Origin: Magnetococcales bacterium
Lineage (GTDB): Bacteria; Pseudomonadota; Magnetococcia; Magnetococcales; Magnetaquicoccaceae
Length of the DNA: 39,334 nucleotides
Assembly: GCA_015232245.1 (NCBI GenBank)
Contig: JADGAB010000004.1
Location: 1-39,334, forward strand
Direction of reading: 5' to 3'
How positions within the stretch are numbered: position 1 is the first letter of the stretch; every line of letters starts with the position of its first letter. This document shows positions 1-39,334 of this stretch, piece by piece. Made by a program: the position numbers and the translations under genes. The notes beneath the pieces are model-generated. The model worked only from the letters and a program-made list of their open reading frames with translations, had not been told where the DNA came from and did not search any database.

Positions 1-2
1 TC

Positions 3-200
3 AGGTTCCACACTCCGATGGACCACCGTTTCGATGATCATACTTGGTTTTGGGATGGTTATTCAGAGCGCGTTAAAGGGGGCAGTTCCGCAAAATTGGC
101 GTTTCAAGGTCTGTGGGATGCCATCAACGCCAAGCGCGGCCATGGGTGGGATACCAACCCGTGGGTGTGGGTGATCGAGTTCAAGAGGCTGGAACAATGA
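3..200 (+). CDS. hypothetical protein, probably C-terminal part of a gene starting upstream of the window
   Basis: Frame is open from the window edge; TGA at 198-200 overlaps the ATG of the next gene (ATGA). Confidence 0.4.
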   Translation, partial: RFHTPMDHRFDDHTWFWDGYSERVKGGSSAKLAFQGLWDAINAKRGHGWDTNPWVWVIEFKRLEQ

Positions 201-889
201 AACTTTCCACCGAAAAAGCCTATCAAGGCGATATTGAAAGATTTTTGATGTGGGGTGGAGCCGTCCCGGCGCCTGAAAAAATGGTGGCATCCTATCTGTA
301 CGAACATTCCGACAGTCACAAGTTCGCCACGCTGGCCCGCTGGCGGGTCTCCCTGGGCAAGGCCCATTCCGTCCAGGGACTGAAAGATCCCACGAAAACC
401 GAACTGGTCAATGCCGTACTCAAGGGCATCAAGCAGGAGCATGGCCGGGAACAGCGTCGCGTGGCTCCCCTGACCAGCCTTGAGGCAAAGGTGCTGCTCA
501 ACACCATGGGAGGCAGTCTCAAAGACCTGCGGGACAAGGCTTTGATCGGGGTTGGTTTCTTCGGTGGTCTGCGCCGGTCCGAAATCACCAACCTCACGGT
601 AGAGAACATCACGAGAATGGCCAGATATGGGGAACTCACCTTGAGCACCGGTCGCGTGGTGGTGATCCCGCTTGACCAGGTGAAAGACCTGGATGAGTGG
701 CTGGCCACCTCGGGAATCGAAACCGGCGCGGTCTTCCGGAGCATCAACCGGCATGGCCAGATCTCCGGTAAACCCCTCACAGGCCACGGCGTGGCACGGA
801 TTATCAAAGAACGGTTTGCCTCGATTTGTATGGATCCTGCGCTGTATAGCGTGGGGAGTCTTCGTTCTGGTCTTTTGGGTCGATTTTAG
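197..889 (+). pseudogene. tyrosine recombinase/phage integrase, C-terminally truncated
   Basis: Translation MKLSTEKAYQGDIERFLMWGG...ALIGVGFFGGLRRSEITNL... matches the XerC/D-like catalytic core up to DPALYSVGSLRSG, then stops. The usual GHSLRxGF...Y-containing C-terminus is missing. Confidence 0.7.
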
Positions 890-900
890 AGGCAGGAAGA

Positions 901-1871
901 TGGCGACAGTAGACATGATTATAGCAGGACTTAACGCCTGTTTGACCGGTAACAGCAATGCAATCCGGTCGGCCTTGGATACAATGGTCGCCCACGAAAT
1001 CAAGACTGGCAACCACACGGTTGCTGCCAAGTTCCGTTCTGTGCTGGAAAGTCATGAAAACCAAGTTATTTCGTCGACAAGAAGAACATATGCCGCCAAA
1101 AAAATATTGCGCAGCGACACGCCAAAAGGAATGAGTGAGCAGGTTGTTGTTCACGGAATAGACAGCATGACGCTGGAAAAATGCGTTCTTGATGTCGTTC
1201 TGAAAATGATCAAGGAACATAAAAACCGTGAAAGGTTGCAGAGTTACAATCTTGATCCGCACCACAAGATTTTATTAATCGGTCCCCCGGGAAATGGCAA
1301 GACAACTCTGGCCTCCAGAATTGCGGCTGATCTTGGAGTTCCATTTTTTTCGGTTAATGGCGATGTCCTATCATCGTTAATGGGAGAAACAACTAAAAAT
1401 ATAAAAGAAATTTTCACATACTCTGCGAAAGCAGGGGGATGCGTGTTGTTTCTTGATGAGTTTGACGCCATGGGGGCGGAAAGATCGGGTAAACACTCAG
1501 ATGTAGGCGAAGCAAAACGCATAACCGCATTTCTTCTGACCGAAATTGATGCGCTCCCGTCAGACGTTGTTATGATAGCCGCAACAAACCACCAGGAATT
1601 ACTTGACCGTGCTTTATGGCGTCGGTTCCAAATAAAACTTGAACTTGGCATGCCAAGTCATGAGCAGGCAACCGTTTTTGTTTCATCTACAGGTAAAAGA
1701 CACCGTGTTGAGTTCTCTCCAAGGCAAATTTTACGTATCGTGAAACATACGAAAGGGAAATGTATTGCAGAGATAGAGCATGTCTGCATAGAAATTATCA
1801 CTGATATGGCAATGTCTGACAAACCAGACTTGGAAATGTCTGTTGAAAAAATTGTTGGTATCATGGATTGA
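901..1871 (+). CDS. AAA+ ATPase
   Basis: Walker A LLIGPPGNGKTTLA, Walker B VLFLDEFDAMG, sensor 1 IAATNH, arginine-finger-like LDRALWRRF. Start ATG 901 preferred over 693. Confidence 0.85.
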
Positions 1872-1897
1872 CTGACGGACATTTGCGGAGAATCCCC

Positions 1898-2326
1898 ATG
1901 ACAGACCAAAATTCCAAGTTGCAGCGTCATCTGCACATTATCCAACATTCCCTTGGACGCGACCAATACGGTCTCCTTCCGAGTGGAGTCAAGGAAGAAT
2001 TCCGGAATCACTACGTTATCGGACCTGAAAGTAATGGATATGATGACTGCACAGATCTGGTAGACGCTGGCTTGATGACTCGTTCTCCTGGAGGTGAATT
2101 GCTTTCAGGGATGGACATATTCTGTGTGACCGAATCCGGTAGAGCATTCATGGTTGCCAACAGCCATAAGCCAGAATATATCAGTCGATCAAAACAACGT
2201 GCCAAACAGAAATATCAACATTATCTTGCTTATTCAGATTTTATTTCTATTCCATTTATTGATTTTCTTAAGATGGAAAGTGACGATAGGAAAGATGGTG
2301 AAGATAAGAAGGAATACAGGTGGTGA
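1898..2326 (+). CDS. hypothetical protein
   Basis: Complete ORF MTDQNSKLQRHLHIIQHSLGRDQYG...; start ATG 1898. Confidence 0.6.
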   Translation: MTDQNSKLQRHLHIIQHSLGRDQYGLLPSGVKEEFRNHYVIGPESNGYDDCTDLVDAGLMTRSPGGELLSGMDIFCVTESGRAFMVANSHKPEYISRSKQRAKQKYQHYLAYSDFISIPFIDFLKMESDDRKDGEDKKEYRW

Positions 2327-2814
2327 GTCATCCCCGGTCCCTGCTCCCCTTGGTAACGTTTGAGTCCAGCACTCTGACCCACGTCAATGACTGCCTGATT
2401 GCTTGGGGGCATCGAATGGGACCAGTTTTAAGGGGTAATCAAGCTGGAATCTGTCATGCGCTGCTGCACGACGGGGATACGGTTGCCGTGACGACTGCCC
2501 ACACGCTGATCCGTGAGACGGTGGGAGGCGGTAACAACTACCTGACAAGGGAGAACACCATCGAACTGTCGCGCTTGTGCGCAAGCAGGCCCGGTCTCTG
2601 CCGGGTCGCCCTTCGGATCTGGCGAGAGTTCGTTTTTCCCACCCTGGGATATAATTATGCCATCAGCTATCAGGACGCCGACATGCATACCGGATCGACG
2701 TATCGGTTTGACGGGTGGAAGAGGATTGGTGATTTGGCCGTGTCTGGGACTGATTCCAGGTCGGGAAGAAAAGGGCGCAAGAAATGGGTTTGGATGTGGG
2801 AGAGCAGAGTATGA
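2320..2814 (+). CDS. Mom-like/GNAT-fold phage DNA-modification-type protein
   Basis: Segments ELSRLCASRPGLCRVALRIWREFV...ISYQDADMHTGSTYRFDGWKRIG resemble Mom/XF1762-type GNAT-like phage proteins; gene is next to a DNA methyltransferase. Confidence 0.5.
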   Translation: MVSHPRSLLPLVTFESSTLTHVNDCLIAWGHRMGPVLRGNQAGICHALLHDGDTVAVTTAHTLIRETVGGGNNYLTRENTIELSRLCASRPGLCRVALRIWREFVFPTLGYNYAISYQDADMHTGSTYRFDGWKRIGDLAVSGTDSRSGRKGRKKWVWMWESRV

Positions 2815-2873
2815 ACACGGCAATCACCCCGGAGATTCCACAGGATGACAACGCTGTCCACGTGCTGGCCTGA
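2811..2873 (+). CDS. possible 20-aa micro-ORF MNTAITPEIPQDDNAVHVLA
   Basis: ATGA overlap with the upstream gene stop and TGATG overlap with the downstream methyltransferase start. Confidence 0.3.
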   Translation: MNTAITPEIPQDDNAVHVLA

Positions 2874-4435
2874 TGAGTAGCATCACCCACTTCCAAGTCT
2901 TTTGCGGCCTCGGCGGCGGGGCCCTTGGATTCCAACAGGCATCACCCAGGATTCCGGGTGTGCAGGGGCGGTTCCGGTGCCTGGGTGGGATCGATTCTGA
3001 CCCGGCGGCAATCCGGGATTTCTCGCGCCTGGTCGGCACGCCCGGCACCGTGCTGGACCTGTTCGACCGCGACCAGTACACGGACTGGCACGGCCACGAG
3101 CCGCCAGCCGGGTGGCACGAGGCTACCCTGGATGACATACGGCGCGCTGCCGGGAGGGAGTCTCCGGACGTGGTGTTCACCTCGCCGCCGTGCAAGGGAT
3201 ACTCCGGCCTGCTGCCGGAGAGGTCCAGCAAAACGGCCAAGTACCAGGCCATGAACCGGCTGGCCCTGCGTGGGATCTGGCTCACCCTGGAGGCGTTTGC
3301 AGATGATCCACCGGCGTTCGTCATCCTGGAGAACGTGCCACGGATCGCCAGCCGTGGCCGCCACCTGCTGGACCAGATTGGCAACCTCCTCCGGCACCAC
3401 GGGTACGCCGTGGCTGAGACCGTCCATGACTGCGGGGAGTTGGGTGGACTCGCCCAGTCGCGCCGGAGGTTCCTGCTGGTGGCCCGCCATTTGGCGAAAG
3501 TCCCGCCCTACCTCTACCAGCCGGAGAGCAAGCCGCTCCGCACCGTGGGAGAGGTTATCGGCTCGTTGCCGGTGCCCATCGGGGAGCAGGCCAACCCAAT
3601 GCACCGGGTACCGTCGCTCTCCTGGCGTACCTGGGTGCGCCTGGCCCTGATTCCTCCCGGTGGGGACTGGCGGTCGCTGCGTGATCTGCGGGTGGAGGAT
3701 GGGGTGTTGGCCGACTACGCCATCCTGGCCACGCCCCGGGACGATCACCTGGGAGTCCACCGGATGGGCGACACTATGGGTACCGTCACCGGCAAGGCGG
3801 GGGCGACTAACGGGGCTTTCTCAATCGCAGATCCGCGTATTCTTGGCGGACAGGGCAAGCAGAGCTACAAGTCCGGCAACCTGTTCGGTATCACCACTTG
3901 GGATGGTCAGTCCGGCGGCGTCACCGGATCCGCCTGCCACGACAACGGGCCATGGACCATCGCTGATCCGAGGACGGCAATGTCCGGTGAGTACGGGCAA
4001 TACGGGATCATCCCGTGGGATCAATCCATGGGGGCTGTATCCGGCCAGTCCGCTCCAGGGGGTGGGCGATACTCGGTCGCCGACCCGCGCGCACCGGACC
4101 ATGCCGAGGGCAATCTCAACATGGTTCCCAAAGATCCGGACACCAGGGGCCTGTTCATCATTCGCGCCCTGCACGGCGGCGCGTGGCACCGGCCATTCAC
4201 CACACTGGAGCTGGCGGCGCTCCAGGGGTTCGATTTGGCCGATCCGCTTGACGGCACATCGGACACCCGGTGGCGCATGGCCATCGGCAATGCGGTCCCA
4301 CCACCGGCAGCGCAAGCCGTGGCTGAGGTAATCGGGCGAGCAATCCTGTTGGCGCGGGCCGGGGAGACGTATGTGATGGGGATGACGCCGGTCTGGGTGA
4401 GGCGGATGGCGGCGGCGGTGTCGTTAAAGAGGTGA
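2873..4435 (+). CDS. DNA (cytosine-5-)-methyltransferase
   Basis: Motif I FCGLGGGALGF, motif IV VFTSPPCKGYSG, motif VI VILENVPRI, motif VIII QSRRRFLLVA, C-terminal RWRMAIGNAVPPPAA. Confidence 0.92.
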   Translation: MSSITHFQVFCGLGGGALGFQQASPRIPGVQGRFRCLGGIDSDPAAIRDFSRLVGTPGTVLDLFDRDQYTDWHGHEPPAGWHEATLDDIRRAAGRESPDVVFTSPPCKGYSGLLPERSSKTAKYQAMNRLALRGIWLTLEAFADDPPAFVILENVPRIASRGRHLLDQIGNLLRHHGYAVAETVHDCGELGGLAQSRRRFLLVARHLAKVPPYLYQPESKPLRTVGEVIGSLPVPIGEQANPMHRVPSLSWRTWVRLALIPPGGDWRSLRDLRVEDGVLADYAILATPRDDHLGVHRMGDTMGTVTGKAGATNGAFSIADPRILGGQGKQSYKSGNLFGITTWDGQSGGVTGSACHDNGPWTIADPRTAMSGEYGQYGIIPWDQSMGAVSGQSAPGGGRYSVADPRAPDHAEGNLNMVPKDPDTRGLFIIRALHGGAWHRPFTTLELAALQGFDLADPLDGTSDTRWRMAIGNAVPPPAAQAVAEVIGRAILLARAGETYVMGMTPVWVRRMAAAVSLKR

Positions 4436-4443
4436 ATGCCAAA

Positions 4444-4599
4444 ATGAAAAACATAGAAGGATGTTTCTGTAAGAAGTGTCGTCGGTCTGGCGCGTGGAAG
4501 GTGACAAAAGAATGGCGAAACATGTCAGCGCGCGCAATAAGAAGAGAATTAAAGAAAAACATTGATACATTATTTATCGTCAAAAGACCGTGGTCTTGA
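4444..4599 (+). CDS. small Cys-containing hypothetical protein (51 aa)
   Basis: ATG 4444, MKNIEGCFCKKCRRSGAWKVTKEWRNMSARAIRRELKKNIDTLFIVKRPWS; follows the methyltransferase directly. Below the ORF-track length cutoff. Confidence 0.4.
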   Translation: MKNIEGCFCKKCRRSGAWKVTKEWRNMSARAIRRELKKNIDTLFIVKRPWS

Positions 4600-4610
4600 C
4601 AAGGATACAA

Positions 4611-4826
4611 ATGAACGTCGAATGGAAAAATTTTCAAATGTTTGAGTGTCATCATAAAGACTCAATTGAATATGATGACGAAGGAAGCCAGCAATACGAA
4701 AAATGCATGGGTGGAGAATGCTGTCGTTTCGATTATATCGAAAAATGCAAATATGCTGAATTTCATCTTGATGATTTGTTGTCGCTGATTGCCATCGACA
4801 AGAAAAACAACAAGAAAAACCATTAA
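4611..4826 (+). CDS. small Cys-rich hypothetical protein
   Basis: MNVEWKNFQMFECHHKDSIEYDDEGSQQYEKCMGGECCRFDYIEKCKYAEFHLDDLLSL...; several paired Cys. Confidence 0.4.
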   Translation: MNVEWKNFQMFECHHKDSIEYDDEGSQQYEKCMGGECCRFDYIEKCKYAEFHLDDLLSLIAIDKKNNKKNH

Positions 4827-4976
4827 GAAGACAGATGTGCATGCGGATCTGGAATGGGTCCAGAACAGATCCAGGTCAGGCTCACCATTGATCTGATGGA
4901 CAGTCTTTCCTTAGTTGCGCAGGGGGGCTCTTGTTGTGTCCGGCGCAACCCAATACCAGACCAGTTGGAGGTCTCC

Positions 4977-5426
4977 ATGATGGTTGTCAAGACAGAATTG
5001 GACGAACTGCTTGCCGATTTGCGATCCGCAAAAGTCGGAAACCCAGAACTCGATCTCCGGATTGCCAAGTTGACAGGTGTTGTCCCAAAAGATGGTTGGG
5101 TTTTCGACGAGCATAGATCCGGACCGAAAAGCAAATGGATCCTGAATCCTTGGTGCCATGACGAAGCAGGTGGATTCTATCCACGCTACACCCAGTCGCT
5201 CGACGCCACCGAGAACGCTTTCTTTGATGACAGTTGGTGGTGGGAAAGCATGAAAGTATTAAGAATCATGAACAGAAGAAATGTTGTGCAAGAATATCGT
5301 TTCCAATGGACAGCACACGGCATTTCTGAATCGGGTGATGAACTGGCGGCAATGGACTCACACCCTGACAACAAGATCGCCAGGGCCATATGCGTGGTGC
5401 TTTCGCACGCACAATGCACGGCGTGA
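4977..5426 (+). CDS. phage protein, possible ABA-sandwich domain
   Basis: Start ATG 4977 preceded by GGAGG. YTQSLDATENAF...WWW...ARAICVVLSHA resembles phage ABA-sandwich proteins. Confidence 0.55.
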   Translation: MMVVKTELDELLADLRSAKVGNPELDLRIAKLTGVVPKDGWVFDEHRSGPKSKWILNPWCHDEAGGFYPRYTQSLDATENAFFDDSWWWESMKVLRIMNRRNVVQEYRFQWTAHGISESGDELAAMDSHPDNKIARAICVVLSHAQCTA

Positions 5427-5435
5427 CGAGATCTT

Positions 5436-6365
5436 ATGGGCATCTTTCTGACATCCGAGGAAGTGGACGCCCTCTTTGACTGCGGGGAGAAGCGGCTCAA
5501 GAACCGTGACCGGGCGGCCTTTCTGTACCTGCGGGAGCGGATGGACTCAAACACGCTGCTGACCTCCATGGGGTGGAAAGCCCTCTCCCTGGCCCTTGAG
5601 GAACTGCCGGTGCAGGGGTCCACGGAAAAGCCGTTCATCGGTACTCGGGATACCATACGGTGGATCCTGCGGCGTCTTGAGGGAAAAGGACTGATCGAAC
5701 AAGTGCATGGCGAAAAAATGATGGAGTCTGTTTTTCGCTTCCCCCTGTATGACCGCATCCATGCGTCCGAAAAAAGAAGACCCAATGAAGACCCACGGAG
5801 CAGGCCACAGGAGAACACCCAGGAAAATAAGATTGAAAACAATGTATTGGGAGACAAGAGAAACCAGAAGAACACCCATGAAAAAAGCGAGAAGAGGACC
5901 CATTATCCTATTAATCCTATGATTGAAGAGAAGATAAATCCCCCTACCCCCTTGCAAAAAGTTGCGGAGACCGGGCGTGGTCACATCTACCCGGAGGCGT
6001 TCCTGCAGGCGGTGACCGCCTATCCGAAACGGCACACATCGATCGACAAGGCAACCTCCTACCGGGCATGGTCGGCCAGGGTCAAAGAGGGGCATGACCC
6101 GGAGATGATCCTGGCCGGGATCGAACGGTACAAGCGATTCATGCTCGCAGAGGGGAACGTGGGGACAAGGTACGTCAAGATGATGGCCACGTTTCTGGGC
6201 AAGGCCGATCCGCCGTTCTTTTTGATGCCATGGAAAGTCAACGGCCATGTTGGCATCACCCAGGGGACCGACAGGGATTACGACCAGGTGGATTATCGGG
6301 TGGGGGCAACCCCCACGGAAACCGTTGATTGGGTTGTGGAGGGTGGCCGTGAATGCATCCGTTGA
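5436..6365 (+). CDS. phage replication initiator (O-like) protein
   Basis: N-terminal winged-helix-like region, charged linker, and position immediately upstream of a DnaC-like loader. Confidence 0.6.
   Translation: MGIFLTSEEVDALFDCGEKRLKNRDRAAFLYLRERMDSNTLLTSMGWKALSLALEELPVQGSTEKPFIGTRDTIRWILRRLEGKGLIEQVHGEKMMESVFRFPLYDRIHASEKRRPNEDPRSRPQENTQENKIENNVLGDKRNQKNTHEKSEKRTHYPINPMIEEKINPPTPLQKVAETGRGHIYPEAFLQAVTAYPKRHTSIDKATSYRAWSARVKEGHDPEMILAGIERYKRFMLAEGNVGTRYVKMMATFLGKADPPFFLMPWKVNGHVGITQGTDRDYDQVDYRVGATPTETVDWVVEGGRECIR
5775..5939. promoter_or_regulatory. candidate replication origin: five AGAAsACCCA-like iterons plus AT-rich tract inside the initiator gene
   Basis: Iterons at 5775-5784, 5786-5795, 5812-5821, 5869-5878, 5893-5902; AT-rich ttatcctattaatcctatgattgaagagaagataaat at 5903-5939. 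Confidence 0.4.
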
Positions 6366-7137
6366 GCAGGAATTTTGCTGCGAACAACATGGAGCCTGGA
6401 AGGGGAGACTGCTCCCGCACCCGTTCCAGAAGGGGGAAACGCTGGCACCTATGTGCCCGGACTGTATCGCAATCGCCGAGCGCAACCGACAGGAAGAGGA
6501 GCAGTTGCAAAAGGGCAGAGAGAGACAGTCATTGATCGAAAAAAAGATTGGACAGGCCGGAATCGAGAGGAGGTTTCTGGGAAAAACATTCTCGAATTTT
6601 TTGGCGGTCAACGAAGACCAGGCAAAAGCCCTTAAAGTTGCCAAACGCTATGCGACGACGCTGGATGATCGCATCGACCAGGGGGATTGCCTGGTGTTTT
6701 GTGGCAGACCGGGAACCGGTAAAAGTCATCTTGCATCGTCCATCATACAGTTGGCGATCAATGAGGGGAAAACGGCGGCATACCTGTCTGTCTATGACCT
6801 GATCCTGACGGCCCGCTCGACCTATGGCAACCGCAATGGTCCGACCCTCAAGGAGGAGTTGCAGGCGCTGATCGACGTGGACTTGTTGGCCCTGGATGAG
6901 GTTGGGGTCAAGTCGGGGAGCGAGGACGGATGGCTGATTGCCTCCCTCATCGATGCCAGATACCGCAAAAAGAAACCGTCCATCGTGATCAGCAATCTGT
7001 CCCCGGATGCGCTGGAGGAATACCTGGGTGAGAGGATCATGGACCGTCTACGGGATGGCAAGGGGGTGGTGGTGGCTTTCTGCTGGGAAAGTCACCGTCG
7101 CCAGAAGCAACCGTCAACCAACAAGGTGGCAGCATGA
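6349..7137 (+). CDS. DnaC-like helicase loader (AAA+ ATPase)
   Basis: GTG start; CPDCIAIAE Cys cluster; Walker A FCGRPGTGKSHLA; Walker B LLALDEVG; IVISNLSPDALEEYLGERIMDRL. Confidence 0.88.
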   Translation: MNASVEQEFCCEQHGAWKGRLLPHPFQKGETLAPMCPDCIAIAERNRQEEEQLQKGRERQSLIEKKIGQAGIERRFLGKTFSNFLAVNEDQAKALKVAKRYATTLDDRIDQGDCLVFCGRPGTGKSHLASSIIQLAINEGKTAAYLSVYDLILTARSTYGNRNGPTLKEELQALIDVDLLALDEVGVKSGSEDGWLIASLIDARYRKKKPSIVISNLSPDALEEYLGERIMDRLRDGKGVVVAFCWESHRRQKQPSTNKVAA

Positions 7138-7328
7138 GCGAAACGAAGATATCCAAAAGTCATTTGCTGGAATTTTCAAACCGGTTGACCGACCTTTCCG
7201 ATGCAATGATTGCGCTTGGACAGGATCTGTGTGCGTATGGGTATGAACAAGGCTGGGAAATGGTTGGAGCTGGTGGGATTGCCGGTCAATTGGCGAAGAA
7301 GTTGGCCGAGGAAGCCGACAAACCATGA
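7134..7328 (+). CDS. hypothetical protein
   Basis: Complete ORF with ATGA overlap with the upstream gene. Confidence 0.5.
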   Translation: MSETKISKSHLLEFSNRLTDLSDAMIALGQDLCAYGYEQGWEMVGAGGIAGQLAKKLAEEADKP

Positions 7329-7729
7329 CCGAATTGCCTCCCACTCTGGAGCCATGGACCCCGGAACTGGTCAAGGCACGTCTGGAGCAGGCGGCCCAAA
7401 TAGAACGCCGACGCCCCGAGCGGCATGTGCGTCCAGACGGGGCAAGATCCTCGTGGCCCGCCCATCAGATCCAGCGCGATTTTGACTTGGTTGAGGTGCT
7501 GCCCCCATGCCCAACGCCACAGGAGATCATCCGGGCGGAAGAGGCCATGGGGTGGCTCAGGTGGGTGCCATCGGCAGGGGTGCGCAGGATGTTGTGGAGC
7601 CTGGCGTGCGGATCCGCCGTGCGAACGATGATGACCGAATACCGCCGGGGCAGGAAAACTATTGATCGTCTGTGCGCATCCGGGTTGAAGCGCATCGCCA
7701 ACAGACTGAACGCCAGGGAGCGTCGATGA
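7325..7729 (+). CDS. DUF6362-like phage protein
   Basis: EEAMGWLRWVPSAGVRRMLWSLACGSAVRTMMTEYRRGRKTIDRLCASGLKRIANRLN resembles the DUF6362 pattern. Confidence 0.6.
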   Translation: MTELPPTLEPWTPELVKARLEQAAQIERRRPERHVRPDGARSSWPAHQIQRDFDLVEVLPPCPTPQEIIRAEEAMGWLRWVPSAGVRRMLWSLACGSAVRTMMTEYRRGRKTIDRLCASGLKRIANRLNARERR

Positions 7730-8013
7730 CCGATCTTTTGACTGTTGCCGAGGCCGCCGCTTTTCTGCACCTCAAACCCAAAACCCTCAATAATTGGCGG
7801 ACGGGAGCCAGAAGGCGGGGACCGATTTATGTCCCGGTCGGGAGGAAGATCTTTTATTCACGGGAGGATCTGGTGCAATGGCTCAATGAACAGAAGGTGG
7901 ATCCACAGAGTGCATGGGCGTTGCGCAAGGCCAAAATGAAAGAACACAAGGCCGAAGATTTGCGTAACACCCTGAAATTGCCACGGGTGAGAAAAGACGG
8001 GAAACCGTTTTAG
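7726..8013 (+). CDS. helix-turn-helix/excisionase-like protein
   Basis: MTDLLTVAEAAAFLHLKPKTLNNWRTGARRRGPIYVPVGRKIFYSREDLVQWL is a typical HTH_17/MerR-like domain. Confidence 0.85.
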   Translation: MTDLLTVAEAAAFLHLKPKTLNNWRTGARRRGPIYVPVGRKIFYSREDLVQWLNEQKVDPQSAWALRKAKMKEHKAEDLRNTLKLPRVRKDGKPF

Positions 8014-8420
8014 TGGCCAGTCTGTTGCGTACAGAGCGACTTCTTTGGCCTTGGACTGCTTGTCCTGGATGTCTCTTCCCCACGGCCAATCCCTTCAGCC
8101 AATAAGGCTGTCACCAATGCATTGAGACTGACCCCTTCGCGCCGGGCCCTGGTGGAGAGTCTGGCATGCAAAGTCTTCGGTACCCTGGCGACGAATTTGC
8201 CGGAAAGACCACCCGACATGGGGGCAGGAACCGGAAGGCCCAATTCTTCCAGTGTTTGAATCATGCCGCATAACGCATCCATGCCGTTTTCAATGGCGTC
8301 ATTCACGGTATCACCGTCGGAGATGCATTCGTTGAAGTCGGTGAAGGAAATCAGATACCCATTTCCTTCATCTTGGGCCAATGGCCTGATTTCAAAAGGG
8401 TAATCTTCAATTTTGCGCAT
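8010..8420 (-). CDS. hicB: HicB-family antitoxin
   Basis: MRKIEDYPFEIRPLAQDEGNGYLISFTDFNECISDGDTVNDAIENGMDAL plus C-terminal RHH-like VARVPKTLHARLSTRARREGVSLNALV. Confidence 0.88.
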   Translation of the reverse strand: MRKIEDYPFEIRPLAQDEGNGYLISFTDFNECISDGDTVNDAIENGMDALCGMIQTLEELGLPVPAPMSGGLSGKFVARVPKTLHARLSTRARREGVSLNALVTALLAEGIGRGEETSRTSSPRPKKSLCTQQTGH

Positions 8421-8423
8421 CGA

Positions 8424-8651
8424 TCATTCCCCTTTTACAAAAAGAACAAACTTTTTAACATATACTGGTTTAACAGGACGATGAGCAGGAATCGATAACG
8501 TTCTCCCATCGTCACGAAAAAAATAACAATGGCTGGTCCCTCGCTGCCGCCACACAATGCCGTGTTGCTGCGCAACCGTTTGCAACTGGTCAATCCGCCA
8601 ATCCAAAGGCTGACGGGTCATGGCTTCAAGAAGTTTGGCGGAACTGTTCAT
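8424..8651 (-). CDS. hicA: HicA-family toxin
   Basis: MNSSAKLLEAMTRQPLDWRIDQLQTVAQQHGIVWRQRGTSHCYFFRDDGRTLSIPAHRPVKPVYVKKF: dsRBD-like with conserved His (RGTSHCYF). Precedes hicB as in canonical hicAB. Confidence 0.85.
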   Translation of the reverse strand: MNSSAKLLEAMTRQPLDWRIDQLQTVAQQHGIVWRQRGTSHCYFFRDDGRTLSIPAHRPVKPVYVKKFVLFVKGE

Positions 8652-8786
8652 GGGTAAAGATGGTACCATTGGTGGTATTGAATTGCAAGCGCAGAGCCAT
8701 GCAGACCTTCCAAGAAGAGCATGACGACAGGCGCACAATTGCGCGCAGTTTTGGAACAAAATGAGTCAACTCTCCTGGCTTTACTC

Positions 8787-9944
8787 TTAACTTGGTCCAA
8801 TCATCCCCATCATCCTGTCCACGGCCCGTTCCATCGCCTCCCGCACTGGATCCAGATCCAGCCGCGCATAGATCGCCGTCGTCTGTTGCGATTGGTGGCC
8901 CAGGGATTTGCCGATCACCGGCAGGGAGGCACCGGTCATGGCCTGCCAGCTCCCCATGGTCCGGCGCAGATCGTGGATATGGGCGTCGGTGATCCCGGCC
9001 CGGGTCAGGATGCGCTGCCAGGCTGCCAACGGGTCCACCAGATGTCCACTCTTTGATCGGGCGGACGGGAACACCCATTCTCCCGGATTCTGCCCGCGCA
9101 ATCCAACCAACTCCTCCACAGCCTGTGGCACCAACGGGATGGTGATCGGCAGGCCGTTCTTGGTAAGCTGGATTTTCCATACCCTGCGATCAAAATCAAG
9201 ATCCTCCCACCGCATGGACAGAATGTTTCGTTTGCGCGCACCCGTGAGCAGACAAATCATGAAAAAAAGATGCACCCGTGGGGGTTCTTCCCGCAAGGCT
9301 GAAAAAAAACGTCGCAACTCCTCCCCCGAGAGAAACCGGTCGCGGCTGATCTCCCGGTAATAGCGTATCCCCTTGGCCGGATTGGCCATCTCCAGGATTC
9401 CGCTCTCAAGGCCGAAATTGAAGAGCTTTGAAAGCAGGGCCAAAAGGCGATTGGCAAACGAGGGATGTTCTTTACCGATCCGGGCATGAAGGTCGGCAAC
9501 GTCCCGGCGCGTGATGGACGAGAGCCTCTTGCCGTGCAGTGGCACAAGATGCAGGCGAAATTTGCTTTCATCATCCCGCCAGCTTTTCTTTCTGACCCGC
9601 GCCCATCGTTCCAGGTAGAGGTCAAAGAGGTCGGCAAAGGTCATCTCCGCATCGATGGCCTGACGCTCCTCGCTGGGACTCTCGCCCTGGGTCACCAGGG
9701 CGTTGAGCTGTCCGGCGTGTCTCCTGGCATCCTCCACCGACATGCGTGGCCAGCGACCCAGAGTGATCCGTTCCGGACCTCCACCTCTGACGCGCCTGTA
9801 CCACGACCAGGTTTTCACCCCGGAAGGGGAAACGCGCATCTGCAAGCCGGGGGTGTGCTGGTCATGCCAGACCTCCCGACGCCCGGGAGCAGAGGCAGGC
9901 AGTTCGGCGATGCGGGTGGCGGTGAAGATGATCTTTTGGGCCAT
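8787..9944 (-). CDS. int: tyrosine integrase (P4/CP4-57-type with N-terminal DUF4102-like domain)
   Basis: Start CAT at 9942-9944. LTGARKRNILSMRWEDLD, HIHDLRRTMGSWQAMTGASLPVIGKSLGHQSQQTTAIYARL contain the R...HxxR...H...Y catalytic residues. Confidence 0.93.
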   Translation of the reverse strand: MAQKIIFTATRIAELPASAPGRREVWHDQHTPGLQMRVSPSGVKTWSWYRRVRGGGPERITLGRWPRMSVEDARRHAGQLNALVTQGESPSEERQAIDAEMTFADLFDLYLERWARVRKKSWRDDESKFRLHLVPLHGKRLSSITRRDVADLHARIGKEHPSFANRLLALLSKLFNFGLESGILEMANPAKGIRYYREISRDRFLSGEELRRFFSALREEPPRVHLFFMICLLTGARKRNILSMRWEDLDFDRRVWKIQLTKNGLPITIPLVPQAVEELVGLRGQNPGEWVFPSARSKSGHLVDPLAAWQRILTRAGITDAHIHDLRRTMGSWQAMTGASLPVIGKSLGHQSQQTTAIYARLDLDPVREAMERAVDRMMGMIGPS

Positions 9945-10109
9945 TTTGGGCTTGCCTTGGGTTACGCTTGGGTTACGCATCTGCGGGATTGAAACCGTAT
10001 TTTGCGGGCACTCCAGGGATCTAAACGGGAAAAAGATTTCTGGCCACCATTGATAATACTGGATTCTTGCAAAGCACCCATCCGGATATACATTCCGTAT
10101 GGGTAACAT

Positions 10110-10232
10110 ATGGATACGGACGACGATAAAAATGAAGTTATTCAGCATGTCGCATTAAAGCAGATTTTCCAATCGCAAAAATCGGCGAAAAAGGGTAATA
10201 ATTTTCTATGCTGTGGAGAGGTGCGCAAGTAA
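10110..10232 (+). CDS. possible 40-aa small protein MDTDDDKNEVIQHVALKQIFQSQKSAKKGNNFLCCGEVRK
   Basis: ATG 10110 to TAA 10230-10232; the stop abuts a strong terminator hairpin. No clear SD. Confidence 0.35.
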   Translation: MDTDDDKNEVIQHVALKQIFQSQKSAKKGNNFLCCGEVRK

Positions 10233-10267
10233 AGCCCGACAGATGTTTCAAGTCGGGCTTTTTCTTT
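10231..10267 (+). terminator. Rho-independent terminator
   Basis: AAAGCCCGAC(agatgtttcaa)GTCGGGCTTT followed by TTTCTTT: 10-bp perfect stem and T-tract. Confidence 0.8.
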
Positions 10268-10289
10268 GACCGGGTTTGGAGCCAAAAAG

Positions 10290-10688
10290 ATGACGATCAT
10301 AATCGATTGGCCGTGGCAACATTTCACCAGAGACGAAATGCAATGCCAGTGTGGGTGTGGTCGGGCCACGATGGACACGGCCTTTATGGACCGCCTGGAG
10401 CGGCTGAGAGGGGCGTATGGCAAGCCGATGCGGGTATCGTCGGGGTACCGGTGCGCAGCCCACAATCTGGCGGTGGCTCATACCGGGAGCACTGGACCGC
10501 ATACCACAGGTCATGCAGTGGATATATTGATCACATCGCCTGACGCCTGGAATTTGGTGAGACTGGCAACCTGCCTGGGATTTACGGGCATCGGTGTGAG
10601 CCAGACTGGGACACCCGCCAACCATTTCATTCACCTTGACGACCTCCGCGCCCCTGCATACCCAAGGCCGTGGTTGGGGTCGTATTGA
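10290..10688 (+). CDS. M15-family D,D-carboxypeptidase/endolysin
   Basis: DEMQCQCGCG, VSSGYRCAAHN, TTGHAVDI, NHFIHLD zinc/active-site motifs. Confidence 0.85.
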   Translation: MTIIIDWPWQHFTRDEMQCQCGCGRATMDTAFMDRLERLRGAYGKPMRVSSGYRCAAHNLAVAHTGSTGPHTTGHAVDILITSPDAWNLVRLATCLGFTGIGVSQTGTPANHFIHLDDLRAPAYPRPWLGSY

Positions 10689-10703
10689 GGTCTGGAGGTG
10701 AGC

Positions 10704-11024
10704 ATGCCCGCTATCGATAGCAGACCCGGCGCGACTTCGATCCAGGATCCTGCCAATGTCAGACCGGCCAATGTGGCCCACGACAGGACGCAGGCCCGCC
10801 TTTCATATTTGACTTTCCTGGGCTTTTTGCTGGTAACTGGCGCGATCCTTTGGAAGGGAGTGCCTGCCGATAATGCGGCTGCACTGCTGGTGGGGACATT
10901 GGCCCAACAGGCGTACAGCTTGGCCAAAGAGGCCATTGGCGTCTTTACCGGGGCCAGCCCGGCGTCTGCCAAGGCCAACCCTGCCCAACTTGAGCCGAAA
11001 ATGGATATCAGAGAGGCGAAATGA
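10704..11024 (+). CDS. small membrane protein, holin-like
   Basis: Hydrophobic LSYLTFLGFLLVTGAILW; GGAGG upstream; follows endolysin. Confidence 0.45.
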   Translation: MPAIDSRPGATSIQDPANVRPANVAHDRTQARLSYLTFLGFLLVTGAILWKGVPADNAAALLVGTLAQQAYSLAKEAIGVFTGASPASAKANPAQLEPKMDIREAK

Positions 11025-11299
11025 TCCCAGAAAATACGTGTCAGATCCAAGGAAAGGGATCAACACAATGCCCATTTGCCCCGACGTTCGCCCGCATCGA
11101 GGAACAGATGCGCCAAGTACAGGAACAACTGCGAGAAGGAAAAGAGGAATTCAAGGAAATCAAGGAAACGTTGCGGACCTTGACGGAAGCGCAGCAACAG
11201 GCTACCGGAGTTGTCTATACCGCCCGGGCATTGCTGGTCGCGGTTGGGGCAACGGTGAGCCTGATTTTCGCCGGATTGCAGTTTTGGAAAAATCATTGA
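11021..11299 (+). CDS. coiled-coil plus C-terminal TM protein (XhlA-like lysis accessory)
   Basis: IEEQMRQVQEQLREGKEEFKEIKETLRTL...ALLVAVGATVSLIFAGLQFW. Confidence 0.5.
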   Translation: MIPENTCQIQGKGSTQCPFAPTFARIEEQMRQVQEQLREGKEEFKEIKETLRTLTEAQQQATGVVYTARALLVAVGATVSLIFAGLQFWKNH

Positions 11300-11323
11300 T
11301 CTCTTGTCCGTAAGGTTTTAAAC

Positions 11324-11833
11324 ATGGAACACAGGCTGACGAAAAGGCAAGAGCGTTTCGTCGAGGAATATCTGCTCGATTTTAACGTCACGCAAGCTGC
11401 TGTTCGTGCTGGATATTCCAAGGCCCATGCCGGGCGTATCGGGTATGAGAACTTACAAAAAGTCCATATCCAAACCGCAATCGGTAATCGACAAAAACAA
11501 TTAGTTGTTTCGTCGGGAGTGGGACCGGAACGGGTCGTCAAGGAGTTGACAAAACTGGCCTTCGCCAGGGTCGATGACTTGTTCGACGCTGAATGGAATT
11601 TGAAGAATGCCGATCAGGTGCCAGAACATTCCAAGGCCGCTATCGCATCGGTCACGAAGACCAACACTCCCGGAAGCAATACCACGGTCAAGGTGACTCT
11701 GGCCAGCAAGTTGGGGGCTCTTGATCAGCTTGCCAGGATCCTGGGGATTACAGGCCTGGACAAAAACAGGGACAGCGACGACAAAGACCTGATCGAGGCG
11801 GTCAAGGCGGCGAGGAGGCGATATGACGCCTAA
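11324..11833 (+). CDS. terS: phage terminase small subunit
   Basis: LTKRQERFVEEYLLDFNVTQAAVRAGYS: Terminase_2 signature. Confidence 0.92.
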   Translation: MEHRLTKRQERFVEEYLLDFNVTQAAVRAGYSKAHAGRIGYENLQKVHIQTAIGNRQKQLVVSSGVGPERVVKELTKLAFARVDDLFDAEWNLKNADQVPEHSKAAIASVTKTNTPGSNTTVKVTLASKLGALDQLARILGITGLDKNRDSDDKDLIEAVKAARRRYDA

Positions 11834-13298
11834 ATCACCCAGGCTGGAACTGGCGTCTCTGGTCGGAGGCTATTACGATGACCCGCTCATGTTTGTCAGG
11901 GTGATGTTCCCTTGGAAAGAACCGGGAACGCTGGCAAACCAAACTGGACCAAGGGCATGGCAGGAAAAGTTTCTGGCCGACCTTGGCGCAATGGTGCGAT
12001 CCAGGCGCTTCAACGGGCTCGACCCGGTGCAACCCATCCTGATGTCGGTGGTCTCCGGGCACGGCGTCGGCAAAAGCGCCCTGGTGGCGTGGATATGCCT
12101 GTGGATCATGGCCACGCGACCCAACTGCAAGGGCATTGTTACGGCCAACACCAGCATCCAACTCCAGTCCAAAACCTGGTCGGAGTTGGGGAAGTGGGTC
12201 AAGCTCTGTCGGATAGGACACTGGTTTGGCTACTCCTCCGGAGACCGGAGCATGGTGCTCAAATCAATTTTCAGCCCGGAGTCCTGGCGCGTCGAGGCGA
12301 TCACCTGGAGGATTGAACAGTCTGAGGCGTTTGCCGGGTTGCACTGCGTGGACTCGACGCCATTCTATGTCTTCGACGAGGCGAGCGCCATACCGGACAA
12401 AATACTGGAGGTGGCAGATGGCGGTCTGACGGACGGCGAGCCGATGATGTTCCTGTTTGGCAACGGCACCCGAAACACCGGACGCTTCAAAGAGACCTTC
12501 GGCAAATTGCGGCATCGCTGGGACACCCGGCAAATCGATTCACGCACCGTCGAGGGGACCAACAAGGAGCTGTTCGCGCAATGGGAGGCGGATCACGGCG
12601 CGGAGTCGGACTTTTTCAAGGTCCGGGTGCGCGGCATGTTCCCAGCATCGGCAACGACGCAGTTCATTTCCGAGGGCGATGTCGATAACAGCATCGCCCT
12701 CACCGTGGAAGATGCCAACGTGGCGCATATGCCGCTGATTTTCGGGGTGGACGTGGCCCGGTTCGGCGATGACGACTCGTGCCTTGTGGCCAGACGAGGA
12801 CGCAAGGTGATGGAGTTGATCCCCTGGAGCGGATTGGACACGATGCAACTGGCCTCCATGGTCGCCCGGGAGATCGACAAGCAGCATCCAGACGCCGTGT
12901 TCGTGGACGGATGCGGATTGGGTGCCGGGGTTGTGGACCGATTGAGGAGTCTGGGCTACCACCAGGTGATCGATGTACAGTCCGCCGCCAGCCCCAACGA
13001 CCCCAAAGCCAAGTGCGGCAACCTGCGCGCCGAGATGTGGTCCAGCATGCGGGATGCCATTAAGGTCGGTCTGGATCTGCCGGACGAACAGAGGCTCAAG
13101 GATGATCTGATCGGCCCGGATTATTTCTACAACGCCAATGACGAACTCATGATCGAGTCCAAGAAGTCGATGAAGGCCCGTGGTCTGGCCTCACCGGATC
13201 GCGGGGATGCCCTGGCGATGACCTATGCCTATCCGGTCAGGTCCACGGGCAGATCAACCACACCCACCACCAGACCGGCACGCAACTGGAGGGTGTGA
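11823..13298 (+). CDS. terL: phage terminase large subunit
   Basis: Walker A-like VVSGHGVGKSALV, Walker B YVFDEASAI, nuclease-like FGVDVARFGDD. Confidence 0.93.
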   Translation: MTPKSPRLELASLVGGYYDDPLMFVRVMFPWKEPGTLANQTGPRAWQEKFLADLGAMVRSRRFNGLDPVQPILMSVVSGHGVGKSALVAWICLWIMATRPNCKGIVTANTSIQLQSKTWSELGKWVKLCRIGHWFGYSSGDRSMVLKSIFSPESWRVEAITWRIEQSEAFAGLHCVDSTPFYVFDEASAIPDKILEVADGGLTDGEPMMFLFGNGTRNTGRFKETFGKLRHRWDTRQIDSRTVEGTNKELFAQWEADHGAESDFFKVRVRGMFPASATTQFISEGDVDNSIALTVEDANVAHMPLIFGVDVARFGDDDSCLVARRGRKVMELIPWSGLDTMQLASMVAREIDKQHPDAVFVDGCGLGAGVVDRLRSLGYHQVIDVQSAASPNDPKAKCGNLRAEMWSSMRDAIKVGLDLPDEQRLKDDLIGPDYFYNANDELMIESKKSMKARGLASPDRGDALAMTYAYPVRSTGRSTTPTTRPARNWRV

Positions 13299-15277
13299 TG
13301 GCAACCACTGCGGCGCTGACCAGGAGGGATCTGGAAAAATTCCTGGAGGATGCGCGCAACGAACCATCCTGGCGGGAGGAGGCCAACAAGGCCGCCGCCT
13401 ATTACGACGGCGATCAGCTCGACCAGGAGACCCTGGCCAAAAAACAGGCGTCGGGGTCGGCACCGGTCACACGCAATCTGGTCGCCCCCATGATCGATCT
13501 GATGCTGGGAGCGCAGGCCAAGGCGCGGCAGGATTGGAAGGTGGTGGCCCAGGATGAAGAGTCCATCGACCTGGCGGAGGCACTGACCCACAAGATGAGG
13601 GACGCCGAACGGATGTCTGGCGCGGACCGGGCATGCGCCGATGCCTATGCCAGCATGGTCAAGACCGGCATCGGCTGGGTGGAGGTCGCCAAAGAAACCG
13701 ATCCATTCAAACCGGCCTACCGGGTGCAGGCCATCCATCGCAACGAGATCTGGTGGGACTGGCGGGCCAAGCGTCCGGATCTGTCCGACGCCAGATTTCT
13801 GTTCCGAAAAAAGTTCTTCGATTCCGACATCCTGGAGCAGACATTCCCGAAACATGTGGATTTGATCCGGCGCTCCATGATGGGATGGTCCAACTGGGAT
13901 CCGGGCAAAGATGACAATCCGGAAACATGGTCCGCATTCAATACCGTCCATTCGACCTCCGTGCCTGCGCAGGATTGGATTGACACCCAACGCAAACGAC
14001 TCTGCCTCTATGAGGTATGGTCCCGCACCTGGGAAATCGGGTTCATCCTCCGCTTCGAAGATGGACGGGTGATCGAGTTGGACGAAGGCAACGAACACCA
14101 TCTTGAGGCAATTTTGTCCGGTCAGGCAGAGGTGGAAAAAGGGCGATTGAGTCGCGTCTGGCTATCGTGGTGGCTGGGACCGCATCTGTTGAGCGTCCGT
14201 CCATCCCCCTATCAGCACAACCAGTTCCCGTATGTGCCGTTCTGGGGGTTTCGCAAAGACAAGGATGGGGCTCCCTACGGCATGATCAGTCGCATGCTGT
14301 CCCCTCAAGACATCATCAACTTCCTGCTCTCCAAATTGATGGATTTTACCGGCACGCAACGCATCATTGCCGACGATGACGCATTCGGGTTTGACATGGA
14401 TATCGCCAAGGCCGGAATGGAACTGGGTCGCACCGACACGCTGATCAATCTCAATCCGAACCGGAAAAATGCGGACGCCGTGAAAATCGTCACCGAACCA
14501 CAGTTGACGGCACAACATGCCCAGGTTCTGAAAGACGCCACGCTGGGGATCCAGTCCGTGGCAGGAATCCATCAGGAGATGATGGGCAAGTCCGGGGATG
14601 CCAACTCCGGGGTGGCCATCAATTCGCTGATCGAGCAAGGGACCACCACGCAGGCCGAAATCAACGACAATTTCCTCACAGGTCGGCGCACAACCGGGGA
14701 GTTGCTCCTCAGCCTGGTTCGAGACAAGATCGGTGACAGGCCCATCGTGGTCACGATCAAACGGTCGGGAGCGAAAATCCCGATCCAATTGAATCAAATG
14801 ACCACCGACGAGCAGGGGAACCCATACCGATCCAACGATGTGGTCAACACGCAACTCAAGGTGGATCTGGAGGATATCCCGGCATCGGCGAGTGTCCGGC
14901 AGCAGCAATCCAGAGAACTCGGTGAACTGATCGCCAAGGTACCGCAATTGCTGCAATACGTGATCGATCTGGTCATCAAGTCCTCCGATCTGCCCTACAA
15001 GGATGAACTGGTGGCCCGGTTGCAGACCATCATCCCGGGGATGCAAGCGGCTCAGCAACAGTCAGGACCGTCACCACAGGATGTGGCCATGCAGGCCCAG
15101 CAACAGCAGATGATGCAGGAGGCGCATGACGCCAAACTGGCAGAGCAGGCGGCAAAAATTCACAAACTCAATGCCGAGGCCGCCACCATCCGCACCCGGA
15201 ATGACGCCGAGATGGCGTCGCAATTCGTTCAACAGCCCATGAGGTTATCCCCCAATGCAATTTCGTACTCCGCATGA
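13298..15277 (+). CDS. P22-like portal protein
   Basis: 660-aa ORF after TerL. APVTRNLVAPMIDLMLGAQ, RNEIWWDWRAKRPDLSDARFLFRKKF, GVAINSLIEQGTTT typical of P22-type portals. Confidence 0.88.
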   Translation: MATTAALTRRDLEKFLEDARNEPSWREEANKAAAYYDGDQLDQETLAKKQASGSAPVTRNLVAPMIDLMLGAQAKARQDWKVVAQDEESIDLAEALTHKMRDAERMSGADRACADAYASMVKTGIGWVEVAKETDPFKPAYRVQAIHRNEIWWDWRAKRPDLSDARFLFRKKFFDSDILEQTFPKHVDLIRRSMMGWSNWDPGKDDNPETWSAFNTVHSTSVPAQDWIDTQRKRLCLYEVWSRTWEIGFILRFEDGRVIELDEGNEHHLEAILSGQAEVEKGRLSRVWLSWWLGPHLLSVRPSPYQHNQFPYVPFWGFRKDKDGAPYGMISRMLSPQDIINFLLSKLMDFTGTQRIIADDDAFGFDMDIAKAGMELGRTDTLINLNPNRKNADAVKIVTEPQLTAQHAQVLKDATLGIQSVAGIHQEMMGKSGDANSGVAINSLIEQGTTTQAEINDNFLTGRRTTGELLLSLVRDKIGDRPIVVTIKRSGAKIPIQLNQMTTDEQGNPYRSNDVVNTQLKVDLEDIPASASVRQQQSRELGELIAKVPQLLQYVIDLVIKSSDLPYKDELVARLQTIIPGMQAAQQQSGPSPQDVAMQAQQQQMMQEAHDAKLAEQAAKIHKLNAEAATIRTRNDAEMASQFVQQPMRLSPNAISYSA

Positions 15278-15530
15278 CCTGCGAGCCAGCAATCCCGATG
15301 TGGTCACGGATGCCAATGACCTGATGATCATGCAGATTGATACCAACACCAACGGATCACCGTCATACGTCGGATACGCCCCTCCAGGGACAACATTCGA
15401 TCAGGGGTTCTGGCGTATCAAGAAATTCGTTTATGACCAGAATGGGTTGATCATCGGAACAAGGTGGGCCGGGGGAGACGCAAAGATGAACTATGTCTGG
15501 AACGACCGAAACAGTTACACCTACGGGTGA
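15255..15530 (+). CDS. small phage structural-region protein
   Basis: SYVGYAPPGTTFDQGFWRIKKFVYDQNGLIIGTRWAGGDAKMNYVWNDRNSYTYG resembles small proteins found near phage head genes. Confidence 0.55.
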   Translation: MQFRTPHDLRASNPDVVTDANDLMIMQIDTNTNGSPSYVGYAPPGTTFDQGFWRIKKFVYDQNGLIIGTRWAGGDAKMNYVWNDRNSYTYG

Positions 15531-15554
15531 GATCCTCACCTGACCATGGATTCT

Positions 15555-15577
15555 ACCGGATTATGCCGGTTTTTTTT
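15555..15577 (+). terminator. weak Rho-independent terminator
   Basis: ACCGG(attatg)CCGGT followed by TTTTTTT between the small ORF and the scaffold gene. Confidence 0.5.
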
Positions 15578-15608
15578 GTGCCAAAATCAATGATAAGGAA
15601 CAACCACC

Positions 15609-16526
15609 ATGCCGGAAGAAGAGACAGTAGACGGAGAAGTATACGAAGAAGGGTTGGAGTCCGGTGAACAGGAAGGCGCGGAAGCTGACCCATCGCAGGG
15701 AGAGACGCCTGATTCTGGAGCAGCGCCGCAAGAGGCACCCCAGGAAGCCAAGGCCCCGACCCAGACGCAGGGTGATGACCGAATGGAGGCCCTGGAACGC
15801 CAGAACCAGATGCTGACGCAGATGCTGCAGCAGTTCGTGGCGCAAGGCAAGACGCCTGATGAGAGGCAATCCAGGGAGGCGCAAACGCCGCCACCGGCTG
15901 ACCCGTATGAGCAGTACCTGCAAGGGTTTGCCATGAGCGAAAAACAGCAGGCGGAATACGAACGACGCAAAAACGATTTCGGAGAAGACTATGCTTCCGA
16001 TTACAGGGATCGGTTGATGGTCGAGCATGTCAACCGCACCCTGGCGCAACAGCAACGCGCATTGCAGGAGCATTATCACCAGCAACAGCAGGCCGCCGCC
16101 CAGCGTGCTGTGGATGAGGCCCAGAACGCCATCGCCCAGGAACCGGTGCTGCGGGATCTTCAGGCCAAGCAAGGGCCGGAATGGCAGATGTTGAATGATA
16201 TCCACCTCGCGGCCATGAGGAACAATCCCGGATACCAACAGGGGTCCTGGAAAGACCGCAGCCAGATGTTGGCGCGCATGGCCACGAGCATGTTTGCCAC
16301 CCCTGCCGCATCACCCCCGTCACCCCCTGCCCAGACGGTGGCGGACAAGCGTCAGGCCGTGGCCGAAAAGATGAAAGGTGCCCGGACTCCAGAACCGTTG
16401 TCCATGTCGGATCTGCCCAAAGGCACACCGTCTGATGTGCAACCGAATCTGAATAAAATGACGGGCGAGGAACTGCACAAGCATTTCAGACAGAACAGAA
16501 ACGCATCTCGAATCGTTAACTATTAA
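15609..16526 (+). CDS. scaffold-like phage protein
   Basis: Acidic, Gln-rich, coiled-coil-like; lies between portal and capsid genes. Confidence 0.6.
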   Translation: MPEEETVDGEVYEEGLESGEQEGAEADPSQGETPDSGAAPQEAPQEAKAPTQTQGDDRMEALERQNQMLTQMLQQFVAQGKTPDERQSREAQTPPPADPYEQYLQGFAMSEKQQAEYERRKNDFGEDYASDYRDRLMVEHVNRTLAQQQRALQEHYHQQQQAAAQRAVDEAQNAIAQEPVLRDLQAKQGPEWQMLNDIHLAAMRNNPGYQQGSWKDRSQMLARMATSMFATPAASPPSPPAQTVADKRQAVAEKMKGARTPEPLSMSDLPKGTPSDVQPNLNKMTGEELHKHFRQNRNASRIVNY

Positions 16527-16543
16527 CAATCTGGAGGGATTTC

Positions 16544-17815
16544 ATGCCAACATCGGTTGTCAATCAGTCGGTTTCTGCCGCACCGTTCGGAAGTATCGAA
16601 GGTGGAAGGATTATCGGGGCCTCGGTCTTTGCCGAAGCCACCACCGCCAACACCATTTGCAACTGCATGACCGGTCCCGAACCCACGGAGGCGGACGCGG
16701 CGGACAAATTGCGGATCCAGTCTTCCCCGGATTACCCCATCGTCCGGATTCGTGATCTGGAAAAAGGGTCGGCGGGGGAGGTGCGGGTGGACTCTTTCAA
16801 CATTCTTGAAGGGTTGCCGGTCATGGGGGATGCCCGTATCGGTGGCAGACTGATGAGCCTCTCATCGTCCAGCATGACCATCCGTATCGATCAGATTCGT
16901 GGTGGCGCGGATCTGGGAGGCAACATGGCGCGCCAAAGAACCTCCCACAACCTGAGAACCATTGGCCGGGCCGGGTTGGAAGGGTGGTGGAAACGCTATC
17001 TGGACCAATGCAAAATCGTGCACATGGCGGGTGCGCGGGGGGATTTCAATACCTCACATTGCGTGATCCCTCTGGCGGGACATCCGGAGTTCGCGGGGAT
17101 CATGGTAAATCAAGTCATGGCCCCGACCTACAACCGCCACTTCTATGGGGGTGACGCGAGCAGCATCGCCGACATCGATCCGGCGGACCTCATGACCCTG
17201 GATACCGTTTCCAAGCTGCGCACCCAACTGGACGAGAGCGATATCCCCCTGCAACCGGTCAAGTTCTACGACGACCCGCAGGCGGAAATGAACCCTCTGT
17301 TCATCCTGATGGTCACCCCACGGCAGTGGAGGACACTGCAATCCAACTCGTCGGACAAGGACTGGCATACCTTCCTGTCCGCGGCTGGGGTCCGGGGTTC
17401 AAAAAACCCGCTGTTCACCGGCGACACCTCCGGCATGTGGGACGGCATTCTGATTCGCAAGATGGAAAACTACCCGACCCGCTTCAAACAGGGCAGCAGC
17501 ATCAAGGTGGCCACCAACGCCGATGCCTATGCGGAGACCACGACGGTCGTGCCGACCTACAATGCCGACCCCAACGCCACGGTTGACCGGGCCATTCTCC
17601 TGGGGGGGCAGGCCATTGGCGAAGTGTGGGGTATTCAATCCGCCACCGGAACCCATTTCCGCTGGTATGAAGGCAAAACCGACCATGGCAGTGTGTTGGA
17701 AGCCTCCATCAGCTCCATCGGGGGGTTTGGTAAATTCCGCTTCAAGAATGCCAGGGGCCAGGATTACGACCACGGGGTGGCGGTGATCGACACCTATGCG
17801 CCGTCGCCACGGTGA
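16544..17815 (+). CDS. major capsid protein (N4-gp56/DUF4043-like)
   Basis: 423 aa after scaffold. RMSLSSSSMTIRIDQIRGGADLGGNMARQRTSHNLR, FILMVTPRQWRTLQ consistent with this capsid family. Confidence 0.82.
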   Translation: MPTSVVNQSVSAAPFGSIEGGRIIGASVFAEATTANTICNCMTGPEPTEADAADKLRIQSSPDYPIVRIRDLEKGSAGEVRVDSFNILEGLPVMGDARIGGRLMSLSSSSMTIRIDQIRGGADLGGNMARQRTSHNLRTIGRAGLEGWWKRYLDQCKIVHMAGARGDFNTSHCVIPLAGHPEFAGIMVNQVMAPTYNRHFYGGDASSIADIDPADLMTLDTVSKLRTQLDESDIPLQPVKFYDDPQAEMNPLFILMVTPRQWRTLQSNSSDKDWHTFLSAAGVRGSKNPLFTGDTSGMWDGILIRKMENYPTRFKQGSSIKVATNADAYAETTTVVPTYNADPNATVDRAILLGGQAIGEVWGIQSATGTHFRWYEGKTDHGSVLEASISSIGGFGKFRFKNARGQDYDHGVAVIDTYAPSPR

Positions 17816-17848
17816 TTCCATCAACACCATCAAGGGTGACCAACCAAC

Positions 17849-18259
17849 ATGACGACGACACACAACAAAATCGATGCCGACCGGAATCTGCTTTCCTTCG
17901 GGGAGTTCGGCAACACCTATTCGGCGGTTCTCACCTATGACGCGGCGGGCATCGCCAGCGGGGACGTGATTATCCTGGGCAAAATCCCGGGGGAAAGCCG
18001 GATCACCGATCTGCGTCTCAACCATGGGGCCATGGGGACCAATGTGACCCTGAACGTGGGTTGGATCGATGCCGGTGTGGCCAACAGCAGCAACGCCAAC
18101 TATTTCCTGAGTGGATCCAATGTCGCGGCAGCCGGGGTGAAGCGCTCCGACGCCAAAGTGCTGAACGTGGTCAACGACACCTACATCACCGCCACGGTGG
18201 GTGGCGCGACGGCCACGGGGAATCTGGAGATGATCGTCACCTACCAGTTCCACGGATGA
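17849..18259 (+). CDS. putative head/decoration protein
   Basis: 136 aa beta-rich ORF immediately after capsid. Confidence 0.5.
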   Translation: MTTTHNKIDADRNLLSFGEFGNTYSAVLTYDAAGIASGDVIILGKIPGESRITDLRLNHGAMGTNVTLNVGWIDAGVANSSNANYFLSGSNVAAAGVKRSDAKVLNVVNDTYITATVGGATATGNLEMIVTYQFHG

Positions 18260-18269
18260 GGCCAACCCC

Positions 18270-18488
18270 ATGCAAAAAATCCGCTACATCGGGAACAAAC
18301 CCTTCAAACGGGATACCGTGACCAAATCGGGAACCGTCTGGCAAGGACGGGGGGATGTGCAGGAGGTGGACGACAAGTTTGCGGAGAAGCTGTTGCTCTT
18401 CCCGGATATCTGGGAGGTGGCCGTTGAGGAAACGCCACCTGTCGCACCGCCACCGCCAAAACCGAACAGAAGGACGGCAACGCCATGA
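18270..18488 (+). CDS. hypothetical phage protein
   Basis: 72 aa ORF coupled to the downstream gene. Confidence 0.5.
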   Translation: MQKIRYIGNKPFKRDTVTKSGTVWQGRGDVQEVDDKFAEKLLLFPDIWEVAVEETPPVAPPPPKPNRRTATP

Positions 18489-19150
18489 TGGACCTGGAAC
18501 ACCTGATCGGTTACGCCAGATCTCGCCTGGATGATCTGGTGGAACCGTATCTGTGGTCGGACCAAGAGTTGACGCAATACGCCAACCAGGCCGTCATTGA
18601 AGCCTGCCTCCGTGCCGACCTGCTGCAGGATGACCAGACGATTGCAATCTGCAGCATCAACGTTGTGGCCGGACAGGAGAGGTATCCCCTGCATCCCAAG
18701 GTGATCCTCATCAAACGGGCCACCATGATGGGAAACAGACCACGCAGGGTGCTTCCCAAATCAACCACGGCGGCACTGATGCAGGCATTCCCGGATTATC
18801 CGGATCAAGACGGCACGCCGGAATATTTCGTCCAGGACGTGGGAAGTTCCCAAATCGGGCTCTTCCCACGTCCGGTTGCCGACGAGGTGTTGCAACTGCT
18901 CGTCAGCAGGTTGCCGCTGTCCGACCTGGTTCATGGCGCCGACATACCGGAAATCCATCCAATGCACCATGCGGCGCTGGTGTATTGGATGGTCCATGAG
19001 GCGCTCCTGAAGGAGGATTCCGAGACCAGGAACGAACAGAAGGCCATGCAGTACCTGCAACTTTTCGAGGCGCAATTCGGACCCCGCAAAAACGCGCAGG
19101 AGATGGAGCAACAGGTCAGGTTTGCCATTCATCCAGGACGACGCAGGTAA
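18485..19150 (+). CDS. head-tail connector-like protein (DUF6682-like)
   Basis: LIGYARSRLDDLVEPYLWSDQELTQYANQAVIEACLRADLL...HHAALVYWMVHEAL. Confidence 0.65.
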   Translation: MMDLEHLIGYARSRLDDLVEPYLWSDQELTQYANQAVIEACLRADLLQDDQTIAICSINVVAGQERYPLHPKVILIKRATMMGNRPRRVLPKSTTAALMQAFPDYPDQDGTPEYFVQDVGSSQIGLFPRPVADEVLQLLVSRLPLSDLVHGADIPEIHPMHHAALVYWMVHEALLKEDSETRNEQKAMQYLQLFEAQFGPRKNAQEMEQQVRFAIHPGRRR

Positions 19151-19162
19151 CCAATCCACACC

Positions 19163-20479
19163 ATGAGCGACCAGCAGGCAGTCCACATTGCATCCTTTGC
19201 AGGAATCAACAATGTGACTGATCCGGCACGCCTGAAGCCGGGAGAGCTGGTCAGGGCGGTCAATGTGGACATCCACAATGACGGGATGCTCTCGCAACGG
19301 GGAGGCACGACACGGGTTTTCAGTGGTCGCTGTCGGTCGGTCTTCGGATCAAGTCAGGGGTTGCTTTTCGCCGAAGAGGAAAACCTCTATCTGATGAATG
19401 CCGACCATAACGCGAAAGTGATGCGTGCCGATCTGGATCCATCGCTTCCCCTGACCTATGCGGAAGTGGCCGGTGAGGTGCTCTATTCCAACACCGTCAT
19501 CACCGGCTCCATTCGCCAGGGACAATCCGAGCCATGGGGGCCACCCACCCCGGACGCCCCCATGCTCTCCATGACCCCAAGTGGCCGCATCCCACCCGGG
19601 AGATACCGGGCCGTCGTCACCTTCTTCGATGCCGCAGGCCGGGAGTCGGGGGCCAGCGAATCAAGCAACGTCGTCGAGTTCAAAGAGGTCAGAAATGGCC
19701 TGTCGGTCCGACCGCCCGCCATGTCGGACGGCGTATACGGCGTTGGGGTGTATCTCTCCTCCGGAACGAATTTCTTCCGGGTTGGGTTATCCACCTCATG
19801 CGGAGAGGTGCGGGTTGACGTTTTCAACCAGGCCGACCACTTGAAGTCTCAATTTTTCGAGACTGCCCCTCCGGGTCACATCATCCGGTTCTACAGGGGG
19901 CGCGTCTATGTCGCCACGGACAACCTGGTGTTCTACTCCGAGCCAGCCCCCAACTTCCACCACTTCAGCGACGAGAACGTTTTTCAGTTCGATGGGAAAG
20001 TCCTGCTGATGGAACCGGTCGCCGACGGGATCTATGTCGCTGATCACGATACCTTCTTCCTGTCCGGCACCGACCCGGAGGAGATGACCATCAACAAAGT
20101 CGGACAAGCCAGGGTGGTTCCAGGATCCTCCGTCGTCATCGATGCGAAACACCTTGGTGTCGAGAAAATTCAAGGGCCGGTTGCAGCATGGTTTACGGAA
20201 AAAGATGGCCTCATCGTCGGCTTGTCCAACATGAATGGCGATCTTCTGCAACTCACCTCCGGCAGGTTTGCCATTCCCGATGGCCTTGAAGGCATGGGCA
20301 TGGCGTTCAGGCAATACCGGGGCATTAATCAGTTGGTGACTGCGTTCAGAACGGGTCTGGAAGATCAGAGAATGGGGGCCTCGGACAAGGTTTCATCCGA
20401 GGTGATCATGCGTTCCAACGTCATGGATTCGTTTGCGTGTTCTGACACAGTGACCATAACCGTCAATGGAATCGTTTAA
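19163..20479 (+). CDS. phage tail/stabilisation beta-propeller-like protein
   Basis: FAGINNVTDPARLKPGELVRAVNVDIHNDGMLSQRGGTTRV is typical of podophage stabilisation/tail proteins. Confidence 0.65.
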   Translation: MSDQQAVHIASFAGINNVTDPARLKPGELVRAVNVDIHNDGMLSQRGGTTRVFSGRCRSVFGSSQGLLFAEEENLYLMNADHNAKVMRADLDPSLPLTYAEVAGEVLYSNTVITGSIRQGQSEPWGPPTPDAPMLSMTPSGRIPPGRYRAVVTFFDAAGRESGASESSNVVEFKEVRNGLSVRPPAMSDGVYGVGVYLSSGTNFFRVGLSTSCGEVRVDVFNQADHLKSQFFETAPPGHIIRFYRGRVYVATDNLVFYSEPAPNFHHFSDENVFQFDGKVLLMEPVADGIYVADHDTFFLSGTDPEEMTINKVGQARVVPGSSVVIDAKHLGVEKIQGPVAAWFTEKDGLIVGLSNMNGDLLQLTSGRFAIPDGLEGMGMAFRQYRGINQLVTAFRTGLEDQRMGASDKVSSEVIMRSNVMDSFACSDTVTITVNGIV

Positions 20480-20495
20480 TTCAAAGGAAAAACAG

Positions 20496-21071
20496 ATGGC
20501 TCTCATCAAGGTTCGGATGACATTGGAAAAAGGGCTGGGCGATGTGGACCGGCTCAGGAAGCATGTCAACCAGGGGGTGAAACTCGGCGGTCGGTTCTCC
20601 CATCAGGTGTTCCGCCATGGCAAGCCGATCACGGACGAGGAGTGGTCCGACAACATCGTGCCCGATCAGATGCTCAACTACTCCCTGGATACGGCATTGC
20701 GGAACCAGTCTCCCAGGAGCAACTGGTACGTGGGGCTTTTCTCGGGCAACGTGGTGCCGGGGGCCACGCTCACCGGGGCGACGGTCGATGCGGTGTTGAC
20801 CGAAATCACCGCCTACACCTCTGCCACGCGCATTCCCTACCTCCCGGCGGCGGCCACGGGAAAGATCCTCACCAATGCCACGTCCAAGGCCGAGTTCACC
20901 ATCAATGCCTCGGTGACGGCCTATGGCGCGTTCCTGGTCTCTCATGCCACCAAGGGTGACACCACGAGCACCACCATCTGCGCGGCAGCCTCGAAGTTCA
21001 CCACGCAACGGACCTTGGTTGACCAGGATCAGTTGCTGGTGACCTACCAGATCACGGCCTCCAGCACCTGA
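20496..21071 (+). CDS. phage structural protein of unknown function
   Basis: ATG 20496; NWYVGLFSGNVVPGATLTG...EITAYTSATRIPY pattern seen in podophage tail-region proteins. Confidence 0.55.
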   Translation: MALIKVRMTLEKGLGDVDRLRKHVNQGVKLGGRFSHQVFRHGKPITDEEWSDNIVPDQMLNYSLDTALRNQSPRSNWYVGLFSGNVVPGATLTGATVDAVLTEITAYTSATRIPYLPAAATGKILTNATSKAEFTINASVTAYGAFLVSHATKGDTTSTTICAAASKFTTQRTLVDQDQLLVTYQITASST

Positions 21072-21084
21072 TGATGCCGCAGAC

Positions 21085-23946
21085 ATGAAAGAAATCATCC
21101 CGTTCAGAATGGTCAAATCTGGAGACCAGGAGAGAACAACCCATCATGAATTCAGGGGAAAGCGCCTTCTTGAATCATTGCTGGACGGGATGAAAGCGCA
21201 AGGCCTGCAACAGGGCAAGAAACAACAAACCATGCCAGACGGCACGGTGATCAGGGTTTACGCCTTTCCTGGCGAGAACAGGATCCATATCACCGCGCCC
21301 ACCCAGGGGGGCAAGGAGACTTTCACCCCCAGGGCGCAACCGAGCAGACAGGAAACCATGACCCATCCACCGAAAGGGCCAGCAAACGTGACAGTCACAC
21401 CGAAAATTGACCGTCATGATTTCGCGCCTGTCGGAAACGCACCCGTTTATCATGTTTCACCCAAGGCCGTACCGGCGGTCAGGGCCAAACCGGTTGCCGA
21501 CCAACCCGTTGTTCCAGAAACCCCACCTGGAGAACAGGTTGCACCGGAGAAGGCAGCAGCGAGACACGACTTCGCCAGGTTCGTTCCGGTTGAAAAGACG
21601 CCTGCGGTTCGTCTTCCACGGGTCGAGGGGGGAGCCAAACCCCTTGACCCGCCGGCGAGCACACCACCAGCCAAGGATCACAGCTTTCCGGAGTTAAAAC
21701 AGGAGACGTTTGTCCCCGGTGATCCGGCCATACCAGCAGATGCCATTCCCCACGAATTACCTCCCTTGTCGCAGGCGGAAGCAGACATCACCCCCATGGA
21801 GTCTGCTGCCGAAGAGAAGCAAACCAAGGCTGAACCGGGTGAATTTAAGCCTTTTTATGAGGAGATTTACGAGGAAAAGCAATATGTTCTCTATGGATTC
21901 AAAGGTTCAGAATTCTTTGTTGGCAGGCAATTGGGGAAACACTGGAGAAAGGTCAGCGATATCGGCTTTAAACCGCACGATGTCATCCATACGGGGCGCG
22001 GAACCTTCATCGCGATTGAAAACCAGCAAGGGTTCCGGGTGTCTACCGACCGTGGACGCACCTGGGAACCGATGAAGGATTTGACTGCCGATGCGTTTGA
22101 CAACGAACGGAAGCTAACGGGGAAATGGCCCGGTGAGCATTCCCAAGAAGAGAAGATCAACCTTGAAGGGTATCAATTCTCTGCCAGAGTGGCCGTCGTC
22201 TCACCCGGCAGGTTCGTTTTCTTCACCGCCGATACGGGCCTGAAGGCATCAACCGCCACCTGGACAGGCAAACAAGAACCGCTCCCCCAGGGAACACCCG
22301 GGGAGCCAAGACCAGAGCCAAAACCGGTTGAAGTGAAGAAGCGTGAGAGTTCAACCATGGGGTTGCCAAGTGCCATGTTGGCATTGAGAACAAAACAATA
22401 CAGACCTGGCATGGTCCGATCCCCCATCATCAATATTGGAGGTGGAAAACTCGTCAGCTTCTTTTGTGGAATGTCTGAAAGAAATCTGACCAGAACGGTA
22501 CAATCATCTCTTAGAGTCGAAAACGAAGGAAGAGAAGACCTTAAACGAAATGATGATGGTATTTGGGAATCCAAGGATATTGGTAATTTGGAGAATCCGC
22601 AACCGTTCGGTGCTCCAATCGGAATGTTGCCGGATGGTACGAACTGTTACATTCCTCATTCCCGTTTCGGGGTGCATGCATCCTTGGTTGGACTGATTGA
22701 GTACAATTACTCAAGCGGGTTTGACAGATTGCACAAATATGATCATCTGGTGCAATACGTTTCAGGCACATACTGGGGAAACAACATCTACCGTCTTCTT
22801 GATCCAAACTACATGATGGGGATGATGACGGCCTGGGCAACCAGTCAAACCACCAAGTTTATACTCCCCGACATGCCCCTGTATGTGGCTGAAAAACTCG
22901 TCAAACAGGGACCACCCATTGTCACGCATGCCTGGGAAGATTGGGTGGAAACATATACGCGCACAGTATTGTTTGGTGTTTCTGATCTACAGTTATTGCA
23001 CCAGTGGTCCACTTACGTAACCGATGTGCGCAATGGCAATGTGTGCGGTAAGTTTTCAGGTACTATATACGACAATATATGGTATCACGGCATCATCAAC
23101 GCGACTCTTGATTTTTCTTGGAAACCTGAAGAACCCGGGCGACCAGTCAACATGGTGGTAAACGCCGAATTTCTGAAGGCAGATTACACCTGTTACACAA
23201 TGATGAGCAATGACGGAGGGTTGACATGGGTTTCCATTGAAAAAGCCCCCTTTGCCTTTGCTTTATGGTCCGTGGCGCTTGGTGAGAATGTGGTTCTGGT
23301 ATATGGGGTTCGCATTGATTTTTATGCGACCACCGAAGCCAAGGTGGTTTTTGGATTGTGGCGGTCCGATGATGGTCGCAAGTGGGAACTGGTCCTGGAT
23401 GACAAGGATGGCAACTGGTTTCTCAAGCCAACAGATTGGACGGACAGCGCGTGGAATGAATGGGTGGTCCAGATATTTCCAATGATCTCGATAGAAAAAA
23501 CTGACCTTTTCTTGGAATTGGCTGACAGGTTCATCCCGCAAAACGTCATCGTCTCCCTTGGCCGGATTCGCGAACACCACAAAGACAAAGACAAACTGTT
23601 GTGGATGAAACCGCATGAGACGCTGGTGTCCGAGGATCTTGGGAAGACGTTTACCTCAATTGACAATCCCTTCAACTCGGTCGGGAAACCGATTCCTCTG
23701 GGGGACATCCCCTTCAACCTCTCAAGACCATGGGAGGTCAACGGGGCGGCATTGGTCGGAGTATGCGGTGATTGTGATGCCGGCAAAGTGGACAGAGGCG
23801 ATCCGGGAGGGCCAGGCTTTTTCCTGTCCAAAGACAACGGGGAGAGTTGGTCAAGACAAAGCGATACGAAAGGAATTTTCAGCGTTATGCATGCCAACAG
23901 AAAAATTGATCTGGCACTGCCAGAACTTTACAAGGGATTGGTCTAA
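21085..23946 (+). CDS. large Asp-box (BNR) beta-propeller tail/receptor-binding protein
   Basis: Five SxDxGxxW/F-like motifs: STDRGRTW, SNDGGLTW, SDDGRKW, SEDLGKTF, SKDNGESW. Pro-rich N-terminal third. Confidence 0.65.
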   Translation: MKEIIPFRMVKSGDQERTTHHEFRGKRLLESLLDGMKAQGLQQGKKQQTMPDGTVIRVYAFPGENRIHITAPTQGGKETFTPRAQPSRQETMTHPPKGPANVTVTPKIDRHDFAPVGNAPVYHVSPKAVPAVRAKPVADQPVVPETPPGEQVAPEKAAARHDFARFVPVEKTPAVRLPRVEGGAKPLDPPASTPPAKDHSFPELKQETFVPGDPAIPADAIPHELPPLSQAEADITPMESAAEEKQTKAEPGEFKPFYEEIYEEKQYVLYGFKGSEFFVGRQLGKHWRKVSDIGFKPHDVIHTGRGTFIAIENQQGFRVSTDRGRTWEPMKDLTADAFDNERKLTGKWPGEHSQEEKINLEGYQFSARVAVVSPGRFVFFTADTGLKASTATWTGKQEPLPQGTPGEPRPEPKPVEVKKRESSTMGLPSAMLALRTKQYRPGMVRSPIINIGGGKLVSFFCGMSERNLTRTVQSSLRVENEGREDLKRNDDGIWESKDIGNLENPQPFGAPIGMLPDGTNCYIPHSRFGVHASLVGLIEYNYSSGFDRLHKYDHLVQYVSGTYWGNNIYRLLDPNYMMGMMTAWATSQTTKFILPDMPLYVAEKLVKQGPPIVTHAWEDWVETYTRTVLFGVSDLQLLHQWSTYVTDVRNGNVCGKFSGTIYDNIWYHGIINATLDFSWKPEEPGRPVNMVVNAEFLKADYTCYTMMSNDGGLTWVSIEKAPFAFALWSVALGENVVLVYGVRIDFYATTEAKVVFGLWRSDDGRKWELVLDDKDGNWFLKPTDWTDSAWNEWVVQIFPMISIEKTDLFLELADRFIPQNVIVSLGRIREHHKDKDKLLWMKPHETLVSEDLGKTFTSIDNPFNSVGKPIPLGDIPFNLSRPWEVNGAALVGVCGDCDAGKVDRGDPGGPGFFLSKDNGESWSRQSDTKGIFSVMHANRKIDLALPELYKGLV

Positions 23947-23948
23947 CC

Positions 23949-26879
23949 ATGGCGAACCACCGTTACTGGAGATTGTATATCACATCAACCAATCATGCGG
24001 ATGGTGTGTCGTTAAAGATCAATAAAATAGCATTTGCAGTATTTAACGATTTTTTTATATACGATCCTCAAAATATTAATGTTTCCCCTAGCAATGAATT
24101 TAATAATGTGTTTTCAATGCAAAATTATTCAGGGCTATGGTTTGCAGACTCTGCAGAAAAATGGGTTTCTTATGATTTTATATACGCTGTTGATGTTATA
24201 GAAATTGATATTCGTTGCATGGATGAAGGATTCACTCCTAGAAATCTTGAACTGCAATTCTCAGATGACACCATCACATGGGAGAAAAAATTTTCATGGT
24301 TTGACCAACTTCCAACAATGCAATGGAACTTTTTCAGAGAACAAGAAAGCAATGAATTTACTGGATGTCGTTATTGGAAACTTAGAATACACACAACCAA
24401 TAGTCAAGATTTCGTCTCTGCGACCATAAGAGAAATAGAATTCAGAGGAAGTATTGGTGGTGAAGATCTGACATCAAGCAATATTAACGCTGTAACGAAC
24501 TATCCAAGCAACCAGACTGAAAATATTTTCAATAACAATACTGGCGATTATTGGTATGCTGACACCATGCCAAGATGGGTTGTCTATGATTTTGGGGTTG
24601 ATAACAATTCTGTGAAAGTGATTGTCAGAGAGGTTGCTATTTATTGTATCGATAACAACACCCCAAAAGATTTCACGTTATATTGCTCAAACGATGGGTA
24701 TTCTTGGGTTGATGCAATCGACTGGAGGGAAACAACCGACTATACATACGGGTTCAACGCTTTCAATAAAAACAACGCAGTATGGTACCATCATAATATT
24801 TACGGTACCTCACAATTCTATTCTATTGTTGATGATGCGTGCAATACATCGGAGAGCTTAACCGGGAAGATGATTGCCGGAGAATCCCTCGAAGGCGTCG
24901 TTTCCTGCACGTCTGCGCTTGATAACGCTGTCGCCATCTTGAGAGAAGCGGCAGACGGCATGAACGTCTCCGAATCTCCTGCAAGCCAAAGATTCCTGGC
25001 CATCGCCATCAACGAATTGCAGTTCCTGTCCGGGATGCTCGACCCGCAAAGCATCATCTCCCAGACCGCAACGGAAGGGGCGACCTTGGACGGGGTTGTC
25101 ATTTCCTGGCTACAGATTTTGCGGGAAGCCATGGACGGGTTGAGCGTCAGCGATACCAGCCAAGGCATGCTCTCTTTCGTTCTCAGCGAACTGCAAATCC
25201 TGGCAACCACCCTGGAACAGCAAAGGAGACTCTCCCATACCGTAACCGGTGGAATCGTCATGGCCGGGACTGCCGGTTCGTGGATGCGGATTCTGCGGGA
25301 TGCCGTGGCCGGGATGAGCGTCGCGGACGACAGCCAATCCAGGTTGTCTTTCGCCATCCAGGAATTGCAAACCTTCGTGGGCACCTGCGAACAGCAAGGC
25401 AGACTCGCCAATGCCGTAACCGGTGGAATGGCCTTGTCCGGAAACGTGCTGATTGGTTCGGCCCTTCTTCACATCAAGGAGGTCATGGACGGGTTGAGCC
25501 TGGAGGATGCCTCCCGTTCATGGTTGTCGTTTGTCGTGGCCGAACTGGAAGGAATCCAGGAGAGTTTGAATGCTCTCGGCAAATGCTCTCCCATGGTGAC
25601 AGGCGATGTGTCTTTCTCTGCCGTGTCCACGTCCGTGTTTCGTGTTTTGAGGACAGTGCTTGATTCGGCAACACTGGATGATGCAAGCCGATGCGCGTTG
25701 GCGCTTGCAATTGCTGAACTGCAAAACAGCGATGCCTCTGTGGCATCGATGGCAAGAAAGTCCAATCTCGTCACCGGGACGTTGAACCTGAAAGGAACCG
25801 TCTCCCTGGCGGCAGGACTGCTGCTGGCCGTGGCGGAAAGCGTGATACTGACCGATTCCACAGCGATTCAGGCCCCACGCATGGTCCTGGTGCTGGATCG
25901 ATTTGGCATATTGGATTCCAACAGAGCCAACCTGATGGCCAACACCACCGTAACCAGTGGAATGTCATCGTCCGAAGCGGTACGGGTGGCCATGTACGCC
26001 TTTTCCCAGGATGCGGCAACCTGGACCTCTTCCTGTGATGAAATCAGGCTGAAGGCTCTGCTGGTCGCCGAATCCCTGGTTCTCTCCGGGGCTGTCGGGT
26101 CACTGCTGCATGCCCGGATCATCGTTGCCGCAGCACTCACCCTGCAAGATGCCACAATCGGTCATAGAGGGTTTCATGATCAGGCGATAGAGAACATCGT
26201 TCTCAGCGAGGCGTTGTTGCGACTCTGGGTGCATCATGCCACCGCCCTGGACACCATGCTGTTGGCCGATTCCGTGGCAAAAACAGCCCGACTCCAGATT
26301 GCCTTGCAGGATGAATTCAGGTTCCAAGACACGGTTTCTCCTGGAGCGGTATTCAAAGAACTCATGGCGGACGGGGTAAAGATCTTCCTCACATTCAGCC
26401 ATGACGATGACGCCGTTTATTCCGGTTTCGTGCTCAATACCAAAAATTTAGCGGTCAGTGAGTACGCCAACTTCAGGTTCAATTCCATCACTACATGGAA
26501 TGGTCTGGTTTGCATGGCAAATTCATCTGGAATTTTCTTCATGTCCGATAACAACGATGATGACGGACTGAAAATCCAAAGCATGATCAGAACCGGCCTG
26601 ATGGACTTTGGATCTGATCATCTCAAGCGGATTCAAGAGGCGTTTATCGGAATCCGTGGCAACGGACAAATGATCCTCAAGACCATCACCGGAGATGCAA
26701 AAGAAAATTGGTATGATTTAAGGGTGTTACGGTCAAATCCCGGGAAAAACAGAATCAAGTTGGGTCGCGGGGTATCTTCGCTATTCTGGCAATTTGAACT
26801 TCAAAACACAGGAGGGGAGACGTTTGAGATGAAAGAGCTGACATTGTACCCGGTGGCACTTTCGAGGAGGGAACGATAA
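23949..26879 (+). CDS. tail protein with two discoidin (F5/8C)-like domains, internal ~58-aa repeats and conserved podophage C-terminal domain
   Basis: RYWRLYITSTNHADGVSLKINKIAF... and RYWKLRIHTTNSQDFVSATIREIEF...; C-terminus DFGSDHLKRIQEAFIGIRGNG...GRGVSSLFWQFELQN. Confidence 0.65.
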   Translation: MANHRYWRLYITSTNHADGVSLKINKIAFAVFNDFFIYDPQNINVSPSNEFNNVFSMQNYSGLWFADSAEKWVSYDFIYAVDVIEIDIRCMDEGFTPRNLELQFSDDTITWEKKFSWFDQLPTMQWNFFREQESNEFTGCRYWKLRIHTTNSQDFVSATIREIEFRGSIGGEDLTSSNINAVTNYPSNQTENIFNNNTGDYWYADTMPRWVVYDFGVDNNSVKVIVREVAIYCIDNNTPKDFTLYCSNDGYSWVDAIDWRETTDYTYGFNAFNKNNAVWYHHNIYGTSQFYSIVDDACNTSESLTGKMIAGESLEGVVSCTSALDNAVAILREAADGMNVSESPASQRFLAIAINELQFLSGMLDPQSIISQTATEGATLDGVVISWLQILREAMDGLSVSDTSQGMLSFVLSELQILATTLEQQRRLSHTVTGGIVMAGTAGSWMRILRDAVAGMSVADDSQSRLSFAIQELQTFVGTCEQQGRLANAVTGGMALSGNVLIGSALLHIKEVMDGLSLEDASRSWLSFVVAELEGIQESLNALGKCSPMVTGDVSFSAVSTSVFRVLRTVLDSATLDDASRCALALAIAELQNSDASVASMARKSNLVTGTLNLKGTVSLAAGLLLAVAESVILTDSTAIQAPRMVLVLDRFGILDSNRANLMANTTVTSGMSSSEAVRVAMYAFSQDAATWTSSCDEIRLKALLVAESLVLSGAVGSLLHARIIVAAALTLQDATIGHRGFHDQAIENIVLSEALLRLWVHHATALDTMLLADSVAKTARLQIALQDEFRFQDTVSPGAVFKELMADGVKIFLTFSHDDDAVYSGFVLNTKNLAVSEYANFRFNSITTWNGLVCMANSSGIFFMSDNNDDDGLKIQSMIRTGLMDFGSDHLKRIQEAFIGIRGNGQMILKTITGDAKENWYDLRVLRSNPGKNRIKLGRGVSSLFWQFELQNTGGETFEMKELTLYPVALSRRER

Positions 26880-29800
26880 TGGGATCAGGAGGAGCAGGTC
26901 AAGTACCTTATGACGCGAATGCCGCACCGGCACCATTTGAAGCGCATGCAGATCCTCCACAGCCTGTCAAAGCTGAACCGGCCCCATTCGACGCCTTTGC
27001 CGCACCGGCCCCATTCGACGCCTTTGCTGCACCGGCTCCATTCAATGCGCAAGCTGCACCGGCTCCATTCAATGCGCAAGCTGCACCGGCTCCGTTCAAT
27101 GCGCAAGCTGCACCGGCTCCGTTCAATGCGCAAGCTGCACCGGCTCCGTTCAACGCGCTTGCTGCACCGGCTCCGTTCAACGCGCTTGCTGCACCGGCTC
27201 CGTTCAATGCGCAAGCTGCACCGGCTCCGTTCAATGCGCAAGCTGCACCGGCTCCGTTCGCTGCACATGCTGCACCGGCTCCGTTCAACGCGATTGCCGA
27301 AGCGGCCCCATGGACAGCGCCACCGCCCTGGACCGACAAAGCCGACCCGGCCCCTTGGCAGGAGAGTTCAACACCTGCGCCCTGGTGCAACCCGGCGGAA
27401 CCGCCGCCTTGGATCGATGCTGTCAGCGTGGCCCCGGCTGCCAGCGCTTCCAGGTTGGCACGCCCCCCCAGATCCAATCCCTACGACATTCCCGGGAGCA
27501 TCACCGCCGCGCATTCCAAGGCGGCAGCCACGGCAGACGTCGCCGTTGCCAATGCGATTATGTTTGCCAACAAGCTGTCCGAGGTGGCCACCAACATTGC
27601 CGATTTGTCTCAGGAAAAGCTCACACCCAGAGACAAAGGTCGCATGCCGACCCGAACGACAACCATTCAACCACCCACCCCGATTGTCCTGGATGAACCC
27701 CAACTGAACCAGCCAGCCGGGGTCATCCTGAAACCACTGACAGAATTTCCTATCCAGGACACGTCGCCAACCATCGCGGATATTGCCGCGCCAACCCCTT
27801 TTGACGGGGCCTTTCCGGTCAATACGAGTGTCCTCCCCGAGCCAAGAGAGGTCGCGATTCCAACGGAAAGACCACCCTCCGCGCCGATTCTCCCGGAGAT
27901 CACCATTCCCGATCTGCCAGATCTGGACCTGGCCGTGTTCGATGTGGCGGCACCGGTCAGCCCGGTCATGCGGGAGGTGGTGTTCGATGATTCCGTCATC
28001 CAACCCGTGCGCCCGATGCCGGTATTCGACTTCACCGCCATGGAACGGCTTTACCAGAAAACCTCCACCTTGTCCGATGCCATTTTCAACGGGGACAGAA
28101 CCACCGTATTCCGCATTTTTCCCCACATCAACGACGCCGTTTTGCGGGTGGCCCTTGATCGGGAAGCGGGGAACGACCTGAATGGCGAATATGCCATTCT
28201 GAACGGCTTTGCGCAGCGAGGTTTCGCCCGGCCACCGGGTGCCGCATTGAAACAATTGAGAAGGGCCAGGGAAGCCAGAGAGGCGCGGAACTCGGAGGCG
28301 ATCCGGGCCATGATGGTCCAGGAGATCACCCAGGAGCGGGAAGAGATCCGATGGGTTACGGAAATGGTCTCGTCCACCACGAAGGAGCTGCTTGGGTTTG
28401 AAAGCCTGTTGTTTGAAAGGGCGGTCAATTTCCAAAAACAGATGCTCGACCTGGGGATCACCTTCTTTGGGTATCAGAAAGACCAATTCCTGACCAGGCT
28501 TTCCGAGCATGAAGCCCATCGGAAGGATGCCCGTGAAAAAATCGAGATGCAATTGTTGACCCTGGAAAAAAGCAAACTCGATCTGGAGTTCGCAAGAGCC
28601 AGGGGGACGTTGCAGGAACTTGCCCTGAAGAAATATGAATCTGAAATCAAGGGGGCGGAGAGCGCCTATCAACTGTATCAGAGCCAACTGGATGGCGAGA
28701 AAACCAGAATCAGCATGGGGCAATTACAACTGGAGGCCTTTGGCAAGGAGATCCAGGCTTACGAAGCGGCTGTCCATGCGAAAAGCATGGAATACGACGC
28801 CTACGCAAAACGATGGTCCGGGGAAGGAATCAAAATCGATGCTTTCGCCAAGTCCGCCGAAGCGTTCAGATCCCGTGTCGAAGCCTTTACAGGCATCAGG
28901 GATGGGGAGATCAAACAACAGGGCCTGCTCAACGAGAATTACAGAAGCAACCTGGAAGCGTTCAAAATCGCTTCCGAGATGAAGAATGCGCAAGCGGAAA
29001 AAAGGCTGGCTCTGTTTGATAACCAAATCAAACTTTTTTCAGCACAGGTCGCAGGCCAGGAAGCTTTGGGGAAACTGGAAGTGGACGAATACCGGATCGA
29101 TGCCGGCATCCTGGAAAAAGAGATCGAGCATGATATCGAAATACTGAAAAACAAAGCCGCCATTGCGCAGCAGTCCGCAAATGTCATGCTGGAATCGTCA
29201 AGGCATTTGTCAGGAGTGTTCTCCCAGGTTGCGGCCTCGTCTCTGTCTGTCGTGAATTACAACGGCTCCATGTCAGCCTCCGACTCAACCTCCGAATCCT
29301 ACGGTTTCAACGAGTCCAATTCCTCATCCACGTCGGATTCCACCAGCAACAGCGCCTCCAATTCCACCAGCAACTCGACAAACAACAGCACCTCAAACAG
29401 TGCCAGCAATGTCTCCTCGAATTCGGCATCCAATTCCGCCAGCAACAGTTCATCGAACGGAGCATCCAACTCGGCCAGCAATGCGGCTTCCAATGCGACG
29501 TCAAATTCGGCCAGCAATTCGGCTTCCAACAGCGCGTCCAATTCGGCCAGCAATAGCGCCAGCAATTCGGCCAGCAATAGCGCCTCCAACAGCGCCTCCA
29601 ACTCGGCCTCGAATTCGGCCAGCAACAGCGCGTCCAACTCGGCCAGCAATAGCGCCAGCAACAGCGCATCCAACAGCGCCTCCAACTCGGCCAGCAATAG
29701 CGCCTCCAACAGCGCGTCCAATTCGGCCTCGAATTCGGCTTCCAACAGCGCGTCCAACTCGGCCAGCAATAGCGCCAGCAACTCGGCCAGCAATAGCGCC

Positions 29801-30208
29801 AGCAACTCGGCCAGCAATAGCGCCTCCAACAGCGCCTCGAATTCGGCTTCCAACTCGGCCAGCAATGTGGCCTCCAACAGCGCCTCGAATACGGCCAGCA
29901 ACAGCGCCAGCAATGTGGCCTCCAACAGCGCATCCAACTCGGCTTCCAACTCGGCCAGCAATGTGGCCTCCAACAGCGCCTCGAATACGGCCAGCAATTC
30001 GGCCTCCAACTCGGCCAGCAATTCGGCCTCCAACAGTGCGTCCAACAGCGCGTCCAACTCGGCCAGCAATGTTGCTTCCAACAGTGCGACGAACTCGGCT
30101 TCCAACAACTCTTCCAACTCGGCAGTCAACAGTTCATCGAACAATGCAAGCAACACTTCAAGCAATTCATGGACTGAGACTCATTATTATGACAATTCCG
30201 CAGGTTAA
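26879..30208 (+). CDS. giant repetitive virion/fibre-like protein: APAPFNAQA array, coiled-coil core, SNSA array
   Basis: Single 1109-aa ORF. The central region (YESEIKGAESAYQLYQSQLDGEKTRIS...) resembles long coiled-coil podophage tail proteins. Confidence 0.7.
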   Translation: MGSGGAGQVPYDANAAPAPFEAHADPPQPVKAEPAPFDAFAAPAPFDAFAAPAPFNAQAAPAPFNAQAAPAPFNAQAAPAPFNAQAAPAPFNALAAPAPFNALAAPAPFNAQAAPAPFNAQAAPAPFAAHAAPAPFNAIAEAAPWTAPPPWTDKADPAPWQESSTPAPWCNPAEPPPWIDAVSVAPAASASRLARPPRSNPYDIPGSITAAHSKAAATADVAVANAIMFANKLSEVATNIADLSQEKLTPRDKGRMPTRTTTIQPPTPIVLDEPQLNQPAGVILKPLTEFPIQDTSPTIADIAAPTPFDGAFPVNTSVLPEPREVAIPTERPPSAPILPEITIPDLPDLDLAVFDVAAPVSPVMREVVFDDSVIQPVRPMPVFDFTAMERLYQKTSTLSDAIFNGDRTTVFRIFPHINDAVLRVALDREAGNDLNGEYAILNGFAQRGFARPPGAALKQLRRAREAREARNSEAIRAMMVQEITQEREEIRWVTEMVSSTTKELLGFESLLFERAVNFQKQMLDLGITFFGYQKDQFLTRLSEHEAHRKDAREKIEMQLLTLEKSKLDLEFARARGTLQELALKKYESEIKGAESAYQLYQSQLDGEKTRISMGQLQLEAFGKEIQAYEAAVHAKSMEYDAYAKRWSGEGIKIDAFAKSAEAFRSRVEAFTGIRDGEIKQQGLLNENYRSNLEAFKIASEMKNAQAEKRLALFDNQIKLFSAQVAGQEALGKLEVDEYRIDAGILEKEIEHDIEILKNKAAIAQQSANVMLESSRHLSGVFSQVAASSLSVVNYNGSMSASDSTSESYGFNESNSSSTSDSTSNSASNSTSNSTNNSTSNSASNVSSNSASNSASNSSSNGASNSASNAASNATSNSASNSASNSASNSASNSASNSASNSASNSASNSASNSASNSASNSASNSASNSASNSASNSASNSASNSASNSASNSASNSASNSASNSASNSASNSASNSASNSASNSASNSASNSASNVASNSASNTASNSASNVASNSASNSASNSASNVASNSASNTASNSASNSASNSASNSASNSASNSASNVASNSATNSASNNSSNSAVNSSSNNASNTSSNSWTETHYYDNSAG
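26925..27298 (+). repeat. 27-bp tandem repeat encoding ~13 copies of APAPFNAQA-like nonapeptide
   Basis: gcaccggctccgttcaatgcgcaagct repeated with NAQA/NALA/DAFA variants. Confidence 0.95.
29340..30160 (+). repeat. 12-bp (SNSA) tandem repeat array with higher-order 57-bp duplication
   Basis: Almost uninterrupted SNSA tetrapeptides; 29845-29901 and 29941-29997 are identical. Confidence 0.95.
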
Positions 30209-30222
30209 TACGGGGTGTTGCA

Positions 30223-31626
30223 ATGGCTTACACGATAGATGATTGGTGGAATACCTTCAAGAAGCGCAACGCTCCGGCTTCTGACATGATGAGCACACCA
30301 CCCGCCAATGCGCTTGGTTTTGACCAGAACAAACCTGCGCCGTTGCCTGGGGCTCCGGCAGCGCCTGCAGATCAAAATCGCGAAAACACGGTTGGTGGAT
30401 TTCGGATATTGCCAAGAGAACCAGAGACCCCGTTGCCAGGGGCTCCGGCATCGCCACCGGCTGTGGTTCCCAAGCTTGACCAGTGGTTTGGGGGAGACAC
30501 CCGAGAACGCAGCAACGACTGGTTGACGGAGTTCAGGAACAACAACACGCAGACCGTTGTTCCTCTGAATGCAACGGCTTTGCCAGGTGCAGCGCCACCG
30601 GCTGTGGTTCCCAAGATCGACCAGTGGTTTGGTTCTGATGCGCCACCACGAAGCAACGACTGGTTGACGGAGTTCAGTAAGAACAACACGCAACCGGATG
30701 GGCCTGCCAATATTCTTGGTTTGCCTGGTGGTCCGGCAGCGCCTGCGGCGGTGGCAACTCCACCAAAAACACCCCCGGTAACGCCATTACCCCAGACAAA
30801 AAGTCCTGACACGCCTGGAACGTTTGCGAACAACCGGGAAACGACAACTTGGCCTGTTGAAATCGCGGACCCGACCAAGCCTTTCCCTGCGCCAACCCCC
30901 AATGCCAACAACCTCCAAAATCCAATCCCTGACAATACCCTCGGCCCCCAACCGAGGCAAACATGGCAGAGGATGAGACCCGACCCTCTGAATCCTGAAC
31001 CGGGCAGCATGCGGCCTTCGGGAAACTATTCTGGGCCATCCCAGGAAGCGTGGGGGTTGGCAGAACCACAACCCTTGCCAAACGGGCCTGATAATGTCGC
31101 ATCCAGGCATAACTCCTTCTCCCAGAGCCGGAGTGCGACCAATCCGGTTTTCAGGGAGATGTCACCGCAGCAAATAGAGGCTTTCAATAAAGCGTCGGAG
31201 ATTGTTGATAGATTATCCAACATGCCGGTCATGGAGAACGGAAGAACCATCAAAGGGAGAATGAACGAAACCGTCAGGACACTTCTCCAGGCTGCATTTG
31301 CTGGCATCGGCGCGCATGGGGCACAGTCGCAAAGCATTCATAACCAGGGTTCCAATCAGTGGAGCCTGCCGTCAACACCGCCAAGCGACAAGGGGAGATA
31401 TCATTTCACTCCGAACCCGAACTTTGACGGCAAATTGATTGTTTCGGATAGCGTCTCTGGTGATTCATGGCTCAGAACCCCTGGAGCGCCGCCCGTTCCA
31501 GGAACAGCCACGGCTCCGACAGGGAAGGCAGAGCCTGTTTTCGCAAGCCCTGAGGCGGCCAAGGCGGCGGGGAAGAAGCCGGGTGATGTTGTCACGACTG
31601 CGGACGGAAAAAGAAGGATTCTGTAA
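30223..31626 (+). CDS. Pro/Asn-rich putative internal virion protein with WF repeats
   Basis: 467 aa ORF; PAVVPK(L/I)DQWFG...RSNDWLTEF..NNTQ duplicated. Confidence 0.5.
   Translation: MAYTIDDWWNTFKKRNAPASDMMSTPPANALGFDQNKPAPLPGAPAAPADQNRENTVGGFRILPREPETPLPGAPASPPAVVPKLDQWFGGDTRERSNDWLTEFRNNNTQTVVPLNATALPGAAPPAVVPKIDQWFGSDAPPRSNDWLTEFSKNNTQPDGPANILGLPGGPAAPAAVATPPKTPPVTPLPQTKSPDTPGTFANNRETTTWPVEIADPTKPFPAPTPNANNLQNPIPDNTLGPQPRQTWQRMRPDPLNPEPGSMRPSGNYSGPSQEAWGLAEPQPLPNGPDNVASRHNSFSQSRSATNPVFREMSPQQIEAFNKASEIVDRLSNMPVMENGRTIKGRMNETVRTLLQAAFAGIGAHGAQSQSIHNQGSNQWSLPSTPPSDKGRYHFTPNPNFDGKLIVSDSVSGDSWLRTPGAPPVPGTATAPTGKAEPVFASPEAAKAAGKKPGDVVTTADGKRRIL
30453..30692 (+). repeat. 99-bp near-identical direct repeat, two copies (30453-30551, 30594-30692)
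   Basis: gccaccggctgtggttcccaag...agcaacgactggttgacggagttcag...aacaacacgca occurs twice, offset 141 bp. Confidence 0.9.
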
Positions 31627-34600
31627 TGCCCAACTACGCGAATGACCCATGGGCAGGGTTTGAACTGGTTGCCCCGAAGCAGAAGGAAGTTCAACCCGCC
31701 AAGCCGAAAGACCCCTGGGAAGGGTATCAGGAAGTCAAACCTTCGGATTCGAAAGACCCCTGGGCAGGGTATCAGGAAGTCAAACCTTCGGATTCGAAAG
31801 ACCCCTGGGCAGGGTATCAGGAAGTCAAACCTTCGGATCCAAAAGACCCCTGGGCAGGGTATCAGGAAGTCAAACCAGAGAACGCGCCTAAAATGACGTT
31901 CGGTCAGGCGTTTGGACAGGGTGTCGAACAGGCCAAAGAAATGGGGGCTGGCGGAATCAAGGTGATTGGTGAGGCGGCAGGCTGGCCATCATTTGTGGAT
32001 GCAGGGGAGAAATGGAGAAAAGAAGCGCATGATGCGGTGGAGGGGTACGGCCAGCAACAAACATTTGAAGGCATCCGCAGTCCTGGAGATTTAGGGCAGT
32101 GGGGCAAGGAAACTGTTGGGAGACAAATCCCCATAATGGCCCCTTCCGTGATTGGAGGTTTTGCGGGGGGGATGATTGGCGGCAGGATTTTCGGACCAAT
32201 CGGTGCCAGAATCGGTTCCAGAATCGGCGCAGGAGTTGGTGGATACCTGATAAATGTCGGTGATGTGGAAAACAACATCATGGACCGTGGCGATGGCGCA
32301 TCTGCTCCTTTGGCTGCGTTAGGTGGTGGTGCCGTGATCAGTGCCTTGGACAGTTACGGGTCTGGAAAATTAGGCGATAAGCTGGCTGGGATGATCGGCA
32401 AGAAAACGGCTGAAAACATTGCAGAAGTGACGCTGAAAGATCGACTGAAAGGAGTCGGAAAAGCGGCGTTGAAAGATGGCGTCATTGAGGGAGTCACGGA
32501 AACTGCGCAGGATTATGTCAGTGAGGGATCGGCAGCAACAGGGACAGGGACACCGTTCAATCCTGCCAACATTCAACCGTTGGAATCTGGTGCGGCTGGT
32601 TTCCTGTTGGGTGCGTTGATGGGGGGTGGAGGGCATTTGAGGCGACAAGGGCACGGCGAGCAAACTCCCTCGGGTTCATCCACCCAGGACACTGCCACCC
32701 AGGTTTCCCCCATCCCAGACCCGGCGCAGACCGCGCAAGACGAGTCGCATATCAATGATCAGGTGGAGGAATACCGTGATCTGTTCGCGCATTTGGTTGC
32801 AAATGGCGAGCATCCGGATGAGGTGGCGAAAAACCTCCAGGAGTTGTACGGCCCGCAGATCGCCGAATTGGGGAATCAGGGTGTGGATCTGGGGGAGCCT
32901 GCCCGGCAGGACTGGAGTCAGGCGGAAACCTCGGAACCGGTGCCGCCCCATCTTTCCGCGTCGGGGATTGCTGTGCCACCCGGGGAAAGGGCGGCCACGG
33001 AGAAGGGGCTTTCACAGGAAATCGCCTCACGCATGGCAGAACCCGCGCATCCACAACCGGTGGAGTCGGCACCTCAAGTCAGCCCGTCCGCGCCTCTCCC
33101 TGAAGCCGCTCCAGGGCCAGAGGCGGCGCGACAACCGGAGCGGGTCGTCAACCCACCGGTAGCGGTCACACCCCTGGAAACAGGCGGGCAACCCCTCGAT
33201 ATCGAAAAAATGGCGGACGCTTTCAGCCAATTTGGCGTGTCCGCCGCCAACCTGGAGAAGCACCTTGGAAAACCGTTGTCCGAAATCACCCCGGACGATA
33301 TGCAAACCTTGCGGCAGACCTATGCGCGTCTGCAAAAAGGCTCGTCATTGCCAGAAGAGGTCTTCCCGGATCTGCGGGTTGCGAAAATTCTTGCAAGCAG
33401 AGGGTTCCAGGATGGTCTGATCTTTGACGAGAATGGTCAACCCTGGAACACCATGCAAAAGGCGCGCTTGGCCTCCGGCGGCAATTGGACCACCCCTTTG
33501 CGCAATCAGGGGTATAACCTGATCCCGTACCAGCAGGAAGGCAATGGCGGATGGGGATTGCGGGTGGTGCCTCCGGAAGAGAAAATCGCCACCCCTCCCG
33601 CGTCTCCATCTTCCCAGATCAATCCCGCGCCCATGCCGCCCGGCGCGCAGGGAGCCCCCCCAGGATTGGCGGGACAACCAGCAACTCAACCAACACCCTC
33701 CCATCAAGAGGGCGTTGTCGTTTCCGGGGGAACCCCATTGCCGCCTGCCGGCAAGGGGGTTCCCCCGGCCATGACCGGAACGAACCAGGAGGCCGTCACG
33801 ACTGGCATGGCATCCGGAGGCCCAACCGACGTATTGGCATCCAACGGCAAGCCCTTCGTCAGCCAACGCGCCGCAAGTCTGGCCGCCAAGGCCAGAAAAA
33901 TCAGCGACACCCATGAACCGGTGGAAAACAGTGGGAATGGGTGGGTGTTGAGATCCAGAAACGCCCAGACCCAGCAGGCGCAACCCACCCAGCAGGCGCA
34001 ACCCGAACCGTTGACGCAGGCGACGCCCGACATCGCGACGCCTGAGCCGGTCCCGGAACAGCAGGGGGGAGAACTGCCAGGGGTTGGGGTGTCCGTGCGA
34101 CCGGATGCCGGGTCACATGTCTTCGAAAAGGATCCGGATTGGCTTCCTGCCAAAAAACAAAGCGACATCGAAGCGGCGCGACGTTTCGCGGAACGGCATT
34201 GGACTCCCAAACAGACGGAAGCCATCAAGGCGCAACTGGTTGATCCGGCCAATACGGTGTTCATCTCGCAACCAAGTACCAGTGGACAAAACACGCTCCC
34301 AACCGGGTTGGCGGAAAAACTGGCAAAAGAAACAGGTGGAACAGTTCTTGATGGAGATCAATTTTTCTTGGCGCAACACACAGAACAGTCCAAGAATATC
34401 CAAAAAGACAGACGGGTTTTCCATCCAAGAGACTATGAAATTCTGGACCCTGGGAAACTCCGCGACCTGATTCATGGAAGAGAGGTCGTTATCGCGGATG
34501 ATGTGTTCACCACAGGGGGTTCGGTTGGGCAACTCATTCGTACCATGAAAGCCGCCGGGATGCCGGTGAAGGCGGTGGCGGGCTATGTGGGCGATACACG

Positions 34601-37600
34601 GCTTAAGCCGGAACCACAAATCATTTCCTCCTTGCAGGGAGCGCTCAGGAATGCGAAAATAGATGTCAAAGGCAAAGACCTTGCGTCTATCCTGACCCGA
34701 GCGGAAATACAAGAAATCACGAGGCTGATCAACAATGCGCGAACTCCTGAAGCCCGTCAAACCCTTGCCAGAGACCTACATGGGTTACTCACCGGAAGAA
34801 TTGATCCAGGTATGGTTGCAAATCAACTCTCCGGGAGGAGCAGTGGGAACCCCACGGGAAAAAATTGGGGCAATGCGGCGCATGTTCCTGGAATACAAAA
34901 TGACGCCGGGGTTCAAACGACCACCGAGCCCGTGGGAAATCGGGAGATAGCCGGGAAAGGGCCAAATGACCCCCATGTTTCAAGCCCCCCCGGAGAAGCG
35001 GGAGATCGAGCCCGAGGGTTTCAGGAACTGACAGGACTCCCAGACCAGCCCGCCGCCCCCCGGCAAGACCACCCAACGCCATCCCCCAAGGATGGCGTTG
35101 CTGTTTCCGACATCCCCGCCCATGGAGCACTTGAGCCAGGGGATATCGAAAAGGATCCCATTACCGGAAAAGAATTCGCATCGGACGAAAGCGCCAGACT
35201 TTTCACAAAGCTTGCGAAAAAACCATTTGAAGTGGTAAAAGTTGGACAGGAAAAATGGGTGGCCAGACCTGTGCCGCAACCAACCTCAACTCAAGTGGAG
35301 ACCCCCGATGAACATCGACCCGAACATGATCCTGGGAGAACTCAAACTGAAGAACCCGGAAGAGTACGCCCGGTTGAAGAAAGAGGGCGGACTGCAGGCC
35401 CTGGACCAGTACTGCCGGGAGAAGGAACGGGAGATCAGGGACACCATGAGCTTCATCAAGCCGGTGAATCCGAACGCCACGGAACCGAATCCGGCGGATC
35501 TGGTGATCGCCCGGGAACTGGCGATGAGCTGACCAACCATCGGATCCTGCCCGGTTCGTTGGAAGAGAACCGGGGCATGAAAACCAAGGCCCGGGACAAT
35601 CTGACCGCCATCAAGCTGGTCAAGCAACTTGCGACGCAAGGACGCGCCGCCACGCCGGAAGAACGGCAACTCCTCGCCAGGTATGTGGGTTGGGGCGGGT
35701 TGAGCGGTGCGTTTCCCAATTCGAAGGGTGATTTCGGTCCGGGCATGCGCGAAATCGGTGCGGAGTTGCGCCAGATCCTCACCGACGAGGAGTATGCCAC
35801 GGCCCGAAAATCCACCCAGTATGCCCACTACACCTCTGAACCCGTGGTGCGGGCCATGTGGCAGGCGGTGGAACGTTTCGGCTTCCAGGGGGGCAAGGTG
35901 TTCGAACCCGGCATGGGCACAGGGAATTTCGCGGGTATGATGCCCGAAACCCTGGTGAACCAATCGGACTATACCGGGGTGGAGATGGATCCCATGACCG
36001 CGCGCATCGCGCAGGCCCTGTATCCGAAATGGGACATCCGGGAAGCGGATTTCACCCGCTATCAGACTCCCAAGAACTCCTTTGATCTGGCCATCGGCAA
36101 CCCGCCTTTCGCCGACATCCGGGTCAAATCCGATCCGGAATACGCCAAACACGCCTTTCTGCTGCATGACTACTTTTTCGCCAAGTCCATGGACGCCTTG
36201 AAACCAGGAGGCATCCTCGCGTTCATCTCCTCGGCTGGCACCCTGAACAAAACAGACCCCAGAGCGCGCAATCATCTGGCGGACCGGGCCGACTTTCTGG
36301 GCGCGATCCGCTTGCCGGGCAATGCGTTTTCCAAAAACGCCGGAACCGAGGTCACGACCGACATCATCTTCCTGCGCAAACGCCAGACGGGAGAAGCGCA
36401 GGGAGACCGCGCCTGGACCCGATCCGAATCGTTCACCGGACCGGACAAAACCGGGAATCCTGAAACCGGCTACAGAAACGCCTGGTTCGGCACCCACCCT
36501 GAAATGGTTCTGGGAGAGGAAGGGTTCTTCGACCGCCTTTATCCGGGACGGTACGCGGTACGGGCGCGCCCAGGGGACGATCTGAACAAACTGCTCGCCA
36601 CGGCCCTGCAACACCTTCCCGGGAATGTTCTCCAGGGGAAAAACCCGGCCACACCACAGCAGGAGAAGAGCGATACGCGGGTTGTCGAAACCAAGAACGG
36701 ATCCTATTACGTCCGGGACGGAGGTCTGTTCCAGTTCGTGGAGGGGCGCGGCGTACCGGTGTTGACACGGGGACCGGGAGTGGTCGGAGGCATGACCCGG
36801 GCCGAACAGGAGGTGGTCAAGCGGCTGATTCCCATGCGGGACGCCTTGCGCGCGGTCTACGCCGCCGATGCCGGCAACGACACGCAGGATGCCGCCAAGG
36901 CCAGAAAGACGTTGAACCGACTCTATGACGCCTTTGTGGCCACCCATGGCCCGATCAACAAAACGGTGGTCACCACCAGCAAACCGACCTTGCTCCAGCA
37001 GGAGAGAGCCAGGAACGAAGCGCGTGATCAGTCCGAGGGGTTTTTTGACGAAGGCTCGTTCGATCCCTCCGCAATGATCCTGGCCAACCGTCCGATCAAG
37101 GAAATCGCCGAAGCCAGACAGAAAGCGCGCAACGAGGCGGCAGCCAGAAACCGATCCTGGGATGAGGGTTCTTTCGATCCCGGGAAAATGCCGGACAACG
37201 AAACCTTCCGCTATCCGAACATCGACCCGTTCACCGATGACCCGGAGAGTTACCGGTTGCGCTCCATCGAGGCCTATGACAAGGAGACCGACAAGGCATC
37301 CAAGCGGCGGGTGTTCACCGAAAACCCGGTGGCGGCGGAAACCGCACCAGTGATCCGTTCCGTTGGTGACGCCCTGATGCACGTTTTGAACAAAACAGGT
37401 CGCGTGGACATCGACGCGACTGCCGAGGTGGCCGGGAAAAACCGGGATGCGGTCATCCAGGAACTGGGGGACCGGGTGTTTCAGATTCCCGGGTCAAACG
37501 ATCAGTGGGTGACGCGGCATGAATACCTGTCCGGGCGGGTCAAGACGAAACTCAAAGAGGCCATGGAGGCAGCCAAAAGGGATCCATCCTTCGAGCGCAA

Positions 37601-39334
37601 CGTCGAGGCCCTGACCAAGGCCCAACCGGCCCCGTTGGCACCGGAGGAGATCCATTTGACCCTGGGCATGAACTGGATCCCGCCCAGACTCATCGAGGAG
37701 TTCGCCGAAAAAGGTCTTGGATTGCGTCACGCATCCGTCCATTCCATTCCGGAGATCAGCGAATGGACCGTGCAGGGGGACGAGAAGTCGGCGGCAGCGA
37801 CCAGCGTTTGGGGTACCCCGGAAAAAAGCGCCATTGAACTGCTGCGGTACGCACTGAACAAACAGGTGCCCCGCATCCATCACCCTGGAGAGCAGCCCGG
37901 CAAGATTGGTCCTTTGAACACCGAGGCCACCGGCGCGGCGATTTCCAAAGTGAACGAAATCCAGGAGCGGTTCAAAGAGTGGGCATACGGGAAAGACTGG
38001 CTGTTTCAACTCTACAATGACATGTTCAACAACAACGTGGTTCCAGACCGGATGGACGGCGAGTATCTGACCACTCCCGGCGTCCGGGTGGGCTGGGAGT
38101 GGCGGCCCCATCAAAAGTCCGTGATCGCCCGCATCATCATGCGCGGCAACACCTACATGGCCCACTCCGTGGGGTCAGGAAAGACCTCGGCCATGATCGG
38201 ATCGGCCATGGAAATGCGGCGGCTCGGACTGGTGAAAAAACCCATGTTCGTGGTGCCGAACCACATGTTGATCCAATTCGCATCCGAATTCTACGATCAG
38301 TACCCAAACGCCAAAATCATGGTGGCGGACGAGGAGAAATTCCACACCTCCAGACGCAAGCAGTTCATCGCGGATGTGGCCAGTCAGGATCTGGATGCGG
38401 TCATCATCACCCATTCGGCCTTTGGCATGATTCCGATCAGCGACGCCTTTCAGGACCGGTTGATTGAAGAGCAGGTCGAGCGCTATCGCAACGCCATTGC
38501 CGAGGCCCAGAGCGCAAGAAACGAAGAAGCGCGGATCACGGTCAAACGTCTGGAAAAGATGGTGCAAAAGCTTCAGGAACGCCTGACCGGTCAGGGGAAT
38601 CTGCGCAAGGATCAGGTATTCACCTTCGAAGAGATGGGGGCGGATTTCCTGTTTGTGGATGAGGCCCATGAATTCCGCAAACTGTCATTCCCGACCAGGC
38701 AGCAGTTGAAAGGGATCGATCCGGAAGGCTCCAAAAAGGCGTGGGATCTGTACACCAAAACCCGGTATCTGGAGACCGTGCGACCCGGACGCAATCTGGT
38801 GATGTCCTCCGGGACGCCGGTCACCAACACCATGGGCGAACTGTTCAATCTCTCCCGCTTCATGCAACCAAACGAATTGAAATTGAACGGGTTGGAGACC
38901 TTTGACGACTGGTCCGCCATGTACGGCACCGTTTCCGCCGACCAGGAACAGACCCCGACCGGCGGGTATCAACTGGTGACCCGGTTCAATCGCTTCGTCA
39001 ACGTGGCGGATCTGTCCCGCATGGTGCGGCAGAACATGGATGTCGTGACCTCCTCCCAACTCGGCGAGTTCGTCACCCGCCCGCAAGAGAAACGGCAACT
39101 CCATATCCTGCCACGCCTGCCCATCTTGCGGGCGTTCCAGAAACAGTTGAATACCCGGTGGGAGATCATCAAAAACCGCAATGGCAAATCAAAACCCGGG
39201 GAAGACATCATCCTGAACATCATCGGCGACGGTCGCAAGGCGGCCTTCGACATGCGGTTGATCAACAGTAACGCACCGTCCGATCCCGACAGCAAATTGA
39301 ACACCATTATCCGCAACGTGTTCGACATATGGGG
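31626..39334 (+). CDS. large polyvalent protein (DarB-like): DPW repeats, glycine zipper, PRTase, N6-adenine methylase, SF2 helicase; 3' end outside window
   Basis: Frame opens at ATG 31626 (overlaps upstream TAA) with no stop to 39334 (2,569 codons). Motifs VVIADDVFTTGGSVGQLI, VFEPGMGTGNF, AIGNPPF, AHSVGSGKTS, FLFVDEAHEF. Confidence 0.85.
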   Translation, partial: MPNYANDPWAGFELVAPKQKEVQPAKPKDPWEGYQEVKPSDSKDPWAGYQEVKPSDSKDPWAGYQEVKPSDPKDPWAGYQEVKPENAPKMTFGQAFGQGVEQAKEMGAGGIKVIGEAAGWPSFVDAGEKWRKEAHDAVEGYGQQQTFEGIRSPGDLGQWGKETVGRQIPIMAPSVIGGFAGGMIGGRIFGPIGARIGSRIGAGVGGYLINVGDVENNIMDRGDGASAPLAALGGGAVISALDSYGSGKLGDKLAGMIGKKTAENIAEVTLKDRLKGVGKAALKDGVIEGVTETAQDYVSEGSAATGTGTPFNPANIQPLESGAAGFLLGALMGGGGHLRRQGHGEQTPSGSSTQDTATQVSPIPDPAQTAQDESHINDQVEEYRDLFAHLVANGEHPDEVAKNLQELYGPQIAELGNQGVDLGEPARQDWSQAETSEPVPPHLSASGIAVPPGERAATEKGLSQEIASRMAEPAHPQPVESAPQVSPSAPLPEAAPGPEAARQPERVVNPPVAVTPLETGGQPLDIEKMADAFSQFGVSAANLEKHLGKPLSEITPDDMQTLRQTYARLQKGSSLPEEVFPDLRVAKILASRGFQDGLIFDENGQPWNTMQKARLASGGNWTTPLRNQGYNLIPYQQEGNGGWGLRVVPPEEKIATPPASPSSQINPAPMPPGAQGAPPGLAGQPATQPTPSHQEGVVVSGGTPLPPAGKGVPPAMTGTNQEAVTTGMASGGPTDVLASNGKPFVSQRAASLAAKARKISDTHEPVENSGNGWVLRSRNAQTQQAQPTQQAQPEPLTQATPDIATPEPVPEQQGGELPGVGVSVRPDAGSHVFEKDPDWLPAKKQSDIEAARRFAERHWTPKQTEAIKAQLVDPANTVFISQPSTSGQNTLPTGLAEKLAKETGGTVLDGDQFFLAQHTEQSKNIQKDRRVFHPRDYEILDPGKLRDLIHGREVVIADDVFTTGGSVGQLIRTMKAAGMPVKAVAGYVGDTRLKPEPQIISSLQGALRNAKIDVKGKDLASILTRAEIQEITRLINNARTPEARQTLARDLHGLLTGRIDPGMVANQLSGRSSGNPTGKNWGNAAHVPGIQNDAGVQTTTEPVGNREIAGKGPNDPHVSSPPGEAGDRARGFQELTGLPDQPAAPRQDHPTPSPKDGVAVSDIPAHGALEPGDIEKDPITGKEFASDESARLFTKLAKKPFEVVKVGQEKWVARPVPQPTSTQVETPDEHRPEHDPGRTQTEEPGRVRPVEERGRTAGPGPVLPGEGTGDQGHHELHQAGESERHGTESGGSGDRPGTGDELTNHRILPGSLEENRGMKTKARDNLTAIKLVKQLATQGRAATPEERQLLARYVGWGGLSGAFPNSKGDFGPGMREIGAELRQILTDEEYATARKSTQYAHYTSEPVVRAMWQAVERFGFQGGKVFEPGMGTGNFAGMMPETLVNQSDYTGVEMDPMTARIAQALYPKWDIREADFTRYQTPKNSFDLAIGNPPFADIRVKSDPEYAKHAFLLHDYFFAKSMDALKPGGILAFISSAGTLNKTDPRARNHLADRADFLGAIRLPGNAFSKNAGTEVTTDIIFLRKRQTGEAQGDRAWTRSESFTGPDKTGNPETGYRNAWFGTHPEMVLGEEGFFDRLYPGRYAVRARPGDDLNKLLATALQHLPGNVLQGKNPATPQQEKSDTRVVETKNGSYYVRDGGLFQFVEGRGVPVLTRGPGVVGGMTRAEQEVVKRLIPMRDALRAVYAADAGNDTQDAAKARKTLNRLYDAFVATHGPINKTVVTTSKPTLLQQERARNEARDQSEGFFDEGSFDPSAMILANRPIKEIAEARQKARNEAAARNRSWDEGSFDPGKMPDNETFRYPNIDPFTDDPESYRLRSIEAYDKETDKASKRRVFTENPVAAETAPVIRSVGDALMHVLNKTGRVDIDATAEVAGKNRDAVIQELGDRVFQIPGSNDQWVTRHEYLSGRVKTKLKEAMEAAKRDPSFERNVEALTKAQPAPLAPEEIHLTLGMNWIPPRLIEEFAEKGLGLRHASVHSIPEISEWTVQGDEKSAAATSVWGTPEKSAIELLRYALNKQVPRIHHPGEQPGKIGPLNTEATGAAISKVNEIQERFKEWAYGKDWLFQLYNDMFNNNVVPDRMDGEYLTTPGVRVGWEWRPHQKSVIARIIMRGNTYMAHSVGSGKTSAMIGSAMEMRRLGLVKKPMFVVPNHMLIQFASEFYDQYPNAKIMVADEEKFHTSRRKQFIADVASQDLDAVIITHSAFGMIPISDAFQDRLIEEQVERYRNAIAEAQSARNEEARITVKRLEKMVQKLQERLTGQGNLRKDQVFTFEEMGADFLFVDEAHEFRKLSFPTRQQLKGIDPEGSKKAWDLYTKTRYLETVRPGRNLVMSSGTPVTNTMGELFNLSRFMQPNELKLNGLETFDDWSAMYGTVSADQEQTPTGGYQLVTRFNRFVNVADLSRMVRQNMDVVTSSQLGEFVTRPQEKRQLHILPRLPILRAFQKQLNTRWEIIKNRNGKSKPGEDIILNIIGDGRKAAFDMRLINSNAPSDPDSKLNTIIRNVFDIW
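31707..31877 (+). repeat. 45-bp tandem repeat, four copies, encoding KDPWAGYQEVKPSDS
   Basis: Units start at 31707, 31752, 31797, 31842; nearly identical at nucleotide level. Confidence 0.95.
34735..34950 (+). CDS. embedded +1-frame ORF (71 aa) inside the giant ORF
   Basis: ATG 34735 with GAGG 10 nt upstream. MRELLKPVKPLPETYMGYSPEELIQVWLQINSPGGAVGTPREKIGAMRRMFLEYKMTPGFKRPPSPWEIGR. GC3 about 63% vs about 46% for the giant frame. Confidence 0.5.
   Translation: MRELLKPVKPLPETYMGYSPEELIQVWLQINSPGGAVGTPREKIGAMRRMFLEYKMTPGFKRPPSPWEIGR
35308..35532 (+). CDS. embedded +1-frame ORF (74 aa) inside the giant ORF
   Basis: ATG 35308 with GGAG 7 nt upstream. MNIDPNMILGELKLKNPEEYARLKKEGGLQALDQYCREKEREIRDTMSFIKPVNPNATEPNPADLVIARELAMS. 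GC3 about 84% vs about 34% for the giant frame over the same bases. Confidence 0.65.
   Translation: MNIDPNMILGELKLKNPEEYARLKKEGGLQALDQYCREKEREIRDTMSFIKPVNPNATEPNPADLVIARELAMS

Follow-up and report, generated by a model that had tools for sequence, protein, structure and literature searches.

Comparative sequence evidence for a TnpV-related gene nested in the giant DarB-like genes of phages

The open reading frame (ORF) at positions 35308–35532 of the analysed DNA is very probably a real gene, nested in the +1 frame of a giant DarB-like gene, with the same bases coding for two proteins; this degree of confidence concerns the nested gene and its dual coding, and excludes the job of the small protein. 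The ORF itself, the family to which it belongs, the constancy of its +1 frame, selection on both frames and the enrichment of Shine-Dalgarno (SD) motifs were shown by comparative sequence analysis, from which we infer that both frames are actually translated.

The window, i.e. the whole stretch of 39,334 nucleotides that was analysed, comes from one contig (JADGAB010000004.1) of a Magnetococcales bacterium, and this contig is part of a 3.7-Mb genome bin. The window belongs to a phage, with terminase, portal, major head protein, head closure and integrase all present. The host of the embedded ORF is a giant polyvalent gene (Table 1). On one chain it carries an adenine methylase followed by an SF2 helicase, as identified by the Pfam families Eco57I (E = 1.4e-7) and ResIII; in PHROGs, the methylase part corresponds to the DarB-like phrog_10089 (E = 1e-106). 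The name LPD36, used in Table 1 for the start of the methylase module, is taken from PMC5512222. For phage P1 DarB, both packaging into the virion and protection of the injected DNA were reported, and packaging was reported for gp69 of phage JC1; the giant homolog was found in JC1 virions by 51 unique peptides (PMC9144972).

Three further features of the region were observed. Tandem repeats of type DPWAGYQEVKPSDSK are located at the start of the giant protein (window 31642–31896). Directly upstream of the giant gene, there is one 467-residue Pro/Ala/Asn-rich protein (window 30223–31626), which is cysteine-free and has no Pfam match. On the minus strand, one 698-residue open frame (window 35286–37382) runs opposite to the embedded gene and the methylase; it is probably artefactual, caused by the composition of GC-rich coding DNA.

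Table 1. Positions, in the window, of the embedded gene and of the parts of its giant host gene
Feature	Position	Strand	Description
Giant DarB-like polyvalent gene	31626..39332	+	2569 aa, no stop, open at contig end, cysteine-free
Shine-Dalgarno GGAG	35297..35300	+	7-nt spacer, then embedded ATG
Giant-frame linker over embedded gene	35307..35531	+	G/R/P/E-rich, unconserved; kept clear of stops and cysteines across the family
Embedded gene (putative)	35308..35532	+	74 aa; predicted small four-helix acidic protein, distant TnpV relative; frame +1 of giant gene
Methylase module start, giant frame	35532..36300	+	NHRILPGSLEE..., probably LPD36, then Eco57I-type adenine methylase
SF2 helicase region of giant	38097..38681	+	Pfam ResIII, E = 2e-7, residues 856–1050 of the fragment starting at 35532

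The embedded ORF is complete and lies fully inside the giant gene, on the same strand and in a different frame. Its translation is MNIDPNMILGELKLKNPEEYARLKKEGGLQALDQYCREKEREIRDTMSFIKPVNPNATEPNPADLVIARELAMS, followed by the stop codon; the giant frame reads DEHRPEHDPGRTQTEEPGRVRPVEERGRTAG... over the same bases. An earlier note on this DNA had described a 74-residue +1 ORF at this place, with GGAG 7 nt before its ATG, inside a giant frame that stays open and is G/R/P/E-rich; the translations, the ORF list and the sequence bear out each of these points. The hand counts of GC3 given there were reproduced exactly, being 62 of 74 for the embedded frame and 25 of 74 for the giant frame; the third frame has 43 of 74. 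The suggestion that a functional gene is overprinted in the linker is strongly supported by homologs, by conservation in the embedded frame, by SD enrichment and by stand-alone TnpV relatives.

Two homologs with 77–78% identity were found in a sister Magnetococcales genome, each located in the +1 frame of a giant frame that is open; that genome bin (G009) contains two related copies of the phage region (L012 and L013) on different contigs. Among 399 genomes of the phylum that were surveyed, no copies beyond these three known ones were found. When the 74-residue protein or its three close copies were used as queries, no matches were obtained in phages or viral contigs, because the embedded family is too divergent for such searches. 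A protein-like +1 ORF upstream of the methylase does recur in distant phages. Eight such ORFs were used to seed a family profile, which was iterated and scanned against 5949 six-frame ORFs of 82 DarB-like methylase-helicase loci; these had been collected by methylase similarity, not by their open frame, with the exception of the window and its two close copies. Family members are present in 79 of the 82 loci. Each of them is in frame +1, the other five frames yielding no member, and sits upstream of the methylase in the giant frame; the profile scan gave no recognisable member in the other three loci. The window protein matches the profile with an E-value of 1.7e-10. Judged by the sister homologs in the same +1 frame and by this recurrence across loci, the embedded ORF is beyond chance.

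Among the hosts given in the records are Burkholderia, Vibrio, Erwinia, Klebsiella, Ochrobactrum, Pseudoalteromonas, Pseudomonas and Microcystis. In phage JC1 (OM283127), the embedded ORF occupies positions 49303–49641 of the record. The family proteins are acidic, with a median pI of 5.0. In the phage records inspected, the small gene has no separate annotation; most annotated records show one giant CDS, and in the Itty13 record the deposited CDSs are on the opposite strand. Neither PHROGs nor NCBIfam holds a family for the embedded protein. At the corresponding position before the methylase, phage 8P (L029:2097–2411) and Bacteroides phage BKO1-TP3 (L108:2585–2914) have protein-like +1 ORFs of a different kind, and this slot may therefore hold other nested genes; neither ORF has homologs in the phage collection. 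In one more locus (L088:2408–3028), the embedded gene is immediately preceded by the end of a second protein-like +1 ORF, and two nested genes may stand there in tandem.

Profile searches relate the embedded family to TnpV (PF14198), the window member distantly. Among 58 family members, 35 match TnpV (best E = 2.5e-7) and the next family is matched by 2; profile comparison between the embedded family and seven TnpV proteins gave 96.9% (E = 1.4e-10). The window protein itself has no direct Pfam TnpV match above the cut-off. Its AlphaFold2 model contains four helices (mean pLDDT 86); fold searches with the model against PDB and BFVD gave no significant match, and the best E-value in the sequence search of solved structures was 0.37.

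Seven Bacillota-type loci (L105, L106, L110, L113, L115, L117 and L119) also have a TnpV protein above the Pfam cut-off nested in frame +1; of these, L113 and L115, with a long open giant frame, were assigned to the nested set by frame alone. The giant frame is open in all seven (0.017 expected), and T-ending codons were used in 0 of 162 forbidden places, compared to 78 of 343 elsewhere. The TnpV of L117 lies inside one annotated SNF2-related protein, and the records of L105, L106, L110 and L119 carry a related methylase. Nothing was found when viral contigs were scanned with the Bacillota TnpV. Stand-alone TnpV genes, with 4–14 stops in their -1 frame, adjoin serine recombinases (L116 and L118) or are located on a resistance plasmid (L114). 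Stand-alone homologs of the embedded protein, a search for which the earlier note had proposed, are thus present as TnpV relatives.

The position before the methylase, the co-divergence of the embedded protein with the methylase (0.35, versus a null maximum of 0.11) and the presumed synthesis from one shared mRNA suggest that the small protein assists the methylase-helicase module as its partner or chaperone. These three points are the basis of the assignment, which we regard as plausible but short of probable. Its main rival is that the same nested gene has another job and does not serve the giant, being devoted to TnpV-like control of excision or recombination or to some other function of the element; we consider this rather unlikely. 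It draws on the recombinase neighbours of stand-alone TnpV and on the excision role that was postulated for TnpV of Tn4451 from its similarity to lambda Xis (PMC3158075), a role for which we found no test in the open-access papers searched. Against it, the small gene of phages accompanies the methylase module in nearly all loci, and the two co-vary.

In the 74 nonredundant loci, the family members start with ATG (71) or GTG (3). SD-like motifs precede 72% of the family start ATGs and 6% of control ATGs, and strong SD motifs precede 34% and 1%, respectively (p = 2e-29). These percentages come from a blind choice of starts; in the other count, starts were picked partly by their SD, and that count is biased for this reason. 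Programmed frameshifting, either by a +1 shift into the small frame or by a -1 shift out of it into the methylase, would produce fusion proteins rather than a small protein with its own start. One record agrees with such fusion: in Sinorhizobium phage PBC5 (L102, ~3733–4306), the giant N-terminal domain is in frame with the TnpV-like domain; a longer CDS ends with this domain, and the methylase has a CDS of its own. However, an indel or an old sequencing error explains this arrangement as well. The SD and the ATG are conserved, in-frame stops occur within 10 codons upstream of the start in 23 of the 74 loci, and -1 slippery heptamers are found in 7 loci, compared to 9 in controls; the upstream stops and the unenriched heptamers argue against frameshifting, which is unsupported and, in our judgement, very unlikely.

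No stop interrupts the giant frame over the embedded gene in any of the 74 nonredundant loci, and this is so at a GC content of 0.36 as well. With synonymous codons resampled from each locus's own methylase usage, only 8.3 open loci were expected, and only 15.5% of same-length methylase windows are open in the equivalent frame. One stop arises in the giant frame when an embedded third-position T precedes AA, AG or GA. Such stop-making T-ending synonymous codons were used in 0 of 1493 places in the stricter count (0 of 1584 in the first count). Cysteine-making T-ending codons are likewise absent over the overlap (0 of 629), whereas T was used in 294 of 1624 places (18%) where the giant frame gains serine, and in 21% of the cysteine-making contexts of the methylase controls. 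Avoidance of cysteine is a constraint on amino acids, and the giant frame is therefore evidently translated through the overlap; by these codon counts, the outer frame is under coding constraint there and is kept free of stops and cysteines. The linker is low in Trp, Phe, Tyr, Met, Leu and Ile, and high in Gly, Arg and Asp. In total, DarB-like giant proteins contain 40 cysteines in 159,105 residues, and the window giant contains none. The lack of cysteine would suit a protein that is ejected through the oxidising periplasm. Different from the nearly cysteine-free DarB-like phage giants, the nested-TnpV giants of the Bacillota-type loci contain 0.3–1.2% cysteine.

As the alternative to overprinting, the earlier note had offered an older operon fused by an accidentally open frame: the N-terminal, small and methylase-helicase genes would be separate, the frame between them would be open by chance, and no continuous giant would exist. 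The unconserved sequence of the linker agrees with this, and the high embedded GC3 lowers the chance of -1 stops, the window locus taken alone being open with a probability of 0.125. However, neither the 74 open loci nor the missing stop- and cysteine-making codons are in line with chance. Furthermore, one giant-frame SD plus start near the embedded stop was found in 3% of loci, compared to 18% of control positions, which argues against a separately started methylase. Accidental fusion is even less probable than frameshifting. What stands of the proposal is that the small gene is the folded and conserved reading, of which stand-alone forms exist; the accident does not stand, as the frame is held open and cysteine-free in the 74 nonredundant loci.

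Over the overlap, the embedded proteins of the three Magnetococcales copies are 77–84% identical and the giant-frame linkers 52–59%; just upstream of the embedded start, the linkers are apparently mutually unrelated. Among these copies (Nei-Gojobori), dN/dS is 0.13–0.31 in the embedded frame and 1.7–2.4 in the giant frame over the overlap; just downstream of it, the giant-frame value is 0.10–0.14. Comparison of dN/dS per frame, also proposed in the earlier note, thus places the amino-acid constraint in the overlap on the embedded frame. Eight further pairs gave embedded dN/dS values of 0.18–0.60, indicating purifying selection on the nested protein. The idea that the giant frame alone matters, with the embedded ORF and its codon signal as by-products, could appeal to the single-sequence searches that found no relatives in phage collections, but it is refuted on sequence grounds by the profile family confined to one frame and by the dN/dS results, is further contradicted by the stand-alone TnpV relatives, and has practically no chance of being right.

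For the nested, dually coding gene, the most likely mechanism is that ribosomes start independently at the embedded SD and ATG on the giant mRNA. The product of this internal start would be one small, acidic, all-helical protein, a distant TnpV relative. Other ribosomes would continue in the giant frame and translate the same bases into a disordered, cysteine-free linker that joins the N-terminal domains to the methylase-helicase module. Selection preserves the amino acids of the small protein and, at the same time, excludes stops and cysteines from the giant frame. As the linker is unconserved, in contrast to the small protein with its conserved sequence and stand-alone relatives, the TnpV-type gene is probably the older one, and the giant frame laid over it is the younger reading. 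We tentatively propose that a living TnpV-type gene was fused over: the giants may have been extended in frame without destroying it, its -1 reading becoming the disordered linker, and a dedicated partnership of the small protein with the injected methylase-helicase may be what has locked the pair together across Pseudomonadota phages and Bacillota elements.

Should the small protein indeed be produced, annotation that permits one gene per stretch has overlooked an entire family of genes in phages and mobile elements. The overlapping pair would also be unusually widespread, and the direction of the overlap would be readable, owing to the stand-alone relatives of the inner protein and the unconserved linker of the outer reading. 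In addition, the small protein is a candidate for the missing partner in DarB-type antirestriction; no homologs of the P1 helpers DdrA, DdrB, Hdf and Ulx were identified in Lessieviruses (PMC9144972).

The embedded family shares with TnpV of the Tn4451-type transposons the profile relation, the pattern '..P..Y..L...G.L..' and an A.E....A..L-type end, and bona fide TnpV is nested in frame +1 as well, in the Bacillota-type loci. Different from TnpV, the window protein lacks the N-terminal part and the direct Pfam match; moreover, the named TnpV was described as a stand-alone transposon gene (PMC3158075). The host gene resembles the DarB-like polyvalents, such as phage P1 DarB and the Bcep22-like giants (PMC5512222), in combining methylase and SF2 helicase in one giant, presumably virion-associated protein; however, no nested gene was described for them in the open-access literature searched. 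P1 darB is shorter. Its neighbour ulx lies downstream, and identity of the embedded protein with P1 Ulx was set aside for this reason; the scan of the P1 darB/ulx stretch with the family profile gave no match among the matches listed.

Overlapping genes, TnpV and DarB are each already known. We found no report of a TnpV-like gene nested in DarB-type giants; as this covers open-access papers, an earlier report is possible. Rz1 in Rz and phiX174 E in D are complete genes inside another gene, in a shifted frame and with their own start, and the present gene is like them a complete nested gene on the same strand. An embedded Rz1 was also described in JC1 (PMC9144972). Different from these cases, stand-alone homologs of the nested protein exist here, the outer reading is a linker without conservation in a giant virion protein, and the pair is found in both Pseudomonadota phages and Bacillota elements.
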